In this document: positions 1 to 64,000 of the stretch, piece by piece | Layout: each line of letters starts with the position of its first letter | Numbering within the stretch: the first letter of the stretch is position 1 | Origin: Rhizohabitans arisaemae | GTDB taxonomy: Bacteria; Actinomycetota; Actinomycetes; Streptosporangiales; Streptosporangiaceae | Assembly (NCBI RefSeq): GCF_025996515.1 | Contig: NZ_BLRH01000060.1 | Coordinates: 248,001-312,000 of the forward strand | Direction: 5' to 3' | Length of the DNA: 64,000 nucleotides | The notes under the pieces: generated by a model | Seen by the model: the letters and a program-made list of their open reading frames with translations, nothing else | Database searches by the model: none | What the model was told of the DNA's origin: nothing | Made by a program: the position numbers and the translations under genes

Positions 1-477
1 GATGGCGCAGGCGCCCCCGAGGAAGGTCGTCACCTGCGAGGACCGCTCCGGGTCCCCGGCCCGCAGCCGGGGGACGTGCCGCCGCTGGCCCGGTCCGCCC
101 TCCGGGTCGACCACCCGGAACGACAGCACGGCCAGATCCCGCTCGGCGACGAACCGGTCCCGCACCTTGGCCGCCAGCGAAGGGGACGCGTACCAGCCGT
201 CGTCGTCGAGGAAGAGCACGAGATCGCCCGAGCACGCCTCGACGCCCCGGTTGCGTCCCGCGGGGATGCCCGCGTTGGAGAAGAGGCGGACGATCTTCAC
301 GGTGCTCTCCGCCGAGGTGCCCGGCGGGAAGGTGACCGACAGGTCGGGAACGTCCGCTCCGTTGCCGACGATCACGATCTCAAGGTCCACGTCCGCTTGA
401 TCCAGAACGGACTGCACCGCCCGGTTCAATTCGGCGACCCGGTTCCCCATCGTCAGGATGACGCACGAAATCTTCAA
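1..477 (-). CDS. Family 2 glycosyltransferase, N-terminal part (runs off left edge)
   Basis: Only the first 159 codons lie in the window. The protein opens with a GT-A first strand (SCVILTMGNR, residues 4-13), then shows IVIVGNG (34-40), NAGIPAGRNRG (68-78) and LFLDDDGWY (88-96). The last two match the nucleotide-sugar pocket and the DxD-type metal site of family 2 enzymes, so the expected role is transfer of a sugar from an NDP-sugar to a polymer or lipid acceptor at the cytoplasmic membrane face. I chose the TTG at 477 because GAGGTG sits 8 nt upstream; a GTG at 507 in the same frame has no ribosome site. It reads in the same direction as the glycerol-phosphate cassette to its right and is probably part of the same wall-polymer locus. 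Acceptor and sugar cannot be told. Confidence 0.85.
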   Translation of the reverse strand, partial: MKISCVILTMGNRVAELNRAVQSVLDQADVDLEIVIVGNGADVPDLSVTFPPGTSAESTVKIVRLFSNAGIPAGRNRGVEACSGDLVLFLDDDGWYASPSLAAKVRDRFVAERDLAVLSFRVVDPEGGPGQRRHVPRLRAGDPERSSQVTTFLGGACAI

Positions 478-677
478 CGCGTCAGCACCTCGACGCGTCA
501 AGGACACGTGACTGACATCTAAGCATGATCACCGAGTCTGCCGTTGTGAGCGTGGCGGTAAATGGCCACAATGGATATAGGACCAAAGCGTATCGGAACA
601 GTGAGTGAACCCCTACCAAACCGGAGATGACTCGCGGGATAAGACGCTTAATCCACTATGGATGGTTCCCCCGTGTT

Positions 678-1448
678 TCAGGTGAGCCGTCGTGAGGCGA
701 GAATGCTCACCAGATGCAGGATCATCTGCAACCCGGCGACCACCGCGCAGGCCACCAGAAGCACCCGGGTCGCGGTCAGCCCGCCCATGAAGAAGTCGAG
801 GACGGCCGCGGCCAGCACGATCAGCGAGAGCTCGATCGCTTGGATGAGCCGGTGGAATCCTATCGCGGAAGCGATCTTGCGGAGGGTGCCGAGCCGCGAG
901 GAGCGGAGCTCGGCCGAGGACTCGGTCGCGGCGATCAACCCGGAGCGGGCCCGGGCCACGTCCACCAGGTCGGTCTCCGCCTTGATCAGAATCGCCCCGA
1001 GCGCGGCGGCGAACCCGAGGACGACGTACCAGTCCGGCTGGGTCAGCGACCCCGAGGCCCGGAAGCCCAGGCCGATCAGGAGCGCGGCCTCGCTGAAGTA
1101 GTGCCCGACCCGGTCCAGGTACACCCCCGCGATGGAGGTGCGCCTGGTCCATCGGGCCAGCTCCCCGTCCGAGCAGTCGAGGAGCAGGTACAGCTGGATC
1201 AGGAGTGCGGCGACGATCGCGGACCAGAGACCCGGCATTGCCAGGATAAATCCGGATAAAACGCCACAAAGGATCATCAGCCCCGTCACCTGGTTGGGTG
1301 ACAGGGGCGTACGGACCAGCAGCCAGGTGCCGTAGATGGACAGCCGCCGCATGTACAGCAGACCCGCCCAATGCTCCCCGCTCCGGCGGTCCATCGTGGA
1401 CGCCGGCTGGGCGACCTCGCGAAGCTCAATGATCGACGGACCGGACAT
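678..1448 (-). CDS. CDP-alcohol phosphatidyltransferase family membrane protein with altered motif
   Basis: 256 residues, several membrane segments (about 50-92, 120-150, 200-240). Family members transfer a phospho-alcohol from a CDP-linked donor to an acceptor alcohol in the membrane. The signature D-x2-D-G-x2-A-R...G-x3-D-x3-D is present as D91, D94, G95, A98, R99, G108, D112, but the final Asp, the proposed catalytic base, is His116. The start ATG has GGGAG 3 nt upstream and the gene overlaps the end of the upstream glycerol-1-phosphate dehydrogenase by 23 nt, so the two are translationally coupled. The context (G1P dehydrogenase plus nucleotidyltransferase) suggests a glycerol- or polyol-phosphate donor or acceptor rather than ordinary phospholipid synthesis, which is inference. 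The enzyme could also be a divergent subfamily in which His replaces Asp. Confidence 0.85.
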   Translation of the reverse strand: MSGPSIIELREVAQPASTMDRRSGEHWAGLLYMRRLSIYGTWLLVRTPLSPNQVTGLMILCGVLSGFILAMPGLWSAIVAALLIQLYLLLDCSDGELARWTRRTSIAGVYLDRVGHYFSEAALLIGLGFRASGSLTQPDWYVVLGFAAALGAILIKAETDLVDVARARSGLIAATESSAELRSSRLGTLRKIASAIGFHRLIQAIELSLIVLAAAVLDFFMGGLTATRVLLVACAVVAGLQMILHLVSILASRRLT

Positions 1449-2487
1449 ACTCTCCCACTCGTTCCCGTACCTGCTGCGGCGTCAGCGCCAGGTGCTCCAG
1501 AATCGTGTACCGGCCCGGCCTGGTCTCCGGGGCGAAACAGACCGCTTCGGCGAATTGATCGAGGGACAGCCCCACCTCTCCCGGCACCACCGGCAGCGAG
1601 TGCCGTCTGAGGCACCGCACCACGGCGGCGAGCTTCGCCCTCGACTCGTCGTCCTCCCGGAGGAAGAAGCCGAACGCGGCGCCCAGGCCAGCGAGCTCGC
1701 CGTGGTTGGAGGTACCGGGGAAGAGCTGATCCACAGCGTGCAGGATCTCATGGTCCGCACCGCTACAGGGCCGGGATGACCCCGCAACAACCATTGCCAT
1801 CCCTGACAAAATCAGAGATTCCGCCAATGTCGTTAAAAACGAGTCCGAATCCACAGAATCCTGTCGATCCAGAACGGCGTAGGCCGCGGTCCGCGCCATC
1901 GAGACCGCCAAGCCGTCCACCGGCTCACACGAGGCGGCAAGCAGCCAGTCCTCGATCGCGCTGAGATTGCTGATCACATCCCCGATGCCCGCGCGGACCA
2001 GCCGGACCGGCGCGGCCCGGACGAAATCCAGGTCCACCACGATGGCGAGCGGCATCGGCACGCCGAACGACCCCTTGCCGCCGTCGTACTCCAGGGAGGA
2101 GACCGGCGAGCAGATGCCGTCGTGCGAGAGGTTCGTCGCCACCGCCACCATGGGGATCCCCGCCAGCGAGGCAGCGTACTTGGTGGTGTCGATGGTCTTG
2201 CCCCCGCCGATCCCGACGACCGCCTCGTAGGCGCCCTTGCGCAGATCGGCTCCCAAGGAGACCGCCGCGTCGACGGTCCCGCCGTCCACCCGGAACATCG
2301 AGGCGCCGACGATCGACGAGGCGATCAAGGAGGACACCTGGTCCCCCTGCCCGGGACCGACCGCCACGGCGACGTGTCCTGAGGTGGCGACCCGGCTGTC
2401 CGACAAGAGCGAACCGAGCTGGGCCACCGCCCCTCTGCGTACGGTCACCGTGAGCGGTGCGGTCAGCATCCGGGCTAGTAGTGGCAT
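1426..2487 (-). CDS. sn-Glycerol-1-phosphate dehydrogenase (AraM/EgsA-like)
   Basis: 353 residues. This is an iron-containing-alcohol-dehydrogenase superfamily member closest to glycerol-1-phosphate dehydrogenases, which reduce dihydroxyacetone phosphate with NAD(P)H to sn-glycerol-1-phosphate. Visible marks are the cofactor loop VGIGGGKTID (91-100), the family hallmark SHDGICSP (121-128) containing the metal-ligand Asp123, and the metal-ligand histidines in GADHEILH (243-250) and TSNHGE (259-264). Length matches the family. The ATG overlaps the 3' end of the nucleotidyltransferase by 13 nt. G1P is typical of archaeal lipids. In bacteria the enzyme is sporadic and feeds unusual glycerophosphates, so here it probably makes the polyol phosphate that the neighbouring nucleotidyltransferase activates. 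The exact product stereochemistry is family knowledge, not visible in sequence. Confidence 0.85.
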   Translation of the reverse strand: MPLLARMLTAPLTVTVRRGAVAQLGSLLSDSRVATSGHVAVAVGPGQGDQVSSLIASSIVGASMFRVDGGTVDAAVSLGADLRKGAYEAVVGIGGGKTIDTTKYAASLAGIPMVAVATNLSHDGICSPVSSLEYDGGKGSFGVPMPLAIVVDLDFVRAAPVRLVRAGIGDVISNLSAIEDWLLAASCEPVDGLAVSMARTAAYAVLDRQDSVDSDSFLTTLAESLILSGMAMVVAGSSRPCSGADHEILHAVDQLFPGTSNHGELAGLGAAFGFFLREDDESRAKLAAVVRCLRRHSLPVVPGEVGLSLDQFAEAVCFAPETRPGRYTILEHLALTPQQVRERVGEYVRSVDH

Positions 2488-3209
2488 GCGATCCCCCGTG
2501 CCTTGGCCAAGTCGTCATGGTTGTCGACCTCGACCCAGTCGATCTTGCCGATGGGCGCGACACCGATGGAGTGGCCACGAACGACGAGTTCGGCGTAACC
2601 GTCCTCGTAGTACAGCGAGGGGTCACGACGCCAGGTGGCCTCCAGGGCATCGGCCAGGTGGGCCGAGGCAGCGGGACGGATCAAGGTGGCGCCGATGTAC
2701 TCCCCGTACGCCTGAGCCGGATCCATGAGCTTCGTGATCCGGGCCAGATATCCGTCGTCGGAGAGCGTGACCTTCATTTCCTCATCGGCGAGCGTCTTGA
2801 CGTCGTCCACCGCAAGGAGGATGTCAGAAGGCACGGTGGACGTGAGCAGGGTTTGCTCAACACTCACCGGATGTACCGTGTCGCCGTTGACCAAAAGTGC
2901 GCCTTGTTCGAAATATTCACGGGCACACCACAGGGAGTACGCGTTGTTCCACTCCTCCGCCCGGTCGTTGTGCACCAGCGTCAGCCGTACCCCGTGCCGC
3001 CGTTCCAGATCGGCCTGCCGATCCCGTACGGCGGACGCCGCGTAGCCCACGATCACCACGACGTCGCGGAGGTCCGTCGCCGCGAAGTTGCGGAGCGCGA
3101 TGTCCAGGATCGTGGTCTCGCCGTCGACCGGCACGAGCGCCTTGGGGAGCGTGTCGGTGTACGGCCGCAGGCGACGTCCGGCGCCGGCGGCCAGCACCAT
3201 TCCAAGCAA
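2475..3209 (-). CDS. NTP transferase (LicC / inositol-phosphate cytidylyltransferase-like)
   Basis: About 244 residues. It is a single-domain nucleotidyltransferase with the pyrophosphorylase loop VLAAGAGRRLRPYT just after the start, PKALVPV shortly after, and the metal/substrate motif LLVNGDTV around residue 100. The family transfers a CMP or other NMP to a phosphorylated alcohol or sugar. Its coupling to a G1P dehydrogenase and a CDP-alcohol phosphotransferase makes a CDP-polyol product likely, but the nucleotide and substrate are inferred. I chose the TTG at 3209 because GAAAGG lies 7 nt upstream. The open frame extends to 3281, but that would overlap the upstream membrane gene and has no ribosome site; an ATG at 3200 is the next alternative. 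Confidence 0.8.
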   Translation of the reverse strand: MLGMVLAAGAGRRLRPYTDTLPKALVPVDGETTILDIALRNFAATDLRDVVVIVGYAASAVRDRQADLERRHGVRLTLVHNDRAEEWNNAYSLWCAREYFEQGALLVNGDTVHPVSVEQTLLTSTVPSDILLAVDDVKTLADEEMKVTLSDDGYLARITKLMDPAQAYGEYIGATLIRPAASAHLADALEATWRRDPSLYYEDGYAELVVRGHSIGVAPIGKIDWVEVDNHDDLAKARGIACHY

Positions 3210-3246
3210 CTGATTACCTTTCGTAAACTCCGTCGGATTCGGGGGG

Positions 3247-3870
3247 TCAGTCGTCCGCGCCGAGGTCGGCCGCGTCCACACCCGAGCGCGGTGCGGCGAG
3301 CCAGCTCGTCACGCTCTCCCAGATGAACAGGCCCCAGAGCCAGACCGCGAGGAGGAAATAGGTGAGCGGAACCAGGTCGAGCAGCGCGCCGAGCGCGATG
3401 ACGAGCATGCGCCCGTCCCAGCCCAGCCCGTAGAGACCCAGCCACGGCGGCGGATAGATCCGCTGACGGACCCGGTAGACCACGTCGTAGTGGTGGAAGA
3501 CGAGCGCGCCGAGCAGAATGAAGATCAGCCCGTGGGAGACGCCGCTGGCGAAGCCGACCGCCGCGACGAATCCGTACTCGGTCAGCCGCAGGATCGGCGG
3601 CACCAGCCAGTCCAGCCGGCCGTCGTGGCGGCTGGAGGAGGCGGGCCCGGTGAGCAGCAGCACCACCGCCGGGGCGAAAACCGCGAAACCACGCTCGTGC
3701 GCGATCCCCAGGAAGAGCAGCACCCCGGTGACCACCCCGCCGACCAGCGCGGGCAGCAGCGGCGGCAGCTGACCCGAGGTCAGCCGGCCGAGCCCGCGCG
3801 CGCAGGCGCCGTCGTCGCGGTAGGCGACGACCGCGCTCACGGGTACCGGAGTCATGAGCATCGACGCCAC
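3247..3870 (-). CDS. DUF5941-type integral membrane protein
   Basis: About 207 residues with five or so hydrophobic segments, including LLPALVGGVVTGVLLFLGIA, GFAVFAPAVVLLLTG, the GLIFILLGALVFHHYDVVY region and a C-terminal LLDLVPLTYFLLAVWLWGLFI. It resembles the DUF5941 domain that in other actinomycetes is found with CDP-alcohol phosphotransferases, and here it stands as its own gene directly after one. The polar H-H-Y-D patch within a membrane helix and the charged W-D-G-R following it could be substrate-binding, but no function is known. The GTG at 3870 is preceded by AGAGGGGGAG at 6-7 nt; the same frame is open to a GTG at 3891. Its position between two transferases suggests it works on the same lipid-linked intermediate. 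The domain assignment is from memory of the family. Confidence 0.65.
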   Translation of the reverse strand: MASMLMTPVPVSAVVAYRDDGACARGLGRLTSGQLPPLLPALVGGVVTGVLLFLGIAHERGFAVFAPAVVLLLTGPASSSRHDGRLDWLVPPILRLTEYGFVAAVGFASGVSHGLIFILLGALVFHHYDVVYRVRQRIYPPPWLGLYGLGWDGRMLVIALGALLDLVPLTYFLLAVWLWGLFIWESVTSWLAAPRSGVDAADLGADD

Positions 3871-3967
3871 GGGCGGGCTCCCCCTCTCCACCGGGCCGCG
3901 CGAGACCCGAAGGGGGCGCGGGGCACCGCCGGGCGGGACGCCGCCCGGAAATCGGGCTGATGTGTCG

Positions 3968-5485
3968 TCATCGCTTGAGCGACCTCAGGATTCGGCCGGC
4001 CAGCATGTAGCAGGCCGCGAGACCGCCCCAGACGATCAGGGCAAGGAAGGTGACGCGGGCGTCGAAGAGCGCCGCGGCCAGGCAGATCAGGGCCATCCGC
4101 TCCCCGATCGGGAGCACGACGATCTTCTTGAACCAGCGCAGGGCCGAGTTGCGATCGAACCGTCGCGAGATCGTGACCACCGAGCCGCCGCGCGCGGCGG
4201 AGGTCGCGGACGCCGTACCGTCCGCCGTCGCGACCGGGGTCTGCAGCGGATCCTCCGGCAGGTCGAACGGTCTGGGCGGCACGGACTGCGCGGTGGCCGG
4301 CTGCGCGCCCGCGTAGGAGAAGTCCACCATGTGCCGGACGCTCTGCAGGACCAGCGCGGCGACGGCGAGGCGCCAGATGTCGCCCTCCGCGTACCCCACG
4401 GCGAGCCCGAAGTACGCCATGTACTCCTTGACCCGGTCGAAGGTCGCGTCCAGCCAGGCGCCGAGCGGCGAGAACCGCCGGGTGTACCGTGCCAGTTGCC
4501 CGTCGACGCAGTCCAGCACGAACGAGAAGTAGAGCAGGAACGCGCCGACCACCAGGCCGGTCCGGGTGCCCTCGGCGAACCACAGCGCGGCGAGCGCGGC
4601 GAAGCCGACGGAGATCCCGGTGACCGCGTTCGGGGTGAGGCCCAGCCGTGCGCAGAACCGCACCAGATGGCGCGACCAGGAGCTGACGAAGTACGTGGTG
4701 AAGAAGCCGTCGTCGCCCTTGACCGCCGAATCCAGGCGGACCTTCTCCTCGTCCACCCGGGCGAGCCGGGAGATCGCGTGGTCCATCCCCTCCTGGTCGG
4801 CCACCCGGTCGCAGTGCAGGACCCGGATGTCGACCGCGTTGACCCGCACCCCCGAGCGGACCAGGCCCACCAGAAGCAGCGAGGTCGCCTCGGAGCTACC
4901 AAGCTCTCCCAAACGCCCCGAATCCAGCAAAAGCGCGAGTGTCTCCGCGGAGTCCGCGAAGACCTCTAAATCCGCCTTGCTCACCTGAAGCACCCCGCGG
5001 AAACCCGCGTTGGCCTCGACGACCCGGTGGAACGAGGTGCCCGCCGCCACGATCCGGCCGTACTCCACCCGGACCGGGGTGTGCAGCGTGTCGGGGGTCT
5101 CGTAGGAGACGAGCGCCCCGGTGGCCCGCGCCGGATGGGAGATCAGCAAGGCGAGCGCCTCGTCGTGCGCGACCACATCCCCCGGGACCACGACCAGCGG
5201 ACCGTCCACCGTACGGGCTAGGGCCGCGATCGCCCGCAGGTCGTCGGCGAGATTGCCGCTCGCCGTGAGGTGCCGCGAGGCCGCCGGATCCTCCGGGGTG
5301 CGCGCGGAGCGGGTGACGGCGCGGAGCTCGCGACCGGCCGCGGCCAGCTGCCGGGCGAGCCGTTCGAAGACTGAGTCGGACCCGTCCGCGGGATGCCCCG
5401 GCCTGAGCCCCGTCGCGGGCGCGGTGGCCAGCACCACGGCGACGGTCGCGGGACGCTCCGCGGTGGGAGGCGCTGAGGCGGTCAA
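3968..5485 (-). CDS. Two-domain protein: degenerate NTP-transferase-like N-terminus and CDP-alcohol phosphatidyltransferase
   Basis: 505 residues. The C-terminal half (about 270-505) has the intact CDP-alcohol phosphotransferase signature (D325, D328, G329, A332, R333, G342, D346, D350) and membrane helices around it. The N-terminal 230 residues have a nucleotidyltransferase-like layout (VAVVLATAP at 14-22, PLVVVPGDVVAHDEA at 96-110), but the glycine-rich pyrophosphorylase loop is lost, so this half may bind rather than turn over nucleotide. A run of Ala/Ser/Thr near 400-430 separates two membrane parts. The TTG start at 5485 has AAGGAG 4 nt upstream. It is the first gene of a leftward operon (this gene, DUF5941, nucleotidyltransferase, G1P dehydrogenase, second phosphotransferase). 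The product is probably a phosphodiester-linked membrane or wall precursor. Confidence 0.8.
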   Translation of the reverse strand: MTASAPPTAERPATVAVVLATAPATGLRPGHPADGSDSVFERLARQLAAAGRELRAVTRSARTPEDPAASRHLTASGNLADDLRAIAALARTVDGPLVVVPGDVVAHDEALALLISHPARATGALVSYETPDTLHTPVRVEYGRIVAAGTSFHRVVEANAGFRGVLQVSKADLEVFADSAETLALLLDSGRLGELGSSEATSLLLVGLVRSGVRVNAVDIRVLHCDRVADQEGMDHAISRLARVDEEKVRLDSAVKGDDGFFTTYFVSSWSRHLVRFCARLGLTPNAVTGISVGFAALAALWFAEGTRTGLVVGAFLLYFSFVLDCVDGQLARYTRRFSPLGAWLDATFDRVKEYMAYFGLAVGYAEGDIWRLAVAALVLQSVRHMVDFSYAGAQPATAQSVPPRPFDLPEDPLQTPVATADGTASATSAARGGSVVTISRRFDRNSALRWFKKIVVLPIGERMALICLAAALFDARVTFLALIVWGGLAACYMLAGRILRSLKR

Positions 5486-5724
5486 CGGGCTCCTTCACAT
5501 GGGCATTGGTCCGGTGAGCACGGCGAAACCAAAGGCTACGCGCCCGAGGTCGCCCAAGCCTACCGGCGAAGGCACCAAAGTGATCCGTAGACGGCGTGCT
5601 TACGCAGGGCCACTCGCCGGTAAAGTCGCGGTGTACATCTACTCGCGGTGTACGTCCGCCGACCGCGACACGACGCGGGTTGGCCCTCGCCCTCCTGCCC
5701 TAGTCCGCCGAAGGAACGCAAGGT
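5486..5724. promoter_or_regulatory. Divergent promoter region with two 11-bp direct repeats
   Basis: This 239-nt gap separates the leftward phosphotransferase operon from the rightward ribitol/glycerol polymer operon. It contains two exact copies of TCGCGGTGTAC at 5626-5636 and 5643-5653, i.e. 17 bp start to start, about 1.6 helical turns. That is a plausible tandem binding site for a regulator acting on the rightward genes, whose start lies about 70 nt downstream. No sigma-factor hexamers could be assigned with confidence. Confidence 0.45.
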
Positions 5725-7208
<1,484 letters not shown>

Positions 7209-7212
<4 letters not shown>

Positions 7213-9266
7213 AGCGGATCATCAAGCGACTGACGGCCGACATGTCCGCCGTGGCCGTCGTCGCCGGGCTGTTGCTCAGCTACCCCCTGCTGTTCGTCGC
7301 AGCGCTGCTCGCCAGCCCGTGGATGTTCCTGGTCGTCGCGATCACCGGCTATCTGGCCGAGATCTACGCGGTCCGGGTCGCCCAGCCACTGCTTGAACTG
7401 CTCAGCAAGCTACATCTCGGCATCACGCCGCGATTCCTCATGCGGGACGCCGCGGTGCTCCTGCTCTTCGCCCGGACCATCGGGGCCAAGGAGAGCTTCG
7501 AGTTCGCCCTGCTGGCCGCGGGGACCTTCCTCCTGTACGGCCTGCGGGCGGCCCACACCGGCCTCGCCGTGTTCATGAACCGGCGCCGGGCGATGCCGGT
7601 GGTCACCCGGAACGTGGACCTGTCCGCCCTGAAGATCGCGGACGCGCCGCCCCGGGTACTCGCCGAGGCGCACGTCACCTACTTCCTCTACCTGGACGCC
7701 TTCCCGGTCTTCGGCGCCGTGCTCGGAGCGATCAGCGGCGCCGCGATCTTCGGCCCGCTGGGGGCCCTCGCGGGCCTGGCGGTCGGCCTGTCGGCGGTGC
7801 TCGGCCTGCTCCCGCACTCCCGGGCCGCCGCTCCGCTGGGGAACCGGGAGCGGGTCCTCAAGGTGGTCGAGGACCAGATCAACGCGTACAACCCCGAGGT
7901 GGCGCTCTACTTCTCCGGCTCCTCGGACTCCGCCTACCAGGTCAACATGTGGATCTCCACCCTGGAGCGGCTGGACCACAAGGCCGTGATCATCCTGCGG
8001 GAGCGCGGCATCCTGCGCCAGCTTGGCCGTACCTCACTCCCGGTTCTGTGTTTCCCGGGTGCCACGGACCTGATGAACTTCGGGCCGCTGTCGAAGGTCC
8101 GGGTGGCCCTCTACGCCTCCAACGTCGGGAAGAACATCCATATGCTGCGCACTGTCGGGATGAAGCACGTCTTCATCGGACACGGCGACAGCGACAAAGA
8201 GGCGTCCTTCAACCCGTTCACCAAGGTGTACGACGAAGTGTGGGTCGCCGGGGCAGCCGGGCGGGAGCGCTACCGGCGCGCCCAGGTCGGGGTCCGCGAC
8301 GAGAGCATCGTCGAGGTCGGGCGCCCCCAGCTCGCCGAGATCGTCCGGAGTGGCCCGGACATCCCCCGGCGGAGCGTGCTGTACGCGCCCACCTGGGAAG
8401 GCTGGACCGAGGACCTCTACCACACCTCGATCACCGACATGGGCCCGAAGCTGATCAAGCGGCTGCTTGAGCACTCCCCCAAGATCCGGGTCCTCTACAA
8501 GCCGCACCCGCTCACCGGCACCCGCGACCGCAAGGCGATGGAGGCCCACGAGAAGATCGTCGCGTTGATCAACTCGGCCAACCGGGCGCAGAGCGGCGAA
8601 CCGGCCGGAATGCCCGCGGGCGAGGCGAACAAACGGGCCACCGCCGCCGCCAACCTGCCCAAACTCGCCCGGAAGATGGCCAACCTCAGCCAGATCACCG
8701 CCGGAACCGGGGACGACGCCCAGCGCGCCCGCGACACCGGCCGCCCGCACCGCGGCCAAGACCTCGAGTACCAGCAGGTCGAGGCCGAGCGCAAGCAGGC
8801 CTACTGGCAGTCCGAAGACTCCTCACGGCACCGGGTGATCACCGGCCCGATGCCGCACCTGTACGACTGCTTCAACGAATCCGACCTGCTCGTCAGCGAC
8901 ATCTCCAGCGTCGTCGCCGACTACATCGCCAGCGGAAAGCCGTACTCGGTGACCAACATGGCGAAACTTCCCGACGCCGACTTCCGCTACAAGTACCCCA
9001 CCGCCGACGCGGCCTACCTGCTCACCCCCGACCTCGCCGACCTGAACACCATCCTGCAAGCGATGGAGAAGGAAGGCGGCGACTCCCTTGCCGACCAGCG
9101 GAAATCCCTCAAAACCCATCTGCTCGGCCCCGACGAACCCGACGCCATGACCCGCTTCAACGACGCCGTCAACGACCTGGTACGGCGCAGCGCCGCCACC
9201 TGGGTGTCGCCGGCCGAAAAGGACCTCGGCCTGGAAATGGCCCGAGACCACGCCGAAGAGGACTAG
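7209..9266 (+). CDS. CDP-glycerol:polyglycerophosphate glycerophosphotransferase family protein (TagF/TarL-like) with membrane N-terminus
   Basis: 685 residues from the GTG that overlaps the preceding stop (GTGA), with GGAG upstream; the frame is open further left only as a shadow. The N-terminal 200 residues carry four to five hydrophobic segments (for example LLLSYPLLFVAALLASPWMF and ALAGLAVGLSAVLGLL). The C-terminal 480 residues show glycerophosphotransferase marks: HVFIGHGDSDK, VLYAPTWEG, LYKPHPL and DLLVSDISSVVADYIASGKP. These enzymes add polyol phosphate units from a CDP-polyol onto a lipid-linked chain. Between the two halves of the catalytic domain lies an unusual lysine/arginine/glutamine-rich insert of roughly 90 residues (ANKRATAAANLPKLARK onward). 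The pairing with the TarI-TarJ fusion suggests a poly(polyol phosphate) product. Confidence 0.85.
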
Positions 9267-9271
9267 CGATC

Positions 9272-9331
9272 CCGCGTGATCGTTGTGGTGTGGGCACCCT
9301 CAGGGGAACGCACACCACAACGATCACGCGG
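9272..9331 (+). terminator. Long perfect hairpin terminator
   Basis: Arms 9272-9292 and 9311-9331 pair perfectly over 21 bp around an 18-nt loop, 5 nt after the stop codon of the polymerase gene. There is no T-run, as is common for actinobacterial terminators. Confidence 0.8.
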
Positions 9332-9353
9332 AGGGCCGAAGGCGGGCGAACAG

Positions 9354-9499
9354 CCCGATCATCATCCCCGGAGGGATGGCGACTGGCACGGCAGGTGGTA
9401 CCCGATCATCAGTGGGGCCTGATCACCCTTGAGGGATCGGATCGTGAGCTCCCGAAGCTGATTCACGTTGCCTTGGGATCCCCGATCACCCCCTGAGGG
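9354..9499. repeat. Short repeated CCCGATCA motifs with small palindromes
   Basis: CCCGATCA occurs at 9354, 9401 and 9481, each followed within a few bases by a small CCC...GGG palindrome or G-rich run (CATCCC/GGGATG at 9363-9378, CACCC/GGGTG at 9487-9501). No coding frame fits the interval 9332-9622, so this stretch appears non-coding between two convergent transcripts. Confidence 0.4.
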
Positions 9500-9537
9500 T
9501 GAGGTCCCCGGTTTGACGAGAGGCCAGGCGGGAACCG

Positions 9538-9595
9538 GCCGTCCGGGTGCCGGCAACGGACGGCTGGGGCAACCCAGCCGCCTTCGCGCCGAAGG
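9538..9595. terminator. Three consecutive hairpins between convergent genes
   Basis: Stems GCCGTCCG/CGGACGGC (9538-9545/9557-9564), GGCTGGG/CCCAGCC with a GCAA loop (9562-9579) and CCTTCG/CGAAGG (9581-9586/9590-9595) lie head to tail just beyond the end of the leftward glycosyltransferase gene. The best reading is a bidirectional termination region. Riboswitch folds were considered and not supported. Confidence 0.5.
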
Positions 9596-9622
9596 TTGCG
9601 ACCTGAGGCCGTACCAGGTCGG

Positions 9623-10606
9623 CTAAAGGCGGGTCGCGCCGCCGCGGCCCAGGTCCTTGGGGCTGGTGAGGTAGCCGTAGCCCCAGCTGACGTGCATCGT
9701 CGCGTAGACCAGCGGCAGCCGTACCAGGGCTCCGGCGGGCAGGCCCCGGCCGGTCAGCACCGAGCCGGCCAGGATGGCGGCGAGGTAGGCGCCCGGGATC
9801 AGGATCGCCGGCCAGAAGAACGGGGAGACGACCAGGCCGAGGGCCATGGCCACCACGGCGACGGGCGGCGCCAGGTAGCGGAGGTTGATCGTGCCGCGGT
9901 GGGTGCGGGCGACGACGTGCCGCCAGCGGCCGTAGTGGTAGTACTGCCGGGCCAACGCCTTCAGGCTCGGGCGAGGGCGGTAGGAGACCCGCATCCGCGG
10001 CTGGAACCAGACCTGCCCGCCCGTGGACCGGATGCGGTGGTTCATCTCCCAGTCCTGGGCGCGGAGGAACGCCTCGTCGTACCCGCCGACCCGCTCCAGC
10101 GCCGAGCGGCGGAAGACCCCCAGATAGACCGTGTCGGCGGGCCCCGCCGTACCCCCGGTGTGGAACCGGGCGTTGCCCACTCCGATCTTGGAGGTCATGG
10201 CGCGGGCCACCGCCTGCTCGAAGGGCGTGTGCCCTTCGGCGGCCATGATGCCGCCGACGTTGTCCGCCCCGGTCTCCCGCAGCGTCGCCACCGCGATCTT
10301 GAGGTAGTCCGAGGGCAACATGGCGTGGCCGTCCACCCGGGCGACGATCTCGTTGACGGACGCGCCGATCGCGGCGTTCAGCGCGTTCGGCGTGCGGCCG
10401 GTGGGGTTGGGGACCACCTTGACCCGCGGATCCTCCGCCGCGATCGCCTTGGCGACTTCGTCGGTACGGTCCTGGGACGGCCCGATCGCCAGGACTACCT
10501 CGATCTCTCCGGGATAGTCCTGTTCGAGGATCTGCCGTACGGCGTCGCGGAGGTACTTCTCCTCATTGAGCACGGGCATGATCACAGAGATCGGGGGCCA
10601 GCTCAT
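9623..10606 (-). CDS. Family 2 glycosyltransferase with C-terminal membrane helices (ExoA-like)
   Basis: 327 residues. PPISVIMPVLNEEKYL at the start, ARVDGHAMLPSDY near residue 110 (the D-x-D equivalent), and AFLRAQDWEMNHRIR near 210 give the GT-A fold with the ED/QxxRW-like acceptor region of processive or polymer-building GT2 enzymes. Two hydrophobic helices follow (PPVAVVAMALGLVVSPFFW, IPGAYLAAILAGSVL), anchoring the protein to the membrane. The ATG at 10606 has GGAG 8 nt upstream; the longer open frame to 10813 crosses the promoter zone of the divergent LCP gene and lacks a ribosome site. Family relatives make exopolysaccharides such as succinoglycan. Here it is likely to decorate or build the wall polymer finished by the adjacent LCP ligase. 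Confidence 0.85.
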   Translation of the reverse strand: MSWPPISVIMPVLNEEKYLRDAVRQILEQDYPGEIEVVLAIGPSQDRTDEVAKAIAAEDPRVKVVPNPTGRTPNALNAAIGASVNEIVARVDGHAMLPSDYLKIAVATLRETGADNVGGIMAAEGHTPFEQAVARAMTSKIGVGNARFHTGGTAGPADTVYLGVFRRSALERVGGYDEAFLRAQDWEMNHRIRSTGGQVWFQPRMRVSYRPRPSLKALARQYYHYGRWRHVVARTHRGTINLRYLAPPVAVVAMALGLVVSPFFWPAILIPGAYLAAILAGSVLTGRGLPAGALVRLPLVYATMHVSWGYGYLTSPKDLGRGGATRL

Positions 10607-10755
10607 CGAGCCATCTCCGGAAAGGCGCGCGGGGGCGTCGGGAAACTGCTTCATAGTCGCGCACACGCTACTGTACGAGCGGGTGTGGACGGCAACCGAA
10701 AGGCTGCTTTGGACGTCGCATACGACTTCGGGACAGTGCGGCGAGGGGAGACGCC

Positions 10756-12285
10756 ATGCACGACAAAGAGGACTCCGATGACGTTTCAGGGGTCCGCATC
10801 GGGGGCGACGCATACGGCGAGGTGACCCTCACGCCGGCAGGTCGGCGGGGCCGCCGCGGTCGTCTCTCCCTGCAGCGCGCCCGCTCCAAGCGGCGCATGG
10901 TCGTCGCCTCCGGTGTGCTCTCCAGCGGGGTGCTGCTGGTCTCCGGCGGGCTGTGGGCGCTCCCCAACTACGCGGCGAGCACGGTCACCCAGGTGGATGC
11001 GGGGATCACCGAGCCGGAGGCGCCCAAGGGCGCGCTGAACATCCTGCTGATGGGCGTCGACCGGCGGGACAACCTCTCCCGCAGGGTTCAGCAGCGCCTC
11101 AGACTCGGCCGGGAGCTCGGACAGAGATCCGACACGATGATGGTGATCCACCTGTCGGAGGACCGTACCAAGGCGACCGTGGTCAGCATCCCCCGCGACT
11201 CCTGGGTGTCGATTCCGGGCCACGGCAACGGCAAGATCAACGGCGCCTACCAGCGGGGTGGGGCCGCGCTCGCCGTGAAGACCGTGCAGCAGGTCACCGG
11301 ACTCAAGATCAACCACTACATCGAGGTCAACGTCCTGGGGTTCATCGACGTCGTCGACTCGCTGGGCGGCATCGACGTCTGCACCAACGTTCCGATCGAC
11401 GACGCGAAGCACGGCATCGTGCTGGCCCCCGGAACCCACCGCCTCGACGGGGTCAAGGCCCTCTCCTTCGCCCGCACCCGGGCCACCGCGCGCTCCGACT
11501 TCGACCGGATCGACCGCCAGCAGCAGGTCATGTCGGCCCTGCTCCACCAGGCACTCAGCGGTGGCACCCTGACGAACCCGGTCAAACTCACCGGCTTCAT
11601 CAACACCACCCTCAAGACCCTCACCGTGAACAAGCAACTCGCCGGCGACATGCTCGGCCTGGTCGACCAGCTCAAATCGGTCTCCACCGACAACGTCGTC
11701 TTCGCCACCGTGCCGATCGCCGACGCGAACTTCACCACGCCCACCCGCGAATCCGCCGTCCTGTGGAAGGAGAAGGAGGCCAAGGACCTGTTCGCCCGGA
11801 TCGCCAAGGACCAGCCGCTGGTCGGCCCCACCGCCTCCCCCTCGGCGTCGGCCGCCCCCTCCCCCAAGCCCAGCCCGACCCCCGCCGCGGGCGCGCTCCG
11901 GGTGCCGCCGGAGCGGATCACCCTGCACGTGCTCAACGGCACCGGCGTCGACGGCAAAGGCGCCAGATCCAAGGCCGAACTGGTCCGCCTCGGCTTCAAG
12001 ATCCCCAGTGCGCCGGGCAACACCACCAGGACCGACTACGTCGACACGGTCATCCGGTACGGCCGGAATCAGGCGGAGGCCGCCAAGACCGTCGCCGCGG
12101 CCCTCCCCGGCGCCAAGCTCCGGCTCACCGAGGAGCGCTCCGACCGTATCGACGTCGTCGTCGGCAGAAACCACCCCGTCGCCAAACCCGTCAAAATCAC
12201 CGCGCCTGCCGCCGCACCCACCCCCACCCCGACACCCACCGCGGCCGTCACCCCCAAAACCGCCACCCAGAACATCTGCCGCTAG
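10756..12285 (+). CDS. LytR-CpsA-Psr (LCP) family glycopolymer ligase with LytR_C domain
   Basis: 509 residues. A basic cytosolic tail is followed by one membrane helix (48-70), the LCP domain (about 94-260: NILLMGVDRRD, RSDTMMVIHL, VSIPRDSWV, KINGAYQRGG, LSFARTRATARSDFDRIDRQ), a Pro/Ser-rich linker (about 355-380), and a C-terminal LytR_C domain (about 388-475, ITLHVLNGTG). The protein ends in a Pro/Thr-rich tail. LCP enzymes move lipid-linked teichoic acids or arabinogalactan-like polymers onto peptidoglycan outside the membrane; the conserved Arg and Asp residues that hold the pyrophosphate are present. GAGGGGAG stands 5 nt before the ATG. It is probably the last enzyme of the wall-polymer locus to its left. 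Confidence 0.9.
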   Translation: MHDKEDSDDVSGVRIGGDAYGEVTLTPAGRRGRRGRLSLQRARSKRRMVVASGVLSSGVLLVSGGLWALPNYAASTVTQVDAGITEPEAPKGALNILLMGVDRRDNLSRRVQQRLRLGRELGQRSDTMMVIHLSEDRTKATVVSIPRDSWVSIPGHGNGKINGAYQRGGAALAVKTVQQVTGLKINHYIEVNVLGFIDVVDSLGGIDVCTNVPIDDAKHGIVLAPGTHRLDGVKALSFARTRATARSDFDRIDRQQQVMSALLHQALSGGTLTNPVKLTGFINTTLKTLTVNKQLAGDMLGLVDQLKSVSTDNVVFATVPIADANFTTPTRESAVLWKEKEAKDLFARIAKDQPLVGPTASPSASAAPSPKPSPTPAAGALRVPPERITLHVLNGTGVDGKGARSKAELVRLGFKIPSAPGNTTRTDYVDTVIRYGRNQAEAAKTVAAALPGAKLRLTEERSDRIDVVVGRNHPVAKPVKITAPAAAPTPTPTPTAAVTPKTATQNICR

Positions 12286-12294
12286 CACGCATTT

Positions 12295-12939
12295 TCAAGG
12301 TTTCTGGGCCAGCAGGTAGGCCTGGGGGACCTTTTCGGTTCGCCGGGGTTCTCGGACGAGGCGGGCTTGGATCGTGAAGCCGGTCCGGGTCAGCTGTTCG
12401 GCGATCCGGTCCGGGTTGAGCCGATGGAAGTCGAGCGAGATCTTGTGGCCGAAGGCTTCGGCGATGTGGAGTGGCTCGTCGCCCACCTGGAAGGCGACGA
12501 GGAGATGGCCTCCCGGAGCCAGCACCCGGTGGAACTCCGCGAAGACCGCGGGGAGCCGCTGGGGGAGCGGATGAATGATCGAGTACCAGGCGACGAGGCC
12601 GGTCAGAGTGCCGTCGGAAACATCCAGATCGGTCATCGAACCCACGTCGAACCGCAGGTCCGGGTACAGCTTGCGGGCCAGGTCGACCATGGCCGGCGAC
12701 AGATCGACGCCGAAGACGTCCAGCCCCAGGGAGTTCAGGTGGTCCGTGACCCGGCCGGGACCACACCCGACCTCGGCGACCGGACCACCACCGGCGGCCT
12801 GGATCAATTCCGCAAACGTCCCCAGCATGGCGCGCTCAAACGGATTGTCCCGTATCTCATCACGAACCATCTCGGCGTACTCGGCGGCGATGAGGTCGTA
12901 CGCCTTCCGGGTGGTGCGAACATCATCAGGCTCGGTCAT
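12295..12939 (-). CDS. Class I SAM-dependent methyltransferase
   Basis: 214 residues. Motif I is VAEVGCGPGRVTDHL (about 54-68), followed by LDVFGVDLSPAMVDLARK for the ribose-binding acidic residue and by a conserved post-motif LVAWYSIIHPLP. A later GGHLLVAFQVG strand completes the seven-strand fold. Relatives are small-molecule methyltransferases of the Methyltransf_11/25 type, and the substrate cannot be predicted. It converges with the LCP gene with only 9 nt between stop codons, so transcripts may overlap. No operon partner is visible, and the upstream 170 nt to the next gene hold no clear motif. Confidence 0.85.
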   Translation of the reverse strand: MTEPDDVRTTRKAYDLIAAEYAEMVRDEIRDNPFERAMLGTFAELIQAAGGGPVAEVGCGPGRVTDHLNSLGLDVFGVDLSPAMVDLARKLYPDLRFDVGSMTDLDVSDGTLTGLVAWYSIIHPLPQRLPAVFAEFHRVLAPGGHLLVAFQVGDEPLHIAEAFGHKISLDFHRLNPDRIAEQLTRTGFTIQARLVREPRRTEKVPQAYLLAQKP

Positions 12940-13106
12940 AAGCGAGCAGAGTAACGCCGTCCGCGCCTACCCGGTTACTGAGATTCCGCTCGCGGCACCG
13001 CCCGGCGACCCGGCCCAAGGCCGTACGACACCGTTCACCGTGTAGCCGTCACGATGCCGAAGCCGTCGATGACCTGTGCCGCCATCGGCCGTACCCCAGC
13101 ACGTGG

Positions 13107-14597
13107 TCAGGGTGAATCCGTCGGCCGGTAGAGGTCGTGGAGGCCGACCAGGAGAACGTTCGTGTCCTCATCACCGACCGTTCGCAGCTCTTCCGTAAAA
13201 CCCGATCCGCCGTAGCAGGCCAGGACGGTCTCCCGGGTGTCATAGCCCTTGCCGGCGAGCAGATCGCGTGCCCGCGCCAGTCGCCGCAGATGGTGGACGC
13301 CCATCGTCTCACCCCATTTGGCCTCGCCGAGGGAGAGAATTCGGCGGGGTTGTCCGGAGTCCTGAGCCGCCAGAACCGCTACATCGATCTCGATCTGCGT
13401 GCGGTTCGCCGGATCTGCCACCACCCCGGAGCCCACCTCAGCCGGGAAACCCCTGAACCGGGCTTCCCCGGCATCCAGCGCGAAATCCCGGCACAGGGCC
13501 TCGAAATGCGGTCCCACCACCTGGGCCAGAAATGTCGCCCGAGTCGATTCCCACACACTCGCCGCGCGGCGGATCTCCAGTTCGGGCCAGCGCCGCCGCA
13601 TGATCGCCTCGTAGAAGGTGATCAACGGCTCGACGATCCGGTAGCGAGAACGTCCCGATCGGAACAGATCCGGCTCCCGTGTGATCAGGGCGCAGTCCTC
13701 CAGCATGTTGAGTGGATGGGTGATCAGATCAGACTTGCGCCCGACATATCGAGCGATAGTTCCATTTGTGGTGCTCCCACTCGCGATGGCGGCCAGCACG
13801 GAATGGTAGAGGCCTGGGTCGCGGATCTCCGACTCCTCCGCGAGCAGATAGCGCGCCTCCCGGAAGAGGGCGTTCCGCGGGTTGAGCATGGTCCTGACGA
13901 CCCACGCGTCGAAGTCGGCGAGATCCGCCGGTGTGTCCCCTTGGGTGAACTCGTAGCGATACGCGGGAGTACCCCCGACGACCGCATGCACCAGAATCGC
14001 CAGCCGCGGATCCTCGATCCCCCAGAACTCGGCCGCGTCCCGGTATCGGAACGGGTGGATCACCATTTCCAGCCCGGCCCGGCCCCGCAGCGGCGCCTGG
14101 CCCGCCAGCAACCCTCCCATGACGGACATCGCCGACCCGCAGAGTATGAGCCGCGCCTGGCTCTCCCTGCCGCTCCCCCCAGGCCCGAGTTCCCGCTGAA
14201 TGATCGAAGGCAACGCCGGGGACGTCCTGGACAGGAAGGGGAACTCGTCGATGATCACGGGGACGGGACGGTCCCGGAAACGCCGGAACATGGCGGCGAT
14301 CCCGTCGTTCCAATCCCGGAAAGGGAACTCCGCGACTTCCCGCGTATACCTCGTCAGAGCCTCGTCGAACAACCGAAGCGACTCAGCCTCCGTCGCCTCG
14401 GTGGCGGCGAAGTACATGCCACCGGTGGCCTCGGCGAGCGCCTGCAGCAGGAAGCTCTTGCCTTGGCGACGCCGACCGCTGACCACGCCGAGAGTCGCAC
14501 CGGGCTGGGCTCCTCGCAGGCGCCCACCTGACGCGAAATCGGTGAGCCCCTCCCACTCCCACTCCCTGGCGAAGATCCGATCGGGCTTAGCGACCAT
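13107..14597 (-). CDS. AAA_14/archaeal-type ATPase with DUF234-like C-terminal domain
   Basis: About 496 residues. The N-terminal P-loop domain has Walker A GRRRQGKS (41-48) and Walker B VPVIIDEFPFL (Asp117-Glu118), followed by LILCGSAMSVM, the sensor region typical of this stand-alone ATPase family. The middle is a winged-helix-like part (NGTIARYVGRKSDLITHPLNML). The C-terminus (QIEIDVAVLAAQ, ILSLGEAKWG) resembles the D...ExK restriction-nuclease-like core of DUF234. Such ATPases are common in archaea and in accessory regions of bacteria; roles proposed include defence or mobile-element maintenance, none proven. The ATG at 14597 has GGGGGAG close upstream. A perfect 39-bp AT-rich palindrome sits 29 bp upstream, suggesting autoregulation. 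Lower codon bias than neighbours hints at transfer. Confidence 0.75.
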   Translation of the reverse strand: MVAKPDRIFAREWEWEGLTDFASGGRLRGAQPGATLGVVSGRRRQGKSFLLQALAEATGGMYFAATEATEAESLRLFDEALTRYTREVAEFPFRDWNDGIAAMFRRFRDRPVPVIIDEFPFLSRTSPALPSIIQRELGPGGSGRESQARLILCGSAMSVMGGLLAGQAPLRGRAGLEMVIHPFRYRDAAEFWGIEDPRLAILVHAVVGGTPAYRYEFTQGDTPADLADFDAWVVRTMLNPRNALFREARYLLAEESEIRDPGLYHSVLAAIASGSTTNGTIARYVGRKSDLITHPLNMLEDCALITREPDLFRSGRSRYRIVEPLITFYEAIMRRRWPELEIRRAASVWESTRATFLAQVVGPHFEALCRDFALDAGEARFRGFPAEVGSGVVADPANRTQIEIDVAVLAAQDSGQPRRILSLGEAKWGETMGVHHLRRLARARDLLAGKGYDTRETVLACYGGSGFTEELRTVGDEDTNVLLVGLHDLYRPTDSP

Positions 14598-14625
14598 TGG
14601 CTCCCCCAACCACGCCGAGCCGAAA

Positions 14626-14664
14626 AATACAGAACTATACTTCCGGGAAGTATAGTTCTGTATT
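14626..14664. promoter_or_regulatory. Perfect 39-bp inverted repeat upstream of the ATPase gene
   Basis: Two 19-bp arms (14626-14644 and 14646-14664) pair without mismatch around a single G; the core reads TATACTTCC-G-GGAAGTATA. It is strikingly AT-rich for this genome and lies 29-67 bp upstream of the ATPase start, covering the expected promoter. It could be an operator for a dimeric regulator or a cruciform/hairpin recognised by the ATPase itself. Confidence 0.7.
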
Positions 14665-14702
14665 CTCGCAACCCGACGGTACGGCGTCCGCCAAGCCGGT
14701 GA

Positions 14703-15353
14703 TCAGCGCGGTTCGCAGACGATGCCGTCGCCGTCTCGGTCCTGGTACCAGGCGTACTCGGGGTCGACGCCTCGCCGGTAGGGGCCGTAGCCCTTGGCGT
14801 TGGCGTCCTTGCAGGTGCGGAAACGCGGATCGACCTGGGGCTTCGGCGCACACTGAACCGACCAGACGCCGAGCTTGGCGCGCTGGGCCTTGGCCTGCTC
14901 GGAGCGGAGCAGGTCACGGTACTTGACGTTCGGCGCGTGGTTCACCACCCTGGCCCAGCCGCCCCGGACCAGGTTCTGGTTGACGAACACACCGGTGCCG
15001 CCCCACACATAGGCGAGGCGGTTGCCTGCGGAGTCCTTGGGAGTCCTGTCCCGGAGAAGGTAGGCGATCTTGCCGATGGGGAGCAGCGCCTTGGTACGGG
15101 CGAACGCGGGGTTGCTGAAGCACTGGCCCCGCTTGGGGGTGGCGATCGAGAGCAGGCGGACCCGGAAGGTCGCGCCTCTGGTGGGGACGACCTCGACGAG
15201 GTCACCGGCGACTATCTTCGTCACCTTCACCTGGACGGCACCCTTGGGCACGTTCGCGGGCGGTGCCGAGGCCGTGGCGGGAGCGGCTACGGCAAGCGGA
15301 ATCGTGATCGTGGCGGCGGCGGACAGCACAGACAAGCGGAGCATGTTACGCAC
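14703..15353 (-). CDS. Secreted thermonuclease-like protein with excalibur domain, active site degenerate
   Basis: About 216 residues. A signal peptide (LSVLSAAATITIPLAVAAPATASA, likely cut after ASA) precedes an SNase-like barrel (VQVKVTKIVAGDLVEV ... FRVRLLSIATPKRG ... NRLAYVWGG) and a C-terminal excalibur calcium-binding motif with DRDGDGIVCEP. In active nucleases the loop reads D-T-P-E; here it is A-T-P-K, so both the metal-ligand Asp and the catalytic Glu are missing, and the arginine before L-A-Y is shifted. The fold is retained but nuclease activity is doubtful; nucleic-acid or wall binding is an alternative. The GTG at 15353 is 6 nt after AGAAGG; an ATG at 15344 is also possible. It faces an AT-rich intergenic zone. 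Confidence 0.75.
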   Translation of the reverse strand: MRNMLRLSVLSAAATITIPLAVAAPATASAPPANVPKGAVQVKVTKIVAGDLVEVVPTRGATFRVRLLSIATPKRGQCFSNPAFARTKALLPIGKIAYLLRDRTPKDSAGNRLAYVWGGTGVFVNQNLVRGGWARVVNHAPNVKYRDLLRSEQAKAQRAKLGVWSVQCAPKPQVDPRFRTCKDANAKGYGPYRRGVDPEYAWYQDRDGDGIVCEPR

Positions 15354-15410
15354 TAGCGACCTTCTTCGCACGTATTGGAAGAGCCGCTAAAGTAGCAATA
15401 ATCCTTGATT

Positions 15411-15426
15411 TCACTACATATAGTGA
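15411..15426. promoter_or_regulatory. 16-bp palindrome TCACTA-CATA-TAGTGA
   Basis: A six-bp inverted repeat with a 4-nt centre, nested in a weaker TTGAT...ATCAA pair, lies about 58 bp upstream of the thermonuclease-like gene in an AT-rich stretch. It is a plausible operator, and no regulator is known. Confidence 0.35.
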
Positions 15427-15593
15427 TCAATCCGATATCAATGAGCCGCCTGGCCGGAATCTTGATCATGACGAATATCGATCAACCGAAAATCACGGCC
15501 AGTCATAGCCCTTATCGCCACCCAGGCGACCCATCTAAACGATCAAGAAAAATCTGCCCTTTTAGAACCTTGGGAAGCCGCTAGATTCACCCC

Positions 15594-15923
15594 ATGCGTC
15601 CGGTGAGCAGGTCATCCAGGTGGGCACCCAGAAACGATAGAGTCGTGGTGATCGATACCATCTGTACTCTAGTTTCACTATTTATCCTATTTCATGTCTC
15701 AATTATGCTAATCTTCGTACTTGCGCCAACCCATGCTCTCGAAGGGGACCGGCTCCTCCAGTATCGAAACAACGTCAGCGTCACCGCGCTCCTGCTGTTC
15801 GTGGTTTTCGGGGGAATCACCGCGGGTGCCCATGCTTTCCGGCTCATGGTGATGAAATGGCTCCATGCTCTCTTCACCGTGCTGTCCGTGGGCCTCTGCC
15901 TCGTCGTTCTGGCCAACCTCTGA
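15594..15923 (+). CDS. Small hypothetical membrane protein
   Basis: 109 codons with three strongly hydrophobic stretches (TLVSLFILFHVSIMLIFVLA, VSVTALLLFVVFGGITAGA, LHALFTVLSVGLCLVVLANL) separated by short polar loops, which is why I regard it as a real protein. The start is uncertain: the ATG at 15594 has no ribosome site, and a GTG at about 15642-15645 would leave a 93-residue protein beginning just before the first helix. Its early codons are low in third-position GC compared with surrounding genes, consistent with recent arrival or relaxed selection. I do not recognise the family and no operon partner is visible. Confidence 0.45.
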   Translation: MRPVSRSSRWAPRNDRVVVIDTICTLVSLFILFHVSIMLIFVLAPTHALEGDRLLQYRNNVSVTALLLFVVFGGITAGAHAFRLMVMKWLHALFTVLSVGLCLVVLANL

Positions 15924-16748
15924 CGCTTGACCTCCCCGCTTCGCCGCCACGGGCGACGACACCGGTTGCCCGCCGGCGCACGACCCGCCGGTGAAGTCGC
16001 CCAGAGAGGGCGCAGCCTGTGTCCGTACCCGATCCGCGGGAAGCACCCCCGAGAGCTACTGTGCAGTAGTTGGATCTTGAAGTTGGTACGCTGATCCCCC
16101 GGGAGTCTGGCTTTTCACTAGGGGGATGAGATGGCCAGGGAACAGGGGCCGGCGATGACTGCTGTGTCGGCGCCGATCACCCCGGCCGCTCCGCTCTTCG
16201 GTGCGCACCCCGCCTACCGGACCTTCCGTCCGCCTTGGCACAGGCACCACCGCACCCCCGCGGACTTCGACCTCCCTGCCGTCGAACTCACCCGCTCGTC
16301 CCCGGATCGCCTCCACTCCCGCCACCTCCGGGTGTGCGAAGGCGATCCGCAGCGGGTGGTGATCGCTGGCCACGGGATCGGTCAGAGCAGGTCCGCCGGC
16401 CTCCCCGCATATGAAGTTCTGGCACGAGGCGCACCGGTGCCGTTCCCCGCGCCGTTTCCCGCCCAACCTGCCGGATTCGTCGCCGAGCCGGCTCTCGCCG
16501 GTCCCGGCGCCACCATGGTGCGCTCCGCACGTCTGCCGCACGCCGAGCGATACGCCGGCACCCCGCCGTTTCCCCGGCCGGGGAGGCGGACCGCATCGTC
16601 CCCGCAGAGCGCATCCACGTCCTTGCCCACCACTACCCCACGCGGAGAACCACGTGATTTCCGACGCGCAACACCTCCAAGGCCTCAAGGCCGACCCGGA
16701 CGGATACCGGGCGACGGTCCTGTCCCTCCTCAAACGGGCCTTCGGCTG
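15924..16748 (+). other. Region of unclear coding potential before the SRPBCC gene
   Basis: An ATG at 16131 has an excellent ribosome site (AGGGGG, 5 nt) and opens a frame that is continuous with the SRPBCC gene to 17288. Only its first 60 or so codons look like coding sequence in base bias. The middle is Pro/Arg/Ser-rich and the bias moves to another frame near 16577-16657, which ends in TGA overlapping a GTG at 16654. The simplest reading is a damaged gene whose start and end are in different frames. Sequencing error or a programmed shift cannot be excluded. Confidence 0.4.
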
Positions 16749-16749
16749 A
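16654..16749 (+). CDS. Tiny coupled ORF (31 residues)
   Basis: A GTG start overlaps an upstream TGA (GTGA) and the stop TGA shares its last base with the ATG of the SRPBCC gene (TGATG). The predicted peptide is amphipathic at its end (YRATVLSLLKRAFG) and its codons have the genome's normal high third-position GC. The two overlaps suggest translational coupling in a chain. It may be the surviving C-terminus of a broken gene rather than an independent peptide. Confidence 0.35.
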   Translation: MISDAQHLQGLKADPDGYRATVLSLLKRAFG

Positions 16750-17288
16750 TGCGCACACCCACCCACTGGGGCGTCCACCCGTCGGAGACGGTACGCCCCT
16801 ATCCCTGCGACGAGCTCATCCCCGACCCCGGGGCAACCTGGTTCCGCGGAGTGTCCGTCTTCGCCCCACCTGAGATCGTCTACCGCTGGCTCTGCCAGAT
16901 GCGGGTCGCCCCCTACAGCTACGACCTGCTGGACAATCTCGGCCGCAGAAGCCCGCGCACCCTCACCCCGGGCGCGGAGAACCTGACGGCCGGACAGCCC
17001 GTCATGAGCATCTTCACCCTGGTCTCCTTCACCCCCGGACGGGACCTGACCCTCCGGATACGCCCAGGCAAGGGGTACCGGGTGTTCGGGGACCTCGCCC
17101 TCACCTACGACGTCCGATCGGAGAACGGCCGCACCACCCGGCTGGTCGTCAAGCTCCTGCTCGGCAACGCCAAGGGACCGCTGAGCCAGGCCCGCAGCAA
17201 GGCTTTGGCCTGGGGCGACCTGCTCATGATGCGCAAGCAGCTCCTGACCTTCCGCCGCCTGGCCGAACGTCAGGCCGCCCACCACTGA
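16749..17288 (+). CDS. SRPBCC-like (polyketide cyclase/dehydrase fold) protein
   Basis: 179 residues from the ATG at 16749. The order of elements fits a START/SRPBCC hydrophobic-cavity fold: ATWFRGVSVFAPPEIVYRWL at the N-terminus, a central SYDLLDNLGRRSPR, alternating strands (FGDLALTYDVRSENG, TTRLVVKLLLGN) and a final long helix (ALAWGDLLMMRKQLLTFRRL). Such proteins bind lipids or hydrophobic small molecules, and the ligand is unknown. Relatives in actinomycetes are stand-alone cytosolic proteins of about this size, which supports the internal start even though the frame is open upstream to 16131. The next gene begins 39 nt downstream in the same direction. Confidence 0.65.
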   Translation: MRTPTHWGVHPSETVRPYPCDELIPDPGATWFRGVSVFAPPEIVYRWLCQMRVAPYSYDLLDNLGRRSPRTLTPGAENLTAGQPVMSIFTLVSFTPGRDLTLRIRPGKGYRVFGDLALTYDVRSENGRTTRLVVKLLLGNAKGPLSQARSKALAWGDLLMMRKQLLTFRRLAERQAAHH

Positions 17289-17326
17289 TTCGGGCGGCAC
17301 CGAAGAACCACGACAAGGATTGGCTT

Positions 17327-17695
17327 ATGGCGATGCCCAGGAAGGGATCTCGGCTCATCATGGTGGACGAGGTCGTGTTCCGGTGGCGCGTTCGCCATAA
17401 GCCCACCTATAGCCAGGGCAACGGCTGGGTCCCGCTGACCTTCGCCGTTGAGCACGCCACCTCCCCGGGCGCCGTACTCATGGTCACCTTTCCCTGCGCC
17501 CGGCCGGACAACTGGCTTGGCCTGCCGTCCGTCGGAATCCGGCCGAATCTCGTGGCGGCCTACGTCAGATGGGCACTGGACGAGGGCTGGGTCCCCGCCC
17601 ACGTGGGTCCTGCGTTCTCACTCACCCTGACCCGAAGACAGGCTGCCGACGATACGTCCGGCTACCGCCTGATCAGCCTATCCAGGTCACATTGA
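17327..17695 (+). CDS. Conserved actinobacterial hypothetical protein
   Basis: 122 residues. The opening M-P-R-K-G-S-R followed by VDEVVFRWRVRHKPTYSQGN is a pattern I have seen repeatedly in small actinomycete proteins of unknown role. The middle is a beta-rich part (PLTFAVEHATSPGAVLMVTF) and the end contains PNLVAAYVRWALDEGWVP. No signal peptide or membrane segment is present, so it is cytosolic. AAGG precedes the ATG by 8-9 nt; a second ATG follows two codons later. Its 3' end overlaps by 23 nt, tail to tail, with the ParE-like gene on the other strand. Confidence 0.7.
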   Translation: MAMPRKGSRLIMVDEVVFRWRVRHKPTYSQGNGWVPLTFAVEHATSPGAVLMVTFPCARPDNWLGLPSVGIRPNLVAAYVRWALDEGWVPAHVGPAFSLTLTRRQAADDTSGYRLISLSRSH

Positions 17696-17933
17696 AGATC
17701 GTGATCAGCTCGTTGACCTCATCAACCTTGAAGTAGAGGATGCCCGACCCACCAAAGATGGCCTGCCGATACTCAGGCTCATCCGCGTAGAGGACTCGCG
17801 CGTCCCACGGCTTCTCAATCAGGTCAACAGTCGAGGCGAGCAGGGCATCAAGAGCTTCCTCTGGGAAGCCTTTCATCTGCGCCAATGCCGCCACGTGAAG
17901 CTCCACGCGGTAGTTCACCGACGCCTGGCCCAT
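17673..17933 (-). CDS. ParE/RelE-like toxin-fold protein
   Basis: 86 residues with a layout like type II toxins: an initial strand (VNYRVELHVAALAQM), a helix containing PEEALDALLASTVDLIE, then strands ARVLYADEPEYRQAIFG, GSGILYFKVDEVNEL and ITIFNVTWIG. The paired aromatic/charged residues Y-A-D-E-P-E-Y-R-Q are reminiscent of the RelE/ParE superfamily, but catalytic residues cannot be assigned by eye. It overlaps the 3' end of the upstream DUF6247 gene by 19 nt on the same strand, the order expected for antitoxin then toxin. Role as an mRNA interferase or gyrase poison is inferred from context only. Confidence 0.5.
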   Translation of the reverse strand: MGQASVNYRVELHVAALAQMKGFPEEALDALLASTVDLIEKPWDARVLYADEPEYRQAIFGGSGILYFKVDEVNELITIFNVTWIG

Positions 17934-18205
17934 CCTGGGAACGCCTCGTCCATCGATACGAACTCCTCAGTCCGTCCTTCACGAACCGCTCGTTCGGCCC
18001 GATCGAAATCGGGGTTGGACACTGCAATCGCGTGCAATCGCCAGACATGCAGGAGCTCACGGAGCTGCTTGAAGCGCCACACCTCATGGGCTGCGTCCAA
18101 GGCACTGTGGTATTCGCCGAGGAACTGCTCATGCCATCTTTCCGGCAGGATGCGCAGAATCTCCGCTGGATCGTATCCAGTCTCATGAAGCGGCTCAGCA
18201 GACAT
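17915..18205 (-). CDS. DUF6247 family protein, putative antitoxin
   Basis: 96 residues. The run YDPAEILRILPERWHEQFLGEY, then SALDAAHEVWRFKQLRELLHVWRL, matches my memory of DUF6247 proteins, short helical proteins widespread in actinomycetes. A C-terminal acidic/hydrophobic tail (EEFVSMDEAFPGW) could wrap a toxin partner. It is immediately upstream of, and overlaps, a ParE-like small gene, the usual type II module arrangement. The ATG at 18205 is unopposed by any competing start. A nested inverted repeat at 18310-18346 lies about 105 bp upstream and could be the operator of this pair or of the divergent HAD gene. Confidence 0.6.
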   Translation of the reverse strand: MSAEPLHETGYDPAEILRILPERWHEQFLGEYHSALDAAHEVWRFKQLRELLHVWRLHAIAVSNPDFDRAERAVREGRTEEFVSMDEAFPGWARRR

Positions 18206-18309
18206 GACCCCAGGTTAACCCGTGATCCAGACATCGGTGGCGAAACCCGGTTCGCCGTAGCGCGGAAGATAGATCGCTGGTGATGGGCTCCGGCGATTCG
18301 GTCTCGCGC

Positions 18310-18346
18310 AGGTTCACAGGCGGGAAGCCTGTAATCGGGTGAACCT
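18310..18346. promoter_or_regulatory. Nested inverted repeat between divergent genes
   Basis: AGGTTCAC (18310-18317) pairs with GTGAACCT (18339-18346), and inside it ACAGGC (18316-18321) pairs with GCCTGT (18327-18332). It sits between the DUF6247/ParE-like pair and the HAD gene and ends 20 bp before the HAD start. Confidence 0.4.
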
Positions 18347-18366
18347 AGGACCGCTAGTCTGCGGCC

Positions 18367-18870
18367 ATGCTGGATGCTAGGGACCGACCAGTGCTGTTCC
18401 TTGACGTCGACGGGCCGCTCATTCCATTCGGGTCCCCACAGCCGTATCGCAGTGGGCACTCAGGCGACCAGGCAGCGTCGCTTCCCGCGGGTTCGAACCC
18501 GCTCCTGTCCAGGATCGATCCCCGGCACGGATTGTGGCTGTCCGCACTGCCGTGCGATCTGGTGTGGGCGACGACATGGATGGCCGACGCGAACGACGTG
18601 ATCGGACCGATTCTCGGCTTGCCCGAGTTGCCGGTGGTGGACTGGCCGGACGAGACGGAGGAGGGCCCGCTGCACTGGAAGACGCGTGGTCTGGTCGACT
18701 GGGCGGCCGGCCGCTCATTCGTCTGGGTCGACGACGAGATCACCGATGCCGATCGCATCTGGGTGGCGGCGCATCACAACGGGCTGTCCTTCCTCCATCG
18801 CGTCGATCCTCGCCGTGGCCTCGCCCGTGCGGACTTCGCCGAAATCGCCGGCTGGCTGTCCCAGCTGTGA
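18367..18870 (+). CDS. HAD-superfamily hydrolase domain protein
   Basis: 167 residues. RPVLFLDVDGPLIPFG at the N-terminus supplies the D-x-D-G nucleophile motif of HAD phosphatases. WATTWMADAND is the usual second region with the conserved Thr, K104-type residue lies in LHWKTRGLVDW, and FVWVDDEITDAD is the D-D motif for magnesium. A compact length and no obvious cap fit the small HAD_18-like family found in actinomycetes, whose substrates are unknown. No ribosome site precedes the ATG, so the message may be leaderless. It stands alone between the putative toxin-antitoxin pair and the PIG-L gene. Confidence 0.75.
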   Translation: MLDARDRPVLFLDVDGPLIPFGSPQPYRSGHSGDQAASLPAGSNPLLSRIDPRHGLWLSALPCDLVWATTWMADANDVIGPILGLPELPVVDWPDETEEGPLHWKTRGLVDWAAGRSFVWVDDEITDADRIWVAAHHNGLSFLHRVDPRRGLARADFAEIAGWLSQL

Positions 18871-18953
18871 TCGATCGATCCGCCGGTCGCACGCTCCTTT
18901 CATTCCCTGCGGACACGGACCGGGATCAAGACTGACCTGGCCGACCGGTGGTT

Positions 18954-19757
18954 CTACGTTTGGGTGGCGGGTGTGCGGAGGACGTCGTCGTACAGGGTGG
19001 TGGTCGGGGAAGCGGCGGGGTCGATGAACCATTCTCGCCCGAGTAAGAGGCCGAAAACAGGGAGAGGCAGCCGGATCAGGAGTCTGAAGGCGAGCGCGGC
19101 TCGACCTTTCCCGTACACCTGCGATCGGTGGGCGGCGAGGGCCGCGCGTTTCCGGGCGGAGAAGCGGCGGACGTCGACCCGGTGCGTGATCTCGGCTCGA
19201 GAGCTGTACGCCGTACGGATGACCTGCGGGTCGTAGCGGACCAGGATCCGCAGCTTGCGCATGATCGTGAGCAGGCGCACGATCGGGTCTCGCGGAAGCG
19301 TCGCCTCCAGAACCCGGATGCCGGTCAGCTCGGCGGCGAGCGCACCGATGCGATGCACCTTCACATGGTCTCGGTGACCATACCCGCCCTGAGCGTCGTA
19401 GCTCAGCAACAGATCGGCGTGCTCTTCCCGGAGCAGTTCGGCGAGCCGTTCCGCGGCTTCGTCATCGGGTACTCGGGCGAATCGCGGGCGGTCGGGCGGA
19501 TCGGGGAAGAGTATGGGCCCGTGCCCGCTGTCGGCATAGCCGAGATGCACCACCCGGCCGACCCCCAGCACCGCGGCGGCGGCCCTCAGTTCATCCAGCC
19601 GTGCCTGCCCGTCGGCACCGGTCGCCTCGCCCATAACCCCGTCGCAGGCCACCGCGACGATCACCCGATGCCCCTCGGCGGCCAGCCTCGCCAGCGTCCC
19701 CCCGGTCAGGAGAGCTTCATCATCAGGATGTGCGTGAAATGCGAGGATCGTAGCCAT
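18954..19757 (-). CDS. PIG-L family N-deacetylase (LmbE-like)
   Basis: About 267 residues from the ATG at 19757. ILAFHAHPDDEALLTGGTLA carries the zinc-ligand His and Asp-Asp of the PIG-L fold, and GYGHRDHVKVHRIG supplies the second histidine pair. Family members remove acetyl groups from GlcNAc-containing substrates such as GlcNAc-inositol (MshB) or a mycothiol S-conjugate (Mca), and others act in antibiotic or lipid pathways. Nothing in the neighbourhood points to one substrate. The open frame reaches 19811, but the extra 18 residues are not family-like, and the usual M-A-T-I-L-A-F-H start is at 19757. A basic C-terminal region (about 200-240) precedes a hydrophobic stretch. Confidence 0.85.
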   Translation of the reverse strand: MATILAFHAHPDDEALLTGGTLARLAAEGHRVIVAVACDGVMGEATGADGQARLDELRAAAAVLGVGRVVHLGYADSGHGPILFPDPPDRPRFARVPDDEAAERLAELLREEHADLLLSYDAQGGYGHRDHVKVHRIGALAAELTGIRVLEATLPRDPIVRLLTIMRKLRILVRYDPQVIRTAYSSRAEITHRVDVRRFSARKRAALAAHRSQVYGKGRAALAFRLLIRLPLPVFGLLLGREWFIDPAASPTTTLYDDVLRTPATQT

Positions 19758-20067
19758 GCCGACCCATGCTCCCAGATAGGAAACGCTTCTGAGGTGAATC
19801 CATGTGATCACGAATCCCTATGCGGGACGTGATCATTGCCACTGCCAAGGTGCCTGGCCCGACCTGCCGATCGGAGTCGTCGGCAGATGCCGCAAATTCG
19901 GGGATGGAAGGCACACCATGAACTGGCGTGGTTCACGTGCTCATTCCAGCTGATTGTTACCAACCGTGTTGCACGGGCCACGCCAGACGTGGAGGAATCA
20001 GCACAAGACGAAACTCTTCTGGAGATGGAGGACGGCACGCCCGGGCTGACCAGGCAGCAGTGGAACA
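19758..20067. other. Intergenic stretch before the AlbA/ParA operon
   Basis: 310 nt with lower GC than its flanks. A weak 82-codon frame exists on the + strand (19836-20084) but lacks a ribosome site, has no recognisable domain and overlaps the next gene, so I see no supported gene. The promoter of the AlbA/ParA operon is expected here. Confidence 0.4.
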
Positions 20068-21252
20068 ATGACGGGCATGACTGACCTCGCGGACGTCCTC
20101 GGCGACCAGGAAAGCATGGTGGTGGAGTTCAAAGAGTCCGCCAACGACGGCAAGAAGATCGGGCAGGCGATCTGCGCCCTGGCCAACGACTTGTGTGGTC
20201 GAGGCGGCGGAGACCTGCTCATCGGTGTGGACAGGCACGGGCGACCGCTGACCGAGGTGCGGACTTTTGACAGCGATCTACTCAAGGTAACCGAGCACCG
20301 CGATAGCGGCAAGATCCTGCCCCGACCTTCGATGACCGTGGAGAAGGCCACGTTCAAAGGGCAGACGATCATTCGGGTTCAGGTCGAGGCATCAACGACG
20401 CCGCCGGTCCGTTACGACGGTGTGGTTTGGGTACGGCCGGGGCCGACAACCCGTAAGGCTCACACCGAGGATGAGCGGATCCTGGCCGAGCGCCGACGGG
20501 CCGCCGACGGCCCCTTCGAGGGAAGGCCCGTTCCGGGAAGCACACTGGCCGATCTTGATCTACGGCTCTTCCAGTCCACCTATCTTCCTTCTGAGGTCGC
20601 CCCGGAGGTGATCGAAGAGAACGGGCGTCCGGAACTCCTCCAGCTCAACAGCCTTCGTCTGGCCGATGCGACCGGCATACCTACGGTGCTCGGTCTGCTG
20701 GTGCTTGGCTACGACCCGAGCGCCTTCATCCCCGGCGCTTATCTGCAGTTCGTCAGATTCGACGGAGGCGATATGGCCGCCGGCATCATTGACGAGCAAG
20801 AGTTGCGGGTCAACGTGGTTGACCTCACTGAGCGATTGGTAGCCCTGATGAAGGGTCATCTCCATACCCGGGTGGTGGAACAGTCGGGTTTCCGCGAACG
20901 CCCACAGCCCGATTACCCCATTAGCGCACTGCGCGAGGTCTGTATGAACGCGGTGATGCACCGTAACTATGAGACCTCTAACGCACCGATCCGCATCCTA
21001 TGGTTCGCTGACCGGATCGAGGTTTCCAATCCCGGCGGGCCTTATGGGCAAGTACGTGAAGATAACTTCGACCGGGTTAACGACTATCGCAACCCATCCT
21101 TGGCTGCTGCCATGAAGTCTCTCGGATACGTTAATCGCTTCGGCCGAGGCATTTCCCGGATACAAGCCGAGCTTGGGGTGAACGGTAACCCTCAGGCGGA
21201 GTTCAATGTTGATGCCTCGTCATGGTCGGTCACCCTGAGGCAAGCGTCATGA
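20068..21252 (+). CDS. AlbA_2 (Schlafen-like) plus GHKL-ATPase C-terminal domain protein
   Basis: 394 residues. The N-terminal domain (about 15-125) has ESMVVEFKESAND, AICALANDLCGRGGGDLLIGVD and a late VRYDGVVWVRPGPTTRKA, the marks of the AlbA_2/Schlafen-like nucleic-acid-binding domain. The C-terminal part (about 280-390) has ISALREVCMNAVMHRNYE, FADRIEVSNPGG and a final NPSLAAAMKSLGYVNRFGRGI, the divergent histidine-kinase-type ATPase found in AlbA regulators. Proteins of this build are called putative transcriptional regulators, and some are parts of antiphage systems. Its last four bases (ATGA) overlap the start of a ParA-family gene, so the two are co-translated. The codon bias is softer than in the surrounding chromosome. 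DNA or RNA target is unknown. Confidence 0.8.
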   Translation: MTGMTDLADVLGDQESMVVEFKESANDGKKIGQAICALANDLCGRGGGDLLIGVDRHGRPLTEVRTFDSDLLKVTEHRDSGKILPRPSMTVEKATFKGQTIIRVQVEASTTPPVRYDGVVWVRPGPTTRKAHTEDERILAERRRAADGPFEGRPVPGSTLADLDLRLFQSTYLPSEVAPEVIEENGRPELLQLNSLRLADATGIPTVLGLLVLGYDPSAFIPGAYLQFVRFDGGDMAAGIIDEQELRVNVVDLTERLVALMKGHLHTRVVEQSGFRERPQPDYPISALREVCMNAVMHRNYETSNAPIRILWFADRIEVSNPGGPYGQVREDNFDRVNDYRNPSLAAAMKSLGYVNRFGRGISRIQAELGVNGNPQAEFNVDASSWSVTLRQAS

Positions 21253-22283
21253 TCTCCATCGCGTTCTTCAACAACAAGGGCGGTGTGGGGAAGACGACGT
21301 TGACCTATCACCTGGCCCACATGTTCCAGCGGATCGGGCGCCGAGTCCTTGCAGTCGATCTTGACCCGCAGGCGAACCTCACCTCCGCGTTTCTCGACGA
21401 AGACGACCTGGCCATCCTCTGGGCCGAGCCGGAGAGCCCGGCGTGGGGCGCTGTCAATCCCAAGCTGTTCGGGCCGATCGCTCGGCGCATCACTGGACAA
21501 GCCGGGACAGTGGCGGCGTCTGTCAAGCCGATCATGGAGGGCCTGGGCGACGTCCGGTTCTACGCACCGACCCGAATTGTGGACGGACTATGGCTGGTAC
21601 CGGGCGACCTGGACCTGAGCGCCTTCGAGGACAAACTATCGGAAGCTTGGCCGCGTTGTGTTGTGGGCGCACCCGACGCGCAGCGAACTACCACTGCGTT
21701 CTACCGCATCATCGACGACGCTGCGCGCCAGATCGACGCCGACATCGTCTTGATAGACGTAGGGCCCAACCTGGGGGCGATCAACCGTGCCGCCCTGCTG
21801 GCCGCCGACACGGTTCTGATGCCTCTTGCCGCGGATCTCTTCTCACTCCGAGGCTTGCGCAACCTCGGTCCCGCACTCCGTGACTGGAGGACGACATGGC
21901 AGAGCCTTGTACTGCCCAAGGTGCCCCCAGCTATCCCCGCACCGACCGGCGAAATGCGCCCCCTCGGTTATGTGATCATGCAGCCCACCATGCGGCTGGA
22001 CCGACCGGTTAAAGCGTATCTGCGGTGGTTGGAGCGTATCCCCCACGTCTTCGCGGAGTCGGTGCTGAACGAGGATTCCGTCCTGCGGTCCTATGAAATC
22101 GGCACCTTGAGGAACTATCAGAGCCTCATGCCGCTTGCACACGACGCACGTAAGCCGATGTTTGACCTAAAGGCTGCTGACGGCGCATTGGGAAGCACTC
22201 AGACCTACGTGCTCAAGTGCCGTGCCGAGTTTCAACAGCTGGCCGAGAACGTGCTGCAACGGCTTGTCGAAATGGGAGCATAA
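21249..22283 (+). CDS. ParA/MinD-type P-loop ATPase
   Basis: 344 residues. FNNKGGVGKTTLTYHLAHMF near the start is a deviant Walker A with the signature lysine, VLAVDLDPQANLTSAFL gives switch I and ADIVLIDVGPNLGAINRAAL is the Walker B/switch II part. Long insertions after DPQANLTS (about 60-130) and near residue 215-250 are not seen in chromosome-partitioning ParA. The frame is ATGA-coupled to the AlbA-like gene, with GAGG 8 nt upstream of the ATG. No ParB-like gene or parS-like repeat follows, so plasmid or chromosome partitioning is unlikely. A paired role with the AlbA/ATPase protein, for example in defence or regulation, is more plausible but inferred. Lower GC suggests acquisition. Confidence 0.8.
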   Translation: MISIAFFNNKGGVGKTTLTYHLAHMFQRIGRRVLAVDLDPQANLTSAFLDEDDLAILWAEPESPAWGAVNPKLFGPIARRITGQAGTVAASVKPIMEGLGDVRFYAPTRIVDGLWLVPGDLDLSAFEDKLSEAWPRCVVGAPDAQRTTTAFYRIIDDAARQIDADIVLIDVGPNLGAINRAALLAADTVLMPLAADLFSLRGLRNLGPALRDWRTTWQSLVLPKVPPAIPAPTGEMRPLGYVIMQPTMRLDRPVKAYLRWLERIPHVFAESVLNEDSVLRSYEIGTLRNYQSLMPLAHDARKPMFDLKAADGALGSTQTYVLKCRAEFQQLAENVLQRLVEMGA

Positions 22284-22522
22284 AGCTCGGCCCGGCCATA
22301 TCGCTTATTCATAGCCATTCGCATATCTCGGTAACCATGAGCGTCATACCCAGATTCCTAACCAGGACTGCAAGGGACTGAATGGACTCATATAGGCGCG
22401 CCGGTCTGAAGCGTAAACGTCCAACCGCTAAAGGCGCCCTGATTCCTGCGGGCTATTTTATTGATATGCACAGAAACTACCGGTAACCCTAAAACAATGG
22501 GCTGGACCAAACTCTCCAAGTA
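22284..22522. other. AT-richer spacer after the AlbA/ParA operon
   Basis: 239 nt without a convincing frame. A weak hairpin (GCCC/GGGC followed by TATTTTATT) around 22435-22465 may terminate the operon. Confidence 0.35.
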
Positions 22523-22750
22523 GTGGTAGAACGGCGCTATGTGGCAGGTCATCCTAGGAGCATCTCTCTGTTGATCGGCGTTATCGGCGGCTTGCTTGCC
22601 GTCGGCAGCGGGAGCTCGGTCACCGAGGCCATCATGGGTGGCGCGGCAGCCGCTGGAGGCTTCGCCGGTCTTTGGATCGGGGGCAGCGCAGTGGTACGCA
22701 CATGGTCAGACTCTGCCGAGAAGACACGGAAGCCACCTGACAGCCCGTAA
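22523..22750 (+). CDS. Small glycine-rich membrane protein, hypothetical
   Basis: 75 codons with two hydrophobic helices, ISLLIGVIGGLLAVGSG and AAAAGGFAGLWIGGSAVV, and a charged C-terminal tail (DSAEKTRKPPDSP). The GTG at 22523 has no clear ribosome site; a TTG at about 22571-22573 is near an AGGAG but would trim the N-terminus to the first helix. Small two-helix proteins like this often sit at the edge of accessory regions. I do not recognise a family. It is separated from the ParA gene by 239 nt and converges on the acyl-CoA dehydrogenase. Confidence 0.4.
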   Translation: MVERRYVAGHPRSISLLIGVIGGLLAVGSGSSVTEAIMGGAAAAGGFAGLWIGGSAVVRTWSDSAEKTRKPPDSP

Positions 22751-22990
22751 GGCACTCGAACTTCGAAAGAGTTGCCGAGACATACGTGTCTCCCAGACTC
22801 TCCCAAGGAAGCTACTGGGGGGTCTCACCTGCGGACTCGTAGTTCACCCTTCACCCCAGGTCACATCAGGGACAGGTAAGACCATACGCAGCCACCCTTT
22901 CCGACCCCCTGTCCTATATCTACTGACATACCCCTTATCCGATAGCAGGCAGCTACAGCAACTATTTGGGCTGCAACCAGCAGAAACAGG

Positions 22991-23018
22991 CCCGACCTCC
23001 CAACAGCGGGAGGCCGGG
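22991..23018 (-). terminator. Hairpin after the acyl-CoA dehydrogenase gene
   Basis: CCCGACCTCCC (22991-23001) pairs with GGGAGGCCGGG (23008-23018) with one mismatch around AACAGC. It starts 8 nt beyond the stop codon of the leftward dehydrogenase gene. Confidence 0.6.
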
Positions 23019-23025
23019 TTCGGAG

Positions 23026-24189
23026 CTACTTGAGTAGTTGCCGGGCCATCACGACGCGCTGGATTTGGTTGGTGCCTTCGTAGATCTGGGTGATTTTGGC
23101 GTCGCGCATCATGCGTTCGACGGGGAAGTCCGAGGTGTAGCCGTAGCCGCCGAGGAGCTGGACGGCGTCCACGGTGATGTCCATGGCGGCGTCGGAGGCG
23201 GCGCATTTGCAGGCGCTGGAGAAGAAGGTGAGGTCGTCGACCCGTTCACCGTGCATGGCGCGTTCGGATTTTCCGGCGGCGGCGTAGGTGAGCTGGCGGG
23301 CGGCTTCCAGTTTCATCGCCATGTCGGCGAGCATGAACTGGACTCCTTGGAAGTCGGCGACGGGCTTGCCGAACTGCTTGCGCTCCTTGACGTAGCCGAG
23401 CGCGTAGTCGAGGGCGCCTTGGGCGATGCCGAGGGCTTGGGCGGCGATGGTGATCCGGGTGTGGTCGAGGGTGGCGAGCGCGGTTTTGAAGCCGGTCCCC
23501 TCGTCGCCGATCATCCGCCAGGCGGGGATGCGGCAGTTGTCGAAGTAGAGCTCCCGGGTCGGCGATCCCTTGATGCCGAGTTTCTTCTCCTTCGCCCCGA
23601 CTGAGAAGCCTTCGTCTCCTTTCTCCACGACGAACGCGGAGATCCCACGCGCCCCGGCCGCGGGGTCGGTCACGGCCATGACGGTGTAGTACTCCGATAC
23701 CCCCGCGTTGGTGATCCAGCGCTTCGTGCCGTTCAGCACATAGTGATCCCCGTCTCGGACCGCGGTGGTCCGCATGGCGGCCGCGTCGGAGCCGGCGTCC
23801 GGCTCGGAGAGCCCGTACGAGAACATGCCCTCCCCGCGCGCGGTCGGCTCCAGGTAGTGCCGTTTGAGCTCCTCCGAACCGACGAGGAGGAGCGGGACCG
23901 TGCCGAGCTTGTTCACGGCGGGGATCAGTGAGGAGGAGGCGCACGCCCTGGCCACCTCTTCGATGACGATCACGGTGGCGAGCGCGTCGGCTCCTGCGCC
24001 GCCGTACTCCTCGGGGATGTGCACGGCGTGCATATCCGCATCGACCAGAGCTTTGTAGACGTCCCATGGGAACTCGCCGGTCTCGTCGACCTCGGCGGCC
24101 CTCGGAGCGATCTTGTCGTCGGCAAGCGCCCGTACGGTCTCGCGGAGCATCTCGTGCTCCTCGGTCGGGGCATAGAGAGGGTAGCTCAT
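23026..24189 (-). CDS. fadE25: Acyl-CoA dehydrogenase (FadE25-like)
   Basis: 387 residues, normal for the family. FAD/substrate-binding marks are YGLSEPDAGSDAAAM, WITNAGVSEYY, and the C-terminal IYEGTNQIQRVVMARQLL, where the Glu of E-G-T-N is the usual catalytic base that removes the alpha proton of the acyl-CoA. The QLLGGYGYTSDFPVERMMRDAK segment is also canonical. Gene order with purE, purK, a GtrA protein, a PH protein, birA and accD5 further right matches the fadE25 neighbourhood of mycobacteria, which is why I use that symbol. The start ATG is 6 nt after a TACTAT -10 box, so the transcript is probably leaderless. A 12-bp palindrome overlaps that box and should repress it. Chain-length preference is unknown. 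Confidence 0.9.
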   Translation of the reverse strand: MSYPLYAPTEEHEMLRETVRALADDKIAPRAAEVDETGEFPWDVYKALVDADMHAVHIPEEYGGAGADALATVIVIEEVARACASSSLIPAVNKLGTVPLLLVGSEELKRHYLEPTARGEGMFSYGLSEPDAGSDAAAMRTTAVRDGDHYVLNGTKRWITNAGVSEYYTVMAVTDPAAGARGISAFVVEKGDEGFSVGAKEKKLGIKGSPTRELYFDNCRIPAWRMIGDEGTGFKTALATLDHTRITIAAQALGIAQGALDYALGYVKERKQFGKPVADFQGVQFMLADMAMKLEAARQLTYAAAGKSERAMHGERVDDLTFFSSACKCAASDAAMDITVDAVQLLGGYGYTSDFPVERMMRDAKITQIYEGTNQIQRVVMARQLLK

Positions 24190-24199
24190 ACCAGAATAG

Positions 24200-24211
24200 T
24201 AGGACGTCCTA
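24200..24211. promoter_or_regulatory. Palindromic operator TAGGACGTCCTA overlapping the -10 box of fadE25
   Basis: This perfect 12-bp palindrome overlaps the candidate -10 hexamer (minus strand TACTAT at 24201-24196) of the acyl-CoA dehydrogenase gene. The size and position fit a TetR-type fatty-acid regulator site. The divergent UDP-glucose dehydrogenase gene starts 80 bp away. Confidence 0.55.
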
Positions 24212-24291
24212 GAAACATCCGGTCAAGCGCGTCGGCCGTCTCGGGCTGTAACATGCGTCGGCAACCTCCGTCGCTACGAAAGGAGCATCTC

Positions 24292-25611
24292 GTGCCATAC
24301 CGCTTGACTGTGCTGGGCACGGGATACCTCGGCACCACCCATGCCGCATGCATGGCCGATATGGGCTTTGAGGTGCTCGGACTCGACGTCGACGAGGAAC
24401 GTGTCGCCCGGCTGTCGGCGGGAGAGCTCCCTTTTCACGAACCCGGCTTGGAAGAACTCCTCCAGGAGGGGATCCACTCCGGCCGGCTCCGCTTCACCAC
24501 CTCCTATGAAGAGGTCGCCGAGTTCGGCGACGTTCATTTCGTCTGTGTCGGCACCCCCCAGAAACCCGGTGAGAACGCCGCGGACGTCTCCTACCTGGAC
24601 GCCTGCATCGACTCCCTCGCCCCCCTGCTGACCCGGCGGGCCCTGGTGGTCGGCAAGTCGACCGTTCCGGTGGGCACCGCGGAGCGGCTCTCCGAGAAGC
24701 TGGTACGGCTCGCGCCCGCGGGTCAGGACGCCGAACTGGTCTGGAATCCGGAGTTTCTCCGTGAGGGTTTCGCGGTGCAGGACACGATGCGACCGGACCG
24801 GATCGTACTCGGGGTCCGCTCGGAGTTCGCCGAGAAGATCATGCGCGAGGTCTACGAGGTGATGATCGACAACGGTTGCCCGGTGGTCGTCACCGACTAC
24901 CCCACCTCCGAGCTGGTCAAGAGCGCCGCGAACGCCTTCCTCGCCACGAAGATCTCCTTCATCAACGCGATGGCCGAGGTCTGCGAGGCCTCCCACGCCG
25001 ACGTCAAACAGCTCTCCCTCGCACTCTCGTTCGACGAGCGGATCGGCGGCCGGTTCCTCAATCCGGGCCTGGGGTTCGGCGGCGGCTGCCTCCCCAAGGA
25101 CATCCGGGCGTTCATGGCCAGAGCCGACGAACTGGGGGTCGACCAGGCCCTCTCCTTTCTGCAAGAGGTCGACGCCATCAACATGCGGCGCCGGGCCCGG
25201 ATGGTGGACCTGGCCCGGGAGATGGTGGGCGGCTCCTTCGAGGGCTGCACGGTGGCCGTGCTCGGGGCCGCGTTCAAACCGCTCTCCGACGACATCCGCG
25301 ACTCCCCGGCCCTCGACGTCGCCGTGACGATCCGCCAGCAAGGCGGAGCTGTCACCGTCTACGACCCGAAAGCCCTGGAGAACGCCCGTAAGGCGCATCC
25401 TGAGCTCTCCTTCGGCACCTCGGCCCTGCACGCCGCCCGCGACGCCCACGTCGTCCTGCTGCTCACCGAATGGCAGGAATTCTGCGACCTCGACCCCGAG
25501 GAGCTGGGCGCCGTGGTGAGCACCCGCAACATGGTGGACGGCCGCAACGCCCTCGACGCCGAAACCTGGCGCGCCGCCGGCTGGCAGTACCGCGCCCTCG
25601 GCCGCCCGTAG
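24292..25611 (+). CDS. UDP-glucose/GDP-mannose dehydrogenase family enzyme (UDP-glucose 6-dehydrogenase)
   Basis: 439 residues. The N-terminal Rossmann fold is TVLGTGYLGTTHAACMADMG with the acidic GLDVDEERV, followed by FVCVGTPQ and GKSTVPVGTAE. The catalytic cysteine lies in NPGLGFGGGCLPKDIRAF, with the central helix lysine in TSELVKSAANAFLATKISFINAM. The C-terminal domain has GAAFKPLSDDIRDSPALDV. The reaction is two-step NAD-dependent oxidation of UDP-glucose to UDP-glucuronate, a precursor for polysaccharides and wall polymers. AAAGGAG stands 6 nt before the GTG at 24292; the frame is open much further left but only as antisense of the dehydrogenase gene. It may serve the glycopolymer enzymes at the left of the window. 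Confidence 0.9.
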   Translation: MPYRLTVLGTGYLGTTHAACMADMGFEVLGLDVDEERVARLSAGELPFHEPGLEELLQEGIHSGRLRFTTSYEEVAEFGDVHFVCVGTPQKPGENAADVSYLDACIDSLAPLLTRRALVVGKSTVPVGTAERLSEKLVRLAPAGQDAELVWNPEFLREGFAVQDTMRPDRIVLGVRSEFAEKIMREVYEVMIDNGCPVVVTDYPTSELVKSAANAFLATKISFINAMAEVCEASHADVKQLSLALSFDERIGGRFLNPGLGFGGGCLPKDIRAFMARADELGVDQALSFLQEVDAINMRRRARMVDLAREMVGGSFEGCTVAVLGAAFKPLSDDIRDSPALDVAVTIRQQGGAVTVYDPKALENARKAHPELSFGTSALHAARDAHVVLLLTEWQEFCDLDPEELGAVVSTRNMVDGRNALDAETWRAAGWQYRALGRP

Positions 25612-25684
25612 CCCGTACCCGCCGCAACGTCGCCAAGCGCCCGGGGCCGACCATCACCCCGATCCCGGGCACGCGAAACATTCT

Positions 25685-25753
25685 GTACGGGCGGAAGCCA
25701 GACCGATCACCCCGGTACGGCCCGCACCCGGCCCAGCGGCAGCCGTACCGGAC
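25685..25753. repeat. Direct repeat copy 1 (69 bp, hairpin-forming)
   Basis: The first 37 bp equal the second copy at 25814 exactly and the rest differs at a few bases. Within it CCGGTACGGC pairs with GCCGTACCGG, 10 bp, to form a hairpin of about 40 nt. Confidence 0.7.
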
Positions 25754-25813
25754 ACTAACCATCACCTACCCGGCAAACCATCACAGACCACACCGATCCC
25801 GGGCAAGCCTGCG

Positions 25814-25882
25814 GTACGGGCGGAAGCCAGACCGATCACCCCGGTACGGCTCACGCCTGGCCTCGCGGCAGCCGTACCGGAC
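25814..25882. repeat. Direct repeat copy 2 (69 bp, hairpin-forming)
   Basis: Same length and arms as copy 1, 129 bp downstream. Changes fall in the loop region while both stem arms are preserved, suggesting selection on the structure. The pair probably terminates the converging ugd-like and purE transcripts. Confidence 0.7.
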
Positions 25883-26017
25883 GCATCTCCTGCCCGTACG
25901 GACCCCAGCGATCCACTCGCACGGCCGGACTCGACAAAGCCAGTGCGGCCTACCCGCCGGATTAGGCAGGACGCCCGGACATCCATCCGACGGGGCCGAA
26001 GACGTCCAAGAGCCGGG

Positions 26018-26545
26018 TCAGGAGCTGTGCAGGGATTTGCGAAGGGCGGCGCCCTTGGCCTGGGCCTGCGCTTTCAACGCCCCCTGGAACTCGGTCATCC
26101 GGTCCCGGAGCGGCTCATCGGCCGCGCCGAGGATCCGTACGGCCAGCAGGCCCGCGTTCCGTGCCCCGCCCACCGCCACGGCGGCCACCGGGACCCCGGC
26201 GGGCATCTGCACGATCGACAGGAGGGAGTCCATCCCGTCGAGGTACTTGAGCGGCACCGGGACGCCGATCACCGGAAGCGGGGTGACGGACGCGAGCATG
26301 CCCGGCAGGTGCGCGGCCCCGCCGGCACCCGCGATGATCACGCGGAGCCCGCGGCGGGCGGCCTCCTCGCCGTACGCGATCATCTCTTGCGGCATGCGGT
26401 GCGCCGAGACGACGTCGACCTCGTGCGGGATGCCGAACTCCTCGAGCGCCTCGGAGGCGGCCCGCATGACCGGCCAGTCCGAATCGCTGCCCATCACGAT
26501 GCCGACCAACGGCGTGTCCACGTCGAATCCCCTACTTTCGATCAT
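26018..26545 (-). CDS. purE: N5-carboxyaminoimidazole ribonucleotide mutase
   Basis: 175 residues. [16 protein letters not shown] is the phosphate-binding signature of Pur[16 protein letters not shown] holds the catalytic His, and [15 protein letters not shown] and the later conserved PVIGVPV complete it. The enzyme moves the carboxyl from N5 to C4 of CAIR in purine synthesis, directly after PurK. The ATG at 26545 overlaps the purK stop (ATGA), giving coupling. A GTG at 26521 has AGGGGA 6 nt upstream and would give a shorter, more typical N-terminus, so either start could be used. The C-terminal tail is slightly lysine-rich and longer than in minimal PurE proteins. Confidence 0.92.
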
Positions 26546-27699
26546 GAGCCGGAACGGAGGTAATCCGCGGCGTGCCGGGCGCGCTCCCGCGTCTCGGCCA
26601 CGGTCTCACCTTCCTTGGCGAGGGCGGTCACGTGCCCGATCTTGCGTCCTGGGCGGACCTCTTTGCCGTAGAAGTGGACTTTGATCCCCGGGTCGTGCGC
26701 CATCACGTGAATGTACCGCTCGAAGATCGCGGGGTCGGCGCCGCCGAGGACGTTCGCCATGACCACATGGGGCGCGGTCGGCGCCGGCGAGCCCAGCGGC
26801 AGGTCCAGTACGGCCCTCAGGTGCTGCTCGAACTGGGAGGTGCGCGCCCCCTCGATCGTCCAGTGGCCGCTGTTGTGCGGGCGCATCGCCAGCTCGTTGA
26901 CGAGGACGCCCCCGCCGGGCAGGGCGAACATCTCCACCGCGAGCAGCCCGGTCACCCCCAGCTCCCGGGCGATCCGCAGCGCGATCCGCTGGGCCTCGGC
27001 CGAGTCCTCCGGATCGAGGTCCGGCGCCGGGGCGATCACCTCGACGCAGATCCCGTCCCGCTGCACGGTCTCCACCACGGGATAGGAGACCCCCTGTCCG
27101 TGCGGCGATCTGGCCACGAGGACGGCGAGTTCCCTGGTGTACGGCACGAACGCCTCGGCGAGCAGCGGAATCCCCGCGCCCAGCGGCTCCGCCGCGGCGG
27201 CCAGGTCGGCGCAGACCCAGACCCCGCGTCCGTCGTAGCCCCCGCGGACGCTCTTCAGGACCACCGGCCAGCCGTGCTCCGCGGCGAACTCGGCGACCTC
27301 GTCCGCGGTGGAGACCCCGCGCCAGGCCGGGCAGGGCACCCCCAATGCGGTGAGCCGCTTACGCATGACCGCTTTGTCCTGAGCGTGCAGCAGGGCCTCG
27401 GCTCCGGGTCGGACCACCACCCCGTCCGCGGTGAGTGCGGCGATGTGCTCGGTCGGCACATGCTCGTGGTCGAAGGTGAGGACGTCGCAGCCTTTCGCGA
27501 CGTCCCGCAGATCCGGCAGGCTGCGGTGGTCGCCGAGGTGGGTGTCGACGATGACACGGGCCGCGCTCTCGTCGCGGGAGCCCGCGAGCAGGCGCAGCTC
27601 CACGCCGAGCGCGATGGCGGCCTGCTGGGTCATCCGGGCGAGCTGGCCGCCCCCGATGACGGTGACGACGGGCATACCGCTGGTCATGGGCTTACTCAC
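26542..27699 (-). CDS. purK: N5-carboxyaminoimidazole ribonucleotide synthase
   Basis: About 385 residues. [22 protein letters not shown] opens an ATP-grasp protein, [16 protein letters not shown] is typical of PurK, and the ATP site shows [18 protein letters not shown] and a later [23 protein letters not shown]. The reaction is ATP- and bicarbonate-dependent carboxylation of AIR at N5. I place the start at the GTG at 27699, just after a TAGGCT box at about the right spacing for a leaderless message; ATGs at 27687 and 27675 are alternatives. The frame is open to 27816, but that leader is low-complexity. It is followed by purE with an ATGA overlap, as in mycobacteria. Confidence 0.92.
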
Positions 27700-27921
27700 G
27701 ACGCTTGAGCCTACCCGCATCGCGGAACCGGGCCTCGCCTGCGTCGGCACGTTCGGTCCGCCCGCCGACGGTGTCAGCGAACAAATTCCACTTAAGGGTT
27801 TCGGAGCGCCAATCATGCCCTCCGGGCGATCCCGGTAGGCTATGGCGATGAACTGGTCTGTCGGAGGGTCGGCACCTCCCGCCGGGAGGCCCTGACGGTC
27901 TCCTGCCTACCCGAAAGGACC

Positions 27922-28539
27922 GTGCAGACCCTCGTGAGTGTTCTCAAGCGCGTCTACGAGAAGTTCGCCTACCTCGTGCACGAGCTGGCCAAGTTCGGCA
28001 CCGTCGGTGCCATCGCCTTCGTCATCGACTTCGGGCTCACCAACCTGTTCCGCTTCGGGCTGGACTGGGGTCCGCTCACCTCCAAGGTGGTCGCGACCGT
28101 CTTCGCGGCGACCTTCGCCTATCTGGGCAACCGGTTCTGGACCTTCCGGCATCGTGAGCAGAGCGGACTCGCCCGCGAGTACATGATCTTCTTCGTGCTC
28201 AACGCCGTCGGCCTGCTCATCTCCATGTTGATCATCGGTTTCGTGAGCTACACGCTGGACCTCACCGACCCGGTGAGCTACAACATCGCTCAGATGATCG
28301 CGCTGGTCCTGGGGACGATGTTCCGCTTCTGGTCCTACAAGAAGTGGGTCTTCCTCCCGACGGCGGTCCCTGCCGAGGAGATCGCCGCCGAGGCCGGGCC
28401 CGACTCCGGGGCGCGGTGGACGACCACAACACAAACCCACATCTCCCCGCTGGAGGTTCCCGAGCCGGGCAAACCCATCCCGATCACCTCCGCCAACGGC
28501 CACCGCGTCATCCGGTTCGGGGAGCCGCAGGACTCCTAG
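27922..28539 (+). CDS. GtrA family membrane protein
   Basis: 205 residues. Four membrane helices (VGAIAFVIDFGLTNLF, TSKVVATVFAATFAYLG, YMIFFVLNAVGLLISMLII, SYNIAQMIALVLGTMFRFW) with the typical K-F-G-x-V-G, N-R-F-W-T-F and F-W-S-Y-K-K-W-V-F motifs of GtrA proteins, which are thought to flip polyprenyl-linked sugars. The last 60 residues are a polar cytosolic tail. The GTG at 27922 has AAAGG 3-5 nt upstream; a GTG four codons on is the alternative. Its position next to purK is conserved in mycobacteria, although a functional link is unknown. It converges on the histidine kinase with 4 nt between stops. Confidence 0.85.
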   Translation: MQTLVSVLKRVYEKFAYLVHELAKFGTVGAIAFVIDFGLTNLFRFGLDWGPLTSKVVATVFAATFAYLGNRFWTFRHREQSGLAREYMIFFVLNAVGLLISMLIIGFVSYTLDLTDPVSYNIAQMIALVLGTMFRFWSYKKWVFLPTAVPAEEIAAEAGPDSGARWTTTTQTHISPLEVPEPGKPIPITSANGHRVIRFGEPQDS

Positions 28540-28543
28540 CGGC

Positions 28544-29812
28544 TCAGGCCGGGCCGCTCACCACCCGGTTACGGGTCTCGCCGTCGGGCCGGAGAAAGAC
28601 CGCGAACGCCGCCGGCCTCGGCCGTACCAGCTCCAGACGGCCGCCGTCCGCGGCGACCAGCGCCCGGGCGAGCACCAAGCCCAGCCCGGTGCCACCGCCG
28701 CCGCTCACCCCGCGTTCGAACACCCGGGAGACCATCTCCTCGGGTACGCCCTGGCCTTCGTCCTCCACCTCGATCACCACGGAGCGTTCGCCGCTGCTCG
28801 TGGTGATGGTCGCCTGGCCGCCGCCGTGCCTGAGCGAGTTCTCCAGGAGCGTGGAGATCACCTGGCCGAGTCCCCCCGGGGTGGCGAGCGCGGTCAGCCC
28901 TCGGGTACCCACCAGTTTGAGACCGCGTCCCGCGTGCCGGAAGGCCGTCTCCCACTCCTTGAGCTGCTGCTCCAGGACCGTGTCGACGTCGATGGGCCCC
29001 GCCCTGGCCTGACGCTGGCGGCGGGCGGTGGCGAGGAGTTCGTTGATCACGGCGGTGAGCCGTTCGACCTGCACGATGGCGGCCTCGCCCTCCTCGCGGA
29101 CCACCTCGGGGTGGTCGGCTGCGGCGACGATCTCCTCCAGGCGCATGGTGAGGCCGGTGAGCGGGGTGCGGAGTTGATGCGAGGCATCGGTGGCGAACTC
29201 CCGTTCGACCGCCAGGAGATCGGAGATACGGACCGCGCTGCGGTCGAGCACCTCGGCCACCCGGTCGAGCTCGACGATCCCGTACCGGTGCCTGCTCGGC
29301 CGCGCGTCTCCCGAACCGAGACGATCGGCGATCTTGGCGAGGTCCTCCAGCGGCAGGGTGAGACGGCGCGACTGGACGATGGCCAGCCCCACCGCCACGG
29401 CGATCGCCACCGAGCCGACTGCGGCGATGAGCACCATCGCCCCGCGGGACTCCTCGTCGACCTGCCGCGAGTCCATCGCCACGCTCACCCGGACCCCGTT
29501 GACCGAATGGGCGCTTTCCCGGATCATCTCGTCCGGCGGCGGGGGCTTGCCTACGGTGACATGTCCATACTCCGGGGCGGTTATCTCGATATATCGGTCA
29601 GGATGGGCACGGGAGATCTGTTCCCGGTCGAGCGGCGCCTCCAGCACGGAGGCGCCCTCGACCTGTACCACGAGCTGCCTCGACTCGGCCTGCAACCCTT
29701 GTCGGGCCTCGTCCCGTACAAGACGGTTCACCACGGCGCTCAGGGGGACGCCGAGGAGAAAGACCGCGACAACGGCGACCGCGAGAGTGGAGAAGAGCAG
29801 ACGACGGCGCAT
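28544..29812 (-). CDS. Membrane sensor histidine kinase
   Basis: 422 residues. One N-terminal helix (LLFSTLAVAVVAVFLLGV), an extracytoplasmic sensor of about 110 residues, a second helix (GAMVLIAAVGSVAIAVAVGLAI), HAMP (RRLTLPLEDLAKIADRLGSGD), HisKA with the phospho-acceptor in DASHQLRTPLTGL, and the ATP domain with N-box LLENSLRHGG, G1 EVEDEGQGVPEE and G2 GGGGTGLGLVLARAL. It signals to the response regulator whose TAG stop is directly followed by this gene's ATG. Sensor domain ligands cannot be predicted. The HAMP-adjacent part lacks PAS or other extra domains. Confidence 0.92.
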   Translation of the reverse strand: MRRRLLFSTLAVAVVAVFLLGVPLSAVVNRLVRDEARQGLQAESRQLVVQVEGASVLEAPLDREQISRAHPDRYIEITAPEYGHVTVGKPPPPDEMIRESAHSVNGVRVSVAMDSRQVDEESRGAMVLIAAVGSVAIAVAVGLAIVQSRRLTLPLEDLAKIADRLGSGDARPSRHRYGIVELDRVAEVLDRSAVRISDLLAVEREFATDASHQLRTPLTGLTMRLEEIVAAADHPEVVREEGEAAIVQVERLTAVINELLATARRQRQARAGPIDVDTVLEQQLKEWETAFRHAGRGLKLVGTRGLTALATPGGLGQVISTLLENSLRHGGGQATITTSSGERSVVIEVEDEGQGVPEEMVSRVFERGVSGGGGTGLGLVLARALVAADGGRLELVRPRPAAFAVFLRPDGETRNRVVSGPA

Positions 29813-30481
29813 CTACTCGCGCTCGAACCGGAACCCGACTCCCCTGACCGTCGTGATGTACCGCGGTTTGGCGGCGTCGTCCCCCAGCTTTCTGCGCAGC
29901 CAGGAGATATGCATGTCAAGGGTCTTGGTCGAGCCCCACCAGTTGGTGTCCCACACCTCACGCATGATCTGCTCGCGGGTTACCACCTTGCCCGCGTCGC
30001 GCACGAGCACCCGCAGCAGATCGAACTCCTTGGTCGTCAGATGCAGCTCCTTCTCACCCATCCACGCGCGGCGGGAGTCGGCGTCGATTCGGACACCCTG
30101 CACCACCGGGGTCTCCGAGGTCCCGCGCCGCAGCAGGGCCCGTACCCGGGCCAGGAGCTCGGCGAGCCGGAACGGCTTGGTCACATAGTCATCGGCGCCG
30201 GCGTCGAGGCCCACGACGGTGTCGACCTCGTCGACGCGGGCGGTGAGGACGAGCACGGGCGTGCCGTGCCCCTCGGACCTGATCCGCCGGCAGACTTCGA
30301 GACCGTCCATCTCGGGCAGGCCCAAGTCGAGCACGATCAGATCGACGCCTCCCGACAGAGCCCGTTCCAGGGCCTGCGGGCCGTCAGGGCTCACCTCCAC
30401 CTGATAGCCCTCGCGACGCAGGGCACGCGCGAGCGGCTCGGAGATCGAGGTGTCGTCCTCGGCGAGAAGTACGCAGGTCAT
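29813..30481 (-). CDS. OmpR/PhoB-family response regulator
   Basis: 222 residues. Receiver domain: LLAEDDTSISEPLARAL with the acidic pocket, LIVLDLGLPEMDGLEV with the phospho-acceptor Asp near 51, LVLTARVDEVDTVVGLDAGADDYVTKPF for the switch Thr and Lys. The C-terminal winged helix has LTTKEFDLLRVLVRDAGKVVTREQIM and the recognition helix TLDMHISWLRRKLGD, ending with TVRGVGFRFE. The ATG lies 7 nt after a TACGAT sequence, so a leaderless message is likely. The kinase follows without a gap. Target genes are unknown; no direct-repeat operator was noticed upstream. Confidence 0.93.
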   Translation of the reverse strand: MTCVLLAEDDTSISEPLARALRREGYQVEVSPDGPQALERALSGGVDLIVLDLGLPEMDGLEVCRRIRSEGHGTPVLVLTARVDEVDTVVGLDAGADDYVTKPFRLAELLARVRALLRRGTSETPVVQGVRIDADSRRAWMGEKELHLTTKEFDLLRVLVRDAGKVVTREQIMREVWDTNWWGSTKTLDMHISWLRRKLGDDAAKPRYITTVRGVGFRFERE

Positions 30482-30651
30482 GGGATCGATCGTAGGACCT
30501 TAGGCGATCGTTTCCCCCGTACAGCGCGCGGTTTGACGAGCCGTTGACACATCATTGACCTGTGCAAACACCTGAATACGGTCCATAGGGGTCGCACCAC
30601 CCCGCCCCAGGGGCCGACACGCGCGCCCCCGATCCTCTCCGGTAAACGACG

Positions 30652-30680
30652 ACGCCCGCCTGCGAAGGGCAGACGGGCGT
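30652..30680 (-). terminator. Hairpin terminator after bfr
   Basis: ACGCCCGCCTGC (30652-30663) pairs with GCAGACGGGCGT (30669-30680), 11 of 12 bp, around GAAGG. It starts 16 nt after the bacterioferritin stop codon. Confidence 0.75.
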
Positions 30681-30696
30681 GGCACGGGCCGGTGGA

Positions 30697-31179
30697 CTAC
30701 GAGGCCGACGGAGGCTCCGCGAACCTGGCGAGGTAGAGCTGCTCGCCCAGGCTGTCGATCAAGCCGAGCTCGGTCTCCAGGTAGTCGATGTGGTGCTCCT
30801 CGTCGTCCAGAATCTCCTCGAAGAGGCGGGCGGAGGTGATGTCGCCCCGCTCCCGCATCAGGGCGATCGCCGGCTTCAAGCGCTTCACCACGGAAAGCTC
30901 TAGGTCGAGGTCGGCGCGGAGCTGCTCCGCCACGGTCTGGCCGATGTGAAGGGTGTTCAGCTTCTGGTAGTTGGGAAGCCCCTCAAGGAAGAGGATGCGG
31001 TCGGTCAGCTTCTCCGCGTGCTTCATCTCATCGAAGGACTCGGCCCGCGTGTACGAAGCCAGCTTGGTGTATCCCCAGTTCTCCTGCATCTTGGCGTGCA
31101 GGAAGTACTGGTTGATCGCGGTGAGCTCCGCGGTCAACTGCTCATTGAGCAAGGCAATGATGTCTTTGTCGCCCTGCAT
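30697..31179 (-). CDS. bfr: Bacterioferritin
   Basis: 160 residues from the ATG at 31179, which follows GAGGTG by 6 nt; a GTG three codons upstream is not needed. Ferroxidase ligands are visible in LTAELTAINQYF, ESFDEMKHAEKL (which includes the Met that binds haem between subunits), LDLELSVVKRLKPA and EEILDDEEHHIDYLE. The four-helix protein assembles as a 24-mer that oxidises and stores iron. Its partner ferredoxin gene bfd is 15 nt upstream in the same operon, under an iron box. Confidence 0.95.
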   Translation of the reverse strand: MQGDKDIIALLNEQLTAELTAINQYFLHAKMQENWGYTKLASYTRAESFDEMKHAEKLTDRILFLEGLPNYQKLNTLHIGQTVAEQLRADLDLELSVVKRLKPAIALMRERGDITSARLFEEILDDEEHHIDYLETELGLIDSLGEQLYLARFAEPPSAS

Positions 31180-31194
31180 GGCGGGCACCTCGGT

Positions 31195-31374
31195 TCATGC
31201 GGTCGGAGTGAGTGCTTCAGCCTGCCTAAGCATCGCACAGATCTTCCGGACGCATGAGCCGCAGTCTCCGCCCGCACCGATGGTGTCGCGCACCTGACGT
31301 GCGCTTTTGGCCCCCGAGTTGATGCAGTCGTGGACGTCGTTCTCGGTGACGGCCAGGCAAATGCAGACATACAT
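31195..31374 (-). CDS. bfd: Bacterioferritin-associated ferredoxin
   Basis: 59 residues. MYVCICLAVTENDVHDCI gives C-x-C and ARQVRDTIGAGGDCGSCVRKI gives C-x2-C, the four ligands of the [2Fe-2S] cluster of the BFD fold. Bfd reduces the ferric core of bacterioferritin so that iron can be released. The ATG at 31374 is the natural start; an upstream extension to 31416 lies across the promoter. An iron-dependent repressor box at 31404-31422 is 30 bp upstream, so expression should rise when iron is scarce, which fits a release function. It forms an operon with bfr. Confidence 0.9.
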   Translation of the reverse strand: MYVCICLAVTENDVHDCINSGAKSARQVRDTIGAGGDCGSCVRKICAMLRQAEALTPTA

Positions 31375-31403
31375 AGAGCGAGGGGGCCTCTCAGGTGCGC
31401 CGA

Positions 31404-31422
31404 TAAGGTTAGGCACACCTAA
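31404..31422 (-). promoter_or_regulatory. IdeR/DmdR1-type iron box
   Basis: The 19-mer TAAGGTTAGGCACACCTAA matches the classic actinobacterial iron box TTAGGTTAGGCTCACCTAA at 17 of 19 positions (the consensus is from memory). It overlaps the expected promoter of bfd. Confidence 0.8.
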
Positions 31423-31474
31423 GTTACCTCACCTCGCTCCATGTGAAAAGGTGAGCTGACCCACAATGCGCAGC

Positions 31475-32110
31475 TCAGTGCCCTCTTGAGATCCATTCCG
31501 TCAGATGCGGCGCTTCCGCACCAATGGTCGTCGATGCCCCATGGCCCGGGTGGACCTCGGTCTCCGGAGGAAGGGTGAGCAGCCGATCCCTGATCGAGGC
31601 GATGATCGTGTCGAACGAGGAGTAGGAGCGGCCGGTCGCCCCCGGTCCCCCGGCGAACAGGGTGTCCCCGGAGAAGAGCGCGCCGAGCTCGGGGGCGTAC
31701 ACGCAGACCGCCCCCGGGGCGTGCCCCGGAGTGTGCAGGATCCGCAGATCCACGCCGCCCACCGTGAGCATGTCCCCGTCGGCGAGCGAGCCGTCCGGCG
31801 GGCGCGAGCCGTACACCATCTTCCACAGGACCTCGTCGGCCGGGTGGAGCAGGATCGGCGCACCCGTCGCGTCGGCCACCGCGGACGCCGCGTTGATGTG
31901 GTCGTTGTGCGCGTGCGTGCAGATGATGGCCTGGGTACGGCGGTCGCCGATCGCCTCCACGATCGCCAGGGCGTCGTGCGCGGCGTCGATGACGACCACC
32001 TCGTCGTCCGAGCCGACCAGCCAGACGTTGTTGTCGACGTCCCAGGTCCCGCCGTCCAGGGTGAACTGTCCGGAGGTCACCACCGAGGAGATCGCCTCAC
32101 GTTGCGCCAT
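31475..32110 (-). CDS. Metallo-beta-lactamase fold hydrolase, probable S-formylmycothiol hydrolase
   Basis: 211 residues. The H-x-H-x-D-H motif is ICTHAHNDH, a further zinc His lies in LHTPGHAPGAVCVY, the bridging Asp in LFSGDTLFAG, and the last His in EVHPGHG, all as in glyoxalase II-type enzymes. The ATG shares its A with the TGA stop of the S-hydroxymethylmycothiol dehydrogenase upstream (TGATG). This dehydrogenase/MBL pair is conserved in actinomycetes, and the hydrolase is thought to release formate and mycothiol from the formylated thiol. The specific substrate is inferred from the pair; the fold and zinc site are directly visible. Confidence 0.85.
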   Translation of the reverse strand: MAQREAISSVVTSGQFTLDGGTWDVDNNVWLVGSDDEVVVIDAAHDALAIVEAIGDRRTQAIICTHAHNDHINAASAVADATGAPILLHPADEVLWKMVYGSRPPDGSLADGDMLTVGGVDLRILHTPGHAPGAVCVYAPELGALFSGDTLFAGGPGATGRSYSSFDTIIASIRDRLLTLPPETEVHPGHGASTTIGAEAPHLTEWISRGH

Positions 32111-33195
32111 CACAGCACCACCACCGATCTGAGCACCTCACCGCGGTGCATCTTGGCGAACGCGTCCTCCACGTCGGAGAGCCCGATCGTCTCCGAGACG
32201 AACCCGTCCAGGTTCAGGCGACCTTGAAGATGGAGGTCGATCAGCATGGGGAAGTCCCGGGAGGGCAGGCAGTCGCCGTACCAGGAGGACTTCAGCGAGC
32301 CGCCGCGCCCGAAGACGTCCAGCAGCGGAAGCTCCAGGGTCATCTCCGGGGTCGGCACCCCGACGAGCACCACGGTCCCGGCGAGATCCCGGGCGTAGAA
32401 CGCCTGCCGGTAGGTCTCCGGGCGGCCGACGGCCTCCACGACGACGTCGGCGCCGTTCCCCTCGGTGAGTGCCCGGATGCCCTCGACCGCGTCGTCCCGC
32501 GCCGAGTTGATCACATCCGTCGCGCCGAAGCCCCGCGCCCACTCCAGCTTGCGGTCGTCGACGTCCACCGCAATGATCTTGCGTGCCCCCGCTAGCGAGG
32601 CGCCGAGGATCGCGCCGTCGCCGACCCCTCCGCAGCCGATCACGGCGACCGAGTCACCGCGGGTCACCCCACCGGTGTTGATCGCGGCGCCGACCCCGGC
32701 CATCACCCCGCAGCCCAGCAGACCGGCCACGACCGGGGAGGCGGCGGGGTTCACCTTGGTGCACTGCCCCGCGGCGACCAGCGTCTTCTCGGCGAACGCC
32801 CCGATGCCCAGCGCCGGGGCGAGCGGCGTCCCGTCCGCCAGCGTCATCTTCTGGGCGGCGTTGTGGGTGTTGAAGCAGTACTGCGGACGGCCGCGCAGGC
32901 ACGATCTGCAGGCCCCGCAGACCGCCCGCCAGTTGAGGATCACAAAGTCGCCGGGTGCGACCTCGGAGACGCCCTCCCCGACCGCCTCCACGATCCCGGC
33001 GGCCTCGTGGCCGAGCAGGAACGGGAAATCGTCGTTGATTCCCCCTTCTCGGTAGTGCAGGTCGGTGTGGCACACCCCACACGCCTGCACGGCGACCAAC
33101 GCCTCACCGGGGCCCGGGTCGGGGACGAGGATCGTCTGAACGGATACCGGCTCGCCCTTTCCTGGGGAGACGACCCCACGGACTTCGTACGCCAT
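32110..33195 (-). CDS. mscR: S-(hydroxymethyl)mycothiol dehydrogenase (mycothiol-dependent formaldehyde dehydrogenase)
   Basis: 361 residues. A zinc-dependent medium-chain dehydrogenase with catalytic zinc ligands in [16 protein letters not shown] and LLGHEAAG and the structural zinc loop [15 protein letters not shown]. The cofactor fold is [18 protein letters not shown] with acidic [11 protein letters not shown] for NAD. Close similarity to MscR-type enzymes is suggested by [18 protein letters not shown] and by the coupled MBL gene. It oxidises the formaldehyde-mycothiol adduct (and may reduce S-nitrosomycothiol), a detoxification role in the cytosol. It starts at the ATG at 33195 and is first in a two-gene operon. 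Confidence 0.9.
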
Positions 33196-33287
33196 ACATG
33201 CCCTCCTTTGGACAGCTGCGAGTCTATGTTCGTGTCCGTCTGACCACTTAGGTACCCCTAGTCGTCTCCGACCGGGAGCCGCCGGGC

Positions 33288-33803
33288 TCAGTGGCGGTCT
33301 TCCGGGTGCCCCTCCGCGTGCTCGTCGACCAGCCGGAAGAGCTCGGACCGGACCAGTTGCACCTTGGGGATGTCCGTCAGCTCCAGCCGGCCGTTCTCCC
33401 CCGCCGACTCGACGATGAGGGTTCCGTCTCCGAAGATCCGCTCGATGAGCGACTGCCCCGATCTCACCGTCTGAACCTTGGCGAGCGGAATCTCATTGAT
33501 CGACTTGCTGAGGATCCCGGAGTTGATCGTGAATCGGTGGGTGGTGAGCGTGTACGACGTGGTCTTCCACCGCAGGTAGGGCAGGAACGACCAGCCGAAC
33601 ATGGTGAGAAGCGCGATCACGCCGACCGCGATCCGGACGATCGTCACATGCTCGAAGCCGGACGGCAGGAAGTAGAGCACGGCGCCGGCGGCCACCGCGG
33701 TGGCGACAAGGGTAAGCGCCGGCCCCACCAGACGGAGCCAGTGCGGATGAAAGCTGAGAACCTTCGTCTCACCGTCCGCGCGTTGATGCTCGGGCAGAAC
33801 CAT
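33288..33803 (-). CDS. PH domain (bPH_2-type) membrane protein
   Basis: 171 residues. Two hydrophobic helices ([41 protein letters not shown]) precede the bacterial PH-like half ([41 protein letters not shown] ... [11 protein letters not shown]). Proteins of this type sit in the membrane and are of unknown role. A member occurs next to birA in mycobacteria in the same relative orientation, so synteny supports orthology. The birA gene begins upstream on the same strand but ends 43 nt before this gene's start codon on the other side, so the two are not coupled tightly. Confidence 0.8.
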
Positions 33804-33846
33804 GCTCAGATCGTGGCACGCGTGCCCCGTCCGCGTCTGCCACCGT

Positions 33847-34674
33847 TCAGCGGCGCCTTACGTGCACGACTTCCCCGGCGCTCAGCACATGTCTCCCGTC
33901 TTCCGTCCGCACCAGCAGATGTCCGGCTTCGTCCACCCCGGTGGCGATCCCGGTGAGCAGCCGCTCGCCGGGCAGCTCCACCCTGATCTCCTGGCCGATG
34001 GTCGCGCAGGAGGCCAGGTAGGCCGCCCGCAGCCCGCCTTCGTCGGCGTCGCCCTGGCAGGCGACCCAGTCGCGGTACCGGCGCTCGATCTCGCCGAGTA
34101 CGGCCTGCAGCAGCTCGTTCCGGTCGAGGCAGGCGGCGTTCTCGATGATCAAGGAGGTCGCGCGGTCGACCGGCAGCTCCTCCCGTCGCACGGAGACGTT
34201 GAGCCCGATTCCGATGATCACGGCGTTGTCGACCCGTTCGGCGAGCACCCCGGCGAGCTTGCGCTCCCCGATGAGCAGGTCGTTGGGCCACTTGAGGCGG
34301 ACGTCCACCTCGGCGAGCCGCCCCACGGCCGACGCGGCGGCGAGCCCGGCGAGGAGGGAGAGCCAGCCGAACTTGATCGGCGCGACCTCGGGCCGGAGCA
34401 CGAAGGAGAAGGTCAGCCCCGATCGGGAGGGGGCGGCCCACATCCGGCCGAGGCGTCCGCGTCCGGCGAACTGGGCCTCCGCGATGAGCACGGTGCCCTC
34501 GGGGGCGCACTGCCGCACCGCCACACCGAGGTCGGCGTTGGTCGAACCCGTGCGCTCCACCACACTGATCCGCCGCCACAACGACCCCGGCCGGATCAAC
34601 GCGCGGGATAGCGCCGCCTCCGACAACGGGGGGCGATCAAGATGGATGTAAGGCGAGTCGAGCACGTTGCCCAT
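33847..34674 (-). CDS. birA: Biotin-protein ligase
   Basis: 275 residues. The biotinyl-AMP loop is EAQFAGRGRLGRMWAAPS, the catalytic lysine region is LKWPNDLLIGERKLAGVL, and VIIGIGLNVSV with the C-terminal small domain TGIATGVDEAGHLLVRTEDG completes it. It lacks an N-terminal winged helix, so it is a monofunctional class I ligase without operator binding. It attaches biotin to the carboxyl-carrier subunits of acyl-CoA carboxylases, one of which has its beta and epsilon subunits in this window. The ATG at 34674 has GGAGGGAAG immediately upstream; the longer frame to 34812 crosses the promoter. Confidence 0.93.
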   Translation of the reverse strand: MGNVLDSPYIHLDRPPLSEAALSRALIRPGSLWRRISVVERTGSTNADLGVAVRQCAPEGTVLIAEAQFAGRGRLGRMWAAPSRSGLTFSFVLRPEVAPIKFGWLSLLAGLAAASAVGRLAEVDVRLKWPNDLLIGERKLAGVLAERVDNAVIIGIGLNVSVRREELPVDRATSLIIENAACLDRNELLQAVLGEIERRYRDWVACQGDADEGGLRAAYLASCATIGQEIRVELPGERLLTGIATGVDEAGHLLVRTEDGRHVLSAGEVVHVRRR

Positions 34675-35083
34675 CTTCCCTCCGAGCAGATCCTGATCGC
34701 GGTGAAATGCCCTACCAATCAGGAAGCAGCTTATTGTTTGTGCTTGTTCGTGCGCCGGTTCAGCCGTCGCCGCGGGAAGGCGCCGGCCGCTGTTCAGCGC
34801 GGTAACCAGCAAGAATGTGGGAGTAACGTGTTATAACGTGCATTCTAGAGATCGTGCACGGATGTCGCAGCATCACCGGTTCTCGCACCGTACTCTCCCG
34901 GACCGGATCCGGTGGCCGCGCCGTGGGACCGCCACCGTACGCGACCGGCGACGGACGGCTTGCACCCCCTGCAAGATACGCCCCCGGGCTGGGAAACTGA
35001 ATACGCCTCACCCCTCATGTCAACACTAAGAGTGATATTTCGGATCTTGTAGGCACTGGCCGGACCCCGAGGGAGAGGAACCG
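34675..35083. other. Divergent promoter region of birA and fdhD
   Basis: 409 nt with no supported frame. It has a repeated AACGTG around TTAT at about 34826-34841 and a 12-bp palindrome ACCGGATCCGGT near 34902-34916. A low-GC patch near 35010-35045 (TGATATTT) may hold the fdhD promoter. Confidence 0.4.
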
Positions 35084-35947
35084 TTGGACCCCATCGACAC
35101 CGCCCCACGCCCGGGACCGACGTCCCGGGCCAGAATCCGTGTGGTCTCCGGCTCCGGAGTGCACGACCGACGGGACGACCTCGCCACCGAGGAGCCCATG
35201 GAGATCAGGCTCGCCGCCGGCGGCGTGAGCCGCACCGTCGCGATCACGATGCGCACGCCGACCCATGACTTCGAACTCGCCGCGGGATTCCTCCACGGCG
35301 AGGGGGTGATCAAGCCGGGTGAGATCGCGAGCATCGCCTACTGTACCGACGAGGACGTCCCGCCCGAGGCCCGTCACAACACCGTGACCGTACGGCTACA
35401 CGGCTCCCACCTGCCCGAATTGCCATCATTGTCGCGAAATTTTGTGACTACAAGTGCTTGTGGGGTGTGTGGGACCGGAAGTCTGGACGCGCTACGGCGA
35501 CGACTCCCGCACAGCCCCCAGACCGACCTGACGATCCCCGCCGAAACGCTGCTCCGACTTCCCGAACTGCTCCGCGCCAGACAAGGCATCTTCGGCAAGA
35601 CCGGCGGACTGCACGCCGCCGGGCTCTTCACCCGCGACGGCACCCTCACCGCCGTCCGCGAAGACGTCGGCCGGCACAACGCCGTCGACAAACTCATCGG
35701 CGCGGCCGTGCTCGCCGGCCACCTCCCCCTCCACGACCACATCCTCATGGTCAGCGGACGGGCAAGCTACGACATCATGCAGAAAGCCGTCACCGCCGGC
35801 ATCCCCGTCGTCTGCGCGGTCTCCGCCCCTTCGTCCCTCGCCGTCGACCTGGCCCGCGAGTTCCGCGTCACCCTCGTCGGCTTCCTCCGGGAAACCCGCT
35901 TCAACATCTACACCGAACCCGACCGAGTCGTCGTGGCACAGAACTGA
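35084..35947 (+). CDS. fdhD: Formate dehydrogenase accessory sulfurtransferase FdhD
   Basis: 287 residues. Central CxxC is in TTSACGVCGTGSLD, the loop shown to carry sulfur from IscS to the molybdenum cofactor. DLATEEPMEIRLAAGG, TMRTPTHDFELAAGFLHGEGV, GGLHAAGLFTRDG, REDVGRHNAVDKLIGAAV and MVSGRASYDIMQKA are all FdhD marks. The TTG start at 35084 has GAGAGGA 4 nt upstream. It implies a molybdenum formate dehydrogenase elsewhere on the chromosome, since no such gene is present here. Two copies of AGGGTTGATGA (35971 and 36038) follow the stop codon and may belong to its terminator region. Confidence 0.93.
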   Translation: MDPIDTAPRPGPTSRARIRVVSGSGVHDRRDDLATEEPMEIRLAAGGVSRTVAITMRTPTHDFELAAGFLHGEGVIKPGEIASIAYCTDEDVPPEARHNTVTVRLHGSHLPELPSLSRNFVTTSACGVCGTGSLDALRRRLPHSPQTDLTIPAETLLRLPELLRARQGIFGKTGGLHAAGLFTRDGTLTAVREDVGRHNAVDKLIGAAVLAGHLPLHDHILMVSGRASYDIMQKAVTAGIPVVCAVSAPSSLAVDLAREFRVTLVGFLRETRFNIYTEPDRVVVAQN

Positions 35948-36352
35948 CCACGGCGCGAAACCCGTCCACAAGGGTTGATGAACGATCGACGACGGTCGCC
36001 GTCGGCGACTCCCCGCTTGACAAGCTGCTATCCCACCAGGGTTGATGACTGACCGCCACGTACAAATCCGCAGGTCACCCGGGCACTGGACGTGCCGGGC
36101 GAACCGGTCCGCACAGCCACCCCGCGGAAATTAAGACACCCAGGTCAGAGTGTTGCACTTGCTGATGTTCAGGTGTCAAGTCGCCAGCTTGTGCCGGACA
36201 ATCTACCCCGAATTTCGAAGGCTGTCTCGGCCTGTTCAAAGATTGAATAGGTCCGCCCGGTACACGCAGTTGAGACTACCCCCAACCCGTATCGTTCCAC
36301 CCGGGCGAGCACACCGGCTTGTAAGTATGGCTGGATCTTAGGGTCGGTCGCG
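35948..36352. other. Gene-free stretch before the inverted-end element
   Basis: 405 nt of moderate GC without a convincing frame on either strand. It includes the AGGGTTGATGA pair at 35971-35981 and 36038-36048, each preceded by a CCAC-like sequence. Confidence 0.4.
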
Positions 36353-36364
36353 CTACATCCGCAC

Positions 36365-36395
36365 TTCTCGCGCCGCGCCCTTTGCGGCGCGAGAA
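36365..36395. repeat. 12-bp perfect hairpin at left end of the element
   Basis: TTCTCGCGCCGC (36365-36376) and GCGGCGCGAGAA (36384-36395) pair around GCCCTTT. Its left arm overlaps the terminal inverted repeat, so the end sequence can pair either locally or with the far end. Confidence 0.8.
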
Positions 36396-36450
36396 TGCGC
36401 GCGGCGGTTCGTGCCGCGTGCTTTTTGCGCGGCACGAACCGCCGCGCGCA
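36396..36450. repeat. 23-bp perfect hairpin
   Basis: Arms 36396-36418 and 36428-36450 pair without mismatch around the 9-nt loop TGCTTTTTG. It directly abuts the preceding 12-bp hairpin with no spacer base. Confidence 0.85.
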
Positions 36451-37123
36451 ATGTTGAAAATACTGTTCTTGTGAGCGTGATCGCGCCTGACGGGGTATCG
36501 CACGTCCGTGGTTTCCACCCCAACGACTCCCTCCCGATCGCCCCCCTAAGACCAGGGCAAACCAGAGGTGCCAACCCCGGTGGGAACCATCCGCCGCAGC
36601 CGGTAGGCCCGGTGTCATCCCGGGTTAGCTGGTCCTGGCTTTGGTACGAGCCGGGTAGGTGCGGTCGAGAGGGGACAACCCCGGCACACGAACCACATTG
36701 GCTCCGAAGTCTTTTACAGGGCCACCAGATCCTAGTCGCATGTACGGTCAGGGCGACAACCTGAATGCGCCAACCATGTCAAGTGGGGTTAAGCTTAAGA
36801 TCGCCTGTACTTTTTGGGTTGAACCTTCGCTCGGTCCGACTAGAAACGCTGGTGAAGTAGCGTTTCCGTCCGTTTCTTACGGCACTGACGTGACGTGGGA
36901 AATACTTCGGTCCGAAAGCTGCCATGTTTCGAGCACACCCCCGACATCGCTCCAGGCCGGTCTACGCCGGAAAATGGCACGGGCCACCGCCCGCATTCTC
37001 GCGCCGCGAAGTGCGTGACGCGAGAAGTGCGGACGTAGTGCCTCGGGCAGTCGGCATCCAACCGTAATCAGCCCTCAACCCGGAAACCCCGTAAACAATC
37101 CCGGGATGGGCCGTGGGGGACTG

Positions 37124-39814
37124 TCAGCCGGTGTTCTGGAGGCCTGCGGCGACGCCGTTGACGGTGAGGAGCAGCAGGGTGGAGAGGCGGTCGGATTCGT
37201 CGGGGTCGGTGGTGCCGGTGCGGAGGGCGGCCAGCGCGCGGAGCTGGAGGTGGGAGAGGGCGTCGACGTAGGGGTCGCGGAGCTGGACGGCACGGGAGAG
37301 GACACGGCGGTTCTGCAGGAGCCGTTCGTGACCCGTCACCGCCAACACCAAACGCTTGGTCAGGTCATACTCGCCCAGCACCTGCTCGGTGAACCCCTCC
37401 TGGTTTCCGAGGGCGAGGTACCGGGCGGCGATGGCGCGGTCGGTCTTGGCCAGGGACATCTCCACGTTGTCCAGGAGTGAGGCGAAGAGCGGCCACTCCT
37501 GGTAGGCGGCCTGAAGCTGGGCGAGACCCGGCATGTCGCCCGAGTCGCCCTCCACCGGCGTGTCCCCGGTGCCGTTCAGGGCGACCGCGGCGAGCCCGCT
37601 GCCGAGGCCGTACCATCCGGGAAGGTTGACCCGGGTCTGCGCCCAGGCGAACACCCAGGGGATGGCCCGGAGGTCGTCCAGCGACGTGGGCGCCCCGAGA
37701 CCGCGCCGGGCCGGGCGCGAACCCAGCCGGAGTGTGCCGATCTCCCCGAGGGGCGACACCTTGGCGAACCACTCGGCGAATCCGGGGGCCTGCACGAGCT
37801 TGCGGTAGGTGGCCTCGGAGGCCTCCGCGACCTGAGCGGCGATGCCGCGGAAGAGCAGGGCCGCGCTGGCCGTACGGGCTTCGACCGACGGGGTGGAGGC
37901 GCTGAGCACAGCCGAGACGACCTGCTCCATGTGGCGCCGGGCGATGGCCGCGTGGCCGTACCGGGCGAAGATCACCTCACCTTGCTCGGTCACCTTGAAC
38001 CGTCCGGCCACCGAGCCGGGGGCCTGCGCCAGCACGGCGCGGTTGGCGGGCCCGCCGCCCCGGCCGAGGGCGCCGCCCCGACCGTGGAAGAGGGTGAGCC
38101 GGATGTCGTGCTGCGCCGCGAAGGCGGTGAGCGCGGCCTGGGCGTCGTACAGCCGGAGGGTGGCGGCGGCGGGTCCGAGCTCCTTGGCCGAGTCGGAGTA
38201 GCCGAGCATGACCTCCATCCGGCGCCCGTTCTTGGCGAGGCGGGCCTGGACCGGGGGGAGGGCGAGCATGCCTTCGAGAACCGAGACCGAGTTGTCCAGG
38301 TCGTTCCCGGACTCGAACAGGGGGACGACGTCGAGGACGGGGGGCCGGGTGCACGCGTAGGCGGCGAGCTCGTACACGGCCTCGACGTCGCCCGCGGACC
38401 TGGTGAACGACACCACGTACCGGGAGCACGCCTCCACCCCGAAGCGTTCCTGGATCCAGGAGACGACCCGGAACGTGGCGAGGACCTCCTCGGTCCGTTC
38501 GGAGAGGGGGCCGCCGGCCCGTACCTCGGCGAGCGCTTCGGCGTGGACGGTGGAGTGCTGGCGGACCTCCAGCTCCGCCAGGTGGAAACCAAACGTCTCG
38601 ACCTGCCAGATGAGGTGCTGGAGCTCCCCGAACGCCTGCCGGGCGGCCCCGGCCTCGGTGAGGGAGTCCTGGGCCAGGGCGAGGTCGGTGAGGAGCCCGG
38701 CCGGGGAACGGTAGGCGAGGTCCATGTCGCGGCGGCGGGTCGCCCTGATCCTGGCGGCGACGAAGAGCAGCCATTGGCGGTGCGGCTCCTGCGGCGAGCG
38801 GGTCGCCATCTCCGACACCAGCGTGGGGTGGGCGTCGGCGGCCTCGTCGATCGCGGTGCGCAGCGCGTGGGAGGGCGGGGTCATCGAGGAGGCCGCGGTG
38901 AGGGTACGGGCGATCCGCAGGCACGCGGCCTCCAGCGCGCGCAGGATGTGCTCGGCCTGGATAAGGATCGCCTCCCGGGTCACCGAGGCCACCACATTGG
39001 GGTTTCCGTCCCGGTCTCCGCCGATCCAGCTGCCGAACCGGATGAAGGCCGGGGCGAGCGGCGCCCGGTTGCCGGAGCCGGGGGCGAGTGCGGCGTCGAA
39101 GGACCGGTAGACGGCGGGGACCAGCCGGAAGAGCGTCTCGTCGAACACCGCCATGGCCGTACGGACCTCGTCGAGCGGGTCGAGCTTGGTGCTGCGGAGC
39201 TGCGCGGACCGCCAGAGCAGGTCGATCTCCTCCAGGAGCCTGCGCTTGGCCTCCATCCGCTCGTGCACGCCGTGCAGCGGCCGGCTGTACTCGACGAGCC
39301 TGCCGCTGATCCGCTGGATCGCGGTGACGACCGCGCGCCGCCGGGCCTCGGTGGGGTGGGCGGTCAGGACCGGGTGGAGCTCCAGCCCTTCGGTGAGGGA
39401 GGCCAGCCGGTCCTGCCCGAGTTCGTCCTTGAGGTGCTGTACGGCGTCCGCGAGGGAGCCGGGCAGCGGCCGGTCCGCATCGACGTCGCGTTCCCGGAGG
39501 ATGCGGATGCGGTAGTGCTCCTCCGCGAGGTTGGCGAGGTGGAAGTAGCAGGTGAAGGCGCGGGCGATCTGCACGGCCCGGTCGAGCGGCCACTGCTCCA
39601 CCAGGGTGGCGACCTCTTCCACGGTCAGCCGCCCGCGACGGGCCGCGATCACCGCGTGCCGGAGCAGTTCGACGTCGTCGAGGAGGTCCTGACCACCGTG
39701 TTCCGCGATCACCTGGCCGAGCAGTTCGCCGAGAAGGCGTACGTCGGCTCGGAGTTCGTCGGGCATCTCCTGCCGCGCGACCGCGCGCTCTGCTTGCTCG
39801 GAACCGTCTGACAT
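37124..39814 (-). CDS. ppc: Phosphoenolpyruvate carboxylase
   Basis: 896 residues from the ATG at 39814. ELHPVLTAHPTEARRRAV contains the catalytic His, FGSWIGGDRDGNPNV is the bicarbonate/PEP loop, VMLGYSDSAKE and LTLFHGRGGALGRGGGPANRA hold the catalytic Arg and Gly-rich loop, and the end N-T-G is the conserved C-terminus that completes the active site. The enzyme makes oxaloacetate from PEP and bicarbonate, replenishing the TCA cycle. Bacterial length is normal. The ATG is preceded by a GATACTCT sequence about 9 nt away and no ribosome site, suggesting a leaderless transcript. The frame is open to 39925 but without family similarity. Confidence 0.95.
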   Translation of the reverse strand: MSDGSEQAERAVARQEMPDELRADVRLLGELLGQVIAEHGGQDLLDDVELLRHAVIAARRGRLTVEEVATLVEQWPLDRAVQIARAFTCYFHLANLAEEHYRIRILRERDVDADRPLPGSLADAVQHLKDELGQDRLASLTEGLELHPVLTAHPTEARRRAVVTAIQRISGRLVEYSRPLHGVHERMEAKRRLLEEIDLLWRSAQLRSTKLDPLDEVRTAMAVFDETLFRLVPAVYRSFDAALAPGSGNRAPLAPAFIRFGSWIGGDRDGNPNVVASVTREAILIQAEHILRALEAACLRIARTLTAASSMTPPSHALRTAIDEAADAHPTLVSEMATRSPQEPHRQWLLFVAARIRATRRRDMDLAYRSPAGLLTDLALAQDSLTEAGAARQAFGELQHLIWQVETFGFHLAELEVRQHSTVHAEALAEVRAGGPLSERTEEVLATFRVVSWIQERFGVEACSRYVVSFTRSAGDVEAVYELAAYACTRPPVLDVVPLFESGNDLDNSVSVLEGMLALPPVQARLAKNGRRMEVMLGYSDSAKELGPAAATLRLYDAQAALTAFAAQHDIRLTLFHGRGGALGRGGGPANRAVLAQAPGSVAGRFKVTEQGEVIFARYGHAAIARRHMEQVVSAVLSASTPSVEARTASAALLFRGIAAQVAEASEATYRKLVQAPGFAEWFAKVSPLGEIGTLRLGSRPARRGLGAPTSLDDLRAIPWVFAWAQTRVNLPGWYGLGSGLAAVALNGTGDTPVEGDSGDMPGLAQLQAAYQEWPLFASLLDNVEMSLAKTDRAIAARYLALGNQEGFTEQVLGEYDLTKRLVLAVTGHERLLQNRRVLSRAVQLRDPYVDALSHLQLRALAALRTGTTDPDESDRLSTLLLLTVNGVAAGLQNTG

Positions 39815-39915
39815 GGGAAGAGAGTATCGAGATCGAATTTTCGCCGGGATACCGGTCCCGGCCGCCAGGACACGTCGTCGATCATGCATGTGGTCACACC
39901 CCAGGTCGTGATCAT

Positions 39916-39951
39916 GCGCTGGCACAAAGGTCTAGACCATTGTGCCAGCGC
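39916..39951 (-). terminator. 36-bp near-perfect palindrome, terminator of the ABC operon
   Basis: GCGCTGGCACAA (39916-39927) pairs with TTGTGCCAGCGC (39940-39951), and the loop contains GGTCTAGACC, itself a palindrome, so 17 of 18 pairs form. It lies 30 nt after the permease stop. Confidence 0.75.
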
Positions 39952-39980
39952 CCCGATCGACGCTTCGCGGAGGGGACCGG

Positions 39981-41528
39981 TCAGCCGACCCTGGAGACCG
40001 AGGAGAGGATCTGCGGCAGCCGGTCGATCGCCACCATGGCGGCGAGTCTGCGTCCGCCCCAGGCGACCGCGAGGCCGTACAGCACGGAGATCGGGGCCAC
40101 CCAGGCCAAGCCGAAGGCCGCGGGCAGCACGACCGGCGTCACCAGCGCCCCCGCGACGAACATCACGCCGAACGCGTTGGCGAAGGGAAGCCAGCCCTGG
40201 CCGGGTACGGCGGTGTTGCCGAAGGCGTTGACCCGCTCGGGGACCGAGTAGGGGGCCATCGTGGCGGCGAGCACCCCCGCCCCGAGGGTGACGCCCAGCA
40301 CCCCGCACGCGGCGAGCCAGGCGAAGACCGCCCCGGAGACATCCCCGGTCACCGCCCCCGCCACGACCGCCATCACGGTGAGCGTGGGTACGGCGACCAG
40401 CGCGTGGGCGAGCTGCCGGCCGGTGAGGTCGCCTCGGACGTCGGCCTCCCGGGCAAACGTCAGAAGATTGATCCAGAACGCCCGTCCGTCGGTCCCGAAG
40501 ACGTTCGCGGCCTGCAGGCCGAGGAGAATCGCGGCCAGGGTGATGGGGAACAGCACCCCGAGCTCGTCGCCGACGGACAAGGTGAAGATCACTGCCACCA
40601 CGACCGCAGAGAACCAGCCGACCCGGTAGCGGGGATCCCGCCACATGTACTTGAGCTCCTTGCCGGCCACCGCCCCGACCCGGCCCTCACCCAGGTGGCG
40701 GCCGCCCTTGGTCCGGCGGACCGCACTCGTCTGCGTCGTGGTGTCGACGGTGACGAGCACCCGGCGGAGCAAAACCACCCAGAGCCACCCCAGGGCGCCC
40801 ACGCAGAGTGCGACGGCGGCGAGCCCCGGCACGACCGTCACGACGTCGTCGCTCGCCATGGCGTGCGCGGCCATCCCTGGCGGTGTCCAGCGGAACGCCC
40901 CGGCGACGGCGCCGAGCGTCTCCCGGGTGAACAGCTCGGGGCCGAGCCGGTTGTTGACCAGCAGATTGGGGAGCTGGACGACCACCAGGAAGCCGAGCCC
41001 GGCGAGCGCGATCGCGTCACGGCCGCGCCTGCTCCGCAACGCCTTGGACAGCCCGGTGGTGAGCGCGCGGGCGGCGACCACGCAGAAGGCGAGCGTCAGC
41101 AGGACGGCCACCAGGCCGACCAGCACCGAGATCGGGCCCCGGGCCACCGCGGCGACCCCGCCGAGCAGCACCACCAGCGACGCGATCGGCCAGACCCCGG
41201 TGACCGAGGCGGCGAACAGCCCGGCCGCCAGCTGCCGGGTCGTCAGGGGAAAGAGGGCGAGCCGGGAGGGGTCGAGCGTCTCGTCCAGCCCGAACGCGAA
41301 GAGCGGCATGATCAGCCAGATCAGGGCGAACACCGCGAAGACAATGACCAGAACGTCGGCCGCGACGTCCGCGGGGGCGAGCCGGAGCAGCGCCAGCAGG
41401 GCGAAACCCAGCAGGGCGACGAAGATCCCTGCGAGGACGGTGAGGACCAGGCCGACCTTCTTGTCGATCCCGCCTCGGGTGCCGCCCGCGATCAGCCGGA
41501 GCTTCAGCCGGACGAAGAGCCAAGCCAC
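39981..41528 (-). CDS. ABC-2-like exporter permease
   Basis: 515 residues with about twelve hydrophobic segments, arranged as two clusters around a central cytosolic loop (RRTKGGRHLGEGRVGAVAGKELK). Examples are VGLVLTVLAGIFVALLGFAL, VLVIVFAVFALIWLIMPLF and ITLAAILLGLQAANVF. The GTG start has GAGGAGGG 6 nt upstream and overlaps the ATPase gene by 25 nt, so the two form one transporter. The size and the E-L-K-Y-M-W-R-D-P motif before the second half fit the large actinomycete transporters sometimes annotated as putative ABC transporter permeases. The substrate is unknown. Confidence 0.85.
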   Translation of the reverse strand: MAWLFVRLKLRLIAGGTRGGIDKKVGLVLTVLAGIFVALLGFALLALLRLAPADVAADVLVIVFAVFALIWLIMPLFAFGLDETLDPSRLALFPLTTRQLAAGLFAASVTGVWPIASLVVLLGGVAAVARGPISVLVGLVAVLLTLAFCVVAARALTTGLSKALRSRRGRDAIALAGLGFLVVVQLPNLLVNNRLGPELFTRETLGAVAGAFRWTPPGMAAHAMASDDVVTVVPGLAAVALCVGALGWLWVVLLRRVLVTVDTTTQTSAVRRTKGGRHLGEGRVGAVAGKELKYMWRDPRYRVGWFSAVVVAVIFTLSVGDELGVLFPITLAAILLGLQAANVFGTDGRAFWINLLTFAREADVRGDLTGRQLAHALVAVPTLTVMAVVAGAVTGDVSGAVFAWLAACGVLGVTLGAGVLAATMAPYSVPERVNAFGNTAVPGQGWLPFANAFGVMFVAGALVTPVVLPAAFGLAWVAPISVLYGLAVAWGGRRLAAMVAIDRLPQILSSVSRVG

Positions 41529-42280
41529 GACAGACCCTCCTCACCGTTCGAGGCGGCGCCGACGAGCCCGAGGAAGGCGTCGTAGAGACTCTGCTCGCCG
41601 CGGACCTGGTCGAGGGTGCCCTGGGCCACCACCTGTCCGCGGCTCATCACCGAAACCCAGTCGCAGAGCCGTTCCACCAGCTCCATCGTGTGGCTGGAGA
41701 AGATCACGGTCGACCCGGACCGCGTGTAGCGGAGGAGGACTTCGCGGATGGTGTTCGCCGAGACCGGGTCGACGCCCTCGAACGGTTCGTCGAGGAAGAG
41801 GACCGCCGGGTTGTGCAGGAGCGCGGCGGCCAGGCCGATCTTCTTGCGCATTCCGGTGGAATAGTCCACGACCAGTTTGTCCGCCGCCTCCGCGAGGTCC
41901 ATGACGGCGAGCAGCTCTTCGGCCCTGGCGTCCACCTGGGCCCCGGGCAGGCCGCGGATCCGGCCGTTGTAGGCGAGGAGCTCCCGGCCGGACAGCCGTT
42001 CGAAGAGCCGCAGGCCCTCGGGGAGGACGCCGATGGCGGCCTTCACCGAGACCGGGTCGCGCCAGACGTCGGCCCCGTTCACGTAGGCCGTCCCCCCGTC
42101 CGGGCGGAGCAGGCCCGTGACCATCGACAGGGTCGTGGTCTTCCCCGCCCCGTTCGGCCCCACCAGTCCGGCGAAACTCCCCGCGGGGACGTACAGGTCG
42201 ATCCCCGCCACGGCGACCTGCGCCCCGAACCGCTTGACCAGGCCATCGGTACGGACCGCGGCGGTCCTGTCGGCCTCCAC
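41504..42280 (-). CDS. ABC transporter ATP-binding protein
   Basis: 258 residues. Walker A is GLVGPNGAGKTTTLS (about 38-52), the signature is DYSTGMRKKIGLAAAL, Walker B is AVLFLDEPFEGVDP and the switch His lies in VIFSSHTMELVE. The LVKRFGAQVAVAGIDLYVPAGS start is typical of export ATPases of the CcmA/DrrA kind. The GTG at 42280 follows AGGGGGG by 8 nt; the open frame to 42700 is antisense to the carboxylase gene and its promoter. The permease follows with a 25-nt overlap, and the pair is divergently oriented to the acyl-CoA carboxylase genes. Confidence 0.9.
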   Translation of the reverse strand: MEADRTAAVRTDGLVKRFGAQVAVAGIDLYVPAGSFAGLVGPNGAGKTTTLSMVTGLLRPDGGTAYVNGADVWRDPVSVKAAIGVLPEGLRLFERLSGRELLAYNGRIRGLPGAQVDARAEELLAVMDLAEAADKLVVDYSTGMRKKIGLAAALLHNPAVLFLDEPFEGVDPVSANTIREVLLRYTRSGSTVIFSSHTMELVERLCDWVSVMSRGQVVAQGTLDQVRGEQSLYDAFLGLVGAASNGEEGLSWLGSSSG

Positions 42281-42442
42281 CAGATCAACCCCCCTATTCA
42301 GACGCCCTGACCGACCATCCTCATGATCAGGCCATACCACCACAAGCCATACCACCTGGTAACTGCACAGGCCATCCACGGTATGACAACGACCGACATG
42401 CCCGGCACCTATCGGCCAGACACCCCCGGTTACGCTTCGGAC

Positions 42443-44041
42443 ATGGCAGAAAGAGCCCCCAAAGACGCGGGAAGCCCTCAGTCGATCGACCTGCGCACCA
42501 CCGCAGGCAAGATCGCGGATCTGGAGCGCCGGCTCGACGAAGCGATCCACGCCGGATCGGCCAGAGCCGTGGAGAAGCAGCACGCCAAAGGCAAGATGAC
42601 CGCCAGAGAGCGCATCCACGCCCTCCTCGACAAGGACTCCTTCGTGGAGTTCGACGAGTTCGCCCGGCATCGCTCCACCACCTTCGGCATGGACGCCCAT
42701 CGGCCGTACGGCGACGGCGTGGTCACCGGGTACGGCACGGTCGACGGCCGTCCCGTCTGCGTCTTCAGCCAGGACTTCACGGTCTTCGGCGGCTCACTCG
42801 GCGAGGTCTTCGGCCAGAAGATCGTCAAGGTCATGGACCACGCGCTGAAGACCGGCTGCCCCGTGATCGGCATCAACGACTCCGGCGGCGCCCGCATCCA
42901 GGAGGGCGTGGTCAGCCTGGGGCTCTACGGGGAGATCTTCTACCGGAACGTGCAGGCCTCCGGCGTGATCCCGCAGCTCTCGCTGATCATGGGACCGTGC
43001 GCGGGCGGCGCGGTGTACTCGCCGGCCATCACCGACTTCACCCTCATGGTGAACGAGACCTCGCACATGTTCATCACCGGACCCGACGTGATCAAGACGG
43101 TGACCGGGGAGCAGGTCTCCTTCGAGGAACTCGGCGGGGCGCACACGCACAACTCCAAGTCGGGCGTCGCCCACTATCAGGCGGCCGACGAGCGGGACTG
43201 CCTCGACTTCGCCCGAGCCCTGCTCTCCTACCTGCCCTCCAACAACCTGGAGGAGCCGCTCGCCTTCGCCGCCGAACCGGGCCTCAACCCGATCCCCGAG
43301 CTCGACACCCTGATCCCGGACTCGCCGAACCTGCCGTACGACATGCACCGGGTGATGGAGCACATTCTGGACGACGGGGAGTTCCTGGAGATCCACTCGG
43401 CTTTCGCGCCGAACATCATCGTCGGCTTCGGCCGGATCGAGGGGCGCAGCGTCGGCGTCGTCGCCAATCAACCCCTGCATTTAGCGGGCTGCCTGGATAT
43501 TGCCGCCTCAGAAAAGGCCGCACGATTTGTCAGGACATGTGACGCTTTCAATATTCCTGTTTTAACATTTGTTGACGTGCCAGGTTTCCTGCCCGGGACA
43601 GGTCAGGAGTGGGATGGGATCATCCGACGCGGGGCGAAACTCATCTACGCCTACGCCGAGGCGACCGTCCCGAAAGTCACGGTCATCACCCGGAAGGCGT
43701 ACGGCGGCGCCTACGACGTGATGGGCTCCAAACACCTCGGCGGCGACGTCAACCTGGCCTGGCCGACCGCGCAGATCGCGGTCATGGGCGCCCAGGGCGC
43801 GGTGAACATCCTGCACCGGCGGGAACTGGCCGAGGCGGAGGACCCCGAGTCGCTCCGGGCCGAGCTGATCGACGACTACGAGAAAACCCTGGCCAACCCC
43901 TACGTCGCCGCGGGCCGGGGGTACGTCGACGGGGTGATCAAGCCGTCGGAGACGCGGATCCACATCGTCAGGGCGCTCCGGTCGCTGCGGACCAAGCGGC
44001 AGGCCCCACCCCGGCGCAAGCACGGAAACATCCCGCTCTGA
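42443..44041 (+). CDS. accD5: Acyl-CoA (propionyl-CoA) carboxylase carboxyltransferase beta subunit
   Basis: 532 residues. N-terminal crotonase-like half with [49 protein letters not shown] and the oxyanion loop [17 protein letters not shown] and [18 protein letters not shown]-terminal half with [15 protein letters not shown] and [20 protein letters not shown]. This is the subunit that moves carboxyl from biotin to acyl-CoA, making malonyl- or methylmalonyl-CoA. The symbol is from synteny with mycobacterial birA-accD5-accE5 and sequence character. The ATG at 42443 is 6 nt after TACGCT, so the message may be leaderless. The alpha (biotin) subunit is not in this window. Confidence 0.92.
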
Positions 44042-44048
44042 GCCGTAC

Positions 44049-44138
44049 CGATCATGAAAGGCACTTTCCGACCTTGGAAAACCCTTAATCGATCATGATC
44101 TGTTTTCTTAAGACACCCCGGCCAATCAACGATCATGA
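44049..44138. repeat. Three CGATCATGA repeats at about 40-bp spacing
   Basis: Exact copies occur at 44049, 44090 and 44130, in the 114-nt gap between the beta- and epsilon-subunit genes. The second copy extends to a 10-bp palindrome (GATCATGATC). The 40-41 bp period equals about four helical turns. Confidence 0.55.
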
Positions 44139-44155
44139 AATTGGGGGTCCAATCG

Positions 44156-44386
44156 GTGGAGGAGAGTGGAATCACGCTGCGCGTGGTCCGGGGCGACCCC
44201 TCACCTGAGGAGATCGCCGCGCTGGTCGCGGTCCTGGCCGGTCGGACCGGTCCGCCGCAGGGCGTACCCTCGGTATCAGCACCGGTTTCCGAACCGCTTT
44301 CGGCCTGGACCGATCGCTCGGCGCTTATGCGAGAGCCGCTTTTCCCCGGCTCGGGCGCCTGGCGGGCGAGCGCACTGCCACGCTAA
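44156..44386 (+). CDS. accE5: Acyl-CoA carboxylase epsilon subunit
   Basis: 76 residues. GITLRVVRGDPSPEEIAALVAVLAGR is the shared signature of the small epsilon subunits that bridge alpha and beta subunits in actinobacterial acyl-CoA carboxylases. The rest is a Pro/Ser-rich middle and a W-x-A-S-x-L-P-R ending (GAWRASALPR), which is also typical. I prefer the GTG at 44156 because GGGGG precedes it by 8 nt; an ATG at 44135 would add seven residues. The preceding gap carries the CGATCATGA repeats, so it may be regulated separately from accD5. Confidence 0.85.
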   Translation: MEESGITLRVVRGDPSPEEIAALVAVLAGRTGPPQGVPSVSAPVSEPLSAWTDRSALMREPLFPGSGAWRASALPR

Positions 44387-44477
44387 ATAATCAAGCAATA
44401 CGGCCGGTCTCTATGACATCGAGGAAATCGGGCAATAGAGTTATTTGATCGCTCGTTGTCGAGGTCTGGAGGAGAAC

Positions 44478-45431
44478 ATGGCTGTCCCGGACCTCGGACC
44501 CCATCCGATTGCGGCAAAGTACTCCATTCTCGTCGATGTCGGTTATCTCTACGCGGCGGCCGGGGAGGTCCTCCTCCAGGTGAAGGAGCGCAGGGAGTAC
44601 CGCGTCGCCGCCGACGAGCTCATCCAGGCGCTGCAGAAGCACGCGGAGGACCGCATCCCCGGCGAGCTCCTCCGCGTGTACTGGTACGACGCGGCCAGGG
44701 ACCGGGTCCCCACCGTCGACCAGCGGGTCATCGCCCAGCTCCCCTGGGTCAAGGTGCGACTGGGCAACCTCAACACCCGCGGCCAGCAGAAAGGCGTCGA
44801 CGCGCAGATCCGCAGCGACCTGGAGGCCCTCGCCCGCCACCACGCGGTGAGCGACACCGTCCTGCTCGCCGGGGACGAGGACATGGTGCCGGCCGTCGAG
44901 GCGGCGCAGGCGTACGGTGTACGGGTGCATCTGTGGGGCGTTGAGCCGCCGTACGGCACAAACCAGGCCGAGCGCCTGGTCTGGGAGGCCGACACGGTCG
45001 AGGTGCTGAGCGCGGATTTCCTCAAGCCGTACTTCAGCCGGGTGCCCCAGGTCGTCCCGCCGGTCTCCACCACCCCCTCCCCCGCCCAGGTCTTCGCCGG
45101 ACGGACCTCCGTGGGCGCCGCCAAACCCGCCGCCCGGCCCGCACCGCCGGGAGGCCTGCCCAAGCTCGGCCCGAGCCGCCCCCGGGTCGAGGAGGTCGGC
45201 GAGCACGTGGCGCAGAAGTGGATCCTCACCCGGGGCCGGGACAACATCCGCGACCTGCTGCCCGGCCCGATCCTGCCGACGGTCATCGACACCGAGCTCC
45301 TGATCGAGGCGGAGAAGGAGCTCGGCACCTCCCTGCGCCCCTACCCCGAGGCCAGGGTGTGGCTGCGGGACGGATTCTGGGCCCGGGTCTATCGCGAGTT
45401 CGACATCGGCGTGGGCGTCTCCCCCAAGTGA
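44478..45431 (+). CDS. NYN domain protein (putative PIN-like ribonuclease)
   Basis: 317 residues. The N-terminal domain (about 12-170) has YSILVDVGYLYAAAGEVLL, LRVYWYDAARDR, VKVRLGNLN, KGVDAQIRSDLEALAR and VLLAGDEDMVPAVEAAQAYGV, with the acidic residues of the NYN (PIN-like, magnesium-dependent) nuclease fold. A Pro-rich linker (about 195-240) leads to a C-terminal helical domain (AQKWILTRGRDNIRDLL ... EARVWLRDGFWARVYREFD) that may bind RNA. GGAGGAG precedes the ATG at 44478. Members are thought to act in RNA processing or decay; the substrate is unknown. The gene follows the carboxylase subunits with 91 nt between. Confidence 0.85.
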   Translation: MAVPDLGPHPIAAKYSILVDVGYLYAAAGEVLLQVKERREYRVAADELIQALQKHAEDRIPGELLRVYWYDAARDRVPTVDQRVIAQLPWVKVRLGNLNTRGQQKGVDAQIRSDLEALARHHAVSDTVLLAGDEDMVPAVEAAQAYGVRVHLWGVEPPYGTNQAERLVWEADTVEVLSADFLKPYFSRVPQVVPPVSTTPSPAQVFAGRTSVGAAKPAARPAPPGGLPKLGPSRPRVEEVGEHVAQKWILTRGRDNIRDLLPGPILPTVIDTELLIEAEKELGTSLRPYPEARVWLRDGFWARVYREFDIGVGVSPK

Positions 45432-45488
45432 CGACGAGGTCCGATTTCCGCCATAAAAAGCCTGTGAGCTGCGACTATCGTTAGTTGA

Positions 45489-46925
45489 GTGATACCGGAC
45501 TTCGACTCCTGCTACCGGGCGGTGTCGGCACGGGACGCCCGTTTCGACGGTCGCTTCTACACCGCCGTGACCTCGACCGGGATCTACTGCCGCCCGATCT
45601 GCCCGGCTCGTACCCCTGCGAGGAAGAACGTGCGGTTCTTCCGGCACGCGGCCTCCGCGGAGGCCGCGGGGTTCCGCCCGTGCCGCCGATGCCGCCCCGA
45701 GCTGAGCCCCGGGGAGCCCGGCTGGGACCACCGTGGCGATCTGATCGGACGGGCGCTCCGGCTGATCGACGAAGGTGTGGCGGACGAACGCGGGGTCGCC
45801 GGCCTCGCCGGACGCCTGCACGTCACCGAACGCCACCTGCACCGGCTGTTCACCACCGAGCTCGGCGCCGGACCGCTCGCGGTGGCCCGGACCCGCAGGC
45901 TGCTGCTCGCCAAGCAGCTCCTCACCGAGACCGCCATGCCCATCACCGATGTCGCTTTTGCCAGCGGATTCGGAAGCGTCCGCCAGTTCAACGCGACTTT
46001 TCAGGAAATGTACGGCTTTGCGCCGCGTGATCTGCGGACCGCCCGGCCCGCGGCCCGGCCTGCGCTCACGCTCCGGCTGGACTACCGCCCGCCCTACGAC
46101 CACGAGACCCTGTTCGGATTCCTCACCGCCCGGGCCATCCCCGGCGTCGAGGTCGCCGACACCACCGGCTACGCCCGTACCGTCCCCGGCGGCACGATCC
46201 GGCTGCGCCCCGCCGACGGGCACGTCCGGCTCACCGTGGACACCGACGACGCCCGGCAGCTGCCCAGAATCGTCGCCCGCTGCCGACGCCTCCTCGACCT
46301 CGACGCCGACCCCGAATCGATCAACGGGGTGCTCGGCGCGGACCCCGCCCTCGCCCCCCTCGTCGACGCCCGGCCCGGCCTGCGGGTCCCCGGCGCCTAC
46401 GACGGCTTCGAACTCGCCGTCCGCGCCGTCGTCGGCCAGCAGATCTCGGTGAAGGGCGCCCGTACCCTGCTCGGCCGGATAGCCGCCACGGCCGGAACCC
46501 CGCTCGCCGAACCCCGCGACGGCCTGACCACCCGCTTCCCCACCGCCGAGGAACTCGCCGGAACCGACCTCACCGGGCTCGGGCTCACCGGCCGCCGGGT
46601 CGCCACCCTGCACGCCCTCGCCGTCTCGGTCGCCGACGGCGACCTGGACCTCGGCGGCGGCGCCGAACCCGCACACGTGATCGACGCGCTGCTCCGGCTC
46701 CCCGGAATCGGCCCCTGGACCGCCTCCTACATCGCCCTGCGCGCCCTCCGCGACCCCGACGCCTGGCCCGACGGCGACCTCGGCCTGCGCCGCGCCGTCG
46801 AACGGCTGCCCGCACCCGCCGACCCCGGCCGCTGGCGCCCGTGGCGGGCGTACGCGGCCCTCCACCTCTGGAACCTCGACGCCACGGCCGTACCGGACAC
46901 CACCGCGTCGGCCGCCGCCGGATGA
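45489..46925 (+). CDS. Ada-type DNA-3-methyladenine glycosylase (AdaA-like/AraC regulator fused to AlkA)
   Basis: 478 residues with four parts in order. First is a zinc methyl-acceptor domain (GIYCRPICPARTP, FRPCRRCRPE), whose first Cys accepts methyl from phosphotriesters. Then comes an AraC HTH (ERHLHRLFTTELGAGP ... ITDVAFASGFGSVRQFNATFQEMYG) and an AlkA N-terminal domain (LRLDYRPPYDHETLFGFL). Last is a HhH-GPD glycosylase with AVVGQQISVKGARTLL and LPGIGPWTASYIALRAL, the catalytic Asp being in PDGDLGL. It senses methyl damage, activates transcription and removes alkylated bases. The GTG at 45489 has a weak ribosome site. The MGMT gene follows in the same operon. Confidence 0.92.
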   Translation: MIPDFDSCYRAVSARDARFDGRFYTAVTSTGIYCRPICPARTPARKNVRFFRHAASAEAAGFRPCRRCRPELSPGEPGWDHRGDLIGRALRLIDEGVADERGVAGLAGRLHVTERHLHRLFTTELGAGPLAVARTRRLLLAKQLLTETAMPITDVAFASGFGSVRQFNATFQEMYGFAPRDLRTARPAARPALTLRLDYRPPYDHETLFGFLTARAIPGVEVADTTGYARTVPGGTIRLRPADGHVRLTVDTDDARQLPRIVARCRRLLDLDADPESINGVLGADPALAPLVDARPGLRVPGAYDGFELAVRAVVGQQISVKGARTLLGRIAATAGTPLAEPRDGLTTRFPTAEELAGTDLTGLGLTGRRVATLHALAVSVADGDLDLGGGAEPAHVIDALLRLPGIGPWTASYIALRALRDPDAWPDGDLGLRRAVERLPAPADPGRWRPWRAYAALHLWNLDATAVPDTTASAAAG

Positions 46926-46954
46926 AACCCCGTCACCGTCTCAAGGAGAACACC

Positions 46955-47452
46955 GTGATCCGCTCAACCGTCCTCGCGACCCCGGCCGGCCCGCTCTCCC
47001 TCCTCGCCCACGGCGACGAACTCGTCGCCGGCGGATTCACCGCCGACCCCATGGAGATGTTCGTGCGGCTCTCGCCGGACCTCCGCGCGCTCCGGCTCAT
47101 CCCGGAAAAGGACCTCGGCAAGCTCAGCGAAGCCGTCCAGGCCTACTTCGACGGCGAACTCGACGCCCTCGACGCCGTCCCCGCCGTCCAGCCCGGCTCC
47201 GAGCGCCGCCGGCGCCTCCTCGCCGCCCTCCGGGCCGTCCCCGCGGGCACCACCGTCAGCTACGCCGAACTCGCCGAAGCCGCGGGCATGCCCCGTACCG
47301 CGGCCCGCGCCGCCGGCGGCGCCTGCGCCCAGAACCTGATCGCCCCCATCGTCCCCTGCCACCGCGTCCTCCCCAGCACCGGCGGCTTCGGCGGCTACTA
47401 CTACGGCACCCCCGTGAAGGAGTGGCTCCTCACCCACGAACGGTCCCGCTAG
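46955..47452 (+). CDS. ogt: Methylated-DNA-[protein]-cysteine S-methyltransferase
   Basis: 165 residues. The suicidal active-site cysteine is in IVPCHRVLPSTGGFGGYYYG, with VPAGTTVSYAELAEAAG and RAAGGACAQNLIAP as the helix-turn-helix that binds DNA. It transfers methyl from O6-methylguanine to itself. AAGGAG is 6-7 nt upstream of the GTG at 46955, which is favoured over the ATG at 46922 that overlaps the previous stop (ATGA). The pairing with the Ada-AlkA gene means the two repair enzymes are co-induced by methylation. Confidence 0.92.
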   Translation: MIRSTVLATPAGPLSLLAHGDELVAGGFTADPMEMFVRLSPDLRALRLIPEKDLGKLSEAVQAYFDGELDALDAVPAVQPGSERRRRLLAALRAVPAGTTVSYAELAEAAGMPRTAARAAGGACAQNLIAPIVPCHRVLPSTGGFGGYYYGTPVKEWLLTHERSR

Positions 47453-47654
47453 CCGTTTCGGTACGACCTCCGGCCGCTAATCCCCGAACCCAGGCGGCGA
47501 CCGCTCCAGGTGATTAGGATCCCTCGCATGACCGCCCCCTCAGCCGCGGATCTCCGGAAACAGGCCCCCGGCATCCTGAGCACAGCTTGGTCAGGCGCAG
47601 GGAGCAGGCCGCGGCGCCGTACCGGACTTGGGGAGGACTGGATGCCGATATGGG

Positions 47655-48614
47655 TCAGTCGCGGCGGACGGTGCTTTGGACTTCGTGGACGGCGATGTCG
47701 CGGGTGGCGGTGACCTGGATGGGGGTGAAGGCGAGGGGGGCGCCGGGGCCGGAGACGACGGGCCAGACGGCGGTGACGGTGAGGCGGTAGTTCTCGCCGG
47801 GCTGGTCGGCGGAGGAGCGGATGTAGCGGACGCCGCAGGTGAAGTTCCCGCCTTTGACGTAGCGGCGGCCGACGGTCCCGCACCGGGAACGGACTTCGGC
47901 GCGGTCGCCGCTCGTCCCGGGGTTGATGGTGAGGCCCTGGAGGGTGGCGGTGACGGTGGCGCTCATCACGCCGGGGATGGTGGCGGTGACCGAGCGGGTG
48001 GTGGCGCCGACGCCGCTGAGCCAGACCCAGGTGGGCAGGTTGACGTAGCTCTTGGCGTCGGGATTCAGGTTGATCACGGGTTCGGGGACGGTGAGGGCCG
48101 CTCGGGCGATCTGGGTGAGTTCGGTGAGGGTGATGCCGCCGGGTGGGGTCTGGCCTTCGGGAACCCAGAGGAAGGGTTCCAGTTCGTTCCAGCAGGAGAG
48201 GCCGCCCGGATCGGCGGCGTTGTAGGCGGGCGCCCAGTACCGGCCCTTCTTGCCGACCTTGTCCTCGAACTGTTTGAGGAACTCCTTGTGGTCCTCCTCG
48301 GTGGACCCGGGGTTGAACCGCCGCCACTGGTCGCCGACGCCGTCTTGGGCGTCGAGCATGTCCTTGGCGGAGCGGCCCGGCTCGTACCAGCAGGGCCTGG
48401 GTATCCGGTAACCGTCGCCGCCGGCGGCGCCGAGGCCGTTCCCGGTGAGGACGATCTGCGAGTGCTGCAACTCCACCCCGACCCGGCGCCCCTGCTGGAA
48501 GGCGGTCCCCTTGGGCCCGGACGGCTGGCCGGGGTCGACTTCGGCGACGGCGGGCGGCGTGGTGACGGACACGGCGACCGCGACCAGGGCGGCTCCCAGC
48601 GACAGACGTCTCAT
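47655..48614 (-). CDS. Secreted actinobacterial protein, unknown function
   Basis: 319 residues. A signal peptide (MRRLSLGAALVAVAVSVTTPPAVA) is followed by an extracellular part with several Cys/Trp motifs (RIPRPCWYEPGRSAKDML, GLSCWNELEPFLWVP) and a C-terminal Ig-like, beta-rich half (TTRSVTATIPGVMSATVTATLQ, GTVGRRYVKGGNFTCGVRYI, DQPGENYRLTVTAVWPVVS). I do not recognise a named family. The ATG at 48614 has AAAGGAG 5 nt upstream and shares its A with the stop of the lipoprotein gene (TGATG), so both are made together. Downstream of the LysM-BTAD gene on the same strand, it may belong to the Tad-pilus or surface cluster. Confidence 0.75.
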   Translation of the reverse strand: MRRLSLGAALVAVAVSVTTPPAVAEVDPGQPSGPKGTAFQQGRRVGVELQHSQIVLTGNGLGAAGGDGYRIPRPCWYEPGRSAKDMLDAQDGVGDQWRRFNPGSTEEDHKEFLKQFEDKVGKKGRYWAPAYNAADPGGLSCWNELEPFLWVPEGQTPPGGITLTELTQIARAALTVPEPVINLNPDAKSYVNLPTWVWLSGVGATTRSVTATIPGVMSATVTATLQGLTINPGTSGDRAEVRSRCGTVGRRYVKGGNFTCGVRYIRSSADQPGENYRLTVTAVWPVVSGPGAPLAFTPIQVTATRDIAVHEVQSTVRRD

Positions 48615-49243
48615 CAGCACTCCTTTGCCCGCTCGTCGGGGTAGACGGCGTGCCGGAACGCCCCCACCCGATAGGTCTCGTCGTCGCCGAGGCGTACCAC
48701 CGCGACTTGGAAGTACGGCCGCCGCGCCCATTTGGGCTGGGTCGCGGCGGGCTGTCCGGTGCGCGCGTCGACGATCCGGACCTTGGTCTCGTCCACGCAG
48801 GCGTCGAGCTGCATGCTCCGCCCGGTCGTGGAGGTGATGCGCAGGTGGTAGATCCGGCCGACGCCGGTGATGGAACGCCCGCGGGAGACGTAGCTCTGCA
48901 CGGATTCGTACGCCGCGCGGCTTGCCTCGCCGTACACGCTCTTGAGGTAGGTCTCGTCCCGGCCTTGGCTGACGATGGCCTTCCAGGAGTCGACGAAGTT
49001 CCGGCGGAACGCCTGAATCGCCCCGGCCTGCTGCGGATCGGCGGGGAGCGCGTCCTCGAAGACCACGCTCAGCCCGGTCGCGACCTCGACGGTCTCCCCC
49101 GAGGTGGGCGCCGAGGAGGGGACCAGGGTGTCGGCCCGTCGTTCGGCCGTCCCCCCGGGGTTGAACGGGCGGACGGCGGGTTCCCCGCACGCGGTCAGCA
49201 GCGCGAGGACCGGTACCACGACCACAGCGGCGCGCAGGCGCAT
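48614..49243 (-). CDS. Lipoprotein, unknown function
   Basis: 209 residues. The N-terminus AAVVVVPVLALLTACGEP is a lipobox with the acylated cysteine in T-A-C, so the protein is membrane-anchored outside. The rest has an alpha/beta domain of the kind seen in putative secreted proteins (AIQAFRRNFVDSWKAIVSQGRDETYLKSVYGEASRAAYESVQSYV), ending with beta strands and a C-terminal Cys. I chose the second ATG (49243) because GAGGGG is 7 nt upstream of it. It precedes, by a TGATG overlap, a secreted protein gene, suggesting a lipid-anchored partner of that protein. Confidence 0.75.
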   Translation of the reverse strand: MRLRAAVVVVPVLALLTACGEPAVRPFNPGGTAERRADTLVPSSAPTSGETVEVATGLSVVFEDALPADPQQAGAIQAFRRNFVDSWKAIVSQGRDETYLKSVYGEASRAAYESVQSYVSRGRSITGVGRIYHLRITSTTGRSMQLDACVDETKVRIVDARTGQPAATQPKWARRPYFQVAVVRLGDDETYRVGAFRHAVYPDERAKEC

Positions 49244-49323
49244 CGACATGCCCCTCTGTCATCGACCGTCGTCAAGGGTAACCACCGTCGTCCGCCCCGG
49301 CCAGCCTCCCGCGCGGATCGGCA

Positions 49324-52101
49324 TCACGGATCGGCGACCGCCTGCAGTCGCCAGGAGGGCAGCAGGTCGTCGATGAGGGCCTCGGTCTCCGGCGCCATCC
49401 CGCCCCCGTAGGGGTGGGAGGCGGACCGCCGGGAGAGCGCGTCGGCGACGGCGCGCAGCCGGGCGGCGTCGCCGGTCTCGTGGGTGGCCCGGAGCAGGTC
49501 CCGCCAGAGGTTCTCGTCGTCGGCGGCGAGGAGCAGACCGGCCCGTACGGCCGCCACGGCGGCGTCGGGGTCGCCCTGCGCCAGCCGTATCTCGTGCAGC
49601 CGGTGCGCGGCGTCGGCGACGAGGGCCACGACGTCGAACTCGAGTTCGTCCATGGCGAGCCAGGCGTAGCGGCCCTGCGGGCGCCCGGTGAGCAGGGGGC
49701 CGCGGACCAGGGAGAGCGCCTGTTCCAGCAGGGCGGCCTCGGATCGGGGGTTGCGGCCGGCCCGCCGGACCAGCTCCCGGAAGACCTGCCAGTCGGTCCG
49801 GACCTGCGGTCCCAGTCCGATCCGCCCGGCCTGGTCGATCACCAGGTTGGGCGAGCCGTCCTCGTCCCGGCCGAGCCAGTCCCGCACCCGGGCGATGCAG
49901 GCGTCCCGCACCGAGGCCTGGACCCCGCGCGGCCAGATCACCCCGCCGAGCACGCCCGGGTGCACCCCGCCGGGGTGGGTCGCCAGGTAGACCACGATCT
50001 CGGTGAGCAGCGGCAGGCGGGCGTCCTCCGACCGTCCGGGGGCGACGACCTCCAGGGAGCCGAGGACCCGTACCTCGACCGACGGGTCGGTCTCCAGCGA
50101 GGTGATCGGCCCCGTGGGGACGGCCAGCCGATCCCCTTCCTGCCGGGAGGCGGTGCGGAACAGCTCGACCACGGCACCGTACTCGCGTGGGGGCAGCAGC
50201 TGCGCCTCGACCTCGAACCCGAGCGCGTCCACCCGGGTGCGCCGGTCGCCGTCCACCTCGACGACCCAGGTCGCCTCGGGGATGTCGCCCGCGACGACGA
50301 AGCCCGCGGCGGTCCTGGTGCCGGCCCGGCTGAGGGTCAGGAGCCGCTCCAGTTCGCCGGCGTCGGGGGCGACGGCGGAGAGCAGGTAGTGCGGGGCGCA
50401 GTGGGCGCCGCGGACCCGACCGGTGAGGACGTCGGGGGCACCGGTCTCGTCGAGCGCCCGGCGGACCTCCTCGGCCTGGCGTTCCAGCTCGGGCAGGGCT
50501 TCGGCGAGGGTGCGGACGGCCCGGATCCGGTCCGGGGCGATGAGGGTGAGCTCCTCGCCCACCCCGACCAGGGTGATCTGCATCTGGTCGGACCAGAGGT
50601 TGGTGGCGAGTTCCACCGCGAGGGAGGCGAGCACGGAGCGGGCCAGGTGGCCCGGAGCGCGGAGGCTGATCAGCCCGTGCGCCGCCTCCAGGTCGATCAG
50701 CACCCGGCCGCTTCCGTCCGAGCCGATCGACACCAGGCCGGGGTAGGGGGCGGGGGTGTCCCTGTGGTCGTCGAGCCTGCGTCCTTCGGGGGCGGGCAGG
50801 CGCCAGACCCGGCCCTCGTCGTAGGCCTCCCAGGGCGCCGGGGCCGCCGAGTCCGGCGGATGCACCCAGAGGTCGAGGGTGGCGGCGGACAGGTGGACCC
50901 CGTAGACGGTCGGCGGGGTCCGTCCGCCTGCCGCGAGCGAGGCGGCCAGGTGCCGGAGCCCGATGTCGAGCATCCGGCTTCCGGGTGCGTCGGCGCCGAT
51001 CCGGAGGGCCTGCTCGGCCCGGGCCGCGTCGCCGACGGGACGGGGGACGCGCCGCCCGAACACGCGCCGCCAGAGCTGTTCACGGCGTCTGCGCCCGAGC
51101 ACGAGCAGCAGCCCGGCCGCGGCGAGCGAGGAGGCGGCGAGGTAGCCGAGCAGGTCCGGCGCGGACGACTCCTCGGCGGCGGCCTCCGGAACCTGCTCGG
51201 GCACCACCTGCTCGACGGGCGCCTCGGGCACGACCTCAGGGGCGGGAGCGGGGGCGGGTACGGCGGCGGGTGCCCGGACCTCGGCCCGGGGCACCTGGAT
51301 GATCACCGTCGAGTCCGCGGTGATCGGCCCCCTGGTCACCTGGGTCTTGCCGTCGGCTTCCGCGGGTTTGCCCGGATGGTCGGCGAGGACGGCCGGGCGG
51401 CTCTGCTTGGCGGGGACGATGTGCACGTTGACCGCGTCGTCGGGCATGTTCAGCACCCAGCCGGGCCGGATCAGGTCGGCGATCCGCAGGCGGCTCCCGT
51501 CCGGCTGCTCCTTGTGCTTGTTGAGCCGGTAGATCTCCCCGTACCGGCGGCCGTCGCCGAGGCACTTCTCCGCGATCTCCCAGAGGCTCTCGTGGTGCCG
51601 CCCGTGGGGTGGCTGGACCACGTACACCTTCTTGGTCTGGGTGACCCGCAGGGGCTCGGGCTCGGCCACCCGGGCCACGGTGGCGGTCACCGCCGGCTGG
51701 GCGACCGGCTGCGCCAGCACCGGCACGCTCACCGTGGAGACCGAGAAGAGGATGAGCGCCGCGGAGACCAGGCGCCGGGCGAGGGCCTGGCTGCCGCCGG
51801 AGAGCGGGACGGCGACCGGCATGCCGACCCGGCGGATCCCGGCGTAGATCTCGACGATCACGCAGACGACGAGCTGCAGCCAGGCGAGCCAGACGAAGAT
51901 CACCAGAACGGCGACGACGGTGCTGAGGCCGACCTGGCCGGTGAGCAGGTCGGTGTCGAAGAGCTCCGGGGAGATCGGGGAGCCGAAGAACCGGAGCAGC
52001 GCATAGGGCACGCCGAAGACCAGGGCGGCGATGGCCGCCGTCGCGCCGAGGCCCACGAGTACGTCGGCGGGACTCCGCCGCTGCTCGATGCGTGTCGGCA
52101 T
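49324..52101 (-). CDS. Membrane protein with LysM-like region and C-terminal BTAD transcription-activator-like domain
   Basis: 925 residues. Three helices near the N-terminus (VLVGLGATAAIAALVFGV, VVAVLVIFVWLAWLQLVVCV, LVSAALILFSVSTVSVPVL) lead to a LysM-like region (YVVQPPHGRHHESLWEIAEKC ... IYRLNKHKE) and a Pro/Ala/Glu-rich linker. A fourth helix follows (LLGYLAASSLAAAGLLLVLG), then a long domain and a C-terminal winged-helix/BTAD pair (SVEVRVLGSLEVVAP ... DACIARVRDWLGRDEDG ... RLHEIRLAQGDPDAAVAAVRAGLLL). BTAD is the SARP-type activation domain, unusual here in being fused to a membrane and wall-binding half. GAGGGGAG is 4 nt before the ATG. Such proteins are often next to Tad/Flp loci in actinomycetes and could regulate or anchor the pilus. 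Confidence 0.85.
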   Translation of the reverse strand: MPTRIEQRRSPADVLVGLGATAAIAALVFGVPYALLRFFGSPISPELFDTDLLTGQVGLSTVVAVLVIFVWLAWLQLVVCVIVEIYAGIRRVGMPVAVPLSGGSQALARRLVSAALILFSVSTVSVPVLAQPVAQPAVTATVARVAEPEPLRVTQTKKVYVVQPPHGRHHESLWEIAEKCLGDGRRYGEIYRLNKHKEQPDGSRLRIADLIRPGWVLNMPDDAVNVHIVPAKQSRPAVLADHPGKPAEADGKTQVTRGPITADSTVIIQVPRAEVRAPAAVPAPAPAPEVVPEAPVEQVVPEQVPEAAAEESSAPDLLGYLAASSLAAAGLLLVLGRRRREQLWRRVFGRRVPRPVGDAARAEQALRIGADAPGSRMLDIGLRHLAASLAAGGRTPPTVYGVHLSAATLDLWVHPPDSAAPAPWEAYDEGRVWRLPAPEGRRLDDHRDTPAPYPGLVSIGSDGSGRVLIDLEAAHGLISLRAPGHLARSVLASLAVELATNLWSDQMQITLVGVGEELTLIAPDRIRAVRTLAEALPELERQAEEVRRALDETGAPDVLTGRVRGAHCAPHYLLSAVAPDAGELERLLTLSRAGTRTAAGFVVAGDIPEATWVVEVDGDRRTRVDALGFEVEAQLLPPREYGAVVELFRTASRQEGDRLAVPTGPITSLETDPSVEVRVLGSLEVVAPGRSEDARLPLLTEIVVYLATHPGGVHPGVLGGVIWPRGVQASVRDACIARVRDWLGRDEDGSPNLVIDQAGRIGLGPQVRTDWQVFRELVRRAGRNPRSEAALLEQALSLVRGPLLTGRPQGRYAWLAMDELEFDVVALVADAAHRLHEIRLAQGDPDAAVAAVRAGLLLAADDENLWRDLLRATHETGDAARLRAVADALSRRSASHPYGGGMAPETEALIDDLLPSWRLQAVADP

Positions 52102-52244
52102 AACGCTCCCCTCAGCCCGCTGTCGGGTCCCCGGCCTCCGCGTCGGCCTCCGGCAGGGCTCCTGCCGAGGTGACGATCCAAGCCTCCATGTTCGGGCACG
52201 TCTTGGCTAGCGAACTGAACTGATCCACCGGCGACGACGTCTGA

Positions 52245-53696
52245 TTGATCGTGAACCTCTCTGATCGTCGTGGTTTTCTGGGTTTGATGGCCACTGCCGG
52301 AATTCCCCTGCCCCGACGTCCCGGTCCGGACTGGAACGCCCTCGATGTGACACTCGCCGGTCGGCTCGTACTCCCGAAGGAGTCCGCCTACGCCGACGCA
52401 CGGCAGCTCTTCAACCCCGCCTACGACCACATCCGGCCGGCCGCGGTCGCCTACCCGGGCGATCCGGCGCAGGTGGCCGCCTGCGTGAACTTCGCCCGGC
52501 GCCACCGGGTCCCCCTCGCCGTCCGTTCCGGCGGGCACAGCTACGCGGGCTGGTCCACCGGACCGGGTCTGGTCCTGGACGTCTCCCGGCTCAACCGGAC
52601 CCGTTACGACGCCCGTACCGGCCGGGCCGTGATCGGTTCGGGCGCCCGCCTCATCGACGTCTACGCCGACCTGGCCGCGCACGGCCGGAGCATCCCCGCG
52701 GGGTCGTGCCCCACCGTGGGCATCGGGGGCCTCGTCCTCGGCGGCGGGCTCGGCGTGGTGTGCCGCAAGTACGGGCTCACCTGCGACGTCATGGAGTCGG
52801 TGCGGATCGTGACGGCGGACGGGCGGGTGCTGACCTGCTCGGCCAAGCAGAACCCCGACCTGTTCTGGGCCTGCCGGGGCGGCGGAGGCGGGAACTTCGG
52901 AGTCGCGGTCTCCTTCACCTTCCGCACCCACGCGGCCGGGGAGGTCGTGGTGTTCTTCCTCCGCTGGCCGTTCGCCTCCGGCTCGGCGGTGCTGACCTCC
53001 TGGCAGAACTGGGCCCCCTACGCCCCGGACGAGCTGTGGTCCAACGTCGTCCTGATCGGCCCCGACTCCCTCCAGGTCAACGGGGTCTATCTCGGCTCTC
53101 AGCAGGCCTGCGAGTCGCTGTTGAAGCAGCTGGCCGCGATGGTCGGCCAGGAGCCGCTGAGCCGCCGGGTCGGCCGTCACGCCTACCTCGACGCGATGAA
53201 GCTCATGGGCGGCTGTTCCTCCCTCTCCGTGGAGCAGTGCCACCGCGAGGGAAGCCTGCCCGGCCGGCGGGCGGGCGGCCGGATCCCCCGGGACGGCTAT
53301 GCGGCCAAGTCCCACGTCGCGCTGCGGCCGCTGCCCGGCCCCGCGATTCAGGCGCTGCTGAACCACGTCTCCCGCGAGCGGGGCGCCACGGTGATCATCG
53401 ACGCGCTGAAGGGCGCCGTGGGACGGGTGAAGCCCGGCGACACCGCCTTCCCGCACCGCGGGGGACTCTTCACCCTTCAGTACATCTCGGAGCTGAACGC
53501 CAAGCCCTGGCTGCGCGGTGTCCACGCCGCCATGGGGCCGTACATCGGGCCGCAGGCGTATGTGAACTACATCGACCCGGAGCTGGCCGACTGGCAGCAG
53601 GCGTACTACGGGGCGAACTACGCGCGGCTGAAGCGGGTGAAGGGGGCCTACGACCCGGGCGGGTTCTTCAAGCTCCCCCAGGGGGTGGGCGGGTGA
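52245..53696 (+). CDS. FAD-linked oxidoreductase (berberine-bridge type) with Tat-like signal
   Basis: 483 residues. A twin-arginine-like leader DRRGFLGLMATAG suggests export, though the hydrophobic part is short. The FAD domain has PLAVRSGGHSYAGWST, whose His binds FAD covalently, and GSCPTVGIGGLVLGGGLG, whose Cys is the second covalent link in bicovalent enzymes. The C-terminus ends in a BBE-like motif (YVNYIDPELADWQQAYYGANYARLKRVKGAYDPGGFF). Such enzymes oxidise sugars, oligosaccharides or secondary metabolites with oxygen. The TTG at 52245 or GTG at 52251 could start it; neither has a clear ribosome site. It is divergent to the LysM-BTAD gene and convergent with the Tad operon, 3 nt from it. 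Confidence 0.88.
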   Translation: MIVNLSDRRGFLGLMATAGIPLPRRPGPDWNALDVTLAGRLVLPKESAYADARQLFNPAYDHIRPAAVAYPGDPAQVAACVNFARRHRVPLAVRSGGHSYAGWSTGPGLVLDVSRLNRTRYDARTGRAVIGSGARLIDVYADLAAHGRSIPAGSCPTVGIGGLVLGGGLGVVCRKYGLTCDVMESVRIVTADGRVLTCSAKQNPDLFWACRGGGGGNFGVAVSFTFRTHAAGEVVVFFLRWPFASGSAVLTSWQNWAPYAPDELWSNVVLIGPDSLQVNGVYLGSQQACESLLKQLAAMVGQEPLSRRVGRHAYLDAMKLMGGCSSLSVEQCHREGSLPGRRAGGRIPRDGYAAKSHVALRPLPGPAIQALLNHVSRERGATVIIDALKGAVGRVKPGDTAFPHRGGLFTLQYISELNAKPWLRGVHAAMGPYIGPQAYVNYIDPELADWQQAYYGANYARLKRVKGAYDPGGFFKLPQGVGG

Positions 53697-53699
53697 GTC

Positions 53700-54125
53700 C
53701 TATTCGGTGACGGGACCGGCGGTCGCCTCGCCCTCCGCCTCGGAGCCGGCGAAGCCGAGCGCCGCGAGGAAGATCGCCTCCCAGCGGGCCTGGACGACGA
53801 CCGTCACCTCGGCCCCGTCGGCGCCGATCTCGCAGTCGGACAGGGTGACCGCGTCGTCGGCGTGCGCTGCGACCAGCTCTTCGGCCCGGCCGCAGACGGT
53901 CTCCTCGTCCTGCAGGATCCGGGCGGTCCCGGTGGCGCGCAGGTGTTCGACGTCGATCTGGTCGGCGGCGGCGCGGGCCGCCTGCTCGGCGAGGTCGGCG
54001 GCTCTGAGCCGCGCGTTGATCGCGGCTCCGCCGTCGACCAGCAGCCCGGCGAGCAGGAACACCGCAACCGAAAAGATCACGATAAACACGGACATGGAGC
54101 CGCGGTCTTCGCGGAGAGCCTTCAT
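53700..54125 (-). CDS. TadG-like pilus assembly protein
   Basis: 141 residues. The opening RGSMSVFIVIFSVAVFLLAGLLVDGGAAI is the N-terminal prepilin-like helix of TadG/Flp-Tad proteins, followed by an extracellular domain rich in Ala/Glu and two cysteines (about residues 70-90). It probably helps export or anchor the pilus at the surface. ATG at 54125 overlaps the upstream stop (ATGA). It is the last gene of the Tad operon and converges on the FAD oxidoreductase gene with 3 nt in between. Confidence 0.8.
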   Translation of the reverse strand: MKALREDRGSMSVFIVIFSVAVFLLAGLLVDGGAAINARLRAADLAEQAARAAADQIDVEHLRATGTARILQDEETVCGRAEELVAAHADDAVTLSDCEIGADGAEVTVVVQARWEAIFLAALGFAGSEAEGEATAGPVTE

Positions 54126-54544
54126 TCGATCCTCCGGAACCGCTCCAGCGGCGCCACCGCCACCCCGGCCATCTCCCGCGAGGCCGAGAACCCCAGGAAG
54201 GCCACCGGGTCCAGGGAGATCTCGCAGGTGACGACCGCGCGCACCGAGCCGCCCTCCGCCCACTCGGTGCCGGTGAAGTCGAGTTTCGGCCCACCCTCGC
54301 AGGCACCGTCGAGGGCGGCCCGTGCGGCCTGCTCCGCCGCGTCCTCGGCGTCCTCCAGGGTGCGCTGCACCGAGGCGGCCCGAGCCGCGTCCCTGGCGGC
54401 CCCGTGCACCTCGCCTTGGGCCTGGACCAACCGGCCCGCCCCGACCAGAAGGATGAGAAAGAAGAGGAGGATCGGCGCGAACAGCACCATCTCCGCGGTC
54501 ATCGACCCGCGTTCCCGCCCGTCCCGCCCGGGGGTCAGCCGCAC
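54122..54544 (-). CDS. TadE-like pseudopilin, second copy
   Basis: 140 residues from the GTG at 54544, overlapping the upstream gene by 10 nt. GSMTAEMVLFAPILLFFLILLVGAGRLVQ has the TadE processing-type helix, with Glu at position +5 as in pseudopilins (T-A-E). The remainder is an extracellular domain with several Cys (ACEGG, VVTCEISLDP). TadE-like proteins are minor pseudopilins that prime Flp pilus assembly. Two such genes in a row suggest a heterodimer. A later ATG at 54502 is an alternative start immediately before the conserved helix. Confidence 0.82.
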   Translation of the reverse strand: MRLTPGRDGRERGSMTAEMVLFAPILLFFLILLVGAGRLVQAQGEVHGAARDAARAASVQRTLEDAEDAAEQAARAALDGACEGGPKLDFTGTEWAEGGSVRAVVTCEISLDPVAFLGFSASREMAGVAVAPLERFRRIE

Positions 54545-55017
54545 TCGTCCGTCCCGTCGTCGGGGCGGAAGCACTCGACGGGCCCACCGAAGCGCGAACT
54601 GATCGTGAAGGTGAGTTCGGGCAGCAGGGGGATGACCTGGACCGCCGAACCGGTGATCTCCACTCCCCGCTGGTCGCCGTTCTCCCAGGTCCGGATCTCG
54701 GCGTTCCGCAGGAGCTCCGGCCCGACCGCCTGAATGATCCGCTCGGCCCGCGCCACCGCGCCCTCCTGCCACCCCTCGGCTTCGACGCCCGCGCTCCGGG
54801 CGATCCGCGCCCCCTCCCGCGCCGCCGCGTCCGCCACCTGCCGCCCGTGGAACCAGAGGGTGACCTGCACGATGAGGAGGATCACGGCGAGCACGACGGG
54901 CATGAGCATGGCGAGTTCGACCGCGGTGACACCCCGGTCGTCCCCCCGAGCCCGGGACCGGGGTTCACGAAGGTCCGGTACGGCCTTCGGCCCCCGCCGC
55001 GCGCGGAGGGGGGTCAC
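54535..55017 (-). CDS. TadE-like pseudopilin, first copy
   Basis: 160 residues. DDRGVTAVELAMLMPVVLAVILLIVQVTLWFHGRQVADAA is a classic TadE segment with Glu at +5 of the prepilin-like site (T-A-V-E). The start GTG overlaps the stop of the Flp pilin (GTGA). The N-terminal 30 residues are basic (RARRGPKAVPDLREPRSRARG). The extracellular part has a C-terminal Cys and acidic tail (ECFRPDDGTDECG). It probably acts with the second TadE-like protein in pilus initiation. Confidence 0.82.
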   Translation of the reverse strand: MTPLRARRGPKAVPDLREPRSRARGDDRGVTAVELAMLMPVVLAVILLIVQVTLWFHGRQVADAAAREGARIARSAGVEAEGWQEGAVARAERIIQAVGPELLRNAEIRTWENGDQRGVEITGSAVQVIPLLPELTFTISSRFGGPVECFRPDDGTDECG

Positions 55018-55247
55018 TGCTGTCCGCCGCCGCTTTCGCCGAAGGTGTTCTCGATCTCCTGCGCCCGGTCCTCGACCAGGTTCCTGATCAAGGTGGCGAG
55101 ACCGAGGGCGACCGCCGCGATGATCGCGGTGATGATGACCCATTCGACGGCGGAGGCGCCCCGGGTGGGTGCCTCACGGGCCCGGACCAGCCGGACCTGC
55201 AGCGCCGTCAGCAGATAATCCAACCATGGCGGGATAAATCCAGACAT
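55014..55247 (-). CDS. Flp-like pilin
   Basis: 77 residues. A prepilin-type segment RGASAVEWVIITAIIAAVALGLATLI has a conserved Glu at +5 (S-A-V-E), and a short charged tail (VEDRAQEIENTFGESGGGQQ) follows, as expected of the major Flp subunit. The leader of about 30 residues is unusually long. The ATG shares its A with the upstream TAA stop (TAATG). It would be processed by a TadV-like peptidase, for which there is no gene in the window. It is the likely building block of the pilus. Confidence 0.82.
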   Translation of the reverse strand: MSGFIPPWLDYLLTALQVRLVRAREAPTRGASAVEWVIITAIIAAVALGLATLIRNLVEDRAQEIENTFGESGGGQQ

Positions 55248-56146
55248 TATGACCCCAACATCTTCATCGCTGCCGGAAAACTGAGAAAGATCACGAAGCC
55301 GGCGCAGAGCAGCAGCTGAGCCACGAGCATCGACTGCGAACGCTCCCCCGCCTTCCCCTCCACCTCGGCGAGTTCACGCCGGCGCATCGTCGCCGACCGT
55401 GCGGACAGGGACGCCCGGACCTTCGCCCCGTCGTCGGCCACCAGCCCGAGCGCCGCCGACAGATCGCGCAGCTCGTCCACGTTGATCTCGTCGCCGAGCC
55501 GCCCGAGCGCCTGCCACGGGGTGATCCCGATGATGCGGGCGTTCCGCAGCGCCTCGCGGATCCGGGCCACCGCCCAGCCGTCGCCGACCGAGCCCGCCAT
55601 CATCAACGCCTCGGGCACCCCGCGCCCCCCGGCCAGGTTCATCGAAACCAGGTCCAGGAACGCGCCCACCGTGTGCCGGAAGTCGCGGCGCTTCACCGCC
55701 GCGTCCCGCCGTACCTGCACGTCGGGCAGGAAGAAGAAGACGATCATCGTGGCCAGCGCCGCCCAGAGCGGGACCTGGAGCGAGACACCCCACTCCATCA
55801 ACGCCAGCCAGCCGGCCAGCAGGGGGAACGCGAGAAACCCGGAGGCGGCGAGCAGGACCTTGGTGGCCAGGAACCCCTCGAAGGACTTGCCGATCAGCGC
55901 GAGGTCGGCCCTGGTCGACCGGACCTCCCACCCCCTGGCCGCGTACAGGCGGGCGAGCCGCTCCCCGATCCACCGCTGCACGGGGCCGGTGTCGTCCACC
56001 GAGGTCAGCGGATCGTCCTGCTCCTGCCGTACCACGTCCAAGGCCGACAGCCGCGCCGCCAGTCCCGGACGGGCCGGAAACAGATACCTGGTCAGGACGA
56101 AGAGCCCCAGGCCCAGTACGGCCCCCGCCAGCAGCTCCGGCGTCAC
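55247..56146 (-). CDS. tadC: TadC-like inner-membrane platform protein (type II secretion F fold)
   Basis: 299 residues. Membrane helices are at the N-terminus (MTPELLAGAVLGLGLFVLT region), about 95-140 (LLAASGFLAFPLLAGWLALM, VPLWAALATMIVFFFLPDV) and the C-terminus (LLCAGFVIFLSFPAAMKML). The cytosolic GspF-type helical domain includes HTVGAFLDLVSMNLAGGRGVPEALMMAG and INVDELRDLSAALGLVADDGAKVRASL. The GTG start overlaps the stop of tadB (GTGA), with GGAGG 5 nt upstream. With TadB it forms the platform on which the ATPase TadA pushes pilin. Confidence 0.85.
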   Translation of the reverse strand: MTPELLAGAVLGLGLFVLTRYLFPARPGLAARLSALDVVRQEQDDPLTSVDDTGPVQRWIGERLARLYAARGWEVRSTRADLALIGKSFEGFLATKVLLAASGFLAFPLLAGWLALMEWGVSLQVPLWAALATMIVFFFLPDVQVRRDAAVKRRDFRHTVGAFLDLVSMNLAGGRGVPEALMMAGSVGDGWAVARIREALRNARIIGITPWQALGRLGDEINVDELRDLSAALGLVADDGAKVRASLSARSATMRRRELAEVEGKAGERSQSMLVAQLLLCAGFVIFLSFPAAMKMLGS

Positions 56147-57036
56147 AACCGCCTCCCCTCGCCCGGGGCGGCCGAGGCGGGCTGGTCGGCGCCTTCCGGG
56201 GCTCCGCCGAGCAGCCGGGCGGGCTTGTCGAATCTGGCGAGCCTGCGCATCCAGGCGAAACCCGCTCCGAACAGGGCCGCCACCACGACCAGGACGGCCT
56301 GGCCGAGCGGGGAGTCGTAGACCTCGACGTAATCCCGGTTGAAGAGCACCAGGAGAGCGGCGAAGGCCAGGGCGGTCCCCACCACGATCTGCACGCTCCG
56401 CCGGGTGGAGCGCCGCTCGGCCTCCACCCGGCGCCGCATGTCGAGCTCCTCGCGGGCCGAGACGGCGAGCGCGGAGAGCACGTCGCGCAGACCGGGGCCG
56501 CGGAGCCGGGAGTTGAGCACCAGCGCCGCCACCACCAGGTCGGCCGAAGGGTCGTCCAGGTCGTCGGCGAAGCGCCGCAGCGCGTCGGGCATCGGCATCC
56601 GGGTGTGCAGGCGGTCGACCAGGACGCGCAGATGCGGCTGGAGGGAGGGCGCCGCCGCCCGGATGGACGCCGGAATGGCCTGCTCCAGCCCGGCCGCGCC
56701 GGCGATCGTGTCGCGCAGCGATTCGGTCCAGGCGGCCAGCCCCTCCAGGCGGCGCATCGCCACCCGCTCGGAGGCCGCGCCGCCGACCAGCCCGTGCCAG
56801 GCCACGACCAGCAGGACCGCCCCGCCCGCGGCGACCGGCCAGCGGGTGACGACCAGCACGGCGGAGCCGATGATGGCGGCGAGCGCGGACCGGGTGGTCA
56901 GCGCGCGGAGCAGGGCCCGCCGCCGCGCCGCCCGGCCCGCCGCGTCCGGCCGTACCGGAAGCCCGCGGATCGCCATGGCCAGCAGGAAGATCCCGCCGCC
57001 GACGGCGGCCCCGGCGAGCGTGGCGAGCGGGTTCAC
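56143..57036 (-). CDS. tadB: TadB-like inner-membrane platform protein (type II secretion F fold)
   Basis: 297 residues from the GTG at 57036, which overlaps the stop of tadA (GTGA). Helices lie at the N-terminus (LATLAGAAVGGGIFLLAMAI), at about 55-90 (SALAAIIGSAVLVVTRW, AAGGAVLLVVAWHGLVG) and near the end (VQIVVGTALAFAALLVLF, AVLVVVAALFGAGFAWM). The GspF domain includes LAAWTESLRDTIAGAAGLEQAIPASI and LVVAALVLNSRLRGPGLRDVLSALAVSAREELDMRRRVEAER. It works with TadC. A Pro/Ala/Gly-rich C-terminal tail is present. Confidence 0.85.
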   Translation of the reverse strand: MNPLATLAGAAVGGGIFLLAMAIRGLPVRPDAAGRAARRRALLRALTTRSALAAIIGSAVLVVTRWPVAAGGAVLLVVAWHGLVGGAASERVAMRRLEGLAAWTESLRDTIAGAAGLEQAIPASIRAAAPSLQPHLRVLVDRLHTRMPMPDALRRFADDLDDPSADLVVAALVLNSRLRGPGLRDVLSALAVSAREELDMRRRVEAERRSTRRSVQIVVGTALAFAALLVLFNRDYVEVYDSPLGQAVLVVVAALFGAGFAWMRRLARFDKPARLLGGAPEGADQPASAAPGEGRRL

Positions 57037-58322
57037 ATCCACCACCCGTATCGGGCGAGTTCCTCGGCGCAGGCGACCGGGGCGTAGGGGGCGGCGACCC
57101 CGTCGGGTCCGGGGGCGAACACCTCCGAGGAGAGGACCCGCCCGTCGCAGCCGTTCACCTCGCGCACGCTGGAGACGAACCGCCGGAGCCGTCCGCCGCG
57201 GGCGTAGTCGTTGTGCTTCTCCACGAAGACCACGAAATCGATGGCACCGGCGATGAGCATGTGCGTCGCCTCGATCGGCAGCCGCTCCTCGGACTGCAGG
57301 GCGTAGGTGGCGATGCGGTTGAAGACCTCCATGCTGGAGTTGGCGTGGATCGTGGAGAGCGACCCGTCGTTGCCCTGGGTCATCGCGTTGAGCATCGTGA
57401 CGATCTCGTCGCCGAGCACCTCGCCGACGATGACCCGGGACGGGTTCATCCGCAGGCTCCGCCGGACCAGCTCCGCCATGGAGATCTCGCCCTGCCCCTC
57501 GGAGTTGGGCAGGCGCTGCTCGAACGCGACCACGTTCGGGTGGAGTTCGGCGAACGCGTCGAGGCCGAGCTCCAGGGCCCGCTCCACCGTGATCAGGCGT
57601 TCCACCGGCGGGATCTCGTTGGCCAGGGCCCGCAGCAGCGTCGTCTTGCCCGCGTTGGTGGATCCGGCGATCATGATGTTCTTCCGGGCGGCCACCGCCG
57701 CGGCGAGGAACCGGGCCAGGTCCGGGGTGAGGGTGCCGTTGCCCACCAGGTCGGAGACGAACACCTTGCCCAGACGGGAGCGCCGGATGGAGACGCTGGG
57801 CCGTACACACACGTCCATCACCGCCGACAGCCGAGACCCGTCGGGGAGCCGCAGGTCGAGCTGGGGGTTGGCGGTGTCGAACGGGCGGCTGGACAGGCCG
57901 CTGTAGGCGGCCAGGATCTGGATGAGCTCGACCAGCTCCTCGTCGGAGTCGGCGACCGGCTCCTCCATGACCTCCCGGCCGTCGGCATAGGAGACGAACA
58001 CCCGATCCGCCCCGTTGATGTCGATGTTCTCGACGTCGGCGTCGTCGAGGAGCGGCTGGAGCCGCCCGACGCCGAACAGCGCGGCGTGAATGCCCGCGGC
58101 GAGCGCCTCCTCCTCCCTGGCGTCGGGTGGGGTACGGCCCGCGCCGATCTCCCCCCGGGCGTGCTCCTCCAGCACCCGCGAGATCAGGGCCCGGGCGTAC
58201 TGCCGTTCGTCCTCGCCGGTCATCGGAGGCAGGCCGCTCGCCTGATCGAGGCGGCGCTGCTGCGCCAGGCGGTCCCCGACGTCCTGGCGGAAGCGCTTCA
58301 CGAGCAGGTGGTCGGTGCTCAC
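57033..58322 (-). CDS. tadA: TadA/CpaF secretion ATPase
   Basis: 429 residues. Walker A is IMIAGSTNAGKTTLLRAL, the Asp box VERALELGLDAF, Walker B MNPSRVIVGEVLGDEIVTML and the His box GNDGSLSTIHANSS, as in CpaF-type hexameric ATPases that power Flp pilus assembly. The N-terminal 90 residues form the usual helical domain. GTG at 58322 overlaps the tadZ stop (GTGA). It is the motor of the Tad machinery coded by this operon. Confidence 0.93.
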   Translation of the reverse strand: MSTDHLLVKRFRQDVGDRLAQQRRLDQASGLPPMTGEDERQYARALISRVLEEHARGEIGAGRTPPDAREEEALAAGIHAALFGVGRLQPLLDDADVENIDINGADRVFVSYADGREVMEEPVADSDEELVELIQILAAYSGLSSRPFDTANPQLDLRLPDGSRLSAVMDVCVRPSVSIRRSRLGKVFVSDLVGNGTLTPDLARFLAAAVAARKNIMIAGSTNAGKTTLLRALANEIPPVERLITVERALELGLDAFAELHPNVVAFEQRLPNSEGQGEISMAELVRRSLRMNPSRVIVGEVLGDEIVTMLNAMTQGNDGSLSTIHANSSMEVFNRIATYALQSEERLPIEATHMLIAGAIDFVVFVEKHNDYARGGRLRRFVSSVREVNGCDGRVLSSEVFAPGPDGVAAPYAPVACAEELARYGWWM

Positions 58323-59098
58323 GTCCGGCCGCCGACGCCGCGCCGGACGGGACGGGGTGCCGGTTCGGCGATCCTGGTCACCAGGCGACCGGCCAGCTCA
58401 CGGGCGGTCCTGATGAGCAGGGAGCGGTCGAGCCTGCCGCCCCAGCCGCCGCTGAGCAGCTCGGCGCCCTTGGGGTCGTAGGCGAGCCCGCCGAGCACGG
58501 CGACCTCCTCGGCGGAGGTGCCGACGATCCGCCGTACCTCGTCGATCGAGGCGCGGTAGTGGCGGGGGTCGGCGACGACGACCACCCCGATCCGGCCGTG
58601 TTTGATCAGGCTGAGCCGCTCCCTGAGGTGGGCCACCTGGTCCAGGCTGGGCCGGACCAGCAGGACCACCATGGCCGCCTCGGCGAGCAGGTCGTTCATC
58701 TGGGGACAGGTGCCCAGCCGCCCGCAGTCGGCGATCACATCCGCGCCGGGCATCGCGGCGAAGGCCCGGCCGAGCGGCCCCCAGAGCCAGGTCAGCCCGG
58801 CGGCCTGCTCCCCGTGGGAGAGGCCGGCCAGGACGTCGAGGCCGCCGACGAGTTTCTGGGTGTGTTCGGCGATCTGGCCTGGGTTGAGACCTTTGCGGGC
58901 GACCGCACCCAGGCTGAGCAGCCCCTTGGCGGGGTTGAGCACGCCGCCGTTCAGGTTCGGCAGCCGGTAGGCGAGGTCGCCGCCGGAGGGGTCGCACTCG
59001 GCGAGCAGGACGGTACGGGGCCAGACCGCGCCGAGGGCGGTGGCCGCGGTGGTCACCCCGGGGGCGCCCTTGTCCGCCGCGATGGCGATCAACGCCAT
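58319..59098 (-). CDS. TadZ/CpaE-like MinD-type protein with altered P-loop
   Basis: 259 residues. IAIAADKGAPGVTTAATALGAVW corresponds to the deviant Walker A of MinD/ParA (K-G-G-x-G-K-T-T), but the second lysine is Val, so ATP hydrolysis is probably lost although the signature first lysine remains. VLLAECDPSGGDLAYRL (switch I) and DVIADCGRLG (switch II) follow. TadZ proteins place the pilus apparatus at its cellular site, and many have degenerate ATP sites. The gene starts at ATG 59098, one base after the stop of the SAF-domain gene, and couples to tadA. Confidence 0.85.
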   Translation of the reverse strand: MALIAIAADKGAPGVTTAATALGAVWPRTVLLAECDPSGGDLAYRLPNLNGGVLNPAKGLLSLGAVARKGLNPGQIAEHTQKLVGGLDVLAGLSHGEQAAGLTWLWGPLGRAFAAMPGADVIADCGRLGTCPQMNDLLAEAAMVVLLVRPSLDQVAHLRERLSLIKHGRIGVVVVADPRHYRASIDEVRRIVGTSAEEVAVLGGLAYDPKGAELLSGGWGGRLDRSLLIRTARELAGRLVTRIAEPAPRPVRRGVGGRT

Positions 59099-59099
59099 C

Positions 59100-59792
59100 T
59101 CAGGACCCCGCGGGAAGCTCGGCGACGGCGATCTCCCCGCCGGCCGCGTACGCGGCGAGCGCCGGGGAGATCGTGGCCGGGACGACGACCGAGATGTGCA
59201 CGGTCCCGCCGCCGGTGGCCCCCCGGCGGTTCTCCCCCGCCCAGTGGACCAGCGCGTTCGGGGCGAGCACCCGGGGTTCGCCCTTGCCGGTGCCGGGCAC
59301 GTGCACCACCTGGACCCGGTCGCCGCTGCGGATCCCGGCGGGCGCCTGCCCCGCCTTGAGCGCGAGCCCGACGACGGCCTTGCCGGGGCCGAGCTCGCTG
59401 GACTTGGTCACCATCGCCTCGGTGAGCAGGGTGCCGGCGAGCAGGGGCACCGCGGCGTAGTAGCCGGTGACCTGGTCGCGGTACCGCCAGGCGACGTAGT
59501 CCAGACCGGTGTCGGCCACCTGGACCTCGGCCATCGCCTCGGCGGTGACGGGCTGTCCCGCGCCGACGTCAGAGACGATCTTGATGGCGGAGACCCGGTC
59601 TCCGCTCCGCAGCACCAGGAGGGTGGTGGCGAGGGCGCCGCCCAGGATGAGGAGTACGGCGAGGGCGGCGAGGGCGGGTTTGCGCTCCCGCGGGGCTACG
59701 GGCAGCTTTCGCGAGGCCGGACCGGAAAGCCCGGATCTGGTGGCCTTCGCGTCAGTACGGCCGTCGCGGACGGACTGCTCGCTGGTCCTCAT
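59100..59792 (-). CDS. SAF domain (CpaB/RcpC-like) membrane protein
   Basis: 230 residues. A basic, Ser/Thr-rich cytosolic N-terminus (about 40 residues) precedes one helix (LAALAVLLILGGALATTLLVL) and the extracytoplasmic SAF domain (DVGAGQPVTAEAMAEVQV ... VPLLAGTLLTEAMV ... AVVGLALKAGQAPAGIRSGDRVQVV). CpaB-like proteins are thought to help pilus export or bind wall sugars. It is the first gene of the leftward Tad operon; no ribosome site is clear before the ATG. The following TadZ ATG begins one base after its stop. Confidence 0.85.
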   Translation of the reverse strand: MRTSEQSVRDGRTDAKATRSGLSGPASRKLPVAPRERKPALAALAVLLILGGALATTLLVLRSGDRVSAIKIVSDVGAGQPVTAEAMAEVQVADTGLDYVAWRYRDQVTGYYAAVPLLAGTLLTEAMVTKSSELGPGKAVVGLALKAGQAPAGIRSGDRVQVVHVPGTGKGEPRVLAPNALVHWAGENRRGATGGGTVHISVVVPATISPALAAYAAGGEIAVAELPAGS

Positions 59793-60136
59793 ACAGTGGC
59801 GACTTCCAGGTCGGGGGCTATTTCAGGGGGTGCAATATGGTCGATTTGGCAGATTTACCGAATTGTGTGGGTTATATGGCGCTCTGTGCTGAACAGGGGA
59901 CGGGGAACCATGCTGGTGCGCCCGACGGACATCCGTCAACGTAAACCAAGCCGATGCTTACCATACGGATACCCTGCGCCATCCTCCCCAATCCCACGCG
60001 GGCCCGTGGCCAATTCCCCGTCCTGGTCGACGAGTGAAGTCAGGGCCGCGGATTTCGCGCTGGAAACGCGATCTGCGGCCTACCCTGGATCGACACCTCG
60101 GCCAAGGCCGGATGAGGAGCGGACAAAGGAATCGCC
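59793..60136. promoter_or_regulatory. Divergent promoter region of the Tad operon and the FtsK-like gene
   Basis: 344 nt with lower GC than its flanks, containing a candidate 35-residue ORF (59837-59944, listed separately). Nothing else inside was recognised. Promoters for both sides must lie here. Confidence 0.45.
59837..59944 (+). CDS. Candidate small ORF (35 residues) with strong ribosome site
   Basis: An ATG at 59837 follows AGGGGG by 6 nt, a near-ideal ribosome site. The reading frame runs 35 codons to TAA at 59942. The peptide begins MVDLADLPNCVGYMALCAEQ, with two Cys at positions 10 and 17, and ends in a His/Gly/Pro-rich stretch. Its codons are lower in third-position GC than neighbouring genes, which may mean it is non-coding or a leader/regulatory peptide. 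It lies alone between the start of the Tad operon on one strand and the FtsK-like gene. I do not recognise a family. Confidence 0.4.
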   Translation: MVDLADLPNCVGYMALCAEQGTGNHAGAPDGHPST

Positions 60137-63100
60137 ATGCGGATCGGGCTCACCGTGCTCACCACCGAGGGCTCGCGCGAAGTGCTGGTCGAGGGCGACG
60201 ACGCGACCACGGTGGCCGACCTCGCCACGGCCCTCGGGGGCGTCGCCGAGGAACGGCCCGCCAACGTGGTCCGGCTCCCCCGCACCCGCGCGCCGTACGG
60301 CCTGGGGCGGGACCGGGCCGAACCGCCGCCCCGGCTCTGGTACGAGGGCGCCGTGCTCAGCCCGGCCGTCCACGTCCTGGACGTCCTGCACGACGGCGAC
60401 GTGGTCGGCCTGGACGAGGACCGGGCCCCGGCCACCCTCCGGGCGGAGCCGAGCGGGATCATGGAGATCCGCCTGATCGGCGGCCCCGCCGCGGGCGCCG
60501 TCCACCGGATCGGCTTCGGCGCCCACACCCTCGGCTCCGCCGGGCGATGCGCCGTACGGGTACCCGACCCGATGCTCCCCGACGAGACCGCCGTCGTCCG
60601 GGTCCGGCCCGACGGCGTCGTGATCGAATCCGCCGGGCTCGCCGCCCTCGACGGGCAACCGGTGCACGGATCGGTCCCCTGGCCGGAGGGCGGGGTGCTC
60701 ACCGCCGGCACCTCGGTGTTCACCCTGCGACCCCACGAACAGCCGGACGCGTTCCTGAACCGGCTCGCGGGCGGCGGGCTCGCCTACAACCGGCCGCCCC
60801 GGCTCCGCCCCGCCGAACGGCGGCGCCGGCTGGACGTCCCGATCGAGCCCAGACGGACCGAGGGCATGCGGCTGCAGCTGCTCGCCGCGTTCCTCCCCGC
60901 GCTCCTCGGCGTCGGCCTCGCCGTGGCCCTGCAGACCTGGTACTTCCTGCTCTTCGCCCTCATGACGCCGGTCATCATGATCGGCCAGTGGTGGAGCGAC
61001 CGCCGGCACGGGCGCAAACAGCATCGGCAGGCGATGAAGGAGTACCGCAGGCGCAAGGCGCGCTTCACCGAGGAACTGGAGCGCGCCCGGGTCGCCGACC
61101 AGGCCGAGCGGCGCGCGGCCGCCCCCGACGCCGCCGAGATCCTGCTCACCGCCACCGGGCCGCGGCGGCGGCTCTGGGAGCGCCGAGGCCACGACGGCGA
61201 CGCCCTGGAGCTCCGCGTCGGGCTCGCCGACCTCCCCGCCGAACTGGATCTGATCGCCGAGCGGGGCGCGCCCGGGGACTCGCCGCTCCCCGATCCGCCG
61301 ATGTCCTACGCCGTGCCGGTGACGCTGCCCCTGCGGCGCCTCGGGGTCGTCGGCCTCACCGGGCCGCGGCCCCTCGCCCGGGGGCTGGCCCGCTGGCTCG
61401 TCGGGCAGGCCGCCGCCCTGCACAGCCCGCGCGACCTGTCGATCGTGGTGATCTCCGCCCACCCGGACGCCGCCGAGCAGTGGGGCTGGACCCGCTGGCT
61501 GCCGCACACCGCGCCGCGCGACGGCCAGGAGTGCGTCGCCTTGATCGGTTCCGACTCCGAGTCCGCGGCCAAGCGGGTCACCGAGCTCATCGCGAGAATC
61601 AACGAGACCGACGACGACACCCCGCCGGTCTTCCCCCGCTTCGGCTCCGGCGAACCGGGGAACGGGTTCGCCTCCTACGACGAGAAGCTCCACCACGTCC
61701 TGGTCGTGCTGGACGGGGCGCAGGCCCTGCGCGCCCTGCCCGGCATGCCGCAGGTGCTCCGCCAGGGGCCGCCCGCCGGGATCCACACGATCGCGATCGA
61801 CGACGAGCAGCGGCTGCTGCCCGAGGAGTGCGGGTGCGTCGCCAGGATGGACCCGTCGGGGACCGTACGGCTCCTCGGCGGCGAGATGGACCTGGTCGGA
61901 GAGATCCTCGCCGACCAGGTGAGCGTGGCGTGGTGCGACCGGACGGCCCGGGCGCTCGCCCCGATCAGGGACGTGAGCCGGGACGACGCCGACGCGCTCC
62001 TCCCCGACGCGGCCCGGCTGCTGGAGCTGATCGAGTTGCCCGTCCCCACCGGACGCGCCGTCGGCGAGCTGTGGCGCGACGGCGGCCGGACGACCCGGGC
62101 GCCGATCGGGGTGTCCGCCGAAGGCCCGTACTCGGTGGACCTGCGGCTGGACGGCCCGCACGCCCTGATCGCCGGCACCACGGGCGCGGGCAAGTCGGAG
62201 CTGCTGCAGACGCTCGTCTCCTCGCTCGCGGTCGCCAACCGCCCCGACGAGATGACCTTCGTGCTGATCGACTACAAGGGCGGGTCCGCGTTCAAGGACT
62301 GCGCGCGGCTCCCGCACACCGTGGGCATGGTGAGCGACCTCGACGGCCGGCTCACCGAGCGGGCGCTGGAATCGCTCGCCGCCGAACTGCGCCGGCGGGA
62401 ACGCCTCCTGCTGGAGGCCGACGCCAAGGACATCGAGGACTACCACCGCTCCCATCCCCGCAGACGCCGAGGGCGGCCCCTCCCCCGGCTGATCCTCATC
62501 ATCGACGAGTTCGCGGCGCTCGTGAGCGAGCTGCCCGACTTCGTCACCGGGCTCGTCGACATCGCCAGGCGCGGGCGCTCCCTCGGCGTCCACCTCATCC
62601 TGGCCACCCAGCGGCCGGCCGGGGTGGTCACGGCCGACATCCAGGCCAACACCTCGCTGCGGATCGCGCTCCGGGTCACCGACAACACGGAGTCCTCCGA
62701 CGTCATCGACCGGCCGGACGCCGCGCACATCCCCCGGTCCACGCCGGGGCGCTGCTACGTACGGACCGGGATGAACGCGCCTGTGGCCGTACAGACCGCT
62801 CGGATCGGCGGGCGCAGGCCCTCCGCGGACCGGCCCGTCGCCGGGCCCCGGGTCGTCCCCGTCGGCTGGTCCGAGCTCGGCCGCCCGCTCCCCGCCGCCA
62901 CGGCGCCCGAGGAGGAGATGGCCGAGACCGACCTGTCCGTCCTGGTGGACGCCGTCCGCGAAGCCGCCGCACTGCTGGGAATCGGCGAACAGCCCAGCCC
63001 GTGGCTGCCGCCGCTGGCCGAGCGGATCGACCTGCCCGCCGCGGAGCCCCGCGAGGGAGAGGTGCCCCCGTTGCCGTACGGGCTCATCGACCTCCCCGCC

Positions 63101-64000
63101 GCCCAGACCCGCAGCCCCCTCGTCCTGGACCCGGTGCACGGCGGGCACACGATGATCGCCGGGGCCGCCCGCAGCGGGCGGACCACCGCGCTGCGGACCC
63201 TGGCCGGATCGATCGCGGCGAACGCGTCCCCCGACGACGTCCACATCCACGTGATCGACTGCGGCTCGGGGGCCATGCTCCCCCTCCTGGCGCTCCCGCA
63301 CTGCGGCGCCGTCGTCACCCGCGACCAGGTCGACCGGGTGGAACGCCTGCTCACCCGGCTCCGGGACGAGGTGGGCAGACGCCAGCAGCTCCTCGCCGAG
63401 CACGGGTACGCCTCACTCGCCGAGGCCCGGCGGGCCGGGCTTCGCCTCCCGTGGCTCGTCCTCATGCTCGACCGGTGGGAGGGGTTCGTCGCCGCATTCG
63501 AGAACTACGACTACGGACGCCTGATCGAAGCGATGCTCCAACTGCTGCGGGAGGGCGCCGCCGTCGGCCTGCGCGCCGCCGTCACCGCCGACCGGTCCGG
63601 GCTGCTCGGCCAGATCTCCACCGTCTTCGACGACCGGCTCATCCTCCGGCTCGCCGACCCGGTCGACGCCGGGCTCGCCGGGATCCCGAGCTCCAGCCTG
63701 CCGAGTCCCTGGAACCCCGGACGGGCGCTCATCCCCGGCGGCTCCGAATGCCAGATCGCCCTGCTCGACCCCGACTCCTCCGGCCCCGCCCAGGTCTCCG
63801 CGCTCCAGAGGCTCGCCCGGGAGTCCGCGCGGCGGTTCCCCACGGCGGTGCGCCCGCTCCGGGTCGACGCGCTGCCGCTGCGGCTGACCGCGCCCGAAGC
63901 CCTCGCGCTCGCCCCGGGGTTCAAGCCCCCGTCGTATCTGTGGGCGCTGCTCGGCGCGGGCGGTGACGAGCTCACGCCGTGCGGGGTCGACCTGCTCACC
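60137..64000 (+). CDS. FHA-FtsK/SpoIIIE (EssC/EccC-like) membrane ATPase, partial at right edge
   Basis: 1,288 codons are in the window without a stop, beginning at ATG 60137 with AAAGGA 6 nt upstream. Order: an N-terminal ubiquitin-like strand region (1-105), an FHA-like domain (about 109-198, IRLIGGPAAGAVHRIGFG), two helices (244-285) and a cytosolic linker. Then comes an FtsK/SpoIIIE ATPase with Walker A GTTGAGKSE (about 679-687) and Walker B LILIIDEFAALV (near 788), then a second ATPase-like domain whose P-loop is GAARSGRTT (near 1008), with Arg in place of Lys. This matches EssC/EccC ATPases of type VII secretion, which drive export of WXG100 proteins. No such substrate gene is in the window, so the secretion assignment is inferred. 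A longer, Arg/Pro-rich frame in the same stretch is an antisense-type shadow. Confidence 0.85.
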   Translation, partial: MRIGLTVLTTEGSREVLVEGDDATTVADLATALGGVAEERPANVVRLPRTRAPYGLGRDRAEPPPRLWYEGAVLSPAVHVLDVLHDGDVVGLDEDRAPATLRAEPSGIMEIRLIGGPAAGAVHRIGFGAHTLGSAGRCAVRVPDPMLPDETAVVRVRPDGVVIESAGLAALDGQPVHGSVPWPEGGVLTAGTSVFTLRPHEQPDAFLNRLAGGGLAYNRPPRLRPAERRRRLDVPIEPRRTEGMRLQLLAAFLPALLGVGLAVALQTWYFLLFALMTPVIMIGQWWSDRRHGRKQHRQAMKEYRRRKARFTEELERARVADQAERRAAAPDAAEILLTATGPRRRLWERRGHDGDALELRVGLADLPAELDLIAERGAPGDSPLPDPPMSYAVPVTLPLRRLGVVGLTGPRPLARGLARWLVGQAAALHSPRDLSIVVISAHPDAAEQWGWTRWLPHTAPRDGQECVALIGSDSESAAKRVTELIARINETDDDTPPVFPRFGSGEPGNGFASYDEKLHHVLVVLDGAQALRALPGMPQVLRQGPPAGIHTIAIDDEQRLLPEECGCVARMDPSGTVRLLGGEMDLVGEILADQVSVAWCDRTARALAPIRDVSRDDADALLPDAARLLELIELPVPTGRAVGELWRDGGRTTRAPIGVSAEGPYSVDLRLDGPHALIAGTTGAGKSELLQTLVSSLAVANRPDEMTFVLIDYKGGSAFKDCARLPHTVGMVSDLDGRLTERALESLAAELRRRERLLLEADAKDIEDYHRSHPRRRRGRPLPRLILIIDEFAALVSELPDFVTGLVDIARRGRSLGVHLILATQRPAGVVTADIQANTSLRIALRVTDNTESSDVIDRPDAAHIPRSTPGRCYVRTGMNAPVAVQTARIGGRRPSADRPVAGPRVVPVGWSELGRPLPAATAPEEEMAETDLSVLVDAVREAAALLGIGEQPSPWLPPLAERIDLPAAEPREGEVPPLPYGLIDLPAAQTRSPLVLDPVHGGHTMIAGAARSGRTTALRTLAGSIAANASPDDVHIHVIDCGSGAMLPLLALPHCGAVVTRDQVDRVERLLTRLRDEVGRRQQLLAEHGYASLAEARRAGLRLPWLVLMLDRWEGFVAAFENYDYGRLIEAMLQLLREGAAVGLRAAVTADRSGLLGQISTVFDDRLILRLADPVDAGLAGIPSSSLPSPWNPGRALIPGGSECQIALLDPDSSGPAQVSALQRLARESARRFPTAVRPLRVDALPLRLTAPEALALAPGFKPPSYLWALLGAGGDELTPCGVDLLT

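Follow-up and report, generated by a model that had tools for sequence, protein, structure and literature searches.

A decayed cluster of a probably new, lineage-restricted composite repeat family between fdhD and ppc in Rhizohabitans arisaemae

The gene-free stretch between fdhD and ppc in the window, which is the whole analysed stretch of 64,000 nucleotides, is a decayed cluster of modules in the arrangement B+ C+ A+ B-. These modules probably belong to a family of composite interspersed repeats that is new and restricted to one lineage, and that has A-L-B-C as its intact form.

Module map of the gene-free stretch

The cluster starts with a full-length module B and a degenerate module C, which is the 3' tail of the unit and whose right part looks like the L linker by eye (Table 1). 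A degenerate module A follows, which at other loci lies upstream of B, and the last module is a second, partial B in inverted orientation. This inverted B holds the right arm of an inverted repeat, the left arm of which is located in the first B.

The sequence-only reading had taken this repeat as the boundary of a single 686-bp element, either a non-autonomous transposon or a long RNA with paired ends. The inverted repeat of 20 bp and a single mismatch was recovered, with positions 36353-36372 (CTACATCCGCACTTCTCGCG) and the reverse complement of positions 37019-37038 (CTACGTCCGCACTTCTCGCG) differing at one base, and its arms extend beyond 20 bp to 66 nt with 85 % complementarity. The absence of a credible ORF was confirmed as well, as the codon model called no genes between the ends of fdhD (35947) and ppc (37124), and no common open frame is found in the intact copies of the family. 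Likewise, the GC content of 0.615 in the region is below the value of 0.690 in the window, and the local hairpins are present as the two exact inverted repeats of module B. In folding comparisons with shuffled sequences, the 711-nt region reached z-scores of -9.7 on the plus strand and -10.9 on the minus strand. The idea of an end-paired long RNA of 686 bp did not hold, because the pairing of the ends is a by-product of two B copies lying in inverted orientation.

Table 1. Features of the window around the gene-free stretch
Feature	Position	Strand	Evidence or remark
fdhD (FdhD/NarQ family), left convergent neighbour	35084..35947	+	Pfam PF02634, E=6.6e-67
Module B, full-length, 198-position model	36319..36513	+	nhmmer E=5.4e-58; CM R1 226 bits, E=5.5e-55, match 36315-36519
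Left arm of inverted repeat	36350..36415	.	Inside B+
B hairpin 1	36365..36395	+	12-bp perfect arms, 7-nt loop; covarying among copies
B hairpin 2	36396..36450	+	23-bp perfect arms, 9-nt loop; covarying among copies
Module C, degenerate, 3' tail of unit	36510..36614	+	nhmmer E=1.5e-8
Module A, degenerate, positions 3-198 of 213	36740..36940	+	nhmmer E=3.9e-39; alignment A4
Second module B, partial (positions 6-138 of 198), inverted	36943..37068	-	nhmmer E=1.1e-19; CM match 36897-37077 minus, E=2.2e-11
Right arm of inverted repeat	36976..37041	.	Inside B-
ppc (PEP carboxylase), right convergent neighbour	37124..39925	-	Pfam PF00311, E=2.1e-244

The same intergenic region contains a CRISPR-repeat-like relic directly after fdhD (35957-36053). 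Its best copy at 36024-36053, GCTGCTATCCCACCAGGGTTGATGACTGAC, agrees at 25 of 30 bases with the repeat unit of a CRISPR-like array located at another site of the genome (L030:956-1116, GTTGCGATCCCTTCAGGGTTGATGAGTGAC), the next best match in the window on that strand being 18 of 30. A weaker copy, GGGTTGATGA, lies 67 bp upstream of the best one, at a spacing near the pitch of the L030 array.

Copies, module order and palindromes of the family

A blastn search of the region against its own genome (8.33 Mb in 63 contigs) yielded 98 matches, and the left ~185 bp were matched at about 40 places (at least 40). Extension of these matches led to the ~200-bp module B, which is common to at least 42 places. 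A covariance model of B, named R1, was built from 41 copies and found approximately 43 near-full copies in the genome, distributed over eight contigs, plus several decayed ones. The pairwise identity of the B copies has a mean of 77 % and a maximum of 90 %. Upstream of many B copies lies module A, which is ~213 bp long, has a sharp left edge and is joined to B by the linker L, while module C follows downstream of B. The models cover 213 positions for A, ~90 for L, 198 for B and ~120 for C.

With profiles of these four modules, the same-strand adjacencies over 37 loci were A>L in 15 cases, L>B in 26 and B>C in 16, with few others. The intact order is A-L-B-C with a length of ~600 bp. Shorter, tandem and inverted variants also exist, such as L-A-L-A-L-B, B-L-B-L-B and inverted pairs, and many copies of the family are partial or decayed. 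One of the densest clusters is a 1.7-kb gene-free stretch with convergent flanks (L024:2334-4073) that contains an A-L-B unit alongside several B modules in both orientations. At L026:1821-2624, L-A-L-A-L-B fills the entire gap of a convergent F420-biosynthesis pair, composed of an fbiB-like F420 ligase/nitroreductase and an fbiC-like radical SAM gene. Inspection of the alignments by eye suggests that A and B share their start and end (GTAAGYACGG ... CGCACGTSCC), and such like termini would suit related elements under one machinery.

The palindromes of both modules covary. In the B helices, 97.4 % of the cells are standard pairs compared to 26-49 % in slid controls, and 21 of the 43 pairs are changed on both sides, in 99 such cells. 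The shuffled means for these two counts are 10 and 26, and none of 500 shuffles reached the observed values. Module A has one long helix plus an inner hairpin that varies among copies. Double-sided changes affect 11 of its 47 pairs and include exchanges in the long helix from CCCGCGTC/GACGCGGG to GGCAGCGTC/GACGCTGCC, and its internal-loop strings, CTTCCCTC ... TCAGTCCAG, are almost invariant. As comparisons among paralogues, these changes show that the palindromes are, or were, maintained during the divergence of the family. The check for covarying stems proposed in the sequence-only reading thus returned strong covariation, although among paralogous module copies of one genome instead of at one conserved locus, a signal that does not tell apart RNA, single-stranded DNA and dyad sites.

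Since the hairpins have no regular T-run tail, they are not textbook intrinsic terminators. In the window, a smaller hairpin can form as an alternative from the 5' half (36397-36421) of B hairpin 2. It is followed by TTTTT, giving a terminator-like arrangement that would compete with the full hairpin. This T-run is not conserved in every copy.

Genomic location, gain and distribution

The blocks of modules are concentrated between convergent genes. Among the 38 blocks for which both neighbours were called, 24 are convergent, 12 tandem and 2 divergent, compared to 14 convergent, 90 tandem and 30 divergent module-free junctions at the same loci (n=134). This enrichment (24/38 vs 14/134, Fisher p=1.7e-10) is based on our own crude gene calls from codon usage. 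Blocks at tandem neighbours show no orientation bias, with six in the same and five in the opposite orientation. At L010, L013 and L040, the modules occupy the whole gap and leave 10-40 bp to each stop codon. The neighbouring genes have no common theme, and the genes called in the 37 loci share weak paralogy only. A shared flanking mobility gene, such as a transposase or reverse transcriptase, was not found, and the ten genes searched against Pfam have no link to mobility.

Two conserved junctions allow a comparison with relatives. The convergent fdhD/ppc pair is retained in relatives, and its gap of 1177 bp in this genome compares with 24 bp in G005 and ~150 bp in G009. In two other relatives, the gap measures several hundred bp and resembles an unrelated small gene. 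The gap between fbiB and fbiC is ~800 bp here, while three relatives have 97, 213 and 65 bp. The short gaps of relatives at these two conserved convergent pairs therefore show that this lineage acquired DNA at junctions that already existed.

Beyond this genome, the family was not found. A relaxed search (E<=0.01) detected R1 in none of 24 relatives. The R1 model had no match in 120 genomes of the taxonomic family, and blastn did not find the repeat family in 346 genomes of the order and 394 of the class. Filters were stricter in all searches that covered more than 40 genomes, and distant homologues beneath these sensitivities are possible. The family was also not found in plasmids and phages. 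Among the relatives listed, the genus is represented by only one genome. Searches of the window and nine loci against Rfam, at gathering and permissive thresholds, returned nothing credible, and the miRNA-type hits among them merely mirror the perfect hairpin. Pattern scans of GTDB and IMG/VR gave either zero matches or ~19-37 bases around the pattern, which were judged to be chance because the remainder of the module does not align. Weak blastn matches of 25-51 bp in two relatives fall within the palindrome and were rejected.

Mobility, rival explanations and known repeat families

These observations are best read as a new family of composite interspersed repeats of the BOX/BIME type, which was likely spread in trans and is tolerated or used as structured 3' ends. 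Its movement is inferred from its dispersal and the lineage-specific gain. The search for an associated transposase, by the Y1 family and by Pfam on ten neighbouring genes, identified none. Target-site duplications reached p<=0.05 in 4 of 39 blocks where about two are expected, which is no systematic signal, and candidates occur only in isolation, at L017 (10 bp) and at L021 (14 bp). The L021 candidate is a direct repeat, AGATTCCGTACGGC, that flanks a B-C block (L021:2350-2720) as a possible target duplication and overlaps a local palindrome. Clear terminal inverted repeats were not found at the module ends.

Of the alternatives, a 686-bp MITE, one non-autonomous transposon with the 20-bp (66-nt) inverted repeats as its ends, has barely any probability left. 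It would explain the inverted arms, the lack of an ORF and the multi-copy relatives. However, both arms are internal to B copies and homologous DNA continues past them, from ~36315 to 37077, so that neither arm is an end. In addition, B+ C+ A+ B- occurs as a unit at no other locus, and target duplications show no systematic signal. The MITE reading as a 686-bp unit is thus refuted by the module map, which leaves repetitive, structured, non-coding and multi-copy DNA as the part of the sequence-only reading that stands. That reading had also pointed to IS200/IS605-like ends. Single-strand hairpins of REP/BIME-like type or of IS200/IS605 origin, mobilised by a Y1 transposase (RAYT), would be in line with the GTAAG/GTAGG motifs that punctuate the hairpins and resemble GTAG-tagged REPs. 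This is nevertheless very unlikely, as the genome has no match to Y1_Tnp (PF01797), which was detected in 5 of 14 control genomes, and the modules measure ~200 bp instead of 20-40 bp. For the present genome, movement of the REP-RAYT or IS200/IS605 type is largely refuted.

Another possibility is that A-L-B-C is an expressed family of large structured ncRNAs of ~500-600 nt with dozens of paralogues, in which the RNA itself is selected. The strong covariation in B and A, the nearly invariant internal-loop strings of A and the fixed module order would fit this explanation, as would the count of 44 G-U cells against 12 A-C cells for the unit strand. By pair, however, G-U leads A-C by 16 to 11, which is not significant (p=0.44), and C-to-T is commoner than G-to-A in unpaired columns too. 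Suggestive by cells but not by pairs, this strand comparison was given no weight. Furthermore, numerous copies are partial or decayed, relatives lack them, the window copy has no promoter match, orientation is not biased relative to tandem neighbours, and DNA palindromes also undergo compensatory change. Overall, this explanation appears unlikely, albeit the least so among the alternatives. We regard it as less probable still that A-L-B-C is a self-spreading structured RNA, in which an enzyme would copy a putative transcript of 500-600 nt, conserved in its A and B domains, into gene ends across this genome, giving dozens of paralogous large RNAs. A similarly low probability is given to bidirectional transcription terminators that were duplicated and retained for termination between convergent genes. 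Their position between convergent gene ends, at times across the whole gap, and palindromic hairpins that act on both strands argue for this function. Against it, a regular U-tract is missing, termination needs neither a conserved module of ~200 bp nor module A, the 12 blocks in tandem contexts do not fit, and promoter avoidance accounts for the placement equally well.

For the preferred reading of a composite repeat family, the following mechanism can be proposed. An enzyme working in trans would spread copies of a non-autonomous family through the genome, and local tandem and inverted clusters could arise from repeated insertion or recombination. Copies would persist chiefly between convergent genes, where promoters and operons stay unbroken and the least harm is done. 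If transcripts from either flanking gene enter the modules, the strong hairpins would become their 3' end. As has been suggested for BIME and BOX elements, the hairpins would probably curb read-through and protect the end of the RNA or determine its form.

The family is closest in kind to BOX of Streptococcus pneumoniae, whose modules occur in fixed order and variable number, are tightly folded and dispersed, and are confined to one lineage (PMC3049150). An over-representation between convergent genes is reported for BOX (p=0.0017) and SPRITE (1.7e-9) (PMC3049150, Table 1). Modularity, tight folding, restriction to one lineage and a bias towards convergent genes are common to BOX and the present family, whereas the modules described here are larger, GC-rich and without recognised terminal inverted repeats or target duplications; this likeness is one of kind, by description, and no family membership by sequence is claimed. 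REP/BIME elements, GTAG-tagged palindromes, are intergenic, lie mostly between convergent or unidirectional genes and form mosaic arrays, and REPs of 20-40 bp are linked to RAYT Y1 transposases (PMC3733652, which does not mention Actinobacteria). They resemble the present family in their intergenic palindromes, location bias and mosaics, but differ from its ~200-bp modules without a Y1 gene. Neisserial NIME and Correia elements are likewise composite intergenic mosaics, and 26-bp inverted repeats delimit the Correia elements (PMC3049150), whereas delimiting inverted repeats are absent here. The large RNAs GOLLD, ROOL, OLE and HEARO also span several hundred nt with multiple covarying helices. 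In contrast to them, this family has no Rfam match and occurs in tens of copies in one genome, many of them broken.

The family is probably a new one of a known kind, and it stands out by its size, GC content and order. It provides an actinobacterial example of a composite repeat family that is large, GC-rich and well ordered, while the papers found describe such families from other phyla. Its many copies make it testable, as presence and absence among strains would indicate whether it is still moving, and its position at convergent gene ends allows asking whether the hairpins end or protect transcripts.
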